Both the position numbers and the translations under genes were made by a program. From assembly GCA_022606425.2 (NCBI GenBank), contig JAHDVF020001564.1, positions 1,550,001 to 1,614,000 of the forward strand: a DNA stretch of 64,000 nt. The letters run 5' to 3'. Shown here one piece after another: positions 1 through 64,000 of this stretch. Within the stretch, counting starts at the first letter, position 1. The number at the start of each line of letters is the position of its first letter. The notes under the pieces are model-generated. The model searched no databases. It had not been told where the DNA came from and was given only the letters and a program-made list of their open reading frames with translations. Source of the stretch: Lepidostoma basale. Taxonomy: Eukaryota > Arthropoda > Insecta > Trichoptera > Lepidostomatidae.

Positions 1-57
1 CCGTGGTTATCGCCAACGTAAGAGGGACCCGACAGGGCTCTTGAAGAAGAAGAAGAA
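1..57 (+). mobile_element. LINE-E 3' end
   Basis: The first bases read VIANVRGT in the frame of the 57.1 kb LINE-E copy and run into a GAAGAAGAAGAAGAA tail. This is the 3' terminus of an RTE-like LINE entering from the left edge. Confidence 0.6.
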
Positions 58-60
58 ATG

Positions 61-100
61 GCATTTGATAGTGCCTTAGAAAGGCGAAATATGTCATTCC
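61..100 (+). other. Decayed hammerhead-like motif (GCCTT type)
   Basis: A 5-bp stem GCCTT/AAGGC (73-77/81-85) with an AGA loop is followed by GAAA (86-89), ATATGT and C95. This matches copies at 11.5, 12.1 and 21.5 kb. The 5' core is TTGATAG instead of CTGANGA, so activity is not expected. It is a terminal piece of a hammerhead-bearing retroposon. Confidence 0.4.
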
Positions 101-119
101 CATGTATCATAAATATTCA

Positions 120-1090
120 TATTCTAAAAAACTATTATAGGGTCGAAGCACCAGTATTTGACCGCCCCCCAGTAAATGACCGTTGGTTAATAAAACAAAA
201 TATAATAAGAATTGCTCTATGTGTCCAGTCAAAAATCTTTAATCCCAAGAAACTATGACAAAAGAGGTAGGCAGAGACAACTGTTGGTAAGAAACAAAAC
301 TATCAGTTTTGAACTGTGCCTTGTCAAACGGTAAAAGTGCGTCTTCCCGTTGTTGTTTTGAGATTGTTAGTAGTTTTTATAAGGAAAAGTGTGGTAAGTG
401 TTTTTTTAATGTTATTTCTTATGCAATTCTTTGAATATTTACATATTTTTATATGTTAGGGTGTTTCATAATGTGACAATGTAACAAAATCTATGTATTG
501 TATCAATATAACCTAAAGTGGTCAATTACTGGTGATTGTGCTATTATTTTAGAGAAATATTAATTTTAATAGTAATACTCATATTTCAATAAAAAAAGTT
601 AGATAATTTAGAGAAGTCAATGTGTTTTTTATTGTTTTCTTTTATTTTGTACACTGAAATAATGAAATTAATGCCTTTAATGTGGATTACAGTACAAGCT
701 GAACCTTAAACGGTCATTCATTGGTGCTTTGACCCTATGTTACGACAATTTATGTAAATGGTATTTATTTAATTTTTTTTTTCACCGACATCCTGAAATA
801 TTCCAGCGCCCGGTGTTATAGCTCTATTATTGAAATTTACGGGTAAATCGATTAGTTTAAACGGTATTCGATTAATTTCTCTCCCATCTCTATTTTGGAA
901 GCTGTAGAAGAGTGACATTTGACCCATTTTGTATACTGTGTTATAACGAGGGTAATTAATCTGCAACTCGCTATTGCGTGGTTGAAATGTTTCATATTTT
1001 TATAAATTGTAATATATTGATTAATCAAAATTAACCTTATCTAGTTCATTAACAATACCTAGTCAGGTAAAACTCTAACTTGAAAACCCA
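120..1090. other. AT-rich stretch, nothing recognised
   Basis: Only short unsupported open frames. No LINE, SINE or hammerhead motif recognised. Confidence 0.4.
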
Positions 1091-1114
1091 CCTTAGTGAT
1101 ACTTTGTTATCATA

Positions 1115-1600
1115 CAAGATGAAAGTAGAATAAATGCAGTAGAAACGAGATCTCTTAGACGAATATAAATGGAACCCGAAATAGAGGAAGACCGAGAAAA
1201 ACATGGCACAATCAAATAAATCAAATATTGAATATCGGCCACGTGAGGAGTCAGAGAAATCGACGCGCGTGCACGATGTATCAATGTTGAGGAAGCGAGA
1301 GAAATATGTCTTCTTGTCATTCTTTCTTCATTCATTATTTCCATCTGTCCAAACAACCTTAATGATCCTTTCATTATTTTGCTCATAACACCATCATTCG
1401 CACCGCATTCACTTCTTATATTTTCATTCGAAACTCTATCATACACAGATTTTTACACATTCGTCTAAGAGATCTCGTTTCTACTGCATTTATTCTACTT
1501 TCATCCTTCTTTGCCAGTTCCATGCTTCGCTCCCATACATAAGGGTAGGTAGAAAAACACCATTGTTCACTGCCATTCTAGTTTTTTTTGGATAGGTTTT
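1115..1600. mobile_element. LINE-A fragments, head to head
   Basis: Positions 1118-1312 are LINE-A in plus orientation (sense for INAVE, RGRPRK, then the RRAC region). Positions 1313-1600 are LINE-A in minus orientation, from the HMER region to KKARMAVHNG. Both pieces carry stops. The junction at about 1312 joins two oppositely oriented 5'-truncated pieces, as in twin-priming or a later inversion. Confidence 0.7.
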
Positions 1601-1919
1601 TGTTTGTGTATTATTATTTTATTTAATCATGTCACACCACAAATTAATTGCTTCATACGAAAGTTTAGATTGTAATGTCTTGGTGTTAAAATATTATTTT
1701 TTCCGTCACTCTAACAAATTATTTATATGCATTTTAAAGGTGTATTATAGCTTAGCTCGTATCAAATTCATTGTTTTAACTTTCGTCAAAGTAATAATAA
1801 TAAAAAACAGTGAAAATTTCGTCACAATTGGTCCAGTATTTCTTGAGTCTATTGGTGTCATAGCAACAAACATTACCTTTTATTTATATAGATAAAGATG
1901 AAGACTGTAACGATCAAAC

Positions 1920-2323
1920 TTCTTTCTTTTTCCTTAGGCATTTCTCCACTGCTGGATGTAGGCCTCCTCAAACGTTTTCAATTCTCAATGTCTCTATCCT
2001 GTGCGACTCTCATCCTTCTTCATTCGTCTCCACGTCAAGACTCTGGGTGTCCACTCTCTGTTCCCTGTCTGGCGTCATGTTATACCCTTTTTGCACTTCA
2101 GTTTGCCAACACGGTTCATTATATCGAAAAGTTTTGTCCGGCGTCTGATTTCGGTATTGGATATTTTCAGACTTATGCCAAAACGATTGTCTCTCCATAT
2201 CCCGTTGAGCATATTTATTCTGTATGGTATTGGCTGTGAATATTCAATCTATACGTAATTACCGGGAGGATGTGTTACGATCAAACTAAAATATCAATTT
2301 TCAAATTAGTTTAATACAAAACA
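1920..2323 (-). mobile_element. LINE-B-like RTE 3' fragment
   Basis: On the minus strand this encodes relics of the RTE C-terminal region. The 3' end is near 1920, where the plus strand shows the CCACTGCTGGATGTAGGCCT signature (reverse of IQQW). Positions 2171-2323 are repeated directly at 3571-3723, on the far side of an inserted LINE-C. Confidence 0.6.
2171..2323 (+). repeat. Left copy of a ~152-bp direct repeat
   Basis: It starts ACTTATGCCAAA and ends near AATACAAAACA. The right copy is 3571-3723. The two abut the ends of the LINE-C insertion almost exactly, far longer than a usual LINE TSD. Confidence 0.65.
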
Positions 2324-3570
2324 AGACTGGCAAAAGCAACCATGGATAATACAACATGTAGAGTCAAGGTAGGAGGAGAGTTTACAGATGAACTCCTGGT
2401 ATCACAGGGTCTCAAACAAGGCAATGGTTTAGCCCCAACACTTTTTAACCTGAGTTTGGAATATGCCATATAGAAAACCAACCACCTTAACACGAATTCC
2501 AACACATAATTTCATAGCAGCCAGATCATAGGATATGCAGACGACCTTAACATTGTAGGAAGATCCCTAGCAGCCTAGCCTTTAGAGACAGCCGAGAGGT
2601 GGGTTTAGAAATGAACGAAGAAAATACAAAAATAATGAAAAAAAAACAGGAATGCAACCCATAGCTCATGGCGAACCATCAGATTCAAGGATAAATAGAA
2701 CTTTAAGATGGTGGAAGACTTCACTTACCTGGGCTCGTCTATAACAAAAGAAAACGAAGATCACAAGGAAATCAAAAGAAGAATCACAATTGGCAACAAA
2801 ACATTATTCTCTCTTCTAACTAACTAACTAACCATCACGCCGTCTCCCCGAAGGGGTAGGCCGAAAGAATGGACTGCCACACTTTTCTTTCCTGACATAT
2901 TTCTCTCGCTTCCTCAACATTCATACATCGTGTAATGCACGCGCGTCGATTTCTCCGACTCCTCACATGGCCGACATTCAATATTTGATTTATTTGATCG
3001 TGCCACGTTTTCCTCGGTCTTCCTCTATTTCTGGTTCCATTCACATCATTAACATATATTTTTTTTACCATTCTTTCTTCATTAATTCACTATCAGTGTT
3101 AAAATCAAGAAACGTACACAGGAAAACTATAATCACCTCTATAAAACAATCATCCGAACAGTGGTGACCTACGGGTGTGAGGCGTGGACAATGACAGCGA
3201 AATCCGCAGAGCGACTGGATACTTTTGAGAGAAGTGTGCTGCGCAGAATTCTAGGACCTGTGAATGATGGTGAAGGCTGGAGAGTACGGCATAATTAAGA
3301 GCTGTACCATATTTACAAAGCTCCTAGTCTCTTCACACAGGTCAGACTGAATAGACTGAGATGAGCCGGTCACGTGCAGAGGATGCCGTCATCGCGAACC
3401 CCAAAAAGATTGCTGGAGGTGGGTAGAAGACCAATTGGACGACCAAGGCTGCGATGGGAGGATGAAGTCTGGGAGAGTGGGGGCGAAATTGTTACGGATG
3501 TAAGGAGTTGAAGGCGAAGAATACTGGAGGCTAAGGCTCGATATGGGCTGTAGGGCCATCCAAGAAGAAG
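2324..3570 (+). mobile_element. LINE-C, RT plus C-terminal domain, interrupted
   Basis: Reverse transcriptase motifs QGLKQGNGLAPTLFNL (about 2405-2455) and GYADDLN (YADD from 2533) are visible. The C-terminal block VVTYGCEAWTMTAKSAERL starts near 3150, followed by RRILG and GRRPIGRPRLRWED. It ends with a GAAGAAG tail at 3570. Frameshifts and stops make it a pseudo-element. A minus-strand LINE-A splits it at about 2817-3085. The clade is RTE-like by motif resemblance only. Confidence 0.75.
2817..3085 (-). mobile_element. LINE-A 3' end inserted in LINE-C
   Basis: The plus strand shows the reversed (TTAG)n tail at 2817-2832, then on the minus strand a 78-codon open frame (2835-3071) ending QSILSAYPFGETA. 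It is 5'-truncated after the EERMVKK block. Flanking LINE-C sequence resumes after 3085, so this insertion is the younger event. Confidence 0.85.
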
Positions 3571-3723
3571 ACTTATGCCAAAGCATTTGTCTCTACAAAT
3601 CCGGTTGTGCACATTTCTTCTGAACGGTATTGGCTGTGAATATCCAGTCTATTCGTAATTACCGGGAGGATACATTACGATCAAACTAAAATATCTATTT
3701 TTAAATTACTTTTATACAAAACA
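3571..3723 (+). repeat. Right copy of the ~152-bp direct repeat
   Basis: Diverged direct copy of 2171-2323, starting immediately after the LINE-C GAAGAAG tail. Confidence 0.65.
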
Positions 3724-3724
3724 G

Positions 3725-4200
3725 AAGCGCTTGATTTTATAAATGCCTCGTCATGTTTGAAAAGAAATCAATTATTGATGCGTTTGTATTTGGGTTAAAA
3801 ATGATTTCGTCTATTCAGTACTCTTCCATACCAGAATCAATTACTATTTCACACCGTTTTTTGAACAATAACCATGTATCCGCCTATAAACAATGAATCT
3901 ATGTATGTCTGTGGAAATAATTGATTCTGTATCCCTCCAACCGTGATAGTAATTTACGAAAAATAATAGAACAGTCCATTGTTATCTGTCGTCATGTTTA
4001 ATTAATCAATCAATCAATAGCTTAACTATCGAGGGTGGATTGGGCTGTCTGCAAAAGCTGTCTAGATCTGTGCCAGTGATGCAACAGACCTCGGCTTCTG
4101 CTTCTGCAACTGCGAAAGTTCTGCACGTTTTTTGAAATCCGTTTCTGTTTCTGCTTCCGCAACTTCTATAACGGAAATTTGAAAAGAACTTTGAGAAATC
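3725..4200. other. No feature recognised
   Basis: AT-rich. It includes (AATC)n at about 4000-4020. The open frame on the minus strand at 4006-4365 is the shadow of the LINE-J copy that follows. Confidence 0.35.
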
Positions 4201-4545
4201 CATGATAGATTTCTCCGACAGCGACAGCACAGATTGTTTTACCAACCGGCCACCAGAACCAATCTGCCTCTGGTGACACCGGTGGGAAGAGCAATTAGTC
4301 TCCTGAACGCGGTCACCTCGGAGATCGACGTCTTGCATATTAGTGAAGGTACGTTCAGGAGACAAATACTCTTGACTTTAGAAAGTATCTTGTCTTCTTA
4401 ATGTCAAACCATCTCTAATGCGTTCCTGGTATTGTGTTGTATTTTTATAATATTTTATCTGTACTCAATAGATGCCTTTTTATTTATTTTTTGTTTGTAA
4501 TGTCTTTTGAGTTAATAAACTGATTTGATTTGATTTGAACAGTGT
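4200..4545 (+). mobile_element. LINE-J 3' end
   Basis: Encodes a decayed version of RFLRQRQHRLFYLPATRTNL and PVGRAISLLN, then an AT-rich 3' UTR and a (TGATT)n tail at 4521-4541. This is a jockey-like ORF2 C-terminus. Close copies lie at 26.4 kb (+) and 31.4 kb (-). Confidence 0.7.
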
Positions 4546-4919
4546 TTTAAATTTTAGCAGTAAAAATACCATTTATTATAGAATTGGTTTTTCTTGTTGT
4601 AGGGTTGAAAAAAACACGAACCTTCCCACCTCAGGACAGAGCAGATACGTCGAAAGGTGCCAAAAATGCAGGAAAGTGGGTAAAACGCGGTGGGGCCAGA
4701 AATGGGGGATGTTTAATATAGGGTTTATGTTATACAGGGGTTGGTTGGGTAAATCCAAATCATGAAGAAAACGAGAGGTACTGTCACAAACAAATTTATA
4801 AGTTTAGAATGTCGGAAAGTCAAAGGTATCCTGGCGTGGCATAACAATAAGCCAGTAGCGGGGCCCCTCTTATGTACACTCGAAGTATCGTCTTTAGTCA
4901 GTAGCGTCTTTTTTCTTTT

Positions 4920-5560
4920 CTGCACAAGTTGCAACTAAAATAAAGGATCTCGGTTTCGTATTTGATCCTAGGCTGACTTTTTCTGATCATGTGTCAATGT
5001 TGGCATCGACTGGCTATAAACTTCTGGGTTTTGTCCTAAGAACTTGCAAACAGTTCCGAAATCCCGAAGCGATGACATCAATGTTTAACGACATCGTTAG
5101 ATCAAAATCAGAATACGCGAGTCGTGTATGGTCTCCATACCAGCAGAAGTATGTGGAGGTATTAGAACAAATCCAGAAAAAAAATCCGAGATACCTCTAC
5201 ATGCGGATGAATGGGGTGTATTCGAGGTTTATGCACCACAATGATCTATTGATTAACACAGAGTACCACAGTCTCGAATCAAGAAGAAAGGTACATTGAT
5301 GATCTAAGGATTTAAAATACTCCGTAACCTCATTGATAGCCCATATCTCTTAGAGTGTTATGGCCTCAATGCACCGGACAGGTATGCTCGCGCTAGAAGA
5401 CACGATCTGTTGTGCATACCGCATAGCAGGACAAATGTCTTGGCGCAGCATACAATGACCCGGGGTATGGTGCTCTTGAATGAGGTGTCAGTCGATGTGG
5501 ACATTCTCCAAATGACCTATACGTCCTTTAAGGAACATATAGGTATATACCACAATTGCC
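4920..5560 (+). mobile_element. LINE-J ORF2 C-terminal region
   Basis: The open frame reads IKDLGFVFDPRLTFSDHV from about 4940, then YASRVWSPYQQKYVEVLEQI (5117-5176) and RYLYMRMNG. This is the post-RT region typical of jockey/CR1-type LINEs: a splayed-out RT thumb followed by an RNase-H-less tail. Stops after 5299 break it. Confidence 0.7.
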
Positions 5561-5617
5561 AATATTTTGTACATACCACAATTGTTTTATTTTAACATGT
5601 ATTTTAGTAATGATTTT

Positions 5618-5985
5618 TGTATAAGAAAGGCATGTAGAGCGGAAGAAGGTATTATGAACAAAATTATGAAAGGATCGCTGCGTTGGTTCGGACATATGGA
5701 ACGCATGGATGGAGAAAGAAAGGTTAAGAAAGTATACGTTAATGATGTAAATGGGGTACGAAGTCGAGGCAGACCGAGGAAAACATGGCATGACCAAATT
5801 AATCAAATTTTAAAGGTTGGTCATGTTAGAAGTCGGAGGAATCGACGTGCGTGTATGACTCGTTGTATGAATGTGGAGGAAGCTAGAGAGGTTTGCCAGG
5901 ATAGAGTAGTGTGGCGGTCCATTCTCTCTGCCTACCCCTGCGGGGAAACGGCGTGGTGGTTTGTTGTTGTTGTTGTTGTTATTTT
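5618..5985 (+). mobile_element. LINE-A1 3' end
   Basis: An open frame (5567-6010) contains [38 protein letters not shown] and SAYPCGETA. It then runs into the (TTG)n tail at 5959-5980. The C-terminus is intact; the 5' end is truncated just before KACRAEEG. Confidence 0.85.
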
Positions 5986-6208
5986 TGTAAATGTAAAATG
6001 TAAACAGTAATAGGGTTCTAAAGACCTGTCGTATACAAAAAAATAATAATAATAATCGCATCTCCCACACACTAAAATCAACCCCATAGAGTCGCACACA
6101 ACACCACACACAAACCCACAAACCACACCTATTACTTATCAATGGGAAGGAGGAACAGACTTCCGAGTCTCACTCCAATAAGTCAAAATATCAAAGTTCA
6201 AGTGTTCT

Positions 6209-6269
6209 GTTATTACGAAGCCCTGAGGAAGCTTGGGTACAAGCGAAACTAGTCGGCATTTAAAATAAC
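6209..6269 (+). ncRNA. Hammerhead ribozyme, all core motifs present
   Basis: Outer stem I is GTTATT 6209-6214 with AATAAC 6264-6269. Inner stem I is GCC 6220-6222 with GGC 6255-6257. The core is CTGAGGA 6223-6229. Stem II is GCTT 6231-6234 with AAGC 6241-6244. GAAA is 6245-6248, stem III is self-complementary ACTAGT 6248-6253, and the cleavage nucleotide is C6254 (GUC). One extra A (6230) lies between A9 and stem II. Type I topology with a stem I internal loop is typical of retroelement hammerheads. Activity is inferred, not shown. Confidence 0.8.
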
Positions 6270-6324
6270 CGCGTAGTGGTGAAAAACAAAGTGCCGTGTT
6301 TTTTCTTTTAATTTTATTTTAAAT

Positions 6325-6585
6325 ATAGCAAGACACTGAGGGATCGCGTGAGGAACACCAGAATAAGAGAGATATGTGAGGTTGAGGATATTATAAGATG
6401 GAGCAGACAGCGAAAAAGGGACTGGTACGATCATGTTCAAAGAATGGACTCCACCAGACTCGTCCTCGTGGAAGACCTCCTAAAATATGGAAAGACAGCT
6501 GGGAATCTACCTCACAGGAGGAGCAACTCTCTGGAGAACAGACCACATAGGTCTACAATAAGGAAGAAGAAGAAGAAGAAGATAT
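6325..6585 (+). mobile_element. LINE-D 3' end
   Basis: Encodes KTLRDRVRNTRIREICEVED, then RQRKRDWYDHVQRMDSTR, and a GAAGAAGAAGAAGAAG tail at 6561-6580. RTE-like C-terminal domain, 5'-truncated, with frameshifts near the end. Confidence 0.7.
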
Positions 6586-6599
6586 ATTTAATATATATT

Positions 6600-7082
6600 T
6601 TTTAAATACTCTTGACTTTGGAGAGTACCTTGTATTCCTAATGTCGAACCATCTCTCATGAGTTCCTAGTATTATATATCTATTATATTTTACCTGTTCT
6701 CAATAGATGTCTTTAACTATAATTTAACGAGCTTCGTGGCCGAGTGGCAAGTGCATTGACTGCCAGCTCAAAGGTTCCGGGTTCGATTCCCGGCGAGGGC
6801 AGTGTGATTGTCACATTTTCTTTGGTCTGGTGTAGAATTCACGTGACAATAAAATGGCGATAGATTAGCTACCTATCATATGTCACGAGAATCAGTATGA
6901 TAGCTATAATACCCTTTACATCGATTTGGCTCATGCTGTCTGATGCAAAAAGCGATTCAACAAAATAATACTAATAATAATAATACTAATAATAATAATT
7001 GTATAGAATATCTTTAGAGAAAATGAACTGATTTGATTTGATTTGAGAGAAAATGAACTGATTTGATTTGATTTGATTTACC
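6600..7082 (+). mobile_element. LINE-J 3' UTR split by SINE-S
   Basis: Positions 6600-6726 match the 3' UTR of the 4.2 and 26.4 kb LINE-J copies, including the segment after ILLTLESILS. The (TGATT)n tail resumes at 7026-7080 after the SINE and an (AAT)n stretch. Confidence 0.65.
6727..6998 (+). mobile_element. SINE-S, tRNA-derived
   Basis: The head contains an A box TGGCCGAGTGG (6737-6747) and a B box GTTCGATTCC (6781-6790), the internal RNA polymerase III promoter. The body follows with TTTGGTCTGGTGTAGAATTC and ends near GCGATTCAACAAAATAAT with an (AAT)n tail. It is inserted in a LINE-J 3' UTR. It does not fold as a functional tRNA gene. Confidence 0.85.
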
Positions 7083-7655
7083 TTGTTGTACCCAACTGAT
7101 TTCTTGCTGGATATGCTGGACTATCAATCATTGGAAATTAGACGAACTATCCAATTGGGTGTTCATTCTTTTTAACTGATTCGTGGTCGAATACATAACT
7201 CGGATATTTTGAATGACTTGACTTTGTTTGTCCCTGACAATTATCTGCGACAAAGGCCACATAGATTATTTCACCTGCCACTGTGTAGAACCAATTTATC
7301 TAAGGTTATACCCGTGGGCAGGGCAATAATCCGTCTAAACCGCATCTCTTAGGATGTGGACATCTTCCACGATAGTGAGGCTATCCTCAGAAAACATCTA
7401 TCTCTTAAATAATGTGTTGTTCTTCTTATTGTTTCTAATTACTTAATTGGTCTTAATTGTTTAATTATCTCGGTTTTTTTGTGTTTTTGTCTATTGTTTA
7501 CATAATAATTTTTTTATTTCATAATTGTATATTCTGTTTAAAAAAAAATTCTTGGTGTTTTAGTATCCTACCTGCATAGTCATAAGCGCTTTGGTTATAT
7601 ACTGTAATGTTTATGATTAAAAATTTTATTATTAAATAAATAAATTGAAATTAAA
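7083..7655 (+). mobile_element. LINE-J, second subfamily
   Basis: Matches the 32.6 kb copy: decayed DYQSLEIRRTI, LFVPDNYLRQRPHRLFHLPL and PVGRAIIRLN, then an AT-rich 3' UTR. One in-frame stop replaces a residue of the ISSDVD block. It follows directly on another LINE-J tail. Confidence 0.7.
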
Positions 7656-8039
7656 ATGCCCTCGCAAGGCGAAACAAATTTGTCACTATTTATATAAATT
7701 GAATCTAAGAAAACCACTAAACAGTCGTGTTACTATTATAAATAAGATTATCTTAAAATATATGATACTGATCCACAAATCACATGTGATGTTGCACATG
7801 TGGACATGGACGATCCGGACTTTCGTGTTTATTTAATTTATGTTACACGTATCCACCGTTTTTTAAATTAGCACTGTAATTAGGCACTTAACCAGCAAGA
7901 ACTTTAAAAGATACTGATCTAAAAAGAATAATTTGTGTTATATTATTTTTATTTCGTTATTTTATTTTATATCATTGTATTTTATATTATTTGTTTTAGA
8001 TTTATTTTGTGGGTGTTGGACGATTGAAGTGTGTGCGGG

Positions 8040-8195
8040 AGATGCCTATTGGTGGCGATGAGGTTCGCAACCCATCACACCGCGTCTCCCGCGGGGCGAA
8101 AAGAGAAGGATGGAGTGCCGCATCAGTGTGACAGTCCATTTTTTCTGCCTACCCTTTCGGGGAAACGGCGTGATGGTTAGTTAGTTAGTTAGTTA
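8040..8195 (+). mobile_element. LINE-A tail fragment
   Basis: Ends with the SAYPFGETA-coding block and GGTTAGTTAGTTAGTTAGTT (8176-8195). Just upstream, 8073-8110 resembles the same tail region inverted. Confidence 0.6.
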
Positions 8196-8199
8196 TATG

Positions 8200-8640
8200 A
8201 TACTGTTTTTGTTGCATAACTATGCTATTCTTGATTCAGTGGGCAAATCTCATTACATTCTTGGCGTGTGCGACAACAAAGAGACGGTAATTCGCGGGTA
8301 GCACCCCTATACTGTACAATTGTTTACTATTTCCTACCTCCGGGGTGTGGGTTGCGGGGTAGGTGAGAGGGGCAGTATTTTTTGCAAAATATTCGCAAGA
8401 GGAGACATGTTGACATAATGTACCGTTTTTATTCCGCTTTTATCCCTTACGTGTGCGAAAGAAATTTATTTTGTTTGAATTATCTTCTAAAATGACGCGG
8501 TTTTTGAAGGCAGGTAACCCCAATTTAAAATCCTGAAAAATTATTCGTATTAGCATAATTTAAAACGTAATTTTTGAATTCTTGGGTGGGCACGATTTAA
8601 TTAGGTCTACCTTTAAATAATATTCAGTAAATATTCATTC
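8200..8640. other. No feature recognised
   Basis: Mixed composition with a G-rich patch near 8340-8375. No coding or repeat signature recognised. The similar stretch 7656-8039 is AT-rich and also empty. Confidence 0.35.
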
Positions 8641-9055
8641 AACTTATTTAAAGTTAAGGCATTAACACTGTGGAATTCCATAGTAATCTACTTTTTTAGA
8701 TGCTTCGTTCAACTCCTTAAGCATTTCCGTCAGTTGTGTAGGGTCGTTACTGATGACAATAATATCGTCTGCGAAACGTAGGTGATTAAGGTGAGTGCCA
8801 TCTATGATTATGCCTTTGGAGTCCCATGGTAAATGTTTTAAGGCATATTCCAAAGCCAAAGTAAATAGTTTCGGAGAAATTGGATCTCCTTGTCTCACGC
8901 CACGCTTTACTGGTATCAGGTTAGTCTTCCAATCGTCATTCAGAGTTACATGCAATGTAGCGTTCTGATAAATATTCTGTATAAGATTTATGAAGCGATA
9001 GTCTATTCCAGCCCATTTCATCCCCTCCAATACGGCCCACACTTCAAGAGTACAC
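8640..9055 (-). mobile_element. LINE-F reverse transcriptase fragment
   Basis: The minus-strand open frame 8662-9042 (126 residues) covers RT palm motifs: RGVRQGDPISPKLF followed by RFADDIIVIS, with the catalytic FADD. This is the RTE/BovB-type signature. It starts inside the domain and stops at GIPQC. About 35 bp of it (near 8655-8690) reappear inverted at 46845-46880. Confidence 0.8.
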
Positions 9056-9109
9056 TAAAAATAAACATAGAAAACTTCTTAATAAGTTTTTTTATTTTCA
9101 TTATTTAAA

Positions 9110-9226
9110 TAAAGAATAACTAATAAAAAACGCGTTTAAAATTCGATACAAAAATTCTAAATTAATTAATTTTAAATTTTTGTATCTAATTTTAAATGTG
9201 TTTTTTATTAGCCTTTCTTTGTTCAG
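9110..9226. repeat. AT-rich foldback beside a hammerhead
   Basis: Arms of about 45 nt (9112-9160 and about 9172-9222) are imperfect inverted copies around TTAATTAATT. The right arm and following bases recur at 46330-46430, again next to a hammerhead core. Confidence 0.6.
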
Positions 9227-9241
9227 TTTTTGTTATATTTT

Positions 9242-9282
9242 TACACCTGAAGATGGAGGTATCCTCTGAAACATGTCGTGTA
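9242..9282 (+). ncRNA. Hammerhead ribozyme, compact form
   Basis: Stem I is TACAC 9242-9246 with GTGTA 9278-9282. The core is CTGAAGA 9247-9253. Stem II is GGAGG 9255-9259 with CCTCT 9263-9267 (outer G-U pair), loop TAT. GAAA is 9268-9271, stem III is ACATGT 9271-9276, and the cleavage nucleotide is C9277. All invariant core bases are present. One extra T (9254) lies between A9 and stem II. Confidence 0.8.
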
Positions 9283-9364
9283 TTTTAATATTGTTTTTAT
9301 TAAAAAGTGGTTTAAACAACGTTTTTTTAATTCCCAAAGTAAATATTCATTCATTTTAAATATT

Positions 9365-10175
9365 CAGCAGTAGCGTTAAATGCGTACTGCTGTACGGATG
9401 TGAGACTTGGAAATCTACCGCGGACGTTATTGGAACACTCCAGGTGTTAATAAATTGGTGCTTTCGCTCAATATTCAAGATCTATTGGGCTTAAACAGTG
9501 TCAAATGAGGTTCTCTAGACCATTTTCCGCAAAGCGTGTGCCGCGGCACACTGGTGTATTCCGTGGTCATCAGTTGGTGTGCCGCGGAAAAAAGTTTCAT
9601 CTCTCACTACTATTAAATAAAAAAAGAGAACGCCTGAGGACGAACAATGAAGAGATGAGAGTAGCCTTATCAACGATTGCTCCAAATTTCGATCGCCTGT
9701 GCTCAGCTAAACAGGCTCACATTTCTCACTAAACATCTTTTCATATTAGGTATACTGATTATAGTAAAAAATAAATATTAAATAAACATTGCTTTTTTCT
9801 TCGGTGAACCTTTAAAATTTCTTGATTTGATAGGTGTACCTTGAATACAAAAAGTTTGCGGAACACTGCTCTAGACCATGGCAGGTGAAAAGCCAATAAG
9901 AGAACAAGTCGCTAGACGCAAATGGCAGTGGATCGGTCGGTGGAGACGGAACCCAGCCTGCATCGCTCAGGGCGCACTAGACTGGTCCCCTATGGGGGAA
10001 AGAGGAAGCGAGGCAGACCTAGAGCCACCTGGAAAAAAGCCCTGCAGAGAGGTTAAGGCAGCAGGCCTCACTTGGGATGATGTTAGGCATCAGGCATGCG
10101 ATAGAGTCGGGTGAAGAAGGTTCCTTGAGACCCTATGCACCACGGAGGTGTGACAGGACAAAAAGAAGAAGAGAC
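9365..10175 (+). mobile_element. RTE-like LINE (C/E type) split by a hAT
   Basis: The left part encodes VLLYGCETWKSTADVIGTLQ. The right part encodes REQVARRKWQWIGR, RGRPRATWKKALQR and a GAAGAAGAG tail. The two halves share CTCTAGAC at the junction, the target duplication of the hAT at 9521-9868. Confidence 0.7.
9521..9868. mobile_element. Non-autonomous hAT element, 348 bp
   Basis: An 8-bp TSD CTCTAGAC lies at 9513-9520 and 9869-9876. The right terminus read inward is CAGTGTTCCGCAAACTTT; the left is CATTTTCCGCAAAG, a decayed match. Eight-bp TSDs and CAGTG ends define the hAT superfamily. The interior has GTGCCGCGG repeats and no transposase frame. Confidence 0.8.
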
Positions 10176-10224
10176 TTGTCTACCTTTATAAACAAGGAAC
10201 GTATGTTTAACAATTGAAAATACT

Positions 10225-10675
10225 TAATACGCAAAAGCCTATCTAAAAAATCTAAAATGGCGGTGCACAATGGTGTTCTTGTATCGACCCTTATGTATGG
10301 AAGCGAAGCATGAATCTGGCAAAAGAAGTATTAAAATAGAATAAATACAGTAGAAATGAAATGTCTTAGACGAATGTGCAAAAAATCTATATATGAAGTG
10401 AATGCAGTGTGAATGAACGTGTTATGACCAAAATACTGAAAGGAACATTAAAATGGTTTGGACACAGGGAAAGAATGAATGAAGAAAGAATAGTAATAAA
10501 AGTACACGTTAACGAACGATGAAAACGTGGCATGATCAAATAAATCTACACGACACGACGTATGAATGTTGAGGAAGTGAGAGAAATGTCTCAGGAATGA
10601 AAATTGTGGCAGTACATTCTTTCTGCCCACCACTTCGGAGAGACGGCGTGATGGTTAGTTAGTTAGTTAGTTAAT
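10225..10675 (+). mobile_element. LINE-A, degraded
   Basis: Runs from the NLSKK..MAVHNGVL region through an EAW*W motif to the SAHHFGETA block and ends (TTAG)n at 10654-10672. Several stops and deletions. Confidence 0.75.
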
Positions 10676-10689
10676 ACGAATGAAAAAAT

Positions 10690-11430
10690 GTGAATGTCAT
10701 TTGCTATGCGGACGATGCCGCATTAATGGCAGAGTCTGAAGATGACCTGCAAAGAATGTTGTACAAATTTCACACAGTATCCCAAAGGCTAAATATGGCT
10801 ATATCAGTCAACTAAACAAAAAGTCTCACTATATCTAGGCAACCTGCAAGATGTAAACTGACTGTTGATGATATACCTGTGGAGCAGGTGATGAGTTTCA
10901 GGTATTTGGGAGTGGAGATCTGCAGCCAAAGTGACCTTTATACCGAAGTACGTGAACAAGTCAGTAAAGCCTCTGCCGTCTCAGGATGCCTGAAGAATCT
11001 GGTCTGGAAAAACAAGCACATGCGTATCGACAGCAAGATCAGAATCTACAAAACATGCGTGCGACCCATCAAGACGTACGCTGTAGAGACGCGGGCTGAC
11101 ACTGTGCGAACCAAGGGACTACTAAGAACATCGGAGATGAAGGTCCTAAGATCAATTACTGGAAAAACCCTCCGAGATAGTCTCCGCAACGCAGACATAA
11201 GAAAAACCTGCGAAATAGAGGATATCGTTCAGTGGAGTAGATCCAGAAGAAGATACTAGAGGGACCATGTAGCCCGAATGGATGGTGACAGACTCGCATA
11301 TACAGCCGCTTATGAAATCCCCTCCGGACACCGCCCTGGAAGACCGCCTAAGAGATGGAGGGACAGCTGGATCTCATCATCCGACGAGATATGATTTCTG
11401 TGTCACAGATCGTCAGATCTATCAAAAGAA
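10690..11430 (+). mobile_element. LINE-D, RT end plus C-terminal domain
   Basis: It starts with VICYADDAALMAES (catalytic YADD near 10705) and continues FRYLGVEICSQSDLYTEVRE. The open frame 10879-11259 then covers KVLRSITGKTLRDSLRNADI. A stop interrupts RRRYWRDH, and the frame resumes with GRPPKRWRDSWIS. The tail is GAAGAAAAAA. The copy at 62.0 kb is nearly identical in the shared part. Confidence 0.8.
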
Positions 11431-11449
11431 GAAAAAATGTTTTATAATA

Positions 11450-11632
11450 ATTAGTATGAATGAAAACGTCGGTCTTCTAGGAGTTTTATTATATTTTTAA
11501 TAGAATAACATATTTCGCCCTTCTAAGGCATTACCAAATGAGTAAACAAGTCATTATATTTAAAATATAATAAAACACCTAGAAGACAGACGTTTTTATT
11601 CTTATTGATTATTTAATATGGAGTTTTAGTAA
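11450..11632. repeat. Foldback with hammerhead-like centre (GCCTT type)
   Basis: The two arms (about 11450-11510 and 11555-11632) are inverted relatives carrying AAAACGTC...TTCTAGGAGTTTTATTATA. Between them, on the minus strand, lies GCCTT AGA AGGGC GAAA TATGTT, a decayed hammerhead 3' half. Confidence 0.5.
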
Positions 11633-11639
11633 TTTATCG

Positions 11640-12088
11640 GAATTACATGTTTGCCAGTCATAACATACGGAGCCGAGACGTGGACATTGACAAAAGGTCT
11701 AGTCTACAGATTCAAGGTTGCCCAGCGCGCCATGGAAAGAGCCATGCTTGGAATAACCTTGAGGGATAGATTTAGAAACGAATTTATTCGACAACAAACC
11801 AAGGTGACTGAGGTGGCTCTACGGATAGGCGGGCTGAAGTGGCGGTGGGCTGGCCATATCTGTCGGAGAACCGACAGCCGATGGGGAAGACGGGTTCTGG
11901 AGTGGAGACCGCGTACAGGATTCCGTAGAGTTGGACGTCCCCCTGCCCGCTGGACCGACGATCTGAAGAGGATTGCTGGACATGGATGGATGGGAGCGGC
12001 AATGGATAGGGGGCGGTGGAGGGCTTTGGGAGAGGCCTACATTCAGCAGTGGATGACAGACGGCTGATGATGATGATGATGATGTTTC
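11640..12088 (+). mobile_element. LINE-B (RTE-like) C-terminal domain
   Basis: The open frame 11651-12067 (138 residues, no internal stop) reads VITYGAETWTLTKGL, AQRAMERAMLGITLRDR, LKWRWAGHICRR, RRVGRPPARWTDDLKRIAG and ends EAYIQQWMTDG. The tail is (TGATGA)n at 12063-12083. This post-RT domain with a TGATG tail is characteristic of insect RTE elements. The RT domain itself is missing. Confidence 0.85.
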
Positions 12089-12104
12089 ACCTTTCCAACT
12101 TATT

Positions 12105-12152
12105 ATTTAATGATAGCCTTAGAAAGGCGAAATATGTCATTCCATAAATAAT
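12105..12152 (+). other. Decayed hammerhead-like motif (GCCTT type)
   Basis: ATGATA, GCCTT/AAGGC with AGA loop, GAAA, TATGTC, then ATTCC, as at 61-100. The 5' core is lost. Confidence 0.4.
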
Positions 12153-12254
12153 AATACGTTTAGAAAATATACATTTTCTTTCATATTAATAATTAATTAT
12201 GGAGGCAGATATCATTGTTCAAGATACAATAATTAATTAAAAATATGTGATAAC

Positions 12255-12510
12255 AATATCTCAATAGATGGTGCTAGACCCACAAAATGTGAAGTTATTT
12301 AAAAATAGTAGCATATAATACAAGTTTCAAAAATTTGTCAGATGTGGTGGTCGTAAGAAGGGAGAAATGGGGAATGTTGTTAACAAAGTGATCGCTTAAC
12401 CCAACCAATGACAGGTCATAATTCCTGTAAACGTCTCGACTACCATATTCTGTTTCTAAAAAAAATATTTACCTTCGTCTCTATTGAGATACAATTAATA
12501 ATCAAAAATA
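12255..12510 (-). mobile_element. SINE-M, minus orientation
   Basis: Contains reversed landmarks of the family: AACCCAACCAATGACAGGTC (12397-12416) and TCTCTATTGAGATACAATTA (12478-12497). The A-rich end is missing or diverged. Confidence 0.6.
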
Positions 12511-12544
12511 TATTAAAATATTTCCAACCCTTATGTATTGTAAC

Positions 12545-12715
12545 AAATAAGGGTGATAGCAGAATTAATGCGGTAGAGAAGATATCCCTTAGATGTATGA
12601 GTGATAAATCGATGTACGATAAAATTCCAAGTACTAGGGGTAATGTAAAGCGGAAGAAATAATTATGAAAGATCACTGTGTTGGTTTGGACACGTGGAAC
12701 GTATGGATGAATAAA
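12545..12715 (+). mobile_element. LINE-A1 fragment
   Basis: Decayed R.NAVE..SLRCM, SMYDKIPSTR and a VWTRGTYG-like block. Truncated at both ends, with stops. Confidence 0.6.
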
Positions 12716-13190
12716 GTATTTACGAGTATTAAAAGTTTATTTTTTATAAAAGATCTGAAGGTTAATTTAGTGCGGAGGGAAAGTCTTTTAACCTTCAAAG
12801 GGTTAGAATTCCTTGTGTCTATCCCACATCAATTGACCCCGGTTGTAAGACTTTACGGTTCACAATGGATTGTCCAATCCCATCATTTCACAAAGGTCGA
12901 GTCGACCTCGGCGGTCAAATCTGCCACGCAAGACTCGACCTTACCTGACCGTTGTCAGACAAAAGTGGGGTGACATTTCTCCTCCAGGGGTCCAATTTCA
13001 AGAATAATGTTATTTTGAAAACAGGGCGGGCCTCGCAAGGACATTTTGAGGGGGTAGATCACGGTTAAATTATTTCTCAAGTCTGTTGCAAATACTTTTA
13101 TTATAATTATTATGATAAAAAGAGTATAGTCCGAATGGACAGTGACGTCAAAAGAAGGGTTGATGCGGGTAATAAAGTGAGCTTTAAACA
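12716..13190. other. No feature recognised
   Basis: Moderate GC. Nothing matched a family seen elsewhere in the window. Confidence 0.3.
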
Positions 13191-13915
13191 CAGTTATTGG
13201 AAACAAGAATTTATCAATGAAAGCAAAAATAGCTTAAAGATAAAATTACAATAGAGAAAGTTGTGGAAAATATTGTCTGAATATGGAATAAGTACAAAAC
13301 TGATCACGGCAATTAAGTCCCTATATACGGAAAGCACTGCTAGTGTCATAGTAAATGGAGATCTTACAGCCTGGTTTGATAAAGGTGTCAAACAGGGTTG
13401 CGTAATGTCCCCGTGGTTATTTAATCTGTATATGGACAAATGTATGAAAGAGCTGAAAGGGTTGGATGTAGATGCCCAAATGAGCGGAGTGTCAGTAAGC
13501 TGTCTCTTGTATGCGGATGACGCTGTCCTACTTGCAGAAAATGAGCATGAACTACAAGTCCTGGTGAATTGTATGTATGAGGTATGCATGCGAAATGATC
13601 TGATGATGAATGTTAGTAAGTCCAAGGTAATGATTTTTGAAAAAGAATAAATCATGACAGTCTGCAACATTAGCGTGAATGGTGAAAATTTGGAGCAACT
13701 AGATGAGTTCGTGTATTTAAGTAGTATGTTTACAAGAGATGGACCAGTGGAGAGGGATATTGAAAGAATGGTTGGGGCAGGCAACAAAGTGAATGGTGCA
13801 CTTAAAGTTGTCATCGCAAACAAAAACCTATCCAAAAAAGCTAGAATGGCAGTGCACAGTGGTGTTCTTCTACCGACCTTTATGTATGGAAGCGAAGCAT
13901 GGAACTGGCAAAACG
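13190..13915 (+). mobile_element. LINE-A with RT domain
   Basis: The open frame 13261-13650 holds RT motifs: LWKILSEYGISTKLITAIKS, KGVKQGCVMSPWLFNLYMDK and CLLYADDAVLLAENEHELQ (catalytic YADD 13510-13521). A stop at 13648 separates it from the continuation (13654-13912), which reads FVYLSSMFTRDGPVERDIE to YGSEAWNWQ. Truncated at both ends. One of the best RT copies here. Confidence 0.85.
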
Positions 13916-13964
13916 AACTTCAATTTACTATCAAAATCAGATTTACTACACATGCTATTATTTT

Positions 13965-14045
13965 TCTTTTGTCAGTTCCATGCTACACTTCCATACGCAA
14001 GGAAAAACACCATTGTGGACTGTCATTTTTTTTTATGAGACTTTT
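13965..14045 (-). mobile_element. LINE-A scrap
   Basis: Minus strand matches the MAVHNGVL to EAWNWQ block, about 80 bp, inverted relative to the preceding copy. Confidence 0.5.
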
Positions 14046-14460
14046 GTTTGGGAAGACAACGTTGCATTTTTCACTCGGTTACCTGCCTCAACCCTTCCTT
14101 CAACATACTTCTCTCCACTCGCCCATCCTTCGGTAACATATTTCCTAGCTTCTGAACAATTAAATACATAAATTTAAATTGGAATTTGGGATTTAAGCTT
14201 TCTGAGAGTAGTCCAACTCTCGTGAAAATTGACCACAACCTAAGCGATGCGGTTTAGAAGGATTATTGCAATTCCCACGGGCATTACGCTGGGTAGATTG
14301 GTTCTGCACAGTGGTAGGTGAAATAATCTTTATTATTATTGTCACAGACATTTGTTCGGAACATACAAACTTTAATTATTCAAATAGTATAAGTTATATC
14401 ATATTTTATTACTCTCTACTAATCGCTCCGAAGGAATTTGTACTCGAAGATAGAAAACTA

Positions 14461-14520
14461 GTTGTTATATTGCCCTGATGAAGCTGGGTCCAAGCGAAAC
14501 TAGTTGGCATCAATTATAAT
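14461..14520 (+). ncRNA. Hammerhead ribozyme, GUU type
   Basis: Stem I is TGCC 14471-14474 with GGCA 14506-14509, plus an outer AT pairing (about 14462-14470 with 14513-14524). The core is CTGATGA 14475-14481. Stem II is GCT/AGC (14483-14485, 14493-14495). GAAA is 14496-14499, stem III is ACTAGT 14499-14504, and H17 is T14505. It is homologous to the 6.2 kb copy, but stem II is weakened to 3 bp. Confidence 0.65.
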
Positions 14521-14824
14521 AACCATTCCGTGGTTAAATAAAAAGTTAAATAAAAAGTCTAACCACAAAGTGAGTGCTTCATATGAAAATTTATTATATT
14601 ATTAAATAACTCTTTACATTATTATATCCTGCAGGAAAAACATGCGGACGACGCAACAGAGCAGAAAGATTGCGCAATGTCGATTGCGCAATCTCCGGGT
14701 TCTTAGTTCTATCTTCTAAAAAAGCTTGCAAAAGATCTGTGTCTTATTGCCAAAAATATTGAAAAATAATATGAAAATGTATAATATAGATGCAAATATG
14801 ATCTTGTTTTTTCTAGTTAACAGT

Positions 14825-15345
14825 AAGCATCTTCCTCTTCTTCCTCAGCCATCTTTCCACTGCTAGATATAGGCTCCCTCCATTTTCTTCCACTCCACTC
14901 TATCTTGGTCTTTTCTTTGCCACATTCTACCCGCGACAGGGATAATTTCGTCGGTCCATCTTTTTTGGGGTCGGCCCACTCCTCTTCTTCTATCCCAGGG
15001 TCTCAATTTGAGGACTCTGGGTGCCCATCGCTCTGTTCCCTGTCTGGCGACATGACCTGCCCACTGTCATTTCTGCTTAGCGACAAGGTCCATTATTTCT
15101 ATGACTTTTGTTCGGCGTCTTATTTCTTCATTTTTTGTTTTGTCTTTTAGACATACGCCAAACATTTGTCTTTCCATGGACCTTTGAGCACATTTTAGTT
15201 TATGTGCCGTATTGGCAGTTAGCGTAATGGTTTCCAGGCCATAGGTGATCACGGGGAGGATACATGTTTCATATACTTTTCTTTTCAGATTTATGGGTAT
15301 GTCTTTCTCATACCCATACCAATAAACAGTAAGCGGTCATAGAAT
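14825..15345 (-). mobile_element. LINE-B-like RTE 3' part
   Basis: Minus strand encodes MITYGLETITLTANTAHKLK (frame 15067-15252), CAQRSMERQMFGVCLKDKTK and RRTKVIEIMD. The 3' end is at GAGGAAGAAGAGGAAG (reverse of 14830-14845). Confidence 0.75.
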
Positions 15346-15359
15346 GTCAAATAATATTT

Positions 15360-15655
15360 GGCACATAATCATCATCAGCCTATATCCGTCAGGTCCTGGA
15401 CGTAGGCCTTCTCCATCTGCTTCCATGTCTGTCGATCCTGGGTAACACGCATTCATGTCGTACCTGCGGTCTCTTTAATGTCGTCCCTCCATCGAAATCG
15501 GGGAGTTCCTGGGCTTAGGGTCACTGTTCTAGGACACCAGCAAAGGAGGCGTACTGTCTATCAATTGTTGAGCTACGAGTGACAAGGCCTACTCAGTGCC
15601 ATTTAAGCGCTGAGACTCTTGATGATGTCACTGACCTTATCATCAGGGTCATAGC
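15360..15655 (-). mobile_element. RTE-like LINE 3' fragment
   Basis: The plus strand begins ATAATCATCATCAGCCTATA, the reversed TGATGATG tail. The minus strand carries decayed W.GH and RW.DDIK motifs. Stops throughout. Confidence 0.55.
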
Positions 15656-15659
15656 AGAC

Positions 15660-16225
15660 AGAGAGAGAGCGTTTGTCTTATTTTCGGCGCCACAAAACTG
15701 ACACCCACCAGCTAAGGGAAGGTAAACCCTACAGAAAATCCCCGAAGAAAGCAACGAGAAACTACTCCTGTTATACTTCCCAGGAAATCATTGTGTCAAG
15801 AAAGAATACTTCAGCGGTCACCAACGTCGGTTGGATTTTACACGGTACTATTAAAAAATTTCATATTTGTAACGAGAATTATTGAATCTTTATGAACTTG
15901 GGTATCGAAATAATGAAAGAACGAAGTTTTTAAATTTACGAACAAAAAGGCAGAACACATATTCTTTAAAAAGTATTTTTGCAAATCTTAGAACATAGCC
16001 CTTCTCCAGGCAGACATATATTTCAATACAAACTTTAGTTCGGGGAATAAAATATGTTAGGGTGAAAAAAATTCTAGGTCTTTCGTAAAATACCTAATAA
16101 CCGATTCATGAAGCTAATGGTCTTTTTTGGAAAGAGTTTGTACTGTAAAGGAACAATATTGTAATATATTGAAGTCAATTAAATGATCTAATCACCATTT
16201 AATCTAATCACCATGTAACGATCTT
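15660..16225. other. No feature recognised
   Basis: A 70-codon open frame at 15673-15885 matches no family I know. The remainder is AT-rich. Confidence 0.3.
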
Positions 16226-16227
16226 AT

Positions 16228-16800
16228 TTTCGTGATCGAATGTTTGTGTGGTCGATTGTTTGTGTGTTCGATTGCTTGTGGTCGAATGTTTGTGTGGTCG
16301 ATTGTTTGTGTGGTCGATTGTTTGTGTGTAGAATTGTTTGTGTGTAGGATTGTTGTGTGTAGGATTGTTTGTGTGGTCGATTGTTTGTGTGTAGGATTGT
16401 TTGTGTGTAGGATTGTGTTTGTGGTCGAATGTTTATGTGGTCGATTGTTTTTGTGGTCGAATGTTTGTGTGGTCGATTGTTTGTGTGGCCGAATATTTGT
16501 GTGGTCGAATGTTTGTGTGGTCGATCGTTTGTGTGTAAGATTATTTGTGTGGTAGATTTTTTGTGTGGTCGAATGTTTGTGTGGTCGATTGTTTGTGTGG
16601 TCGAATGTTTGTGTGGTCAACTGTTTGTGTGGACGATTGTTTGTGTGGTCGAATGTTTGTATAGTCGATTGTTTGTGTAGTATTTTGCTAGTGCGGTCGA
16701 TTGTTTGTGTGGTCGATTGTTTGTGTGGTCGATCGTGGGTGTGGTCGATCGTTTGTGTGGTTGATTGTCTGTGTGGACGATTGTCTGTGTGCTCTAGTCG
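16228..16800 (+). repeat. 16-bp minisatellite array
   Basis: Roughly 35 tandem variants of TGTGTGGTCGATTGTT, with GTGTAGGATTGTT variants in the middle. Because 16 is not a multiple of 3, each frame repeats every 48 bp (16 codons), so several overlapping frames stay open on both strands. These are not genes. The flank after 16800 (TTATTTTGTATGTAATTA) matches the flank of the 43.4 kb array. Confidence 0.9.
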
Positions 16801-16857
16801 ATTCAAATGATACACTTTTTAGTTATTTTGTATGTAATTATGATATACTTTTTTATC

Positions 16858-17105
16858 TTCTTGGCCTCGACTTTCGTGGTCAAGTTACAAGTGCTATGTC
16901 TGCCACACTAAAGGTCCCGTGTGCTATTCCCTACGATAGCAGTGTGATTGTCACACTGTCTTTGGTCTGGTGTAGTAATTCACGTGAACATAAAAAGGCG
17001 GTATATAAGATACCTATCACACGTCATGAGAATCAATAAACCCTTTACATCGATTTGGCTCGCGCTGTAATGATGTAAAGAGCGATTCAACAAAATAATC
17101 ATAAT
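16858..17105 (+). mobile_element. SINE-S, diverged head
   Basis: The body is clear: GTGTGATTGTCACACTGTCT, GTCTGGTGTAGTAATTCACG, ATCGATTTGGCTCGCGCTG and GCGATTCAACAAAATAATC. The A and B boxes are mutated, so it is probably silent. Confidence 0.75.
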
Positions 17106-17395
17106 AATTTAAAGAATTGTTGTCGAGTGTGGTATGGTTAGAAAGTTCTCATATTTGGGTAATTTTGAAGGGGAGAAAGACTCCTCTTCCTTTGAATGAT
17201 AATCATGGGCAAAATATAGGAACGACGGGGAGCTGGTAGAAGGCAGTTGTCCTGGCTTCGGAATATAAAGGATTGGATATAATGAGCAAATTTGAGTACC
17301 TGTTCCAAGTAGCGCAGGACAAGGATGCTTTCGCTGCAGTGATCGCCAACGCTGCGGGACCTGACAGACAAGAATAATAAGAAGATTTAATAAAT
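17105..17395 (+). mobile_element. LINE-E 3' end
   Basis: Decayed coding for GRRQLSWLRNIKDW followed by DKDAFAAVIANAAGPD and a GAATAATAAGAAG tail. Matches the C-terminus of the 57.1 kb copy. Confidence 0.65.
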
Positions 17396-17644
17396 GTTGT
17401 ATTTTTATGTAAAAATAATTTATTGGTATATTTGTGGCGGTTTCGTGGTCCTTCATTTAACCTGCGCGGTTGTATGACCGTACCTGTAATGATTGTACAT
17501 TTTTTTTCGAATATCGAACGATTCTGGCATCTGTGAACCATTCGTCATAATACTAACGGAGCAATTCACATTTTTAATATTTCGTGACGTCATCACTCTC
17601 ATGTTGCTTGTCATTCTTTTAATGTCAGGCTGCGATTTAAGTGT

Positions 17645-18030
17645 TTTCTACTTACTTACCATCACGCCGTCTACCCCGAGGGGTAGGCAGAAAGAATGGA
17701 ACGCCACCCTGTTCTGTCCTGACATACGTCTCTCGCTTCCTCTACATTCATACATCTTGTCACGCACGCACGTCGATTTTTTCGACTCACGTGATCGACG
17801 TTCAATATTTGATTGATTTGATCGTGTCACGTTTTCCTCGGCCTTCCTCTATTTCTTGCTCCGTTCACGCCGTTTACATATACCTTCTTTACCATTCTGT
17901 CTTGACTCATTCTTTCCATGTGTCCAAACCATCTTAATGACCCTTTCCTTGTTTTATTCATAGCACTTTCATTCGCACCACATTCACTTCTTATACTTGC
18001 ATTTGTCACTCTATCATATACAGAAGTGTT
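17645..18030 (-). mobile_element. LINE-A 3' end
   Basis: The reversed TTAG tail is short (17650-17660). The minus strand encodes [29 protein letters not shown] and DRVTNASIRSECGANESAM. It is truncated at 18030, where hammerhead-retroposon flank sequence begins. Confidence 0.8.
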
Positions 18031-18140
18031 TTCTAGAACTTTTATTATATTTTATGGGAATGACATTTTTCCCCCTTCTAAGGCATTATCAACTGTGACG
18101 AAACTTCAACTCGTTGCAGTTTGTATACACTAAATGGAAC
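18031..18140. mobile_element. Hammerhead-retroposon flank, degraded
   Basis: TTTTCTAGAACTTTTATTATATTTTATGGGAATGACA then a damaged GCCTT-type hammerhead on the minus strand (the GAAA box is lost). Same arrangement as 21.4-21.5 kb. Confidence 0.45.
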
Positions 18141-18284
18141 AGAACATGGTAATTAACGAAAATTGATGTTACTTTATGCATTTTAAACAAAAAATTATTA
18201 GGGTAGGTCTACAAATATTGGAAAGTGTTTCTTGGAACTCGTTAAGAAATTTTATGACAATGATTACATAGTTAGGGGATTCTA

Positions 18285-18775
18285 AATGACAACAACAACA
18301 AACCATCACGCCACCTCCCCGCAGGGGTAGGCAGAGAGAATGGACCGCCACTCTACTCTATACTGACATTCCTCTCTAGCTTCCTCCACATTCATACAGC
18401 GAGCCAAACAAGCACGTCAATTCTTCCGGCTGCTGACATGACTAACCTTTGAAATTTGATTAATTTGGTTATGCCATGTTTTCCTCGGTCTACCTCGACT
18501 CCATACTCCATTTACATCATTAACGTATCCTTTTTTAACCATTCTTTCTTCACCCATGCGCTCCATATATCCGAACCAACGCAGCGATCCTTTCATAAAA
18601 CCTTCTTTCGCTCTACATTTCTTTCTAATATCAGCATTTGGGATTCTGTCGTACATCGTTCTACCACACATACGTCTTAGGGACCTCATCTCTACAGCGT
18701 TTATTCTGCTCTCATCTTTCTTCTGCCAGTTCCATGCTTCGCTTCCATACATAAGGGTTGAGACCAGAACTCCAT
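18285..18775 (-). mobile_element. LINE-A1
   Basis: Reversed (TTG)n tail at 18287-18300. The minus frame 18417-18752 reads MYGSEAWNWQKKDESRINAV, CGRTMYDRIPNADIRKKCRA and RSRGRPRKTWHNQINQI. Mostly open, ending before the LNVGH block, where the frame shifts. Confidence 0.85.
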
Positions 18776-18834
18776 ACTTAATGATATTATATAAATAAAT
18801 AAAATAGTTATTTGAGGTAGGACGAAATAAAAAA

Positions 18835-18975
18835 TCAAAATGCGAAACATGTCATTCCCATAAAATATAATAAAACTTCTAGAAAACTGACGTTTTCATT
18901 CGTATTCATTATTTAATATGGAGTTTTACATCATTTTTCAAGAAACAATAAATAATAAATAAATAAATATTTTTA
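18835..18975 (+). mobile_element. Hammerhead-retroposon fragment
   Basis: Only the hammerhead 3' half (GCGAAACATGTC, 18844-18855) survives, followed by the family flank ATTCCCATAAAATATAATAA and TTTAATATGGAGTTTTACAT. Confidence 0.45.
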
Positions 18976-19114
18976 TATGAAAAGAAAAATACGATTTTCT
19001 ACTTATTATTTATCTTGACATAATCTCGATCTATTCTGACAGACCGATGGTCGACTGTTTATGAAAAAGCATTTGTTTTTTCTCCCTAAATCGCTTAATA
19101 TTGATTTTTTTAAT

Positions 19115-19712
19115 TGTATTTAACCAACTTACCATTACGTCGTCTCCCCGAAGGGGTAAGCAGAAATAATAGACTGGCAAACTTTTCTTTCCTGACATAT
19201 TTTTCTCGCTCCCTCAATATTCATACACGGTGTCATGCACACGCGTCGATTTCTATGACTCCTCACGTGACCGACATTCAATATTTGGTTTATTTTATCG
19301 TGCCACGGTCTCTTTTCCTCGGACTTCCTCTATTTCTACTTCCAACTACATCGTTAAAATACACTTTTGTTACCATTCTTTCTTCATTCATTCTTTCCAT
19401 GTGTCAAAACCATATTAATGATCCTTTCATTATTTTGTTCATAACACTATCATTCGCACAGCTTTTACTTTTTATATTTTTGTTCTATCGTACACATTCG
19501 TCTAAGAGATCTCATTTCCACTACATTTATTCTTGTTTCATCCTTCTTTTGCCAGTTCCATGCTTCGATTCCATACATAAGGGTCGGTACAAGAACACCA
19601 TTGTGCACTGCCATTTTAACTTTTTTGGATAGGTATTTGTTTGCGATGACAACTTTAAGTGCACCATTAACTTTGTTGCCTGCCAAAATCCTTCTTGAAT
19701 ACCCCTTTCCAA
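19115..19712 (-). mobile_element. LINE-A
   Basis: Minus strand runs from SLERGIQEGFWQATKLMVHL-like sequence through EAWNWQKKDETRINVVEMRS and HMERMNEE to a degraded tail. Stops break it into frames 19465-19686 and smaller pieces. Confidence 0.75.
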
Positions 19713-20480
19713 ACTAACCAACTAACCATCGGTAGGCAGAGAGGATGGATCGCCACAATGCTCTGTCCTGGCATACCTCTCGGGCTTCCTCTACATTCAT
19801 ACATCGTACCATGCACGCACGTCGATTATTCCGACTTAGAATGTGACCGCCTTTTAGTAATTGATTAATTTGGTCGTGCCATGTTTTTTACTCGGTCGTC
19901 CTCGGCTTCTTTTTCCACTCACACTGCTTATGTACAATATTGTAACCATTCTACTCCCATCCATTCGATCCATATATCTAAACCATCTCAGGGATCCTTT
20001 TTTAATTTTATCCATGATGCAGTAATCTGCCTTATATTTCTTTCTTATTTCATCGTTCGGTATTCTATCATACAACGTTTCCCGCACATTCTTCTTAGTG
20101 ATCTCATTTCTACGGCTTTTATCCTGCTTTCATCCTTCTTTTGCCAGATCCAAGCTTCACTTCATAGATGAAGACTACAGGGGAAAAACAAGGAATGTCA
20201 GTAGAAGGTTAATTTGAATAAATTGAGAATAAAGCTAATCAAAGTCTATATATTTCTTAGCAATTAGCAATCGATTATCTGGCCATAGTCGATGACATGA
20301 TTTTTGTATATGAAAATTTTACTGTGGGTAGATACGTGCAAATGCCGCTAGATGGCATTATTACATTTATTTTGAATTTTAACTGACATTCCTTGTTTTT
20401 CCCCTGTAGTCTTCAGATGAGGGTTGGCACTAGAACTCCATTGTGTACTGCCATCTTTGCTTCTGTGGATATATTTAATT
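19713..20480 (-). mobile_element. LINE-A2, interrupted by a MITE
   Basis: Minus strand encodes [19 protein letters not shown] and GKRSRGRPSKK (frame 19854-20087). It is interrupted at 20169 and resumes after 20418 with LQTRVGTRT-type sequence. The A2 hallmark is YDRIPNDEIRKK. Confidence 0.8.
20170..20414. mobile_element. 245-bp MITE with 4-bp TSD
   Basis: Terminal inverted repeats of about 33 bp start GAAGACTACAGGGGAAAAAC and end with the reverse complement. The TSD is AGAT at 20166-20169 and 20415-20418. Homologous element at 33551-33799. There is no coding capacity. Superfamily not assigned: a 4-bp TSD fits several cut-and-paste groups. Confidence 0.85.
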
Positions 20481-20734
20481 TTGTTGAGTTCAAAAAAATA
20501 CACTATCGGACAAGTTAAACGGTTTTCGCACTCACCCCGCTAGAATCCTTCCTCGGGGGTTTTTCTCTCCTCAGAGAAGTCCCGTCCCAGCGTAATATAT
20601 TAATAAAAATAAAGTTTAGTCTGTATACTGCCTACATTTTGATATACGACTCACGAAGTTGCGCTCTGAAGAGTGTACCCTGAATACAACGGTAGGGCAA
20701 TATGATTGTAAATAGAAATTCAATAATAATTATT

Positions 20735-21225
20735 AAAACGATGGTTTGGACATATGGAGCGCATGGATCGAGAAATAATGGTTAAGAAAGTATACGTTAA
20801 CGATGCAAATGGAGTACGGAGTCGAGGTAGACCGAGGAAAACGACGTCCTTCGTGGCCGAGTGGTAAGTGCATTGACTGCCACCCCGAAGGGTCCGGGAT
20901 TGATTCCCGGCGAGGGCAGTGTGATTGTCATATTGTCTTTGGTCTGGTGTAGAATTCACATGTCACGAGAATCACTATGATAGCTATAATACCCTTTTTA
21001 TCGATTTGGCTCATGCTATCATGATGCAAAGAGCGATTCAACAATTGAAAAAAAAATTAATCAAAGGTTTATCATGTAAGAGATAAGAAGAATTGACGTG
21101 CGTGTATGACTCGTTGTATGAATGTGGAGGAATCTAGAGCGGTGTGTCAGGATAAAGTAATGTGGCGGTCCATTCTCTCTGCCTGCACCTACGGGGCCAC
21201 GACGTGATGGTTTGTTGTTATATAA
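20735..21225 (+). mobile_element. LINE-A1, interrupted by SINE-S
   Basis: Left part encodes FGHMERMDREIMVKKVYVND and RSRGRPRKT. Right part (21060-21225) encodes RRNRRAC-like, CMNVEESRAVCQ and a degraded SA.P.G block, then the TTTGTTGTTA tail. Confidence 0.8.
20846..21048 (+). mobile_element. SINE-S inside LINE-A1
   Basis: A box TGGCCGAGTGG, B box GGATTGATTCCCGG (one change), then the family body to GCGATTCAACAATTG and an A-rich end. About a dozen LINE bases at the insertion point are missing. Confidence 0.85.
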
Positions 21226-21254
21226 AACGATGTTTTTTTTAAACTATTATAGTT

Positions 21255-21345
21255 CAACTTTTGTCGTTATATCGACAGTAACCGGTTTCGCTAGGCTCGC
21301 AGGCATCGACAGACTGGTGACATTTTTGCAAACTGAGTCTTTTAT
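21255..21345 (-). ncRNA. Hammerhead-like motif with CTGTCGA core
   Basis: On the minus strand: stem I CAGT/ACTG flanking, core CTGTCGA (21312-21306), a stem II partly broken (GCCTG/CTAGC), GAAA, self-complementary ACCGGT, then T. Position A6 is U, as in the 56.8 and 63.7 kb copies, so normal activity is doubtful. Confidence 0.45.
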
Positions 21346-21379
21346 ATACATACCTACTGATTAGGGGCGGTAAACATGA

Positions 21380-21535
21380 TTCTATACTTATTGTTTCTTG
21401 AAAAATGATGTAAAACTCCAAATTAAATAATTAATACGAATGAAAACGTCAGTTTTCTAGAAGTTTTATTATATTTTATGGGAATGACATGTTTCGCCCT
21501 TGTAAGGCATTATTAAATGATTTATCATTTGATAA
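21380..21535 (-). mobile_element. Hammerhead-retroposon flank (GCCTT type)
   Basis: Contains GATGTAAAACTCC, AAAACGTCAGTTTTCTAGAA and, on the minus strand, GCCTT ACA AGGGC GAAACATGTC ATTCC. The 3' half of the hammerhead is intact; the 5' core reads TTTAATAA and is lost. Confidence 0.5.
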
Positions 21536-21539
21536 TGCC

Positions 21540-21737
21540 GTAATCAAATCGATGTAAAGGGTATTATAGCTATCATAGTGATTCTCGTGATATGTGACCG
21601 GTAGTTAATTGTCACGTGAATTCTACATCAGACCAAAGACAGTGTGACAATCACCCTGCCCTCGCCGGGAATCGAACCCGGAACCTTCGGGGTGGCAGTC
21701 AATGCACTTACCACTTGGCCACGAAGGTCGGTCGTTC
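21540..21737 (-). mobile_element. SINE-S, minus orientation
   Basis: Reversed B box GGAATCGAACCCGG (about 21666-21679) and reversed A box CCACTTGGCCA (about 21711-21721). The body continues left to AATCGATGTAAAGGG. Well preserved head. Confidence 0.85.
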
Positions 21738-21978
21738 AATCAAAGAAAGCGAAAATGGCCATTCACAATGGAGTTCTGGTCCCAACCCTTATGTGTGGGA
21801 GCGAAGCATGAAACTGGCAGAAGAATAAATGCGGTAGAGTGTGGAAGAACGATGCACGATAGAATTTTAAATGCTGATAAAAGAAAGGAATTTGAATTAT
21901 GAATGGATTGCTGCGTTGGTTAAAAAAGTATACTTCAACGACGTAAATGGAGTACGGAGTCGAGGAAGACCGATGAAA

Positions 21979-22187
21979 ATATCATTTACATCATCAGCCG
22001 TCTGTCATGCACTGCTGAATGTAGGCCTTTCCCAAAGTCCGCCAACGCCCCCTATTTATTGCCACTCCCATCCATCCAAGTCCAGCAATCCTCTTCAGAT
22101 CGTCGGTCCAGCGGGCAGGGGGACGTCCAACTCTACGGAATCCTGTACGCGGTCTCCACTCCAGAACCCGTCTTCCCCACCGGCTGT
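21979..22187 (-). mobile_element. LINE-B 3' end inserted in LINE-A1
   Basis: Minus frame 21994-22248 reads RWGRRVLEWRPRTGFRRVGR, PPARWTDDLKRIAGLGWMG and ends AYIQQCMTDG. The reversed TGATG tail is at 21980-21996. Nearly the same protein as the 11.65 kb copy. Confidence 0.85.
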
Positions 22188-22213
22188 TCAAATTAATCAC
22201 ATTTGAAGGTTGG

Positions 22214-23134
22214 TTTAAAGAGCTGAAAGGGTTGAATGTAGGTGCCAAAATGAGCGGAGTGTCAGTAAGCTGTCTCTTGTATGCGGATGATGCTGTCCTT
22301 CTTGAATGACAACGGGCATGAATTACTAGTCCTGGTGAATTGTATGTATGAGGTATGCATGCGAAATGATCTGATGATGAATGTTAATAAGTCCAAGGTA
22401 ATGATTTTTGAAAAGGAAGAAACCACGACAGTCTGCAACATTAGCGTGAATGGTGAAAATTTGGAGCAAGTAGTTGAGTTCGTGTATTTAGGTAGTATGT
22501 TTACAAGAGATGGGCGAGTGGAGAGGGATATTGAAAGAAGGGTTGGGGCAGGCAACAAAGTGAATGGTGCACTTAAAGTTGTCATCGCAAACAAAAACCT
22601 ATCCAAAAAAGCTAGAATGGCAGTGCACAATGGTGTTCTTCTACCGACCCTTATGTATGGAAGCGAAGCATGGAACTGGCAAAGGAAGGATGAAAGTAGA
22701 ATAAATGCAGTAGAAATGAGATCTCTTAGACGAATGTGTGGATATTCTGTGTATGATAGAGTGTCGAATGAAAATATAAGAAGAGAATGCGGTGCGAATG
22801 ATGGTGTCATGAACAAAATAATGAAAGGATTATTAAGATGGTTTGGACATATGGAAAGAATGAATAAAGAAAGAATGGTAAAAAAATTATATGTTAATGA
22901 TGTAAATGCAACCAGAAATAGAGGAAGACCGAGGATAACGTGGCCCGATCAAATAAATCAAATATTGAATGTCGGCCATGTGAGGAGTCAGAGAAATCGA
23001 CGCGCGTGCATGACACGATGTATGAATGTTGAGGAATCGAGAGAAATATGTCAGGAAAGAAAAGTGTGGCAGTCCATTTTTTCTGCCTACCCCTTCGGGG
23101 AGACGGCGTGAAGGTTAGTTAATTAGTTAGTTAG
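22214..23134 (+). mobile_element. LINE-A, best preserved C-terminal half
   Basis: Flanked by an 11-bp TSD TTGAAGGTTGG (22203-22213 and 23135-23145). The TTAG tail lies at 23113-23134. It is 5'-truncated within the RT palm, with CLLYADDAVL visible (YADD 22280-22291). A small frameshift follows; then one frame runs to the natural stop. Confidence 0.9.
22281..23111 (+). pseudogene. LINE-A pol C-terminal open frame, 276 codons
   Basis: Order of motifs: MNVNKSKVMIFEKEE (RT end), VNGENLEQVVEFVYLGSMFT, KKARMAVHNGVLLPTLMYGS, INAVEMRSLRRMCGYSVYDR, LLRWFGHMERMNKERMVKKL, NRGRPRITWPDQINQILN, RACMTRCMNVEESREICQ, ending SAYPFGETA. The ATG is in a shifted frame relative to the upstream YADD, so this is a truncated LINE frame, not a host gene. 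The C-terminal block is shared by all LINE-A copies and its function is unknown. Confidence 0.8.
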
Positions 23135-23229
23135 TTGAAGGTTGGTCATGTGAGAAGTCGAAGGAATCGGCGTGCGTGTATGACTCGTTATATGAATGTG
23201 GAGGAAGCTAGAGATGTGATGGAGATAAT

Positions 23230-23587
23230 ACAGCTGCAGCGTTAGCTAATAAAATATTTCAACTTGTGACATTATTGATCCGCGCCTTCATATGTCAGGG
23301 AAAGTTTCTGTTTTTCGGAGTCTCCTCGGTACAGCTTTACGCGAATGAAGTATGAGGTACCTAATTTACTATGTTAAGTAACATAACACCCTGGCCTCCG
23401 AGTTAAGTGCTCCGCGAATTGTCGTGCGGTATCAGAAAAGTTACGACGAATTTCCTTAAATGTGTTCGCTGGTTTACGTCAGCTTCTACCGTAGAAAATG
23501 TTTACGGGAAGGCGATAACTTTATGGCATCTCGTAACAGAGTCATTGTATCCCTAAGTACGAGTATATGACAATTTTAAAACACTAA
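23230..23587. other. Unassigned, GC-richer stretch
   Basis: No matching repeat elsewhere in the window and no convincing frame. It may be host sequence. Confidence 0.3.
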
Positions 23588-23602
23588 TCAATTCAAGAAT
23601 TA

Positions 23603-24115
23603 CAATTTTTTTTGTGAATGTACACTTATACTTGTATACGAATACTGGATTTCAGTATAAGTATCCATTCACAAAAAATATTTGTAATCATTCTGGTCAA
23701 TTCTTTGGCATATAGATAGGAGTGATATCTCCAGGCGGCTTCTAAACAATGCGCTAATGGCGATAGCCTTCACATTGAGTAGTTTGCTAAATGCTAAAAA
23801 TTAATCTCCATAGATGGCGTTAGTGTGTGGATTATATAGATTAATCTTAAAAAGATTAACATGTGTAATCAAATCTACATATATGGCGTATTGAAACTGA
23901 CATGTGTAGATAAGTATAGATTTGTAACATATATACAACCTCAAAAAATTGGTCTTACATGGTCATAAAGAAATAGGTGGAATGGGGAATGTTGTAATTA
24001 CATAAAGCGTGCGCTTAACCCAACCAATGATAGGTCATAAGTCCTGTAAACACCTTGATCAACCATATTCAGTTTCCAATTTGCATCTTCGTCTCTATTG
24101 AGATATAATCAAATT
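23603..24115 (-). mobile_element. SINE-M, minus, with 15-bp TSD
   Basis: A perfect TSD TCAATTCAAGAATTA lies at 23588-23602 and 24116-24130. The 5' end (right side) is ATTATATCTCAATAGAGACG in sense. The 3' end (left) is A-rich, reversed as CAATTTTTTTTGTGAATG. The size (513 bp) exceeds other copies. No coding frame. Confidence 0.75.
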
Positions 24116-24130
24116 TCAATTCAAGAATTA

Positions 24131-24745
24131 ATTCCATCTCAATAGAGACAAAGATGCAAATTGGAAACAGAATATGGTTGATCAAGGTGTTTACAGGACT
24201 TATGACCTGTCATTGGTTGGGTTAAGCGCACGCTTTATGTAATACAACATTCCCCATTCCATATTTTTTTTTCTTATGACCACCATGTTTGACAAACTTT
24301 TTGGAAGTTGTATATATGTTAATCTCCAAGACTACTCTTTACGTGGTAGTTTATACAATCTACATACTTACGCCATCTATGAAGATTTGCTTTTATTAAG
24401 CACTAAGCAGAATATCTTTTCAACACAATGTGAAAGGCTACCGCCATTAGCGCATTGTTAGAAACCGCCTCGAGATGTTACTCCTATCTATATGCCAAAC
24501 TTGGACCAGTTATGTTTTTTTAAGAATTGATAACCCGCAATGGGTGAAATCCAGTATTCGTGTACAAGTATTTGTATACATTTAAAAAATGTTGTAAAAA
24601 AAATTAATCAATTCCTTCGTCGTATCACGACAGTACAATGGAGTCTACGCCAACATCCCCAAACAGCAAACTAATATACTCCAACATTTTGTTTTGAATG
24701 TATGCAAATATTTGTAGACAAATACTGGATTTTACCCATTACTGG
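24131..24745 (+). mobile_element. SINE-M, plus, head to head with the previous copy
   Basis: It starts ATTCCATCTCAATAGAGACA, followed by AGGACTTATGACCTGTCATT and CATTGGTTGGGTTAAGCGCA. It ends near GGTGAAATCCAGTATTCG and A-runs at 24585-24605. Together with 23603-24115 it makes a near-palindrome over 1 kb. Confidence 0.7.
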
Positions 24746-24749
24746 TCAA

Positions 24750-25565
24750 TCATTAAGAATTAATTGTATCTCAATAGAGACGAAGATGTAAATTATTTGG
24801 AAACAGAATATGGAGGTCGAGGCGTTTATAGCACGTATGACCTGCCGTTCATTCTTCAACTGCCCGTTCAATGTACAATACCCAAATTTTATTCCAGACC
24901 TTATAGATCTTAATATACCCTTACCTTCTAACATGTCCACTCTCATCTCCTCATCTAACAAAAACCTGTATAAAATACTAATAAAATTCCTGAGACTTAC
25001 CTAATAAAATAAATCTGTAACAAATTCCACACTACTAACAAATAATTATTACTAACCCTAGATGTAATTTGTGTATCTTCCATAGATTAATCCCTTAATT
25101 GACTACTACTAATAGACAACAACTACCCTTACTTGGGACTGGCCAGAACACCCACAATCGGTGAAAAGCCATAAAAAAGAAAGAAGAAGAAGAGAAGACC
25201 TGCCATTGGTTGGGTTAAGCGATCGCTTTATGTAATACAACATTTTCCATTCCACCCTTCTTACGACCACCACGTCTGACAATCATTTTTGAAAGATGTA
25301 TATATGCTACTTTGTTGAGAAACATTCCACATATTTTAGTTCAATCTACACTTGCGCCATTTATAAAGATTAGATGTAAGCATTAAGCAGAAAATCTATA
25401 TTAATGTAATGTGAAAGAATCAACCCAATTATCACACATTAATAGACAACGCCTGAAGAAAACTCTCCAATTTTTATATGCTTTTAACTAGGACCAGTTT
25501 TTATACAACATTTTGTTTTGAATGTATACAAATACTTTAAGACAAATACTGGATTTTACCCATTA
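24750..25565 (+). mobile_element. SINE-M, interrupted
   Basis: 5' part 24757-24846 (TTAATTGTATCTCAATAGAG). 3' part 25197-25565 (CATTGGTTGGGTTAAGCGAT to an ACTGGATTTTACCC end). A LINE fragment separates them. A further 5' scrap of the family is at 25570-25620. Confidence 0.65.
24847..25196 (+). mobile_element. 5'-truncated LINE (I/Loa-like) in SINE-M
   Basis: TSD GACCTGCC at 24839-24846 and 25197-25204. The in-frame C-terminus reads FFNCPFNVQYPNFIPD then LPSNMSTLISSSNKNLYKIL and stops at 25004. The 3' UTR ends GAAGAAGAAGAGAA. The motif resembles the ORF2 end of I/Loa-type elements; the clade is a guess. Confidence 0.65.
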
Positions 25566-25624
25566 AGAATTAATAGTATCTCAATATAGACGAAGATGTA
25601 AATTCTGTTTCCAAATAACTTACA

Positions 25625-26110
25625 TCTTGAAGACTGATAAGAGGTGTGCCGAAGAGTTGTCACATAACACAGCATCTTGAGGAGCTCCACTGGTTGAAAT
25701 GTCCAGAAAGAATACAAGATAAGCTCTGCTGGATGGTCTTTAAGGCGTTGTACGGTAAGGCACCAGCTTATATATCTGAACTCTGTATCAATGAGATCCT
25801 GAATGGCAGACAGTCTACATTGCGATCAGCTAAAACTTCTGCGATCGGTAGATTGACAGGCCCTTCAGCCTAGAACAATCTTCCAGCAGACCTTAATTGT
25901 GCATTGATAATCAGTCAGAGTTTAGACCGAGACTCAAAACGCAACTTTTCAAATTATCCTTTCCTGTAAGAAGGGTTGATCGACTGCATTGGGTGCAGCC
26001 CTCATTCTAAGGATGTTTATTTTTAACTAGTTCATAAAACGCAGCATTTTCTACAGTGCCCTTGAGATGAGAAATGCATTAAAATGGCGCTCTATCAATT
26101 ATCCAATTTA
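25625..26110 (+). mobile_element. LINE-L (L2/CR1-like) 3' end
   Basis: Frame 25646-25873: ITQHLEELHWLKCPERIQDK, then WMVFKALYGKAPAYISELC. This is the classic L2/CR1 LHWLPV...FK...G.AP.YL motif. The 3' end has the L2-type signature CCCTTGAGATGAG...AATGGCGCTCTATC (26061-26095). Confidence 0.8.
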
Positions 26111-26149
26111 TTATTATATTATGCATGTGGCTTCATCATGCTGGAACCA

Positions 26150-26830
26150 TAGCTGTGGAAGGTTTTACACAGCTTGCCTCAATCTCTACATGAGGGAGTA
26201 TGGGGCTGAGTATGGTTGTATGGTAATCTGAGTATGGTAAAAAACAAGTGTTTTATTTATAATTTAATCATGTCGTACCACAAAGTGAATGCCAAAACAA
26301 TAAATAACATGAGGGAGTATGGTAGTTATCCGTGAATCTATCCCACGGCATTTCTTTAAGGAATGCTTGGAACCAATTCTTTACAGCTTCGAAGAGATGG
26401 GCATCTTATTATCCATTTCATTAAATTAATCAGCGGATATTTCGAGAACTCAGCCGTGCTAGAGGGTGTTGGTCTTTTTGTCCCTGGTAGATTTCTCCGA
26501 CAGCGACAGCACAGATTGTTTTACCTACCGGCCACCAGAACCAATCTGATTCTGGTGACACCGGTAGGAAGAGCAATTAGTCTGCTGAACACGGTCTCCT
26601 CGGAGATCGACGTCTTTCAAATTAGTGAATGTACGTTCAGGAGACAAATACTCTTGACTTTAGAAAGTATCTTGTCTTCCTAATGTCGAACCATCTCTAA
26701 TGCGTTCCTGGTACTATGTTGTATTTTTATAATATTTTACCTGTACTCAATAGATGCCTTAAACATTTTCCTGTTTGTTATGTCTTTTGAGTTAATAAAC
26801 TGATTTGATTTGATTTGATTTGATAATGAT
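26150..26830 (+). mobile_element. LINE-J 3' end
   Basis: The open frame 26363-26683 (106 codons, natural stop) encodes MLGTNSLQLRRDGHLIIHFI, GLFVPGRFLRQRQHRLFYLP, RTNLILVTPVGRAISLLNTV and SSEIDVFQISECTFRR. The (TGATT)n tail is at 26801-26825. Best LINE-J C-terminus here. Confidence 0.85.
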
Positions 26831-26839
26831 CATTTTATT

Positions 26840-26970
26840 ATTTAGTTCATAAAACTTTTACTGCCGTAGCATTCACTTATAATATTTGCATATGACACTC
26901 TACAAATTACAATTTTTCATACATTCGTCTAAGAGATTTAATTTCTACTGCATCTATTCTTATTTTTTTC
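26840..26970 (-). mobile_element. LINE-A fragment
   Basis: Minus strand: decayed INAVEIKSLRRM and an RVSYANIISECYG-like run. Truncated at both ends. Confidence 0.55.
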
Positions 26971-27463
26971 CGAAAAACATTTTTATTTAAAATTGACATA
27001 TTTAAGAAATGCAAGCGAATTGCGTTTGAACTACGTGATATTGTATTCGCTGACAGAATGAAATGACGTCGGCGGCATAAGAATAATGCTCGGTTCGGAA
27101 TTGAATTCTGTCTTGGACCCCTTGGGGAGGTCGGCAGCCTAAAAGCCCTGACAATAGGGGATGATAGGGGATCACGGTACCCCTTAGACGCAATGGAAGT
27201 CGTACATGACTCATATCACATATCAAAATCATTTATAATATGATATTGCTTTAACAGTACTCGAAATATTTATAATATTTATTTTTCGAATTAAAAATAT
27301 AACAGAATTAGTAAACATAAAAAAATTATATAGTAGTATACCCGCCGACTTTTATGTATGAAAGTGAAGCTTGGAGTTGCCAGAAAAACGATGATAGTAG
27401 GATAAATGCCGTATAATTGAGGATAATAAGAAGAATGTGCGTAAAATTATGTATGATAGAATA

Positions 27464-27685
27464 TTAATGTTAAAATTTAAAACACTTTTAATATCACAAT
27501 TCATTTTTATTCATACCGAGTGTCGCGACAGCTGTTTCGCCAACTGATGATGCCAACATCGGTTGGCGAAACAGCTGTCGCGACACTCGGAGTGAATAAA
27601 AAGAAATTGTGATATTATAAGAGTGTTTTAAATTTTAACAGTAATAATGTTGAAGTATCATAGTGTTTCGGCCAAAACAATGGAC
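27464..27685. mobile_element. 222-bp foldback retroposon with central hammerhead
   Basis: A perfect 12-bp TSD TATGATAGAATA lies at 27452-27463 and 27686-27697, inside LINE-A2. The core arms 27516-27543 and 27563-27590 are 28-nt perfect inverted repeats; weaker pairing extends to about 27480 and 27628. Each arm carries the hammerhead 3' half (GCGAAACAGCTGTCGCG) on opposite strands. The right end GTGTTTCGGCCAAAACAATG recurs inverted at 44.7 and 45.56 kb. Confidence 0.85.
27544..27590 (+). ncRNA. Hammerhead core within the foldback
   Basis: Core CTGATGA 27544-27550, extra T 27551, stem II GCCAAC 27552-27557 with GTTGGC 27562-27567, GAAA 27568-27571, stem III ACAGCTGT 27571-27578, cleavage nucleotide C27579. 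The immediate 5' flank comes from the inverted arm, so a local stem I is not formed. Cleavage may need another partner. Confidence 0.7.
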
Positions 27686-27812
27686 TATGATAGAATACCT
27701 AATGATGATGTAAGAAAGGAATGTAAGGCGGATGAATCCGTGATAAATAAAATTAAGAAAGGGTCACTAAGATGGTTTGGACGTATGGAACGAATGGATG
27801 AGGAAGTTGTTA

Positions 27813-27850
27813 AATATATATATACATATATATATATATATAAAGAGAAG

Positions 27851-27883
<33 letters not shown>

Positions 27884-27906
27884 TATGAGAGCATATATAT
27901 ATAGTG

Positions 27907-27941
<35 letters not shown>

Positions 27942-27950
27942 GCAGAGAGA

Positions 27951-28018
<68 letters not shown>

Positions 28019-28021
28019 CAG

Positions 28022-28061
<40 letters not shown>

Positions 28062-28083
28062 TATACATATATATATATATATA
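27813..28083. repeat. (AT)n microsatellite, interrupted
   Basis: Long AT dinucleotide runs broken by short GAGAGCA, GTGAGCAGAGAGAG and GCAGT islands. It replaces the AAAAGTTGTACACAAG part of LINE-A2. The poly-YI frames across it are artefacts. Confidence 0.95.
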
Positions 28084-28324
28084 AGTAGTGTGAACGGAAA
28101 AAGAAGCCGAGGAAGATATGTCATGACCGAAAGGCGGCCATCTTCGAAGTATTAACAATCAATGAGCGTGCGTGTCACGATGTGTGAATGTAGAACAGGC
28201 GCGAGAGTTATGTCAGGATAGAACAGTGTGGCGGCCCATCCTCTTAGCCTTGAAATGACGTGATACCATCAGACTTCTCTAAATTGCTTTACATCATCAA
28301 AGGAAGAAGGGTAGAATTAACTAT

Positions 28325-28870
28325 ACATAAGAGACATGGTCAATTCCTTCGACAATGACAAGACAAGGAATACCGAAAAGTGGTACCGTTGCAGAAAGGA
28401 ACCACTTGAGGGTTTTTAAGCAGATGGGTCTGCCCACGAATGTACGAAGAGATTGATGTACGAAGCGTATGTTAAAAGCCGACTGACATATATGATTCCC
28501 TTCTGGGGGATAGGAAACCAAAAGGACATCTCCAGACTCCAAACCATACAAGTTTACAGACAAACAAAACAAATGGACATTATCAGACCTGACCAAATAT
28601 GAGACCTTAAAAATTGTACACAAAATGACCATGGAAAAGACAACAGACAGCATTTACAAACTAACCAAAAATTCAGACATAAAGAGACACCGTACCAGGA
28701 ACTGCGACAGACACCACTTACCGATTGCACGAACTAAGACAGGACAATCAAGGATATTGAACAATGGATTGAAACTTTACAATGAACTACCAAAAGACAC
28801 AACAACTCAACTAAATATAAAATATATCTGAAACAATACATAATTAATAGTAATATCTAAAAATGTATCC
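28325..28870 (+). mobile_element. LINE-K (CR1/jockey-like) C-terminus
   Basis: Pieces in frame: MYEAYVKSRLTYMIPFWGIG (from 28457) and KRHRTRNCDRHHLPIARTKT, then RILNNGLKLYNELPKDT up to a stop near 28830. It is the ORF2 C-terminal pattern ending in G.KLYN.LP. Stops upstream. No close copy elsewhere in the window. Confidence 0.7.
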
Positions 28871-29044
28871 GTATAACCCAATTGGGTTTTTAAAAAAAAA
28901 TTTAAATTTTTATTTTTTTTAAATCATCTATGAGGATTTCCCCTCCCCTTTTAGACAAAATAAAATCTATAGTAATGAAGAAGAAAGAGATTCGGATAGG
29001 TAGTACGGCTACGATAGAGAAGGCTTGGCTGGAAAGTAATCCAC

Positions 29045-29190
29045 TTGATTGTAAGACCTGATGATGCTAACATCGGTTAGCGAAACAGCTGTCGCGACAA
29101 AATATAATCGATTGTTATATTTACAATTTATGACAAGTTTTTTTATAATAATGTTGAAAGTGTTGAAGTGTTTCCGCCAAAACAAACGAA
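29045..29190 (+). mobile_element. Single-unit hammerhead retroposon
   Basis: Hammerhead at the left, then about 60 AT-rich bases, then ATAATGTTGAA and GTGTTTCCGCCAAAACAA. This is the same order as the right half of the 27.5 kb foldback. Confidence 0.6.
29058..29096 (+). ncRNA. Hammerhead core
   Basis: CTGATGA 29058-29064, extra T, stem II GCTAAC 29066-29071 with GTTAGC 29076-29081 (loop ATCG), GAAA 29082-29085, ACAGCTGT 29085-29092, C29093. Stem II differs from the 27.5 kb copy by a compensatory C-G to T-A pair. Stem I pairing is weak. Confidence 0.7.
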
Positions 29191-29239
29191 TATTTTAGTT
29201 ATTTATAATTTTGTCATTTCTGTGCCTTTCTATATATTC

Positions 29240-29705
29240 TTCTTCTTCTTCCTCAGCCTATTCCCGTCCAATCCTGGTCAAAGGCCTCCTCCATTTACTT
29301 CCATGCCATTCTGTCCTCTACAGACTGCATCCAGGTTATTCCAACGTGTCTGTCTAGATCATCCTTCCAACGTAGTTGCGGTCGCCCTGCACTTCTCTTC
29401 GCCGTCCACGGTCTCCAAGTCAGCAGTCTTCTTGTCCACTTTTCATCAGAGCTTCTGGCTACGTGACCTGCCCATTGCCATTTTAGAGTCGCCACAAGTT
29501 GGATGATGTTAGTGACCTTTGTTTTTTCTCTCACCGTATCGTTTCTGACTCTGACTTAGGCTTATTCCTAACATGGCTCTTTCCATGGCTCTTTGGGTCA
29601 CTCGTAGTTTCTCGGCACTTTGTTTGGACAATGTTACAGTTTCAAGACCATAAGTACCAACTGGCAGAGCGCAGGCTTCATAGACTTTTCGTTTCAGGTT
29701 AATCG
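29240..29705 (-). mobile_element. LINE-B-like RTE C-terminal domain
   Basis: Minus frame 29295-29534 reads MREKTKVTNIIQLVATLKWQ, WAGHVARSSDEKWTRRLLTW, SAGRPQLRWKDDLDRHVG. Upstream in sense (higher coordinates) a decayed LPVGTYGLETVTLS block is present. The reversed tail is GAAGAAGAAGAA at 29240-29252. Confidence 0.8.
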
Positions 29706-30005
29706 TTTCTATATATTAAAAATTTGTAATATAGGTATAATAGAGTAGATAATAACATATAAACTTGGTACCGGTCTGTAAGTATTATAATTAAAAAAAA
29801 TCTTTTTATTATAAACAGGGGGACGAAAGAAGCCCAGAGCTCAAAACTAATCATTTCACTTCATGATTATCCCTCAATATCTCTAGAGGGTGGACATTTT
29901 CTACCCTCTTTCGTCGAAAATGACAAAATAGCCCAACAATATCAAATATTCGAATTGAGTACAAATTGAAGCATAATATAATTTATTTTCGATGACGTTT
30001 TTGCC
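29706..30005. other. No feature recognised
   Basis: AT-rich; two CTACCCTCTTTCGTC-like words near 29820-29920. No frame. Confidence 0.3.
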
Positions 30006-30009
30006 AGTC

Positions 30010-30668
30010 TATGTTAATCATCAAGCCATCTCTCCCAAGTGGTAGGCAGAAAGAATGGACCGTCACGCTGTTCTATCCTGACATATTTCTTTCGATTCCT
30101 CTACGTTCGTCTTTCTTTATTCATTCTTTCCATGAGTCCAAACTAGGCAGAAAGAATGGACTTCCACACTTTTCTTTTCTGACATTCATACATCGTGTCA
30201 TGCACGCGCGTCAATTTCTCTGACTCCGCACGTGGCCGATCTTCAATATTTGATTTATTTGATCATGCCATGTTTTCCTCGGTTTTCCTCTATTTTTAGT
30301 TCCATTTACACAGTTAACATATAAATTTTTTCCATTCTTTTTTCAATCATTCTTTCCATGTCTAAACCTTCTAAATGATCCTTACATTATTTTGTTCATA
30401 ACACCATCATTCGCACCGCATTCACTTCTTATATTTTCATCCGACACTCTTTCATACACAGAGTATCCACACATTCGTCTAAGAGATCTCATTTCTACTG
30501 CATTTATTCTACTTTCATCCTTCTTTTGCCAATTCCATGCTTCGCTTCCATACATAAGTGTCGGTAGAAGAACACCATTGTGCACTGCCAATTTATCTTA
30601 AGTGCACCATTTACTTTGTTGCCTGCCCCAACCTTTCTTTCAATATCCCTCTCTACTCACCCATATTT
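30010..30668 (-). mobile_element. LINE-A, two stacked pieces
   Basis: 30018-30146 and 30147-30668 both start with the GRQKEW-type tail region, so two truncated copies or an internal duplication lie end to end. Minus frame 30382-30591 reads MAVHNGVLLPTLMYGSEAWN then CGYSVYERVSDENIRSECG. Confidence 0.75.
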
Positions 30669-30669
30669 T

Positions 30670-31315
30670 GTACATACTACCATACTACTAAATACTACCA
30701 ACATACTACCTAAATACACGAATAAAAAATGATCTAAAAAAATCACGTCGGAAGGATAGGCAGACAGAATAGAAACTTCGTAATGATTTTGTTAACGTAA
30801 ATTTAAAAAAATAATTGAAGAAAAATTTTGAATTTTTTTATTATAAATATGTACAATATATCTATTAATGCACCGTATAAAATTAGTAAGGTAACAGCCG
30901 GTCTGATTGATGCTAGAATTATACCGGGGTTGTTTGTAGCAGGCTGCATATTGGGGTGGTTAATCTAGAGGGTGGAGTAAGCACCCTCCTTGCGCTGGCG
31001 AGTTGACAAATGCGAGGGGTGGGCGGAAAAATGCGATTGTAACGCACCGCAATTAATTTTGAATTTGCGAGATTATGATTTGTCAAAAAATTAACATGGC
31101 CGAATGCCTGAAACACCATTTTTTAAAAAATATTTCATTTTTCGAAAGAATCCAGTTTTATATTGTTTTAAATTTGGTTTTTCTTCGATTTTTTAAATTT
31201 TGTACACAAGAAATATGACAAATTAAAACCCTGTTTTCGCAATTTTAACTTTATTTTCACGACATACATTCATCATCGAGTTTATACCGTTCTTCTAATG
31301 ATGATGGTGTGAAAT
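30670..31315. other. Unassigned AT-rich stretch
   Basis: Contains ACTACC repeats (30675-30715) and a GC-richer patch at 30960-31030. No recognised element. Confidence 0.3.
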
Positions 31316-31317
31316 AT

Positions 31318-31962
31318 TTAAAATCAAATCAAATCAATTTATTAACTCAAAAGACATTACAAACAGCAAAATGTTTGGGCATGGGACATCTATTTGTACA
31401 CGTAAAATATTATAAAAATACAACATAATGCCCGTAACGCATTAGATATGGTTCGACATTAGGAAGACAATATACTGTTTAAAGTCAAAAGTATTTATCC
31501 CCTGAACGTACCTTCACTAATGTGAAAGACGTCGATCTCCGAGGAGACCGCGTTCAGCAGACTAATTGCTCTTCCCACCGGTGTCACCAGAGGCAGGTTG
31601 GTTCTGGTGGCCGGTAGGTAAAACAATTCGAGTTCTCGAAATATCGCCTGATTAATTTAAAGAATTGGGTAATGAGATGCCCATCTCTTCGAAGCTGTAA
31701 AGACTTGGTTCCGAGCATTCCTAAAAGAAATGCCGTGGGATGAGCCACGGATAACTACCATACTCCCTCATGTAGAGATACCTCAGATTTTTTTTCTGAA
31801 ACCTCTCCAGCATAACGGAATATATCTCGCCTCGTGAGGACTCCATATCACCAAACCACTTTCGAGTCTGCTCCGAACCAACGCGTTCTATAGGACTTTG
31901 AGCATATTGGGATGTCTTTAGGACGAAGTCGAAAACCTGACAAAAAGACCTTTTAAAAAAAA
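31318..31962 (-). mobile_element. LINE-J, minus orientation
   Basis: Reversed (TGATT)n tail at 31320-31337. Reversed PVGRAISLLN near 31560-31590. Further on, the minus strand encodes ERFQKKNLRYLYMREYGSYP. Matches the 26.4 kb and 4.9 kb copies combined. Confidence 0.75.
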
Positions 31963-32545
31963 AAAACCAACTAACCATCACGCCGTCTCCCCGGAGGGGT
32001 AGGCAGAAAGAATGGACTGCCACGCTGTTTTGTTCTGACATACTTCTCTCTACATTCATACATCTTGTCATGCACGCACGTCGATTTCTCCGCACATGAC
32101 CGAAATTTAATATTTGATTGATTTGATCGTGCCATGTTTTCCTCGGCCTTCCTATATTTCTAGCTCCGTTCAAGTCGTTTCCATATACTTTCTTCACCAT
32201 TCTGTGTTCACTCATTATTTTCATGTGTTCAAACTATCTTAATGACCCTTTCATTATTTTGTTTATAACACTTTCATTCGCACCGCATTCACTTCTTGTA
32301 CTTGCATTTGACACTCTATCATATACAGATTTATCGTCTTAGAGATCTCTTTTCTACTGCATTTATTCTACATTCATCCTTATTTTGCAATTTACATGCT
32401 TCAGTTTCATACATGAGATTCGGCTCTAGACACCATTATGCACTGCTATTTTAGATTTTTTGGATAGGCTTTTGTTTGCGATGACAACTTTAAGTGCACC
32501 ATTTACTCTGTTGCCTGCCCCAACCCTTCTTTCAATATCCTTATT
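31963..32545 (-). mobile_element. LINE-A
   Basis: Short reversed tail (CCAACTAACC). The minus frame from 32224 includes EHRMVKKVYGNDLNGARN and GRPRKTWHDQINQILNFG. Degraded toward its 5' side at 32545. Confidence 0.75.
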
Positions 32546-32546
32546 A

Positions 32547-32622
32547 GATGGAGTAGGCAGCTAAGAAGGGACTATTTTGGTCATGTCCAAGGAATGAACC
32601 ACCAGACTCCCCTATATTGAAC
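32547..32622 (+). mobile_element. LINE-D scrap
   Basis: RWSRQLRRDYFGHVQGMNHQ-like coding, about 75 bp, followed directly by LINE-J. Confidence 0.5.
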
Positions 32623-33140
32623 AACTGATTTCTTGCTGGGTATGCTGGACTACCAATCATTGGAAATTAGACGAACTATCCATTTGGGTGTTAATTTTTT
32701 TCAACTGATTCGTGGTCGAATACATAACTCGGATATTTTGAATGACTTGACTTTGTTTGTCCCTGACAATTATCTGCGACAAAGGCAACATAGATTATTT
32801 CACCTGCCACTGTGTAAAACCAATCTACCTAAGGTAATGCCCGTGGGCAGGGCAATAATCCTTCTAAACCGCATCTCTTCGGATGTGGATATCTTCCACG
32901 ATAGTGAGGCTTCCCTCAGAAAGCATCTATCTCTTATATAATGTATAAAATTGAAATTTGCTTCTCGTTGACTTCTCATTGTTTCTGTATACCTAATTTT
33001 TTTAATTATCTTGTCTTTATGTTTATTGTTTATATTGTATTTTGTCTGTTTTAAATTTCACAATTGTGTCTTCTTCGTGTTTAAAATAGTTTTTTTTTTA
33101 TTCTATAGTCATAAATACAAAAAAAAAACATACAAAAAAC
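32622..33140 (+). mobile_element. LINE-J 3' end, second subfamily
   Basis: The open frame 32633-32941 (102 codons) reads MLGMLDYQSLEIRRTIHLGV, FVPDNYLRQRQHRLFHLPLC and PVGRAIILLNRISSDVDIFH, with a natural stop after LRKHLSLI. The UTR follows. Confidence 0.85.
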
Positions 33141-33142
33141 AT

Positions 33143-33204
33143 ATAAACATCACAGTGTAATCACTAAATCGCTTACGATTTAGTGATTACACTGTGATGT
33201 TTAT
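33143..33204. repeat. Perfect 29-bp inverted repeat, 4-nt loop
   Basis: Arms 33143-33171 and 33176-33204, loop CTTA. Outer part ATAAACATCACAGTG, inner part ATCACTAAATCG. It lies at the end of LINE-J and overlaps its TGTTTATGATT terminus. Confidence 0.85.
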
Positions 33205-33224
33205 GATTTTTTAATAATTAAGTT

Positions 33225-33972
33225 CTAGTGCCAACCCTCATGTATGGAAGTGAAGCTTGGAGCTGGCAAAAGAAGGATGAAATCAGGATGAATGCCGTAG
33301 AAATGAGATCACTAAGAAGAATGTGCGGGAAAACGTTGTATGATAGAATACCGAACGATGAAATAAGAAAGAAATGTAAGGCAGATGACTGCATCATGGA
33401 TAAAATTAAAAAAGGATCCCTGAGATGGTTTGGACATATGGAACGAATGGATGAGAGTAGAATGGTTAAAAAGTTGTACACAAGCAGCGTGAGTGGAAAA
33501 AGAAGCCGAGGACGACTGAGCAAAACATGGCATGACCAAATTAATCAATTGAAGACTACAGGGGAAAAACAAGGTATGTCAGTAGAATGTTAATTTGAAT
33601 AAATTGAGAATAAAGAAAATCAAAGTTTATACATTTCTTAGCAATTAGCAATCGATTATCTGGCCATAGTCGATGACACAGATGATTTTTGAATATGAAA
33701 ATTTTACTGTGGATAGATACGTACAAATGCCGCAAGATGGCATTATTACATTTATTTTGAATTTTAACTGACATTCCTTGTTTTTTCCCTGTAGTCTTTA
33801 ATCTTAACTCGGTCACATTCGAAGTCGGAAAAATCGACGTGCGTGCTTGGTACGATGTATGAATGTAGAGGAATCCCGAGAGGTATGCCAGGACAGAGCA
33901 TTGTGGTGATCCATCCTCTCTGCCTACCACTCCGGGGAAATGTCGTGATGGTTAGTTAGTTAGTTAGTTTAA
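33225..33972 (+). mobile_element. LINE-A2, interrupted by a MITE
   Basis: Frame 33228-33593 reads [60 protein letters not shown] and SSVSGKRSRGRLSKTWHDQI. It is cut by the MITE at 33550 and resumes at 33804 to a TTAG tail (33950-33970). Confidence 0.85.
33551..33799. mobile_element. 249-bp MITE, sister of the 20.2 kb copy
   Basis: Same terminal inverted repeats (GAAGACTACAGGGG). Flanks AATT 33547-33550 and AATC 33800-33803 fit a 4-bp TSD with one later change. Confidence 0.85.
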
Positions 33973-33984
33973 TAATAATAAATT

Positions 33985-34130
33985 GAATTGAAATAATCAG
34001 CCACACGGACCCGTCGTCGTGGAAGACCTCCTTAAAGATGGAAGGACAGCCGGGAATCCACCGCACAGAAGGAGCACCCCTTTGGAGAACAGACCACATA
34101 GGTCTACAACAAGTAAGAAGAAGAAGAAAA
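33985..34130 (+). mobile_element. LINE-D 3' end
   Basis: HTDPSSWKTSLKMEGQPGIH-like frame, then LENRPHRSTT and a GAAGAAGAAGA tail (34119-34129). Confidence 0.65.
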
Positions 34131-34134
34131 TTAT

Positions 34135-34450
34135 CGTCCTAATATTTCCTTCAGATTTTTTCTTTTGTTATTATAACAATAAGTATAAATAATGATTTAA
34201 TTTCTGTGTATCTGAATAGGAAAAAATCTCCCACATGCCAAAGATCTCACGGACATCCTCTACATGGCGTATAGGCCGACTAACTTAAATTGGCTAACTC
34301 AAAATTGCAAAATTGCGATTACAAATGGTTTCACATCTATTACGAGTATTTATGATTTACATTTTGATAAAGTTAAAAACGTTGTTTAAATGCGAAGGCA
34401 ACCATAAAACGTAATATTAATTTTATTTTATTTTACTTAAAATACTTAAT
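34135..34450. other. No feature recognised
   Basis: AT-rich; no element or frame supported. Confidence 0.3.
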
Positions 34451-34454
34451 AATA

Positions 34455-34957
34455 ATATTTTACCCTTATGTATGGAAGCGAAGCATGGAACTTGCAAAAG
34501 AAGGATGAAAGAAGAATAAATAAATGCAGAAATGAGATCTCTTAGACGAATGTATGGATACTCTGTGTATGATAGAGTGTCGAATGAAAACATAATAAAT
34601 AAATGCGGTGCGAATGATGGCGTTATGAACAAAATAATGAAAGGATCATTAAGGTTGTTTGGACAGATAGAAATAATGAATTAAGAAAGATTGGTAAAAA
34701 AATTATAGGTTAACGATGTAAATGGAACTAGAAATAGAGGAAGACCGAGGTAAACGTGGCACGATCAAATAAATCAAATATTGAATGTCGGCCATGTGAG
34801 GAGTCAGAGAAATCGAAGCGCGTGCATGACACGATGTATGAATGTTGAGGAATCGAGAAAAATATGTCAGGAAAGAAATGTGTGGCAGTCCATTCTTTCT
34901 GCCTACCCCTTCGGAGGGACGGCGTGATGGTTAATTAGTTAGTTAGTTAGTTACTTA
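34455..34957 (+). mobile_element. LINE-A
   Basis: From LMYGSEAWNLQKKDERRINK to SAYPFGGTA and a TTAG tail. Several stops and one shifted SECGAND block. Confidence 0.8.
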
Positions 34958-34972
34958 AAATTTTACAATATA

Positions 34973-36174
34973 ACTAACTAACTAACCATCACGCCGTCTC
35001 TCCAGAGGGGTAGGCAGAAAGAATGGAACACCACACTGTTCTGTCTTAACATACTTCTCTCACTTCCTCTACATTCATACACCTTGTCATGCACGCATGT
35101 CGCTTTCTCTGACTCCTCACGTGACCGACATTTAATATTTGATTGATTTGATAGTGCCACGTTTTCTTCGGCCTACCTCTATTTCTATCTCCGTTCACGC
35201 CGTTTACTTTCTTCACAATTCTGTTTTCACTCATTCTTTCCATGTGTCCAAACCATCTTAATGACCCTTTCATTATTTTGTTCATAACACCATCATTTGC
35301 ACCGCATTTACTTCTTATATTTTCATTCGACACTCTATCATACACAGAGTATCCACACATTCGTCTAAGAGATCTAATTTTTACTGCATTTATTCTACTT
35401 TTATCCTTCTTTTGCCATTTCCATGCTTCACTTCCATACATAAGGGTCGGCACAAGAACACCATTATGCACTGCCATCTTAGCTTTTTTGTATAGGTTTT
35501 TGTTTGCGATGACAACTTAAAATGCCCCATTTACTCGGTTGCCTGCCCCAACCCTTCTTTCAATATCCTTCTCCACCCTCCCATCCTTTGTAAACATACT
35601 TCCTAAATAAACAAATTCATCCACTTGTTCCAGATTTTCACCGTTTACACTAATGTTGCCGACTGACATACTTCCTTCTTTTTCGGAAAAACATTACCTT
35701 TGTTTTATTCACATTCATTATCAAATCGTATCGCTTGCATACCTCATACATACTAGACACCAGGGCTTGTAGTTCAAGCTCGTTTTCTGCAAGTAGCACA
35801 GCGTCGTTCGCATACAACAAACAGCTTACTGACACACCGTTAATTTTTGCACCTGCTTCCAACCCTTTCAGCTCTTTCATACACTTGTCCATATATAGAT
35901 TAAACAACCATGGAGACATTACACACCCCTGTTTGACACCTTTATTGATATCAAACCAGGCTGTAAGATCCCCGTTTACTCTGACACTAGCAGTGCTTTC
36001 CGTGTACAGCGATGTAATTGCCGTGATCAGTTTTATGCTTATTCCATATTCCGACAATATTTCCCACAGCTTACCTCTATCTACGCGATCATATGCCTTT
36101 TGCAAATCGACAAACGCACAGAAGAGTTTACGGTTTTTCGCCAGAAACTTCTCTGTCACAAATAACACTGTTAT
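34973..36174 (-). mobile_element. LINE-A, longest copy in the window
   Basis: Reversed (TTAG)n tail at 34975-34988, then the C-terminal domain (frame 35046-35477), then RT (frame 35650-36192). The 5' limit coincides with a hAT insertion at 36175. Stops and frameshifts separate the parts, so it is dead. Confidence 0.9.
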
Positions 36175-36192
36175 CAGCGGCGGTACTCCCAT
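35650..36192 (-). pseudogene. LINE-A reverse transcriptase open frame
   Basis: Motifs in order: FVTEKFLAKNRKLFCAFVDL, QKAYDRVDRGKLWEILSEYG, NKGVKQGCVMSPWLFNLYMD, CLLYANDAVLLAENELELQ, MNVNKTKVMFF. The first catalytic Asp of YADD is Asn here (YAND). The start Met and first residues derive from the adjoining hAT. Palm and fingers are present; the N-terminal endonuclease is absent. Confidence 0.8.
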
Positions 36193-36415
36193 AGAAGCCC
36201 AGAAGCCTGTCTTGCGTATGAATCAAAACCTCTTCTGGCTTACAGAGTTTCAGGTCGTGTGGCTTTTCCTCTTACGTCTGATGGGAACATTGCTAGAAGG
36301 TGTTTTGGTGGGTTGTTGGTTTATGCGGGGGCATGATTACTTAGATTTGGAGGTTTTCATTCAAAATTTCTTACGCAAGCCGGGCTTCTGGGCATCTATG
36401 GGAGTACCGCCACTG
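36175..36415. mobile_element. Non-autonomous hAT element, 241 bp
   Basis: Perfect 8-bp TSD ACTGTTAT at 36167-36174 and 36416-36423. Terminal inverted repeats start CAGYGGCGGTACTCCCATAG and extend about 45 bp with mismatches. No transposase; the reading frames across it are spurious. Confidence 0.9.
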
Positions 36416-36429
36416 ACTGTTATGTATCT

Positions 36430-36880
36430 ACAAAATAAAAATAAACAAATATAAGTGAAGTGAGAGGCGACCCCGGGAGAAGAGAAATAATTGCTCTCAA
36501 ACGTTATCTGATTCGCAATGGTCTTACTATAGTCGTGTGAGGGCATTGTTCAACGCGTGTTTTGTATTATACAAGACTTCGCTTTTGACGGTGAATATGA
36601 CTTAGCAGAATCCAAACCACTTAAGGATTCGGTGTTTACAAGAAGCTTTTCACAAATATTGGAGGATCATAAATATCAAATGTTGTGTTCGCTACAGTAT
36701 ACAGGGTGTGAGAAGTGGAGTATTACTCGTATATTCAATTCATAAACGTAATGAAAAATCTATATATTATTTCCTTTGACCATACAACTCTTGAAGAATT
36801 TTATTTGATATTGATGATATTTTTCGAAGCTTATCGATCCTACATCTTTTGTTCCCAGCAATCTGATTTGAAACCTAGCC
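36430..36880. other. No feature recognised
   Basis: Short frames only. The upstream part of LINE-A does not resume after the hAT. Confidence 0.3.
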
Positions 36881-36884
36881 AGAT

Positions 36885-37295
36885 CATGATAAAATGCTAT
36901 GTGTGGTCTGTTTTATTGTATTGATGTGAAACGTGGACCTTAAAAGTCAACTCAATAAATAGACTGGAAGCATTTGAAACGTGGCTCTATCGCCGAATGC
37001 TCAGAATTCCCTGGGCAGGCATGGTTACCGATACCAATAACTGAGGCGACCTAGAGTTGACAAGAAGCTATTGTCAACTATCAAGGTTCTGAAGATTTCA
37101 CATCTGGGTCATGTACCGCGTGGGAAAAAGTGCCACCTTCTCCAACTGATATTGGAGGGGAAAATTGAGGGACATTGAGGACCCGGTAAGAGACAGATGT
37201 CCTGGAACATCTCCTGAGCTATTCCGAGCGGGACAAGGACAGGTGATCGCCAACGTTGAGGGGACCCCGCAGGGCACTTGAAGAAGAAGAAGAAG
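36885..37295 (+). mobile_element. LINE-E 3' end
   Basis: CYVWSVLLY, then a stop in place of Gly-Cys, ETWTLKVNSINRLEAFETWL, RRMLRIPWAG, ISHLGHVPRG and a GAAGAAGAAGAAG tail (37270-37283). Decayed relative to 57.1 kb. Confidence 0.75.
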
Positions 37296-37379
37296 CCAGA
37301 TCAGCCTGAACATTGTACATAATGCGTATATCTTGTCTAGGCCTTCCTAGAGGCCTTATTGTGTTCTCCTTTGCCTTCT

Positions 37380-37780
37380 AACGACATCTTCAATCTCGCA
37401 TATTTCGCTTATTCTAATGTATCATTCTTTGTTCGGTCACGCAGAGTCTTGCCAGATATGTTCCTGTCTGTCATTATTTCAGACATTATGAGCACGTTTT
37501 GGTGGGCTATCCTGGGATGATGATGTCCAGCCATCTTTCCATCTCTTTGACGACTTTCCTGGTAATAATCATTTGCTGCTTGGGTTTTCATCTTTAATAT
37601 TTTTTTGCAATTATTCTTGTATTTTCCACGCGGTCCACGTGGTCTCTCCAAAAGCGCCTTCTGCTTCTTCCCCATTTCACTATGTCCTCAACACCACAGA
37701 CAGACCTTATCGTTTCATTTCTGATCCGATCTCTGAGGATTTCACCTGCGATGGAGCTTAGGGTTCGCATTTCTGCTACT
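37380..37780 (-). mobile_element. LINE-D-like fragment
   Basis: Minus strand reads SEIMTDRNISGKTLRDRTKN and, at higher coordinates, EIGHKIRNERIRSVCGVED-like coding. It shares the ISGKTL.. block with the 62.6 kb copy. Confidence 0.6.
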
Positions 37781-37927
37781 AACTATTTGTGATCCAAAAA
37801 CCTTAAAAAGGTCATCATAATATTATTTATTGTTTTTTTTAACAATGATCTTAAACTCCATATTAAATAATTAAAACGAATGAAAACTTCTGCGTGCTAG
37901 AAGTTTTGATATTTTAAAAATCTATAT

Positions 37928-37973
37928 AATATCACTGAGGAAGGGCTGTGTCGTCCAAAACAGATTTGATATT
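37928..37973 (+). ncRNA. Hammerhead, tandem unit 1 (G12 lost)
   Basis: Stem I AATATCA 37928-37934 with TGATATT 37967-37973. Core CTGAGGA 37935-37941. Stem II GGGC/GTCC region, then AAAA instead of GAAA at 37957-37960. The G12 change should inactivate it. Confidence 0.6.
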
Positions 37974-38029
37974 TAATTTTAATTTATTTAAAAAGTGAGT
38001 GCTGTATACAAAGTACACAAAAAAAGAAA

Positions 38030-38102
38030 AAAATATATAAAATTGTTTACAAATATGGTCAGTTTTGACAGATGTTATATAATCTATCAAAACTGATCAG
38101 AA
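38030..38102. repeat. Inverted repeat between tandem hammerheads
   Basis: Arms about 38037-38072 and 38073-38117 (TAAAATTGTTTACAA and its complement, TCAGTTTTGA and its complement) with small bulges. Repeat lies between the two hammerhead units. Confidence 0.6.
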
Positions 38103-38138
38103 TTGTAAACAATTTTATAATATTTTAAATAATTATAT

Positions 38139-38184
38139 AATATCACTGATGAAGGGCTGGTTAGTCCGAAACATATTTGATATT
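38139..38184 (+). ncRNA. Hammerhead, tandem unit 2
   Basis: Stem I AATATCA 38139-38145 with TGATATT 38178-38184 (7 bp). Core CTGATGA 38146-38152. Stem II GGGCT 38154-38158 with AGTCC 38163-38167. GAAA 38168-38171, stem III ACATAT with one mismatch, H17 T38177. It lies 211 bp from unit 1 in the same orientation. Confidence 0.7.
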
Positions 38185-38239
38185 TAATTTTGATTTTATT
38201 TATTTAATAAATGTGAGTGTTGTATACAAAGCATACAAA

Positions 38240-38765
38240 AAAAGAAACATTAATACTTATATCTTTACTAGTTCTAGGGATGCCATTTTGGCCTTTGATA
38301 AAATAGTTTACCGTTGCTTTCTACAATTCCATGTAATTCGGCATTTATACTAAACTAAAAACGTTCCGATATAAATATTTTGGACAGAGTATAAATATGC
38401 AAAAGTGCCAAAAAAGGTAAAATAACCGATGCATAAATCTGCTAACTCATTTGAAAATACGTTCTCAGGGGCGAAGTGACTTAAAGTTCTGAATATGAGT
38501 TACGCCACTGGGCGCGAGGTTTACCGGGGTGAATTTATTTTTCTTCGAGTCTGAGTAGCGCTTCAGTCACTGTTAGTGAATTTGGATCAGTGGCGGCCTG
38601 TGGTGAAAGACAAAAAAAATTATCGCCACAATGATCATTTTTAAATTGAGTTCGAATAAAAACTACTCTGAGCTATAAAAACATAATTTGGTAACATTAT
38701 TCTAATTTATATGTTCTACGCTGAGTTCCCAACTACGCCAACTGTCCCTTGAGAGTACGTGTCCT
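38240..38765. other. Unassigned; hAT-like word at 38589
   Basis: CAGTGGCGGCCTGTGG at 38589 looks like a hAT end. No partner end or TSD was found, so no element is called. Confidence 0.25.
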
Positions 38766-38767
38766 TG

Positions 38768-38965
38768 TCTTATGCATTTTTAAACAACGTCTCGACTGTT
38801 TATAACTGACTTCTTATTCCTTTTTGTAGATCTATGTGGTCTCTTCTTCAGAGGGTTGCTTTTCCTGTGAGGTGGATTCCAGCTGTTTTTCCATCTTTTA
38901 GGAGTCTTCCACGAGTCCTGTGAGTCTGGTGGTGTCCATTCTTTGGACCTGACCGTAAGGCCGGC
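38768..38965 (-). mobile_element. LINE-D 3' fragment
   Basis: Minus frame 38780-38968: RSKEWTPPDSQDSWKTPKRW then NPLKKRPHRSTKRNK. No reversed GAAGAA tail survives. Confidence 0.6.
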
Positions 38966-39144
38966 CATACACGTAGAGGTGTACCGCAGAGGTTTACCAA
39001 CTATATTTTCTATAAAGCTGCCCAGCCTAGTCCAATTCTTCTTTTTGGCTCTGCAGTTTGGTTATCTCGGTCCAATCGAATATTGTGTCCCAGGTATGTA
39101 CGAGTATATTCTTGGACATTCTCAATTTCATCCACGTTGACGTC

Positions 39145-39185
39145 CGTCCCAATACGAAACTAGTTAGCATCAATTATAATAACCA
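39145..39185 (+). other. Hammerhead 3' half, ACTAGT type
   Basis: CGAAACTAGTTAGCATCAAT then TATAATAACCAT, matching the 3' half of the 14.5 kb hammerhead. The 5' core is absent. Confidence 0.5.
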
Positions 39186-39219
39186 TACGGTTTTATTATT
39201 TTATATTTATAAGTTTTAA

Positions 39220-39848
39220 ACTAACTAACCATCACGCCGTCTCCCCGGAGGGGTAGGCAGGAAGAATGGGGCGCAACACTGTTCTGTCCTGACACACTTC
39301 TCTCGCTTCCTCTACATTCATACATTATGTCATGCACGCACGTCGATTTCTCCGACTCCTCACGTGACCGACATTTAATATTTGATCGATTTGATCGTGC
39401 CACGTTTTCGGTCTTCCTCTATTTCTAGCTCCGTTCACATCGTTTACATATAACTTCTTCACCATTCTGTCTTCACTCATTCTTTCCATGTGTCCAAACC
39501 ATCTTAACCACCCTTTCATTATTTTGTTCATAACACTTTCATTCCCACCGCATTCACTTCTTATACCTGCATTTGAAACTCTATCATATACAGATTTACC
39601 ACACATTCGTCTTAGAGATCTCATTTTTATTGCATTTATTCTAATTTCATTTTCATTAATTTAATTTACATTTTCATTTTTAATTTATTTTGATAAAAAT
39701 CACAAACATTACAGACATACAATTCCAGATCGTTTGAATTTCATCCTTCTTTTGCCAGTTCTATGCTTCACTTCCATACATAAGGGTCGAAACAAGAACA
39801 CCATTATGCACTGCCATCTTAGCTTTTTTGACAACTTTAAGTTTTAAA
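39220..39848 (-). mobile_element. LINE-A, interrupted by an 86-bp insertion
   Basis: Reversed tail at 39221-39230. Minus frame 39325-39624 reads MRSLRRMCGKSVYDRVSNAG, SVMNKIMKGWLRWFGHMERM and NGARNRGRPKTWHDQIDQIL. It resumes at 39745 with QKKDE/EA.NWQ and NGVLVSTLMYGS. Confidence 0.8.
39651..39736 (-). mobile_element. 86-bp retroposon scrap with 8-bp TSD
   Basis: TSD AATTTCAT at 39643-39650 and 39737-39744. T-rich left side, i.e. an A-rich 3' tail on the minus strand. No family recognised. Confidence 0.6.
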
Positions 39849-39849
39849 G

Positions 39850-40235
39850 TTATTAAATAAAATATTATGTCGTCACTGCTCATCCCCTGGTTGCAATACA
39901 TAAATATACTTTTCCCATTTCCCGGTCAGGGGTGAATTTATGAGTTGGCTACCGATGATTAACGATCTAGCTCGAGGTGACTTTGCGGTGCGATTACTGC
40001 CCTCAACCCCTATCTTTACATACGGCAACACTCTTCTAATGCGCGTATATCATATATCAAAACACCCCACCCTTGGAACATAATGGACCACATAGGTACA
40101 CGATACACTCAATAAGAGTTTATCTCGTTAGAGATATCTATATGCTTGCATCTCAGCAATATTGTTTACATTTTGTTTCAGAAATATTAAACACCCCCAT
40201 CTGATTAACAACTTAACAACCATGAATAAGCATGG
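39850..40235. other. Unassigned stretch
   Basis: No recognised element or frame. Confidence 0.3.
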
Positions 40236-40239
40236 CCGA

Positions 40240-40357
40240 ACGGATAGTGTGACGTCGAAAGAAGTGAATGGAGATTTAAAAATAGTTATTGGATACAAGA
40301 ATATATCAATGAAAGCGAAAATCGCCGTTCACAGTGGAGTTCTGGTCCCAACCCTAA
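40240..40357 (+). mobile_element. LINE-A1 fragment
   Basis: KEVNGDLKIVIGYKNISMKA, then KIAVHSGVLVPTL. Cut by a TTTATTTATTTATT run. Confidence 0.6.
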
Positions 40358-40520
40358 TTTATTTATTTATTTATTCATTTACAAATGAGACATAACAAAC
40401 GATAAAACATTTAGGCGACTCATTTGGACACAAAACGGTATTGTAAAGATAAAAAAACAAAACAACATGAGACCAAAAAAATCATTTAATACATATCAGA
40501 AGGAATCCAAATATGTCGAC

Positions 40521-40584
40521 GTCAGTGAGGCAGTATTCTTTCCAGAGTTTGCAATATTTTTTTTATGAATACTGCCTCACTGAC
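40521..40584. repeat. 64-bp hairpin, perfect 18-bp arms
   Basis: Arms GTCAGTGAGGCAGTATTC 40521-40538 and its complement 40567-40584. Loop 28 nt. No clear TSD. Confidence 0.8.
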
Positions 40585-40589
40585 ACTGA

Positions 40590-41332
40590 AAATGTCCAAA
40601 TACGAGATGATTATGTATTTGTAATGATTTTGGAAAAAAATAAAATCTTGACAGTCTGCAACATTAGCGTGAATGGTGAAAATTTGGAGCAAGTAGATGA
40701 GTTCGTGTATTTGGGTAGTATGTTTACAAAAGATGGGCGAGTGGAGAGGGATATTGAAAGAAGGGTAGGGGCAGGCAACAAAGTGAATGGTGCACTTAAA
40801 GTTGTCATCGCAAACAAAAACCTATCTAGAAAAGGTAAAATGGCAGTGCCCAATGGTGTTCTTAAACCGATGCTTATGTATAACTGGCAAAAGAAGGATG
40901 AAAGTAGAATAAATGCAGTAGAAATGAGATCACTTAGAAGAATGTGAGGATACTCTGTGTATGATAGTGTCGAATGAAAATATAAGAAGTGAATGCGGTG
41001 CGAATGATGGTGTTATAAACAAAATAATGAAAGGATCATTAAGATGGTTTGGACACATGGAATGAATGAATGAAGAAAGATTGGTAAAAAAAAGTATATG
41101 TTAACGATGTAAATGGAACTAGAAATAGAGGAAGACTGAGGAAAACGTGGTACGATCAAATAAATCAAATGTTGAATGTCGGCCAGTTGAGGAGTCAAAG
41201 AAATCGATGCGCGTGCATGACACGATGTATGAATGTTGAGGAAATGTCAGGAAAGAAAAGTGTGGCAGTCCATTCTTTCTGCCTTCCCCTTCGGGGAGAC
41301 GGCGTGCTGGTTAGTTAGTTAGTTAGTTTTAC
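40590..41332 (+). mobile_element. LINE-A
   Basis: Frame 40513-40947 covers TVCNISVNGENLEQVDEFVY, GSMFTKDGRVERDIERRVGA and NAVEMRSLRRM, then a stop. The C-terminal block continues with shifts to SAFPFGETA and the TTAG tail at 41308-41328. Confidence 0.85.
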
Positions 41333-41334
41333 AA

Positions 41335-41735
41335 TCGAAAAAAAAAATCCAATCGTTAAACTCCTTATCGGGAAACGCAGAATCGTAAAACACCTGTTTG
41401 TAAAGCTCCTAATCGTAAAATATTCTACAATTTAACATATTTAATTTGGAGTATATAACATAATATTGTTGAAGAAACAATATGTTATTCGCTATTATAT
41501 AAATTTAGCTCCCACCTCGAATTGACATTTATTAGTTTACATTACTTATGATCCATCAATCATTTATGTCAATTTGGTATTCATTCGATTGAATGCGATA
41601 GCAGTCAGCCCAAGTAATGGAAATTTCCGGCTCTCGGTAAATCATATCTAACAACAAACTAAGCATATATCTATATACAAATCTAATACCACATGGTAAT
41701 TAAATTTGCATACATGCATGCGTGGAATTAACAAT
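41335..41735. other. Unassigned AT-rich stretch
   Basis: Contains four spaced AATCGTAAA words at 41342-41430. No known element. Confidence 0.3.
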
Positions 41736-41740
41736 ATTTC

Positions 41741-41781
41741 ACATGACGGCACTGCATTTACTCAATGCAGTGCCGTCATGT
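41741..41781. repeat. Hairpin, perfect 18-bp arms
   Basis: ACATGACGGCACTGCATT 41741-41758 and its complement 41764-41781, loop TACTC. It abuts a reversed LINE-A tail. Confidence 0.85.
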
Positions 41782-41872
41782 AACTAACTAACTAATCATC
41801 ACACCATCAGCATCATACTGATCTGTCCTTACATACCTCGCGAATTTCCTTTACATTCATACATCGTTGTCT
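41782..41872 (-). mobile_element. LINE-A tail scrap
   Basis: Reversed TTAG tail, then a damaged SAYPFGETA-to-CMNVE region, about 90 bp. Confidence 0.6.
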
Positions 41873-41877
41873 TTATT

Positions 41878-42525
41878 GAGTTAGTATGTTTACAAGAGAT
41901 GGGAGAGTGGAGAGGGATATTGAAAGAAGGGTTGGGGCAGGCAACAAAGTGAATATAGCACTTAAAGTTGTCATCGCAAACAAAAACCTATCCAAAAAAG
42001 CTAGAATGGCAGTGCACAATGGTGTTCTTCTATCGACCCTTATGTATGGAAGCGAAGCATGGAACTGGCAAAGGAAGGATGAAAGTAGAATAAATGCAGT
42101 AGAAATGAGATCTCTTAGACGAATGTGTGGATATTCTGTGTATGATAGAGTGTCGAATGAAAATATAAGAAGTGAATGTGGTGCGAATGATGGTGTCATG
42201 AACAAAATAACGAAAGGATCATTTAGATGGTTTGGACATATGGAAAGAATGAATGAAGAAAGAATGGTAAAAAGTTATATGTTAATGATGTAAATGATAC
42301 CAGAAATAGAGGAAGACCGAGGAAAACGTGGCACGATCAAATAAATCAAATATTGAATGTCGGCCATGTGAGGAGTCAAAGAAATCGACGCGCGTGCATG
42401 ACACGATGTATGAATGTTGAGGAAGCGAGAGAAATATGTCAGGAAAGAAAGGTGTGGCAGTACATTCTTTCTGCCTACCCCTTCGGGGAGACGGCGTGAT
42501 GGTTAGTTATTTAGTTAGTTAGTTC
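41878..42525 (+). mobile_element. LINE-A
   Basis: Frame 41886-42293: MFTRDGRVERDIERRVGAGN, KKARMAVHNGVLLSTLMYGS, CGYSVYDRVSNENIRSECGA. A frameshift after MVKSYM; then RNRGRPRKTWHDQINQ to SAYPFGETA and the TTAG tail. Very close to the 22.2 kb copy. Confidence 0.9.
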
Positions 42526-42527
42526 GT

Positions 42528-42735
42528 ACATCGTAAAATGGACGCTTGTTGACTTTTCCGAATTCGAATGTGACCGCCAGTTAATATTTGATTAATTTGG
42601 CAATGCCATGCTTTCCTTGGTCTTCCACAACTTCTCTTTACACTTATGTTGTTTTTATGCAACATTTTAACCATTCTTATCTCGTCCATTCGTTTCATAT
42701 GTCCAAACCATTAAAGGGATTTTTTTAATTTTACC
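42528..42735 (-). mobile_element. LINE-A2 fragment
   Basis: Minus strand: decayed KIKKIPLMVWTYETNGRDKN and a K.WQDIN/QININWRSHSN-like block. No tail. Confidence 0.55.
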
Positions 42736-42737
42736 AT

Positions 42738-43312
42738 TTGCCAAAATGAGCCGAGTGTCAGTAAGCGGTCTCTTGTATGCGAATGACGCTGTCCTACTTG
42801 CAGACAACAAGCATGAACTACAAGTCCTGGTGAATAGCATGTATGAGCTATGCGTGCGAAATGATCCGATGATGAATGTGAATAAGTCCAAGGTAATGAT
42901 TTTTGAAAAAGAAGAAATCATGACAGTCTGCAACATTACCGTGAATGGTAAAAATTTGGAGCAAGTAGACGAGTTCGTGTATTTGGGTAGTATGTTCATA
43001 AAAGATGGGCGAGTGGAGAAGGATATTGAAAGAAGGGTTGTGTCAAGCAACAAAGTGAATTGTGCACTTAAAGTTGTCATTGCAAACAAAAACCGATCCA
43101 AAAAAGCTAAAATAGCAGTGCCCAATGGTGTTCTTGTACCGACCCTTATGTATGGAAGCGAATCATTGAACTGGCAAAAGAAGGATGAAAGTAGAAGAAA
43201 TGAGATCTCTGTATGAACGTGCAGGCATCTAGAGGGGTGTGCCGAGATAGAGTAGTGTGGCGGAACATTCTCTCTACCTTCCCTTTTGAGAGACGCCGTG
43301 ATGGTTTGTTGT
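42738..43312 (+). mobile_element. LINE-A RT end joined to an A1 tail
   Basis: Frame 42746-43216: MSRVSVSGLLYANDAVLLAD (YAND, not YADD), MNVNKSKVMIFEKEE, FVYLGSMFIKDGRVEKDIER, KKAKIAVPNGVLVPTLMYGS. From 43218 the sequence is the A1 tail, ending TTTGTTGTTG. An internal deletion joins them. Confidence 0.8.
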
Positions 43313-43357
43313 TGTACATGTATTGAAATAATTTCAATCATACCGATTGCTTATGTT

Positions 43358-44182
43358 TGGTCTATTATTCGTGTGGTCGATTGTTCGTGTGGTCGATTGT
43401 TCGTGTGGTCGATTGTTCGTGTGGTCGATTGTTCGTGTGGTCGATTGTTCGTGTGGTCGATTGTTTATGTGGTCGATTATTTGTGTGGTCGATTGTTTAT
43501 GTGATCGATCGTTTGTGTGATCGATTGGTTGTTGGGTCGATCGCTTGTGTGGTCGATTGTTGGTGTGGTCGAATGTTGGTTTGGTTGAAAGTTTGTGGGG
43601 TCGATTGTTTGTGTGGTCGATTGTTAATGTGGTCTACTGTTGGTGTGGTCGATTGTTTGTGTGGTCAATTGTTTGTCTTGTCGATTATTCTTGTGGTCGA
43701 TTGTTAGTGTGGTCGATTGTTCGTGTGGTCGGTTGTTTATGTAGTCGATTATTTTTGTGGTCGATTGTCAGTGTGGTCGATTGTTCGTGTGGTCGAATGT
43801 TTATGTGGTCGATCGTTTGTGTGGTTGATTATTTGTATGGTCGATTGTTTGTATGGTCGATCGTTTGTGTGGTCGATTGTTGGTGCGGTCGAATGTTGGT
43901 GTGGTCGAATAATTGTGTGGTCGATTGTTCGTATGGTCGATTATTGGATTGGTCGATTGTTTATGTGGTCGATTATTTGAGTGGTCGAATGTTAGTGTGG
44001 TCGATTGTTTATGTGGTCGATTATTTGAGTGGTCGAATGTTAGTGTGGTCGATTGTTTATGTGGTCGATTATTGTTTTTTGTGGTTGATTGTTGGTGTTG
44101 TCGATTGTTGGTATGGTCGTATGTTTGTGTCGTCGATTGTTTATGTGGTCGATTGTTTGAGGAGTCGATTGGTTGTGTGGTC
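43358..44182 (+). repeat. 16-bp minisatellite array, second locus
   Basis: About 51 tandem variants of TGTGTGGTCGATTGTT/C. It opens long overlapping frames (for example 43545-44195 on plus) that are artefacts. The right flank TTATTTTGCATGTAATTATA matches the 16.2 kb locus. Confidence 0.9.
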
Positions 44183-44189
44183 ACGTCAA

Positions 44190-44650
44190 TTTTAAAACGT
44201 TTTTATTATTTTGCATGTAATTATAATACACTTTTTATATACGATACAATATTTAAAACAAATATCGAATCATGACGTTACTTTTTGCATACTTAAAATT
44301 CTTTTTAGAAAGGGTAATTATGTATATTAAGCATATAATTATTTATAAGGTTATTAATTTAAGGATATTGCAGAATTCAATTACAATATCAGTCACTAAT
44401 TATGACATTATCTGCAGTGGCGTGTGCAATTATTTCACAATACGCGTTTCTAATTGCAGATTAATGAGACAGCATCAATTACATTGGCTGTGAATATCAC
44501 ATACAGGATGCTTTTTTGTATTTTATCACCGGTTTCGGAGAAAACTGATTCAGAAGTGTAACAGCATAATGAGATTTTTAATTAATTAATTTTTCGTATA
44601 ATACGATAATACCAACAACAAACAATCAACTTTATAATATAGAATTTAAT
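44190..44650. other. Array flank and unassigned AT-rich DNA
   Basis: The first 60 bp match the 16.8 kb array flank. CAGTGGCGTG at 44415 is a possible hAT end without a partner. Confidence 0.3.
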
Positions 44651-44747
44651 ATTTTCAACAAAAAAATCTTAATTTCTATAATAGTCCATTGTTTTGGCCG
44701 AAACACAATGATACTTCAACATTATTAACTGTTAAAATATACTCGTA
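44651..44747. repeat. Left copy of a ~90-bp direct repeat (hammerhead-retroposon end)
   Basis: TTTTCAACAAAAAAATCTTA to ACTGTTAAAATA. The right copy is 45528-45615. Contains GTTTTGGCCGAAACAC, the reversed end of the 27.5 kb foldback. Confidence 0.65.
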
Positions 44748-45524
44748 TGTCCTGGTGAATAGTATGTATGAGGTATGCATGCGAAATGATCTGATGATGA
44801 ATGTTAATAAGTCCAAGATAATGATTTTTGAAAAATAAGAAGTCATGACAGTCTGCAACATTAGCGTGAATGGTGAAAATCTGGAGCAAGTAGATGAGTT
44901 CGTGTATTTAGGTAGTATGTTTACAAGAGATGCACGTGGCGAGTGGAGAGGGATGTTGAAAGAAGGTTTGGGGCAGGCAACAGAGTAAATAGTGCACTTA
45001 AAGTTGTCATCGCAAACAAAAGCCTATCCAAAAAAGCTAAAATGGCAGTGCATAATGGTGTTCTTGTGCCGACCCTTATGTATGGTAGTGAAGCATGGAA
45101 CTGGCAAAAGAAGGATGAAAGTAGAATAAATGTAGTAGAAATGAGATCTCTAAGACGAATATGTGGATACTCTGTATGATAGAGTGTCGAATGGAAATAT
45201 AAGATGTGAATGCGGCGCGAATGATGGTGTTATGAAATTATGATGGAAGAAGGATCATTAAGTTATTTTGGACACATGGAAATAATGAATGAAGAAATAA
45301 TGTAAATAGAACTAGAAATAGAGGAAGACCGAGGAAAACGTGGCACGATCAAATAAATCAAATATTGAATGTCGGCCATGTGAGGAGTCAGAGAAATCGA
45401 CGCGCGTGCATGACACGATGTATGAATGTGGAGGAAGCGAGAGAAGTATGCCAGTAAAGAAAAGTGTGGCAGTCCATTCTTTCTGCCTACACCTTCGGGG
45501 AGACGGCGTGATGGTAAGTTAGTT
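44748..45524 (+). mobile_element. LINE-A
   Basis: From SMYEVCMRNDLMMNVNKSKI through FVYLGSMFTRDARG and frame 44943-45179 (ALKVVIANKSLSKKAKMAVH, LVPTLMYGSEAWNWQKKDES). It ends GRPRKTWHDQINQILNVGHV, SAYTFGETA and a short TAAGTTAGTTA tail. Frameshifts near 44935 and 45180. Confidence 0.85.
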
Positions 45525-45527
45525 ATG

Positions 45528-45720
45528 TTTTCAACCAGAAAATCTTAATTTCTACAAAAGTCCATTGTTTTGTCTGAAACACAATGATACTTCAACATTA
45601 TTAACTGTTAAAATATTGTATTATATAAAACGCTGTTTAGGGCATCACAGATTTTTATACATTTCTATTTTATGCAACAGATGTTTCGTCAACCTATATT
45701 GACATCATCGGGTGTTTTTT
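45528..45720 (-). mobile_element. Hammerhead retroposon, minus orientation
   Basis: The right copy of the 90-bp direct repeat (45528-45615) leads to a decayed hammerhead at about 45680-45715. On the minus strand it reads CCGATGA (U4 to C), stem II GTCAA/TTGAC, GAAA, ACATCTGTT. Confidence 0.6.
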
Positions 45721-45902
45721 CGTGATTTTCGATCCTTTATGTGCATTTGTTCCAATGTCAATTTGAATAATTTCTTTGATAGCATTTTGAAGTTTATACT
45801 AGAGTTGAGTTAGGTACACAGTTAATTAAATTACCAATCAAATGCAAATTAATAATTTAATTATTTCTATATAAATTATGTCTTTTCAAATGTTTTTTTC
45901 TA

Positions 45903-46070
45903 AATTAATCGGGTGGTGGTCTAGGGAACGCTTGGCTCCTGATGCAGGGGACATGGGTTCAAGCCTGGACACGATCAGATTCCTTCTTCATATTAATGAG
46001 CTATTTTCTGCTCACATTGAAGATTGTAAAATAAATTCTAATATCATTGATTAAAATCCTTGGTATTAGT
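45903..46070 (+). mobile_element. SINE-T, tRNA-like head
   Basis: A-box-like GTGGTCTAGGG (45914-45924) and B-box-like GGGTTCAAGCC (45955-45965) spaced about 40 nt apart. The sequence between does not make a tRNA cloverleaf. Only one copy in the window, so the element boundary is approximate. Confidence 0.5.
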
Positions 46071-46329
46071 CTTTTAAAATTTTTATTTATTTATTTTTAT
46101 TTATTTATTTTCATATTATCATCATGTATTATTATTATTTAATATTATTTATTAGTTCTTACTTATTGAGTTTATATCATATGCAGATTCCAAAAGAGCC
46201 GCACAAGACAGGGATGAATGGAAGAGAAGAATAAAAGAAATTGCTGCATACCAATCCCAGGATTGAAACTTTCTAACTAATTGATAAAAAAATAATTATT
46301 ACTACTTATAACAAAAAGCCCAGGTTAAT

Positions 46330-46604
<275 letters not shown>

Positions 46605-47200
46605 GCCTCTTTGCAAGAATAATGTGTGTCTCGAAAAATTGAATTTTTTTTAATGAAATAAGATAGCCGTCTGAAAGAGACAACGTGACAACACAATATA
46701 CCACTGTTGTGTTGTCTCTTTCCCTCGTAAATTCTCTGTTTTTCACTTTAAAAATACCATGTTTTTGTAGAAAATAATGGATTTGATTTTCGAAATGTCT
46801 CGTTATTATTGCAAACAGGCGATATATATATTTTTAAGTAAATTACTATGGAATTCCACAGTGTTAATGCCTTAGCGTTCAATAAATTATAACTATTATT
46901 TAAAACGAACTTCCCTTAACAGATTTCGGTTAAATCATTTGATTATCTTGTTAGATGAGTTTCAATTCTGACTCTTCAAAACAGCCTGTACATCACATTA
47001 TCTCTTGTGGTTAATTGGAAGACATGGTGTATGTATAATGAACATGCGCAAACGCATTAGGATTGCATTGCTATTGCAAATTAGAAATGTCAATTTAATT
47101 TAATGGCCTTTATGTATACATATTTAAAAATATCATAAAATTTTTCTGCCTGACATATTTATCTCATCCCTTAAAATACCTATTTATGGTTAACCTAAGC
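46605..47200. other. Mostly unassigned
   Basis: 46845-46880 is an inverted copy of 8655-8690 (LINE-F 3' end). The rest is AT-rich without a frame. Confidence 0.35.
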
Positions 47201-47202
47201 TC

Positions 47203-47718
47203 CAAAAAAGCTAGAATTGCAGTGCACAATGGTGTTCTTCTACCGACCCTTATGTATGGAAGCGAAGCACGGAACTGGCAAAAGAAGGATGAAAGTAGAA
47301 TAAATGCAGTAGAAATGAGATCTCTTTGACGAATGTGTGGATACTCTGTGTATGATAGAGTGTCGAATGAAAATATAAGAAGTGAATGCGGTGCGAATGA
47401 TGGTATCATGAACAAAATAATGAAAGGGTCATTAATATCGTTTGGACACATGAAAAGAATGAATGAAGAAAGAATGGTAAAAAAATTATGTAAATGGAAC
47501 CAGAAATAAAGGAAAACCGAGGAAAACGTGGCACGATCAAATAAATCAAATATTGTATGTCGGCCATGTGAGGAGCCAGAGAAACCGACGCGCGTGCATG
47601 ACACGATGCATGAATGTTGAGGATGCGAGAGAAATATGTCAGGAAAGAAAAGTGTGGCAGTCCATTCTTTCTGCCTACCCCTTCGGGGAGACGGCGTGAT
47701 GGTTAGTTAGTTAGTTTG
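47203..47718 (+). mobile_element. LINE-A
   Basis: From KKARIAVHNGVLLPTLMYGS to NENIRSECGANDG, a deletion after MVKKL, then RKTWHDQINQILYVGHV to SAYPFGETA and a TTAG tail (47700-47716). Confidence 0.85.
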
Positions 47719-47769
47719 GTAAACCTTAATTTCATTATTTGATCATTCTTAACAAAAAACAATATATTT

Positions 47770-48065
47770 AGATATCTGTTGCAAAATAAAGTACTGGAAA
47801 AATATTTCGGAAAGTTCGGTCCGTTTTACAATAGAGGGCTTTGGCTGCTTCAAGTCTTCAAATCAGCAGGCCATTTTTTTAGTAAGCCTGAGCATCTGTC
47901 AATCAATATAGAGATGACTGGATTTGCGATCAAGAACGTAAAGTCTTTTGTTTACCTAGGGAGCAGCATCACATGGGATGGTCGATCAAAGAAAGACGTC
48001 GATAGTCGTATTCATCAGGCAAAACTTGCTTTCAACAAGAAAGCTAAAATATTCGAGTCTTCTTT
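47770..48065 (+). mobile_element. RTE-like LINE fragment
   Basis: Frame 47779-48090 contains FAIKNVKSFVYLGSSITWDG followed by DVDSRIHQAKLAFNKKAKI. This is the post-RT FxYLGS segment of RTE elements. Confidence 0.7.
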
Positions 48066-48382
48066 CATCTACGTGACCTGCCCATTTTAGAGTCGCCAGC
48101 CGGTGGATTATGTCAGTGACATTTGTTTTTTCTCTCACCGTATCGTTTCTGACTCTGTCTCTTAGGCTTATTTCTAACGTAGCTCTTTCCATGGCTCTTT
48201 GGGTCACTCGTAGTTTCTCGGCACTTTGCTTGGACAATGTTACAGTTTCAAGACCATAAGTACCAACTGGCATAACGCAGGCGTAGTAGTATGTAATGTA
48301 TTTAAATTTTTTTTTAAACTTGGATGCTGCAGTATTCATCAAAATCCGCTCTGCCTCGTCTCCCGCTTTGTGCACATGTAGG
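48066..48382 (-). mobile_element. LINE-B-like fragment, inverted partner
   Basis: Minus frame 47986-48375: YACVMPVGTYGLETVTLSKQ, AEKLRVTQRAMERATLEISL, REKTNVTDIIHRLATLKWAG. It joins the preceding piece head to head, consistent with twin-priming of one element. Confidence 0.75.
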
Positions 48383-48384
48383 GA

Positions 48385-48695
48385 AATCGTGATTTATTCC
48401 CGTTATGATGTCGAATATGTAAATACCCCAAAAATACAACTCGCTTTGTAAAGCGGGGAGTGTACCTGCAAACACCTGTTCTCACACAATGCTCCTGTCG
48501 CTCTATACAACTACTGATTTATGTATGACGCGATAGGAGATATTTGCATGTCCCCTTGCGCTTATCTACCCTGGTGATGTGATTGCCAGAACTAATTCGA
48601 TTATGAAAACAACAGCTTAAATTATTACGGATTAGTTGTTCCTTGTATAAGGATATCTGAAATTATTATTACGAATTTTTGTGAATTAAAAGTTT
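48385..48695. other. No feature recognised
   Basis: Mixed composition; no frame or repeat match. Confidence 0.3.
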
Positions 48696-48699
48696 TTTT

Positions 48700-48743
48700 T
48701 TCTCGACATGTTTCGAAGGCTTACACATTTATCATCGGGAGAA
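48700..48743 (-). ncRNA. Hammerhead-like motif with CCGATGA core
   Basis: On the minus strand: stem I TTCTC (48743-48739) with GAGAA (48704-48700), core CCGATGA (48738-48732), GAAA, ACATGT, C48705 (GUC). Stem II is poorly formed. The U4 to C change is expected to reduce activity. Confidence 0.5.
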
Positions 48744-48815
48744 CGATATAAACTAACAAAAATAATTACAAACTGAGTGCAAGAAGTTAGAATTATTAAA
48801 GCATGTGTATTTTAT

Positions 48816-48862
48816 TTTACGCGACAGCTGTTTCGTCAACCTATGTTGATCATCAGGTGTTA
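48816..48862 (-). ncRNA. Hammerhead core, minus strand arm
   Basis: Minus strand: CTGATGA (48856-48850), stem II TCAAC/GTTGA with 5 bp, GAAA (48834-48831), ACAGCTGT, C48823. Two bases before stem II are deleted relative to its partner. Confidence 0.65.
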
Positions 48863-48898
48863 CAATAATATATCAAAATCGAATTTTGATACATTATT

Positions 48899-49297
48899 TA
48901 ATTGTATCTCAATAGAGACGAAGATGCAAACTGTAAACTGAATATGGTTGATCAAGGTGTTTACAGGACTTATGACCTGTCATTGGTTGGGTTAAGCGCA
49001 CGCTTTATGTAATTACAACATTCCCCATTCCACCTATTTCTTGATGACCATGTAAGACAAATTTTTGGAGGTTGTATATATGTTACAAATCTATGCCTAA
49101 CTTCACATGTCAGTTTCAATAAGCCATCTATGTAGATTTTGATTACATATGTTAATCTTTTTAAGATTAATCTATATAATCCACACACTAACGCCATCTA
49201 TGGAGATTAATTTTTAGCATTTAGCAGAACTACTTTATTAAACGTGGGTGAAATCCAGTATTCGTATACAAGTATAAGTATTCACAAAAAAAAAATA
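48899..49297 (+). mobile_element. SINE-M, 399 bp, 12-bp TSD
   Basis: Perfect TSD TGATACATTATT at 48887-48898 and 49298-49309. It starts TAATTGTATCTCAATAGAGA and ends with an A-run. No clear pol III B box; TGGTTGATCAAGG near 48945 is only an A-box-like word. No coding frame. Confidence 0.85.
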
Positions 49298-49311
49298 TGA
49301 TACATTATTGT

Positions 49312-49357
49312 AACACCTGATGATGTCAATATAGGTTGACGAAACAGCTGTCGCGTA
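49312..49357 (+). ncRNA. Hammerhead core, plus strand arm
   Basis: CTGATGA 49317-49323, extra T, stem II GTCAA 49325-49329 with TTGAC 49336-49340, GAAA 49341-49344, ACAGCTGT 49344-49351, C49352. Stem I flank ACAC/GCGT pairs with one mismatch. Confidence 0.7.
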
Positions 49358-49469
49358 AAATATAATACAATTGTGATACATAAAACAAAGTTTTTTAATT
49401 TAATAGTTTATAAAATCTACATCTACATCTACATATAAATAAAACGCAATCTGGGTTGTGTGTGTCTCC

Positions 49470-50440
49470 TTCTTTCTCGGTGATTCCTCAACAGATCCTT
49501 CTAAAATTGGAGAATGGACTAAGTGGAATTCAGCGGTCGTCATAGGCATATTTTTGTTATTAATCGAGCTCTAATTAACTTTATAAATTAATCAATTAAT
49601 TGAAAATTTTCGTACTGCAAACGAATATAGACCTTAATGTTCGTATCACCTGAGTATCAATCTTTTGAGTCTATATTCGTTTGACATGGTCTGGAGAGAA
49701 TTCAGTCTCCATGTAATTTTGTGTACTGGCAACAATGTGTTTTGCTTTCTGACAGTCCAATATATTGCGATGTATAATACTTAATACGTTTTACTTATTA
49801 CGTACTAAAATAATTGGTTGTTTAATTGGTACAGTCTATTTTATTGGCCATATTTTAATGTACATTAATGCAGACAGGTAATTATGCTTCTAAATTTTGG
49901 CGAGTATAATTTTTACGCGTCATTTTGAGGTTATGAACGAAATTTTATTTTTTCGTGTGGCTGAAACTTATTCGTTTCTCTTACGTTCGACGGTGATTAC
50001 TTAATGATATTCGTTTTCTAGAATTCTAGCCGTTCGATTGGTCACGTGGTCTCTGAACTGTCAATACGTCGTAATATTTTGTAAGTATATTATCTATGTA
50101 ATTTTAGGTTATGAAGTTTCTGGGATTAAAAATATTCAATGATAATTAAATTGCTTTCAGGTTATTTCAAAGGATGATAGCGAAAATATAAAATATTGGA
50201 CGTCGAAGCTCTACAAGAATATGAAGAAACTTGCTTCCGTAAGTTGTTTAATATTTATATTTCTAATTCATAAATATATTTTCAGTTTCTTCTATTTTGC
50301 CGTTTTCTTTATACGCATACTTTGGTCAGGGAAATTGTTACATTACCACAGCAACGGTAAGAAAGTTCTAATGATATACAATATGAATTACAATATGAAT
50401 GAATGACACAATTCTTATGATTTTTTCCGTTTATTTCTAG
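49470..50440. other. Helitron interior, unassigned
   Basis: AT-rich. A short open stretch near 50162-50240 bounded by AG and GTAAGT-like bases was considered as an exon and not accepted. Confidence 0.3.
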
Positions 50441-50600
50441 GAAAATAAAGTAACGGATCAGAAATGGGACGAAAATTACCGATGCAGCGTGCAAAATAAC
50501 TTCGTTAAAATGGAATTAGATCAATCAAACAACGGATGATCAGTGAAATAGATGTACCCTGGAGTGGCGAATGAGAACCGGCTCATTTTTACATTACACA
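50441..50600 (+). mobile_element. RTE-like LINE scrap
   Basis: Frame with KITDAACKITSLKWN and TTDDQ, matching 51775-51880. Stops present. Confidence 0.5.
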
Positions 50601-50694
50601 TAAGCTACTTTTAGTAGTTTTCATTCATATATGAAAATTCCATTATTAATTTCAGGTAAGGTTTTTAAATTTACAGTTTATAGACAATAATTAA

Positions 50695-51118
50695 GCACAT
50701 TCCCAAACGTGCCACCTATATATCTGAATTTTGTGTTGCTCGGGCTTTCACAGTATAAAAGGTTTTCAGTAGCAGGTTCGTCCGCCTGAAATATGCTTCC
50801 TGTACGCCTCAGATGCATTGACAATCCGACAGACTTTAAATCTCACCTAAAAACCCACCTTTTCAAAATATCGCATAAAATTTTAACAACGGTTGTCTGT
50901 ATATCAATAAACAATATTATATCACATTTGCACAAAACATTCATATGTTTAGAGAAACAAAATTCTTGATTTTGTTGTCCATGAAATTCACATCAGAGCC
51001 AATAAAGTAAGTTTCTACGATCGTGATTTCGCTGTTGTCACATGCACCTTTCATGACTAAAAACATTGTCAAAGCGCCCTTGAGGTGAGCTATTCACGAA
51101 AACGGCGATTATACAAAT
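50695..51118 (+). mobile_element. LINE-L (L2-like) 3' end
   Basis: DNPTDFKSHLKTHLFKI is the L2/CR1 C-terminal signature. The 3' UTR ends AAAGCGCCCTTGAGGTGAG then GGCGATTATACAAATT, the L2-type terminal hairpin region. Part of it (50903-51031) is repeated inverted at 52076-52205. Confidence 0.7.
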
Positions 51119-51119
51119 T

Positions 51120-51290
51120 AAACAAACAAACAAACCATCACGCTGTTTCCCCGCAGGGGTAGGCAGAGAGAATGGACAATAACACTACTCTATCCTGGCA
51201 AACCTCTCTAACTTCCTTCACATTCATACAACGAGTCATACACGCATGTCGATTCCTCCGACTTCTAACATGACCAACCTTTAAAATCTG
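51120..51290 (-). mobile_element. LINE-A1 tail
   Basis: Reversed tail CAAACAAACAAACCATCACG, then minus-strand SAYPCGETA and the RRNRHACMTRCMNV block. Confidence 0.7.
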
Positions 51291-51560
51291 ATTAACTAAC
51301 TAAGTAACTAACCATCACGCCGTCTCCCCGAAGGGGTAGGCAGAAAGAATGGACTGCCACACTTTTCTTTCCTGACATATTTCTCTTGCTTCCTCAACAT
51401 TCATACATCGTGTCATGCACGCGCGTCGATTTCTCTGACTCCTCACATGGCCGACATTCAATATTTGATTTATTTGATCGTGCCACGTTTTCCTCGGTCT
51501 TCCTCTATTTCTGGTTCCATTTACATCATTAACATACAATTTTTTTACCATTCTGATTAA
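51291..51560 (-). mobile_element. LINE-A tail
   Basis: Minus frame 51315-51551 (78 codons): MVKKLYVNDVNGTRNRGRPR, then QNRRACM-type block to SAYPFGETA. The reversed TTAG tail has one TAAG variant. Nearly identical to the 2.8 kb copy. Confidence 0.85.
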
Positions 51561-51764
51561 TTTAATTAATTTGAGAAATTAGGCTAATTATTATTATTAT
51601 TATTATTATTATGCATATAGCATGAACTGCTGAATATTATGCATATATATGAAGAATAAACAGTTGTAATTCATTCATTGTATGGAAATTTAAATTTTGC
51701 CTTATGCGGTTCTTCGGTGTCCGCCTTATGGCAATTCTAATTTTTTTTTTTTTAATTCCAGGGC

Positions 51765-52035
51765 CCAAAATTGATGAATCAAAGATCGGATCAAAGTTGC
51801 CGATGCAGCGTGTAAAATAACTAATGTTTAAATGGAATGGGATCGGTCATAAAGCAAGGACAACGGATGATAAGATCTTCTGGCCTGAAGTGGCGAAAGA
51901 GAAACAGCTACACGAATTCTGACAGATCACAAGCAAGATGGTCTGATGACATTAAACGAGTGGCAGGAGGTCAATGGCGCAGAGCGGCGAGGGATAGAGT
52001 TGTGGAAGTCGGGAAGGGAGGCTTATGTAGTATTA
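51765..52035 (+). mobile_element. RTE-like LINE 3' fragment
   Basis: RIKVADAACKIT, then RSQARWSDDIKRVAGGQWRR and AARDRV (frame 51837-52163). Lacks the terminal EAY.QQW. Confidence 0.7.
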
Positions 52036-52075
52036 TAATCTATATTACTTTTCCACGCCAGCGGACTCGCAGTAC

Positions 52076-52205
52076 CGAAATCACGATCGTAGAAACTTAC
52101 TTTATTGGCTCTGATGTGAATTTCATGGACAACAAAATCAAGATTTTTGTTTCTCTAATATAATGAATGTTTTGTGCAAATGTGATATAATATTGTTTAT
52201 TTGAT
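52076..52205 (-). repeat. Inverted copy of 50903-51031
   Basis: About 128 bp, very similar, opposite orientation, inside the same Helitron-like element. It is LINE-L 3' sequence. Confidence 0.8.
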
Positions 52206-52499
52206 TATTAAATTTCATATAAAATATTCAAAAAATCGTTTTTCAATTACATTAGTAATATGTATTCAAGTTTATAATTCACAGCGAGTTTGCTTGGATT
52301 GAAACATTGTTTTATAGATATAGACACACATTTTTGCATCCATACACATGGCATTTAATCCAATAAATAATTGAATTGTTATTGAACTTTAATTGTATTT
52401 GTTGAATATATATTGGGTTTATTTATGTACTCGAATTTAGCAATAGCGAAGCGTTGCCGGGTCAGCTAGTAATATTAATAATAATAAACATCTATCAGC

Positions 52500-52614
52500 A
52501 TTCTATTGTGACGTGAATTCTACATCAGACCAAAGGCAGTGTGACAATCACAATGCCATCTTCGGGACCTTCGGTATGGCAGTAAGAGTTCTTACCACTC
52601 TGCCACGAAGGTCG
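52500..52614 (-). mobile_element. SINE-S, head only
   Basis: Reversed GAATTCTACATCAGACCAAA and reversed A-box CCACTCTGCCACGAAGG. B box deleted. Confidence 0.75.
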
Positions 52615-52927
52615 TCTTTTCAGTGATCACATCCCAGTAAATTACTGCGATCGCTAACTTTAAGGGTACCTGACACAACATTATAAGAAGACGAACACTG
52701 TTCTTTAGACCGTGATAAGCGAAAGGCTAATAGAAAAACAAGTCACTTCACCCAAATAATTATTGAGACACTTACATAAACTGCTGCAAATGGGATACCT
52801 GTAGGCCAATGTCCACCGGCAGGCTATCGAAAAGATGAAGAGTTAGCTGGTCTTCTGCATTTCAAGAGGCAGCAACTTCCAAAACAACAGATCACCCAAT
52901 CTAAATGAAAAATAAGAAGCATTAAAA
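52615..52927. other. No feature recognised
   Basis: TGTAGGCCAATGTCCACCGG near 52801 resembles an RTE 3' end (reverse of the IQQW region) but is too short to call. Confidence 0.3.
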
Positions 52928-52940
52928 CATGCAGAAAATA

Positions 52941-53263
52941 CAATATTTTGAATGTATACAAATACTTGTAGACGAATACTGGTTTTTATTTACCCAATAC
53001 GGGTCATCAATTCAAGCATCTAATCTTCATAGATGGCGCATTGAAACTGACATGTGAATTGTGGTGTTGGATATTAACATATATACAACTTCCAAAAATT
53101 TGTCAGACATGGTGGTCATAAGAAATGTGGAATGGGGAATGTTGTAATTACATAAAGCGTGCGCTTAACCCAACCAATGACAGGTCATAAGTTCTGTAAA
53201 CACCTCGATCACCATATTCAATTTCCAGTTTGCATCTTCGTCTCTATTGAGATAAAATTGATC
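52941..53263 (-). mobile_element. SINE-M, 323 bp, 13-bp TSD
   Basis: Perfect TSD CATGCAGAAAATA at 52928-52940 and 53264-53276. Minus orientation, containing reversed AACCCAACCAATGACAGGTC and TTCGTCTCTATTGAGA. Confidence 0.85.
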
Positions 53264-53276
53264 CATGCAGAAAATA

Positions 53277-53363
53277 GTTTATTATTTCTTGAATAATGAT
53301 GTAAAACTCCATACTAAATAATAAATTCAAATGAAAACATCTGTTTTCTAGGAGTTTTATTGT
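53277..53363. mobile_element. Hammerhead-retroposon flank
   Basis: GATGTAAAACTCCATACTAA and GAAAACATCTGTTTTCTAGG, as at 21.4 kb. The hammerhead itself is cut off by LINE-A. Confidence 0.45.
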
Positions 53364-54310
53364 AACTAACTAACTAACTAACCATCACGCCGTCTCTCGT
53401 AGGCAGAAATAATGGACTGCCAAATTTTTCTTTCTTGACATATCTCTCTCGCTTCCTCAACATTCATACATCGTGTCATGCACGCGCGCTTGACGTCAAT
53501 TTCTCTGCCACCTCACGTGGCCGATATTTAATATTTGATTTATTTGATCGTGCCACGTTTTCCTCGGTCTTCTTCTATTTCTGGTTCCATTTACATCGTT
53601 AACATATAATTTTTTTTACCATTCTTTCTTCATTCATTCTTTCCATATGTCCAAACCATCTTAATGATCCTTTCAATATTTTGTTCATAACACCATCATT
53701 CGCACCACATTCACATCTTATATTTTCATTCGACACTCTATCATACACAGAGTATTCACAAATTCGTCTAAGAGATCTCATTTCTACTGCATTTATTCTA
53801 CTTTCATCCTTCTTTTGCCAGTTCCATGCTTCGCTTCCATACATAAGGGTCGGTAGAAGAACACCATTGTGCACTGCCATTCTAGCTTTTTTGGATAGGT
53901 TTTTGTTTGCGATGACAACATTAAGTTCACCATTCACTTTGTTGCCTGCCCCAACGCTTCTTTCAATACCCATCTCCACTCGCCCATCTCTTGTTAACAT
54001 ACTACCTAAATACACGAACTCATCTACTTGCTCCAAATTTTTAACATTCACGCTAATGTTGCAGACTGTCATGATTTCTTCTTTTTCAAAAATCATTACC
54101 TTGGACTTATTAACATTCATCATTAGATCATTTCTCATGCTTACCTCATTCATACTATTCACAAGGCTTTGTAGTTCATGCTCGTTGTCTGCAAGTAGGA
54201 TAGTGTCATCCGCATACAAGAGACAGCTTACTGACACTCCGCTCATTTTGGCACCTACATCCAACCCTTTCAACTCTTTCATACGACATTCAATATTTGA
54301 TTTATTTGAT
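53364..54310 (-). mobile_element. LINE-A with RT end and intact YADD
   Basis: Reversed tail at 53366-53383. The C-terminal block is broken near 53598. Above it one long minus frame 53599-54318 runs from the RT palm to EERMVKK. Confidence 0.9.
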
Positions 54311-54318
54311 CGTGCCAC
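53599..54318 (-). pseudogene. LINE-A pol open frame, 239 codons
   Basis: Motifs: MKELKGLDVGAKMSGVSVSC, LLYADDTILLADNEHELQSL, MNVNKSKVMIFEKEE, YLGSMLTRDGRVEMGIERSV, YGSEAWNWQKKDESRINAVE, GSLRWFGHMERMNEERMVKK. Catalytic YADD intact. N-terminal half of RT and the endonuclease are missing, and the first ten residues (ARSNKSNIEC) are an out-of-place C-terminal LINE-A piece, showing an internal join. Confidence 0.8.
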
Positions 54319-54337
54319 TTCGATTGAATTCTTCTCC

Positions 54338-54437
54338 AGATCAAAACAATGACAATCACACTGATGTCACCGGGAATCGAACCCGGGACCTTCGGAGTGG
54401 CAGTAAAAGCACTTACCACTCGGCCTCGAAGGTTGTG
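54338..54437 (-). mobile_element. SINE-S, head only
   Basis: Reversed B box GGGAATCGAACCCGGGACC and reversed A box CCACTCGGCCTCGAAGG. Well preserved pol III boxes. Confidence 0.8.
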
Positions 54438-54446
54438 TATTGAAAC

Positions 54447-54965
54447 TGTCGGGGTTAAATGCATAACCCATATAAGTGGACTTCGACTGCTGAATCAGCA
54501 TATTTCATGATGAAATATATTACACGAATAACCGAAAACGCCTGACTAAGGACCTACTTAGCAAAAGCGATGAATCGGGGCCCAGATTTATTCACACAGG
54601 TCACTAGGTCACTAGAGCAGAGCATCGTGTGAAAAGGGAAGCAAAGCATATAAAAGCAGTACATCCGACCACCATGGAGAGTATTCCTTCTTGCGACTTC
54701 TAACTGACACGAGTCTACGCCGTCAAGTCTACGTACAAAGAACCCCCGACTCTCCCACCGAGCTACGCTACTGTCTACACTGCTTCGCCACGTAACTTCC
54801 GAGGAGTATTCGCTCCAGCCAACCGACGCTAGTGCCCATACCATAGCATGTACTCAGTAAATAATCAATAAATAAATAAAGTATTTTTCTTTGAGTGTTT
54901 AAATAAGTGGACGAGTCCAGTTAAATCGCATTCTTGTTCCTTTGTAGCGAATTTAGTCTCTATGT
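54447..54965 (+). mobile_element. Possible solo LTR
   Basis: Starts TGTCGGGGTTAAATGC. TATA box TATAAAAG at 54649-54656, GC-richer R/U5-like region, then AATAAATAAATAAAG near 54865-54880. No matching second LTR or clear TSD was found, so both type and 3' boundary are uncertain. The minus frame 54554-54844 across it has no recognised domain. Confidence 0.35.
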
Positions 54966-55230
54966 ACATGTTATATATTAAATGCCGGAATAAATTATTT
55001 ACAAATAGCAGTGCAGATGTGAATGCAAATCGGATACCTGTGAAATATTGATAACCTCCCTAAAATGCTCTCTGTTTTCCCACTCTGCCACTCACCCACT
55101 ATTATGGCCAAGTTTTTAAATTGGAATTTATTATATTAATAATTAAATAAATGATCAAAGTAATAAGTGTTAAAAAAAACAAGACTTCTGTTTATCATTA
55201 CAAGCAATATTAATGTTTAAGGCATCTATT
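54966..55230. other. No feature recognised
   Basis: AT-rich spacer. Confidence 0.3.
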
Positions 55231-55231
55231 A

Positions 55232-55310
55232 AGTACACCGAACCGGAAAATACCGATCAACCTGAAACGAAAAGTCTATGAAGCCTGCGTTCTGCCAGTT
55301 GGTACTATGT
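55232..55310 (+). mobile_element. RTE-like scrap
   Basis: INLKRKVYEACVLPVGT-like coding, the segment preceding YG.ET in LINE-B. Confidence 0.5.
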
Positions 55311-55311
55311 G

Positions 55312-55482
55312 CCCAAATTAATCAATTACTGAAAGGCGGCCATGTTCGAAGTAGGAACAATCGACGACCCTGCATGTCACGATGTGTGAATTTAGAAGAG
55401 GCGCGAGAAGTATGTCAGAAGTATGTATGATCCATCCTCTTTGCCTACCCCTCCGGGGAAACAGCATGATGGTTAGTTAGTT
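55312..55482 (+). mobile_element. LINE-A2 tail
   Basis: QINQLLKGGHVRSRNNRRPC, MCEFRRGARSM-like block, then YPSGETA and TTAGTTAGTTAAT. Confidence 0.7.
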
Positions 55483-55487
55483 AATTA

Positions 55488-55672
55488 ACATTCATACATC
55501 ATGTCTTGCACGCGCGTCGTTTTCTCTGACTCCTCACATGGCCGACATTCAATATTTGATTTATTTGATCGTGTCACGTTTTCCTCGGTCTTCCTCTATT
55601 TCTAGTTCCAATTACATCGTTAACATATATATTTTTAATCATTTTTCCATCATTCATTCTTTCCACGTGTAT
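55488..55672 (-). mobile_element. LINE-A fragment
   Basis: Minus strand: RNRGRPRKT, IKNIYVNDVIGT and ERMNDGKM. The tail is lost; it abuts the A2 tail in opposite orientation. Confidence 0.7.
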
Positions 55673-55924
55673 GTTATATTTTCTGAAGTTTATATGAAGC
55701 GAGAATCGGTTTTGTGTGATTTTGAGCTGCGAGTAATTTTTTATAGTTTTGATTGAAAAACGGGGCTGCAAGTTTCATCCCCGCGGGTAGAAAGACACCC
55801 TTCATCGCAGACTCCCCGAGCGGGTAGCAGGCTTACAACGGATTTGCATATCGAACGCAGCGACAATACGAACTTGGAAATAAATGCTAATGCTTCCTGA
55901 TGTACTGTTGACGGTGGAATAAAA

Positions 55925-56110
55925 GCGATAGTTTATGTATGGAAGTGAAGCATGGAACTGGCAAAAGAAGGATGAAAGATGAAAAAACTCTATTCTGCTC
56001 TCATCTTTCTTCTGCCAGTTCAATGCTTCGCTTTCATACATAAGGGTTGGGACCAGAACTCCACTGTGAACGGTCATTTTCGCTTTCATTGATAAAAAAT
56101 TCGCTTTCAT
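55925..56110. mobile_element. LINE-A scraps, inverted
   Basis: 55930-55985 plus (LWMEVKHGTGKRRMKD-like in the SEAWNWQ region) faces 55990-56110 minus (MKAKMTVHSGVLVPTLMYES). A short inverted junction. Confidence 0.6.
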
Positions 56111-56139
56111 TGATCAATTTGTGTAGTTAATTTATAAAA

Positions 56140-56692
56140 GTGGAGAGGAATATTGAAATAAGGGTTGGAGCAGGCAACAAAGTGGAAAGGTGCACTTAAA
56201 GTTGTCATCGCAACCAAAAAAACTAAAATAGCAGTACATAATGGTGTTCTTGTACCAACCCTTATGTATGGAAGCGAAACATGGAACTGGTAAAAGAAGG
56301 ATGAAAGTAGAATAAATGCAGTAGAAATGAGATCTCTAATAGAGTGTCGAATAAAAACATAAAAAGTGAATGCGATGCGAATGAAAGTGTTATGAAAAAA
56401 ATAATTAAGAGATCATGTAGATGGTTTGGTCACATGGAAAGAATGAATGAAGAAAGAATGGCCAAAAATATGTGTTGGCGATGTAAATGGAACTAGTAAC
56501 AGAATCGGAAGACCGAGGAAACGTTGCACGATCAAATAAATCAAATATTGAATCTCGAAATCGACGTGCGTTCATGACACGATGTATGAATATTGAGGAA
56601 ACGAGAGTTATGCCAGGAAAGAAAAGTTTGGCAGTCCATTATTTCTGCCTACCCCTTCGGAGAGACAGCGTGATGGTTAGTTAGTTTTAAAA
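56140..56692 (+). mobile_element. LINE-A
   Basis: From VERNIEIRVGAGN through SETWNW*KKDESRINAVEMRS to SAYPFGETA and a short TTAG tail. Multiple stops and deletions. Confidence 0.8.
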
Positions 56693-56819
56693 AAAATAAT
56701 AATTGTGTTTCAAAGTTAAAACATTTGTCAAATGATTACTGAAAATAAATTGAAGTTTATTATAAATAATAATTAAATAAAAATATGTTTTCAACTACTT
56801 CCACTTTTGTCTTTATTTT

Positions 56820-56910
56820 AACAGCGACCGGTTTTGCCAGGCATCGACACAGGTCCAATCTGTCGACGCCAGCGAGCCTGGCGAAACGGGTCGCTGTCGA
56901 AATAAAGACA
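56820..56910 (+). ncRNA. Hammerhead-like foldback, CTGTCGA core
   Basis: Core CTGTCGA 56860-56866, stem II GCCAG/CTGGC, GAAA, ACGGGT, C. The left side (56821-56850) is the inverted partner. A6 is U and stem I is weakened. Confidence 0.5.
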
Positions 56911-56949
56911 TAAGTGTAAGTATTTAAAAACATGTTTTTATTTAATTAT

Positions 56950-57556
56950 TACACATTCAGATACCTCGGCAGCATGCTTACAGACACCCTTGACCCAGAT
57001 GTAGAGTTGAAATGTCGGATTAAAGCAGCAAGAACAGCATTTAACAAAATGGAGTCATTTTTTTTGCAATGACAATGTCAACGTTAAACTAAGATAGAGG
57101 ATGTTAAGGTGTTATGTGTGGTCTGTTCTGTTATATGGGTGTGAGACATGGACAATACAAGTAAATACAATGAACCAGTTAGAGGCATTTGAAATGTGGC
57201 TTCACCGAAGAATGTTCAGGATCCCATGGACAGACAGAGTGACGAACACAGAAGTCCTGAATCGTGCAGGAGTAAATAGAGAGCTGCTGACATTGATCAA
57301 AGTCCGCAAGATTTCATATCTGGGTCACGTTCTACGAGGAGAGAAATATCGCCTGCTGCATCTGATTTTCAAGGGAAAAATAGAGTGCCGCAGGGGGGCA
57401 GGGAGAAGGCAGATCTCTTGGCTACGCAATGTGAGGGAATTGACGGGAATCGGAACTGTGGAGGAGCTATTCCGGACAGCGCAGGATAGGGAAGAGTTTA
57501 CCAGAGTGATCGCCAACGTCGGGGGGACCTGACAGGGACCTTTAAAAAGAAGATTA
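56950..57556 (+). mobile_element. LINE-E C-terminal domain
   Basis: FRYLGSMLTDTLDPDVELKC begins at about 56955; after a frameshift the open frame 57101-57532 runs to the end of the element and an AAAAGAAG tail. Confidence 0.85.
57101..57532 (+). pseudogene. LINE-E pol C-terminal open frame, 143 codons
   Basis: CYVWSVLLYGCETWTIQVNT, LEAFEMWLHRRMFRIPWTDR, VLNRAGVNRELLTLIKVRKI, SYLGHVLRGEKYRLLHLIF, GAGRRQISWLRNVRELTGIG, ending RVIANVGGT. It is the post-RT domain of an RTE-like LINE; no RT upstream. The frame is uninterrupted, suggesting a fairly recent copy. Confidence 0.8.
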
Positions 57557-57559
57557 CGC

Positions 57560-58045
57560 ATTCGAAACATTTATTTTTACAAATGAATTATTTATCAAAC
57601 AAAATAACCCAGAATTTCATATTGCACTGTTTCACCACAAGAGAGAATTTAAAGCCCGCTGGATACGTGTAGGTAAATACTATATATACCAGTTGTTGCT
57701 ACAAAGACGTATATGCATCAAAGTTCTACATTTGCCCTCTGGTTCAACTCGGGGGAGAATATTGTCCTCGGGTTGGGGGGCGCAACATTATAGTCAATAT
57801 TGTCACCTCGAAATGCAAACACGTCCAAACTTAAGGTGAGTCTTTTGGACGTGCAATTCTCTCGTGGGCACCAGCTTCGACAGCTATCTGGATACATTTT
57901 GAGACCGTCACTTGGGTATAAGGGCAGTCGTAGATTTTCACCGCTATCTTATATGGAACATGAATTAAAAAGTCTAGGGTAAATTAATACATATTTAAAA
58001 AAAATCGAAAACACGTGTATTTATATTATTATTTGTGAAGATTTA
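57560..58045. other. No feature recognised
   Basis: GC-richer patch 57715-57960 with a 60-codon frame of no known family. Confidence 0.3.
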
Positions 58046-58049
58046 TATT

Positions 58050-58600
58050 TGAAGTGTTGGCTATTGGAAGAGGGGGTCAAGTCAAGGAGATTGATAGGAG
58101 AATACAGCTCGGTTGGTCTGCATTCGGAGGGCTGGGAAACATCTTCAAGTCGGACATGCATAACGTCCATGTCTCGCATACCTATGGATGCGAGACATGG
58201 ACGTTAACCAAAGAAGCAATGCACAAAATCAAAGTTGCACAACGGGCCATGGAAAGATCCATGTTGGGTATCTCGCTTAGAGACCATATACCCAACGTGT
58301 GGGTAAGAAGACGCACTAGGGTCACCGATGTAGGAATACGCATTGCAAGGATGAAGTGGCAGTGAACTGGTCATGTGTGTCGACGGGATGATGGAAGATG
58401 GAGCCAGAGGGTTACTGAATAGAGGCCAAGGTTGGACCGGAGAAGTGTCGGGATACAGCCAATCAGATGGGGTGATGATATTGTGCGGACGGCGGGAAGG
58501 GCCTGGAAGACACTGGCGAGAGACCGAGAGAGACGGCGTGGGAGTGGAGAGGCTTACGTCCAGCAGTGGATGGAGACAAGCTGACAAAGATATTTAAGTG
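58050..58600 (+). mobile_element. LINE-B C-terminal domain
   Basis: RRIQLGWSAFGGLGNIFKS, YGCETWTLTKEAMHKIKVAQ, RAMERSMLGISLRDHIPNVW, RRTRVTDVGIRIARMKWQ, then a stop, TGHVCRRDDGRW and GEAYVQQWMETS by frameshift. The TTG/TGATG tail is absent. Confidence 0.8.
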
Positions 58601-58734
58601 CGCTGTTTTGTAAGGGCGGACTAGGAAAAGACTGTCTGAAGTCTTTTGAATTTTCTTTAATTTAGCCCCACTATAATTTAATCCTAATGAAAAAAAAATT
58701 TACTACAAGCAAGGATTTCAAATATAATATGACA

Positions 58735-59042
58735 ACAACAACACACCATTACGCTGTTTCTCCGAAAGGGTAGGCAGAGAGAATGAAACGCCACACTACT
58801 CTATCCTGACGCATCTCTCTTGCATCTTTCACATTTATGCAGTGAGTCATATACATACGTCGATTCTTGCGACTATTCCTCGGTCTTTCTTGATTCCGGA
58901 ATCCATTCACATCGTAAACGTATCCTTTCTTGACCAATCTTTCTTCATACATTCGTTTCATATGTCCAAACCAACGAAACGATCCTTTCATTATTTTCTC
59001 TACATTCCTTCCTGATATAAGTATTTGATATTCTATTATACA
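58735..59042 (-). mobile_element. LINE-A1
   Basis: Reversed (TTG)n tail 58733-58742. Minus frame 58749-58991: MKGSFRWFGHMKRMYEERLV, KKGYVYDVNGFRNQERPRN, then a gap of about 15 residues before SRKNRRMYMT and SAYPFGETA. Confidence 0.8.
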
Positions 59043-59089
59043 TTGTTATAGCTGCAAAAAATAATAGCTAAATAAAGTGAAAACAGCAT

Positions 59090-59207
59090 TAGTGGCAGAG
59101 TGGCAATAGCAATGGCTGCCATACCGAAGATCTCGGGTTCGATTTCCGATGATAACAGTATGAAGAAACTTCTCTCGCTGTCTTTGTTCTGGTAGACTTT
59201 ACGTGAC
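59090..59207 (+). mobile_element. SINE-S, short
   Basis: A box AGTGGCAGAGTGG, B box GGGTTCGATTTCCG, then a diverged TCTTTGTTCTGGTAGACTTT. It joins LINE-B directly. Confidence 0.65.
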
Positions 59208-59342
59208 TCTGCGGACCGACGATCTGAAGAGGATTTCTGGACATAGATGGATGGGAGCCGCAATGGATAGGGGGCGGTGGCGTGCTTTGGGAGAGGCCTA
59301 CATTCAGCAGTGGATAACAGATGGCTGATGATGATGATGATT
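59205..59342 (+). mobile_element. LINE-B 3' end
   Basis: RTDDLKRISGHRWMGAAMDR, GEAYIQQWITDG and a TGATGATGATGATG tail. Confidence 0.8.
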
Positions 59343-59462
59343 TAGACAACGAGTGGTTTCACCAGGCTAGCTGGCTAACTATCTGATACCAGTCTGTCCA
59401 TATCAGATAGCTTAACGAAACATTTGCTATCAAAATAAAGACATTAAGTGAAAGCAGTTTAA
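59343..59462. mobile_element. Foldback related to the ACCGGT hammerhead family
   Basis: Minus strand: GCCAG CTAG CCTGG, TGAAACCACTCGTTGTC. Right side, plus strand: GCTTAACGAAACATTTGCTA. Both ends look like decayed hammerhead 3' halves facing each other around TATCTGATA...TATCAGATA. Confidence 0.45.
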
Positions 59463-59504
59463 AAAAATCATCGTTTTATTTAATTAGTTTTTAATAAATG
59501 ACAG

Positions 59505-60085
59505 AATGCTGGAACAGGTTGCAAAGTTTAGATATCTGGTAGTGGATCTGCTAAGTCAAAATGATCTTGTCAGTGAAATAATAGGACAATTCAACAAGGC
59601 TTCGGCGGTATCAGGTTGTCTCAAGGATATAATATGGAAAACAAGTATATGAGAACTGACAGTAAGGTCAGAATATATAAAACCTGCGTAAGGCCTATAC
59701 TGACATATACCATTGAGACCAGAACGGATACCATAACAACAAAGGCTAAAGTACGGGTGGCAGAGATGAGGACGCTGAGGATGATAGCAGGAAGGACGAT
59801 TCGAGATAGGCTGAGAAACGCGGCTATCCGCGAGATCTGCAAGGTGGAGGATGTCGTGAGATGGGGCAGACAACGCAGAAGATACTGGAATGTGCACGTG
59901 CAGAGGATGAATCCCACCAGATTCCCACGCGCTGTGGCGCATCAGATTCCTGCCGGCTGCCGTACCCCCGGAAGACCGCCGAAAAAGAGATGGAGAGATA
60001 GTTAGTAGATAGAGTCAACCTCCCAAGAGAGGCCAGCCTGATTTCAGGAACAGACTAAAGGTCTATAAGGAGAAGAAACAGAAGA
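59505..60085 (+). mobile_element. LINE-D C-terminal domain
   Basis: MLEQVAKFRYLVVDLLSQND, then frame 59616-60005: VRPILTYTIETRTDTITTKA, RMIAGRTIRDRLRNAAIREI, VRWGRQRRRYWNVHVQRMNP and CRTPGRPPKKRWRDS. Tail AGAAGAAACAGAAG. Confidence 0.8.
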
Positions 60086-60109
60086 ATAATATTTTAATAC
60101 TTTATTTAT

Positions 60110-60560
60110 GGATTTTAATTGTATCTCAATAGAGACGAAGATGCTAACTGGACATTGAATATGGTTGATCAAGGTGTTTACAGGACTTATGACCTGTCAT
60201 TGGTTGGGTTAAGCGCACGCTTTATGTAATTACAACATTCCCCATTCCACCTTTTTCTTTATGACCATGTAAGACAATTTTTTTTTTGGAAGTTGTATAC
60301 GAGTATATGTTACAAATCTATGCCTAACTTCACATGTCAGTTTCAATATGCCATCTATGAAGATTTTGATCAACCATATTCAATTTTGATCAACCATAAG
60401 ATTTTGATCAACCATATTCAATCTTGATCAACCATATTTAATTTCCAGTTTGCATCTTCGTCTCTATTGAGATACAATTAAAATTCATGAATTAATAACC
60501 CACCGTGGGTGAAATCCAGGATTCGTATAGGTACAAGTGTAAGTATACATTCACAAAAAA
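60110..60560 (+). mobile_element. SINE-M, 451 bp, 12-bp TSD, internal inversion
   Basis: Perfect TSD TACTTTATTTAT at 60098-60109 and 60561-60572. 5' end TTAATTGTATCTCAATAGAG. Four GATCAACCATA repeats at 60367-60435 precede an inverted copy of the 5' end (TCTCTATTGAGATACAATTA, 60461-60480), then the normal 3' end with an A-run. Confidence 0.85.
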
Positions 60561-60574
60561 TACTTTATTTATTT

Positions 60575-61450
60575 GGCATATTTTAATGTGCTTTATTCAT
60601 TTCGGAAGCACTTGTAGTACGTAGTATCAGCAATCTCTGGCAAATTGAATTCCGAGAAGCGTTTAGAATCTCCGCTAGGCTGGGAACTGAGGGTACGGCG
60701 GAGATGAGATCTCACGATACCTACTGCCGTGCGAGACGGCTATCAAAATTGAGATCACATTAATACACGTCGTTCTGTGACATCTTCACATAACGCCTGC
60801 CTGATAAAGTGATATAAAAAAATCACGGTGAAATCGAACGTTTATAACAAACATAAAAATCAATACTTTGAACTTCAATATTTAAATAACGTTTATTTAT
60901 GGTTTCATGTTCGGTAAAATTAGAGAGCTCGAAACGGTATATGAACATCGATGTTCAAATTTTCAGCGAGTTTCTCCCTTGCTCTCTAAAGAGGAAGGTT
61001 GGCATTGACGAAGGACAGGTCCATATCATTTAATGAATAATGTTAGCGTCCTTGCCCGATTACAGCCTACCTTTGGTACATCAGATAAAAAAAATCCTCC
61101 CCGATAGCCCATTACGTACTCCGCCAAACAAAATGGTCTCACGCAGGATGCTATCTCCTACCACAACTCCATCCAAGCACCGCTCCTCTTATCTTCCCCT
61201 CGGGAACAGATTTTTTTAATAAATACAATCATAACCCTAACAGGTCTTCCATTCCTTGACAATAATGTAAGACTTGATCATAAACCCTAAATCCCCCCTC
61301 GCCCTCTTTCGGAGGGACACTCCGGGCCATACATTTAGCCCCATCATAAAACAACTACCAAATCACATTCCAACAATGTTTCCTATATATGTAAGAGGAA
61401 TAGCCATTAGAACCTATGTAAGCCAGAAGATCCAAGTCCAAGTCCAAGTT
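60575..61450. other. Unassigned stretch
   Basis: GC-richer part 60640-60780. No element found elsewhere in the window and no convincing frame. Confidence 0.3.
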
Positions 61451-61451
61451 A

Positions 61452-61690
61452 TTAAGCGAATCATGGAACTGGCAGAAGAAGGATGAGAGCAGAATAAATG
61501 CGGTAGAGATGAGGTCTCTAAGACCTATTGTGTGGTAGAACGATATACGAAAGAATCTCAAATGCTGATATAAGAAAGGAATGTAGAGTGGAAGAAGGTA
61601 TTATGAACAAAATTATGAAAGGATCGCTGCGTTGGGTCGGACATATGGAGCGCATGGATGGAGAAATAATGGTTCAGAAAGTATACGGCG
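61452..61690 (+). mobile_element. LINE-A1 fragment
   Basis: ESWNWQKKDESRINAVEMRS, a frameshift, then NADIRKECRVEEGIMNKIMK and GSLRWVGHMERMDGEIMVQK. No tail. Confidence 0.75.
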
Positions 61691-61734
61691 CTAGTGTAGT
61701 TTGACCTAAAAATGTGAAGTGTTCTTATTATTTA

Positions 61735-61958
61735 AACATATTTATAGTTAAAGGCATATATTTGAGAAAGGTTAAAGTACCAGGAACGTATGAGAGATTG
61801 TTCTACTTTAGGAAGATAAGATACTCTCTAAAGTAAGAGTATTTGTCTTTTGAACGCACTTTTACTAATATAAAAAACGTCAATCTCCGAGGTAATCTTG
61901 TTCATTGCTCTTCTCACTGGCATCATAAGAGGCAGGTTGGTTCTCGCGGTTGTTCGTT
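61735..61958 (-). mobile_element. LINE-J fragment
   Basis: Minus strand: REPTCLL..PV.RAMNKI, DVFYISKSAFKRQILLL and part of the 3' UTR. No tail. Confidence 0.65.
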
Positions 61959-61959
61959 A

Positions 61960-62040
61960 TCATTCTTATAAAATGTAATAAAACTTATATAAATTAATTA
62001 TTCGTATTAAACATGTAATATGGACTTTTATATATTTGTT
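61960..62040. mobile_element. Hammerhead-retroposon flank remnant
   Basis: AAAATGTAATAAAACTTATA and TAATATGGACTTTTATAT resemble the 18.9 and 21.4 kb flanks. No hammerhead left. Confidence 0.3.
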
Positions 62041-62044
62041 AAAG

Positions 62045-62440
62045 TTACATTAGCGACCTATCATGACGTACGCTGTAAGGACGCGGGCCGACATTGTGCG
62101 AACCATGGGTCTACTAAGAACATCGGAGATGAAGGTCCTAAGATCAATTACCGGAAAAACTCTCCGAGATCGTGTCCGCAACGCAGACATAAGAAAAACT
62201 TGCGAAATAGAGAATATCGTTATGTGGAGTAGGTCCAGAAGAAGATACTGGAGGGACCATGTAGCTCGAATGGATGGTGACAGACTTGCATATACAGCCG
62301 CTTATGAAATCTCCCCAGGACACCGCCCACCTGGAAGATCGCCTAAGAGATGGAAGGACAGCTGGACCTCATCACCCGACGAGACATGATTCCTGTGTCA
62401 TAGATCGTCAGATCTATTAAAAGAAGAAAAAAAAGTTAAA
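62045..62440 (+). mobile_element. LINE-D C-terminal domain
   Basis: Frame 62063-62389: MTYAVRTRADIVRTMGLLRT, SEMKVLRSITGKTLRDRVRN, SRSRRRYWRDHVARMDGDRL, PGHRPPGRSPKRWKDSW. Uninterrupted, ending with a GAAGAAAAAAAAG tail. Confidence 0.85.
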
Positions 62441-62519
62441 GAAGTGACCACTAAGATCATTTTGCGCTACCATCTTTATAAATTAGTTTCTGCATTTTCC
62501 GATAGATAAAAGAGGGGTT

Positions 62520-62960
62520 TGAAAACATTCCTCTTCTTCCTTTTCTTCTTATTCTTAGTGAAGGCCTAGTGGTCTGTTTTTAAAGAGGAATTGGCCTTCT
62601 GCGAAGTCGAATCCTAGCTGTCGATCCATCTCTTTGGTGGTATAGCCGGAGGTCGTCTACCATGGGGCTGGCCGTGCAACACAATGAAGGGGAGTCTGGA
62701 TGGATCCATTCTCCTCACGTGTGCATACCAGTATCTTCTTCTTTGCCTTCCCCACCTAACGACATCCTCGACCTCGCATATCTCCTTTATCCGTGTATTC
62801 CTTATCCTTTCTTGCAGTGTCTTGCCAGATATATTTCTGAGCGTCTTCATTTCTGACACTCTGAGCGCGTTTTTTTGTGAATATGGTGTCCGCCCTGCTC
62901 TCAACACCATATGTCATAATAGGTCGCACACAAGTCTTATAAATTCCAAAATTTAAAAAT
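62520..62960 (-). mobile_element. LINE-D-like C-terminal domain
   Basis: Minus frame 62614-62910: MVLRAGRTPYSQKNALRVSE, MKTLRNISGKTLQERIRNTR, VVRWGRQRRRYWYAHVRRMD, and RPPAIPPKRWIDS. The reversed GAAGAAAAGGAAGAAG tail is at 62531-62549. Confidence 0.8.
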
Positions 62961-62961
62961 A

Positions 62962-63368
62962 TTCCTTCTTTATCTTTACCGGTCTTACTGTAAATATTTT
63001 ACTAGAGAGATTTGTTAAATTGCATACTAACCGAGGCTTAATTCTATGAAGTATGGACTTCCGTCCATCCTTATCGTAAGGTTACCGATAGTTGTTCAAT
63101 ATTTATATAGGGCGAATAATTACAGATGACGTCAACACGGTCTTGCTTCTTCACATCGCTTTCAAGCCCTGTCCCTTTGATACTAACCTCAAAGGGAAAC
63201 AAATCATATTGAAGCTTACATTGAAAATTTCCAACTTAGACCACAGCCTTTAGCATTTAGAAAGCGATGAAATATTTATTAATGTTTTCATTATATTTAT
63301 GGGAATGCTTAATTTTAAATAATAAATATTAAATATATGTGAATAAACTAACTGAAAGTAGGTAGTAA
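62962..63368. other. Unassigned stretch
   Basis: No repeat or frame recognised. Confidence 0.3.
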
Positions 63369-63369
63369 G

Positions 63370-63540
63370 CTGAAAAACTGGATCGCTAAACTGTTCTTTC
63401 TCACATACTTCATTCGTTTCATCCACATTCTTACATCATGACATATATTGATTGATTTGATCGTGCAACGTTTTCATCAGTTTTTCTCTATTTTTTATTC
63501 AGTTTACATTGCTAACATAAATTTTAAAGGAAACGAAAAT
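63370..63540 (-). mobile_element. LINE-A fragment, strongly decayed
   Basis: Reversed GRQKEW-, CMNVEEA- and HDQI-type words are recognisable at reduced identity. No tail repeat. Confidence 0.5.
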
Positions 63541-63639
63541 AAATGTCAAATGATTTTACTGAAATCTCTTGATAGAAGTTCGTTTTTAATAATAATTAAA
63601 TAAAACGATGTTTTTTAACTACTTCCACTTTTGTCTTTA

Positions 63640-63705
63640 TTTAGACAGCGACCGGTTTCGCCAGGCTCGCTGGCATCGACAGACTGGTGACACTATTGTA
63701 AACTT
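63640..63705 (-). ncRNA. Hammerhead-like motif, CTGTCGA core
   Basis: Minus strand: stem I CAGT with GCTG, core CTGTCGA (63682-63676), stem II GCCAG/CTGGC, GAAA, self-complementary ACCGGT, C (GUC). All three stems form; only A6 departs from consensus. Best copy of this variant. Confidence 0.55.
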
Positions 63706-64000
63706 AGTCCTTTATATACATACAGATCAAATGTGTTTTTGTTTGATTCCAGATCCTAGCAGATATATGGATGGGGAAAACCGAATAAAGCGATGCCAAC
63801 CTTACGGACCAAGAACTATATATATATATTTAAATTATATTATAATATTCTATATATAATATTTAAATTCAGTAATAATAAAAACAAAATTATCATTTTT
63901 TCAAACATTATATGTATATGAATATGTAAGCGATAATAAAATTTACATTCAAAATACTATATTATTTAATCAATTTGTACCTTTGCACAGTTGTTGGTCT
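63706..64000. other. AT-rich end, nothing recognised
   Basis: Short (AT)n at 63819-63830. No frame supported. Confidence 0.35.

Follow-up and report, generated by a model that had tools for sequence, protein, structure and literature searches.

The 222-bp insert described here is probably a copy of a high-copy, non-coding, Penelope-type retroelement that is reduced to its pLTR-like arm, with a foldback assembled from two cDNAs, one started on each side of the target break. The mobile unit is probably an arm of about 165 nt with a hammerhead-like core and not the 222-bp palindrome, which most likely arose secondarily, from priming on both sides during insertion. The window, that is the whole stretch of 64,000 nucleotides that was analysed, contains the insert at 27464-27685.

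The insert interrupts a LINE, with TATGATAGAATA on either side, at 27452-27463 and at 27686-27697. The flanks when joined give the empty site, through which 16 other LINE matches within the window align, so that the insertion claimed in the preliminary description is real. The same description gave a perfect 12-bp target-site duplication (TSD). TATGATAGAATA does stand on both sides, but family copies usually continue with GGACTATT(T) at the right junction; the TAT found there may therefore be the element's own, and the duplication would then be 9-12 bp. The insert contains no ORF of at least 150 aa.

The perfect 28-nt inverted repeat and the CTGATGA in its loop, both reported earlier, are present (27516-27543 and 27563-27590 with a 19-nt spacer; CTGATGA at 27544). 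They lie in a wider palindrome at 27462-27646, with two arm pairs that are 88% and 93% complementary. The fold of 27452-27697 has a z of -20.4 relative to shuffles. The final 39 nt of the insert are outside the palindrome. The motif CTGATGA-N17-GAAA is present three times in the window against 0.06 expected. A full arm of the family starts at about GTTTATTGTAACACC, passes through the hammerhead-like core and stops at one of two ends, site A (approximately reference 116-128) or site B (approximately reference 160-168). The parts of the window copy are as follows.

27346-27810, forward strand: LINE copy hit by the insertion; the stretch is from the 3' part of the LINE ORF (empty-site alignment)
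27452-27463, no strand: left target-site duplication, TATGATAGAATA (direct reading; empty-site alignment)
27464-27543, reverse strand: left arm, an antisense family arm that begins at site A, has no tail and ends in hammerhead stem II (reference 122 to 30)
27516-27543, no strand: left half of the perfect 28-nt inverted repeat (sequence reading)
27540-27563, no strand: arm-arm junction at the hammerhead core and stem II, with CTGATG vs CCGATG microhomology (fold; joint comparison)
27544-27646, forward strand: right arm, a sense copy from CTGATGA to site A (arm alignment)
27544-27582, forward strand: hammerhead-like core, CTGATGA / stem II / GAAAC / AGCT / GTC^GCG (motif count; stem pairing)
27563-27590, no strand: right half of the perfect 28-nt inverted repeat (sequence reading)
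27647-27685, forward strand: tail of 39 nt on the right arm only, from site A to site B (arm alignment; profile)
27686-27697, no strand: right target-site duplication, TATGATAGAATA (direct reading; empty-site alignment)

Sequences of this family are abundant in the 769-Mb genome. Two family 25-mers match 7,543 (arm) and 13,464 (tail) places with at most two mismatches, and their reversed controls match none. A 117-nt arm pattern is found at 222 places with at most three mismatches, the reversed pattern at 0. The 222-bp query has at least 94 genome matches (40 of 2202 first-look candidates were scored) and is covered from 1 to 222 at no fewer than 14 places besides its own, with 84-92% identity. 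The whole-assembly search thus shows that the insert is not unique, and the target duplication together with the thousands of places for the family 25-mers bears out the mobile, non-autonomous-looking insertion that had been proposed. A test of one tail per pair by the tail/arm count was discarded: the tail 25-mer outnumbers the arm 25-mer instead of being half as frequent, and the two decay differently and are not comparable. Viral and prokaryotic contigs gave no match in pattern scans. When the arm sequence was looked up in the literature, a single unrelated paper was returned, and no report of an arm-only foldback family was found in the literature searched, which was the papers of one library.

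The outer ends of the copies recur. We tabulated 61 loci, most of them chosen via tail-containing queries, and 50 of these have a left arm with a score of at least 60. The left arm stops at reference 118-128 in 39 of the 50. Among 27 loci, most right ends read CCAAAACAATGGAC and then TATT(T), and most left ends lie at TTACTGTTAAAA or a few bases inside it. Duplications were scored at the 45 loci in which the left arm reaches reference 115 or beyond, with 1980 mismatched pairs as the control. Exact TSDs of at least 9 bp flank 15 of the 45 loci (46 of the 1980 mismatched pairs), and those of at least 12 bp flank six, the window included (4 of 1980). The longer examples are 14 bp (L015), 13 bp (L023, L029 and L044) and 12 bp (L064). 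In the other 30 loci any exact duplication is shorter than 9 bp, and A/T runs make up some of the matches. The left flanks of the copies are 80% AT, compared to 63% in the window.

As most of the 61 loci had been picked with tail-containing queries, 20 extra loci were taken for which a 25-mer that lies upstream of site A served as the query. They cover the first 21 exact matches in its listing, and each stretch spans 330 nt 5' and 110 nt 3' of the 25-mer. In this listing-order sample, 16 of the 20 loci are head-to-head arm pairs and four are single arms. Nine of the 16 pairs combine one site-A end with one tailed arm, which is approximately 40 nt longer; two are tailed on both arms (L103 and L109), none has a site-A end on both, and five are without a clear end class (L101, L105, L112, L114 and L116). 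At L109:243-469 a third arm directly follows the head-to-head pair in the same orientation, the only direct tandem among these loci.

The joints between arms vary. The centres of 12 copies of window-like length take six forms, all of them inside the core and stem II. The window, L010 and L018 have one form in common, and L012, L014 and L042 have the window centre with one changed base. Further differing centres are those of L009 with L028, L016, L013, and L017 with L019. The centre of the last two is the reverse complement of the window's, which amounts to an identical joint with the tail carried by the opposite arm. The arms of the 222-type copies are dispersed in the leaf order of a tree that has no support values. 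In many young copies both arms extend as far as the 5' end of the RNA, and fillers of up to 40 nt lie between them. L095 has a 106-nt centre that is itself partly palindromic and is possibly a nested insertion. Of the discrete 222-bp foldback element in the preliminary description, the recurring outer ends hold, but the six centre forms in 12 copies, the varied arm lengths and the single arms speak against it. A single fixed 222-bp family was rejected as unsupported, though some copies do share a joint form. Because of the six centre forms, the further joints and arm lengths and the single arms, the foldback has the look of a product of insertion. Some foldbacks may have been re-copied, since the joints are not all unique.

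The two arms of a locus often differ in reach. In six of the 50 loci (L021, L024, L027, L043, L045 and L064, the last noticed ahead of the tabulation) the tail-less arm is longer at its 5' side by 21-92 nt, and L099 of the 20-locus sample is another such case. The tailed arm is longer in 13 of the 50, and the arms are within 15 nt of each other in 31. Where the tail-less arm has private sequence and the tailed arm has its tail, neither can be a copy of the other, barring later deletions, which could mimic unequal arms. The two arms of one locus resemble each other slightly more than do arms from different loci (0.096 vs 0.103; 0.16% of permutations are as low), and the own partner is the closest arm in only 3 of 47 cases. 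A variable segment is of equal length in 18 of 25 loci, compared to 74.7% under random pairing, and is identical between the arms in 10 of 25, compared to 29.5% at random. Two templates from one pool mostly fit these values, and a shared template in some loci would explain the slight likeness within a locus.

The mechanism that we propose would begin with a Penelope enzyme making a staggered break with 3' overhangs of approximately 9-14 nt. An arm RNA would serve each 3' end as template for a separate cDNA, which would start internally, at site A for one side of the break and at site B for the other. Each cDNA would extend toward the RNA 5' end (near GTTTATTG) or halt early. The 3' ends of the cDNAs would then join, in the window copy within the self-complementary hammerhead stem II and elsewhere also with filler, and gap filling would create the target duplication. 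Steps of this kind have a partial counterpart in Anolis PAc, for which the sections of PMC11167929 consulted describe reverse transcription starting at two internal sites, which bound the tail, as well as cutting and extension of both DNA strands in vitro.

A single cDNA that folded back on itself could in principle give the same palindrome. In this scenario, a tail-primed cDNA reached CTGATGA, snapped back (CATCAG:CCGATG, with a 7-nt loop) and copied itself. This fits the window joint exactly, and self-priming was inferred for head-to-head Penelope palindromes, there with an antisense template, in the relevant part of PMC3846280. It would also allow the 31 near-equal arm pairs and the 13 longer tailed arms, and arms from one locus do resemble each other a little more than random pairs. 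However, it cannot explain six loci of the 50, where part of the tail-less arm has no equivalent in the tailed arm. The tail-less arm mostly halts at a recurring internal site with the tail uncopied (39 of 50 loci; 9 of 16 pairs), the reverse-complement joint exists (L017 and L019), and the length variants of the segment agree no more than under random pairing. The loci L021, L024, L027, L043, L045, L064 and L099 are hard to fit to it barring later deletions. We regard snap-back copying as unlikely.

The spread of the arm by circular hammerhead RNA, in the manner of a retrozyme, with integration by some resident reverse transcriptase (RT) is likewise improbable. Small size, AT-richness, such a hammerhead core and TSDs are reported for metazoan retrozymes in the portion of PMC7229834 consulted, and the family studied here is small and AT-rich, has a type I-like hammerhead core with a short stem III and shows TSDs of more than 4 bp. 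Metazoan retrozymes are tandem repeats, whereas arm neighbours less than 300 bp apart are here head to head in 15 cases, direct in four, which look like split single arms, and tail to tail in one. One direct tandem was seen (L109), although the sampled stretches end 110 nt 3' of the 25-mer and could miss more. For about 3 of the 37 arms in the 20-locus sample the start lies past the predicted cleavage site; most cDNAs would thus have read through it. It is very improbable that the insert is a DNA transposon of foldback or MITE type, mobilised by a transposase as a 222-bp unit. The insert is short and palindromic with target duplications, at least 14 other places match query 1-222, and some copies have a common joint form. 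Nevertheless, the termini are not mutual inverted repeats and a 39-nt tail is on one side, there are several centre forms and single-arm copies, TSD length varies, and the 222-type copies are spread across the arms tree by leaf order (without support values). The DNA transposon was rejected on its asymmetric ends and several centres. Integration of two cDNAs of an arm-only, Penelope-type element remains the reading we prefer.

Further members of the family lie in the window, as does a core like that in the pLTR of a resident Penelope family, PLE-A. Those listed below as found by the family profile are matches above its inclusion threshold.

9242-9282, forward strand: hammerhead-like core that resembles the PLE-A pLTR, TACAC-CTGAAGA-TGGAGG-TAT-CCTCT-GAAACATGTC-GTGTA (motif comparison)
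29040-29199, forward strand: single-arm relative with tail, stem II GCTAA/TTAGC (family profile)
44676-44740, reverse strand: second copy of the tail part of the 45552-45717 relative, beyond the LINE (family profile)
45552-45717, reverse strand: diverged relative that extends from the core to the tail, with a LINE fragment after it (family profile)
48801-48879, reverse strand: arm of an older subfamily, head to head with 49296-49406 (family profile)
49296-49406, forward strand: arm of an older subfamily, stem II GTCAA/TTGAC (family profile)

At 44640-45717 a LINE fragment interrupts the reverse-strand arm, and about 95 bp of the same arm sequence were seen by eye on either side, as if the LINE insertion had produced a very long target duplication. 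The head-to-head arms of the older pair (48801-49406) are several hundred bp apart. A further hammerhead-like motif, CCGATGATAAATGTGTAAGCCTTCGAAACATGTC, is at 48705-48738 on the reverse strand, downstream of the 48.8-kb arm, and a similar one is in L046. A 46-residue peptide of the 29058 copy has no homologue among those searched, and its frame is absent from the window arm (by eye). The window also contains one 16-bp tandem unit in the same orientation at 16232-16791 (35 copies) and 43344-44182 (52 copies), and a tRNA-like Rfam match at 21657-21728 on the reverse strand (34.8 bits vs a gathering score of 29), perhaps a SINE.

For the hammerhead that the preliminary description placed at the centre of the element, the results are mixed. 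The core nucleotides CUGANGA ... GAAA ... UH are present, and stem II changes in step among the window relatives (GCCAA/TTGGC, GCTAA/TTAGC and GTCAA/TTGAC). In stems II and III all 39 of the 39 scored cells are paired, with two covarying pairs in stem II, in five copies only. On the other side, stem I is weak, and the energy model favours another fold (-16.4 vs -3.6 kcal/mol for the hammerhead, on a typed composite sequence). The Rfam hammerhead models at loose cut-offs had 0 matches in four window stretches, four young copies and two resident Penelope loci, and at the gathering score none in the whole window. The word hammerhead is used here for a putative motif defined by the core nucleotides, the stem II covariation in five copies and a comparison with resident Penelope ends. 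Because the upstream strand of stem I is missing, the window copy is expected to be inactive. Both of its arms extend across the predicted scissile bond; hence the template would have been uncleaved there. In L043 the right arm begins at reference 56, directly 3' of the predicted cut, and this locus would therefore fit a cleaved template.

Penelope elements are resident in this genome. It holds at least 62 GIY-YIG matches (150 of 542 candidates were scored), and L078 has a 758-aa ORF with RVT_1 and GIY-YIG domains. The best named relatives of a resident Penelope protein are from insects, so the host is probably an insect. The L078 locus has inverted terminal stretches that include a hammerhead-like pLTR with a deviating core, CTGTCGA (by eye). 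A near-canonical core of the PLE-A type, TACAC-CTGAAGA-...-GAAACATGTC-GTGTA, occurs (with small changes) in L051, L061 and L065, on the downstream side of the endonuclease match; window position 9247 has this core too. The otherwise different arms have in common an ATG opening stem II, GAAA, a palindromic stem III and TC, features that support a common architecture. Alignment to Penelope-like termini, which had been suggested earlier, gave a mixed result: the arm is collinear with the PLE-B pLTR, weakly (5 of 500 shuffles equal it), and the match to the PLE-A pLTR is not distinguished from shuffles (87 and 23 of 500 equal it).

The earlier statement that no Penelope RT is present holds for the window's contig as far as the listed GIY-YIG matches go, none of the 62 being located there, but not for the genome, which has both RT and GIY-YIG. 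No Penelope ORF carrying the window arm was found among the 62 listed places and 137 listed copies, the nearest GIY-YIG being 69 kb away. Likewise, no larger element containing the arm, of which the insert might have been an internal part, was found among the part of the copies that was read. Linkage of arm and GIY-YIG by co-location was rejected: 6 of 30 GIY-YIG loci hold diverged arms, and the arm density around these loci, 0.110/kb, is not above the 0.125/kb of the window. Among 13 young loci of 6 kb each, four hold frames of at least 200 aa. Of the five frames, none with a GIY-YIG, one is a mariner-type transposase, one has RVT_1 and looks LINE-like by eye, and the remaining three match no family.

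In the literature consulted, Penelope integration and the reason for the inverted ends, the optional tail and the hammerhead motifs are unsettled. In a tiny non-coding version with thousands of places, each event displays its joint as well as its two ends, and counting can therefore tell two-sided priming from self-priming. It is possible, if somewhat short of an even chance, that the arms are an in vivo record of two-sided Penelope-type integration, with separate RNAs, two internal starts and stem II as the welding microhomology. If so, inverted pLTRs and the optional tail would be explained without self-priming, and the hammerhead sequence would have a role at the DNA level besides RNA cleavage.

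The Penelope likeness of the foldback, proposed from the start, is borne out by its head-to-head arms, the tail on one of them, the short TSD and the AT-rich targets. In the Penelope element of Adineta vaga, the sections of PMC3846280 consulted describe an inverted pLTR, a 31-bp tail on one of the two copies and a TSD of 8-10 bp. The head-to-head inversion, the 30-40-nt tail on one arm, the short TSD and the AT-rich targets are thus as in the Penelope pLTR pairs of that source and of PMC11167929, in the parts of both that treat them. The hammerhead motif with an ATG opening stem II is like that described for Anolis PAc (PMC11167929, same sections). Unlike Penelope elements, the window family is arm-only, has no inserted ORF and has a very high copy number, and an autonomous element with the window arm was not found among the copies searched. 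It resembles metazoan non-LTR retrozymes, as far as described in the portion of PMC7229834 cited above, in being small and non-coding with a type I-like hammerhead core, a short stem III and TSDs, and differs from them in having head-to-head pairs and single arms instead of tandem arrays, and in being known here from DNA. Minimal Penelope hammerheads are reported to cleave as dimers (Cervera and de la Pena 2014; Lunse et al. 2017). The window family also has a palindromic stem III, which could favour dimers, and this stem, ACAGCTGT, is longer than those of the resident Penelope copies (ACATGT and ACCGGT).
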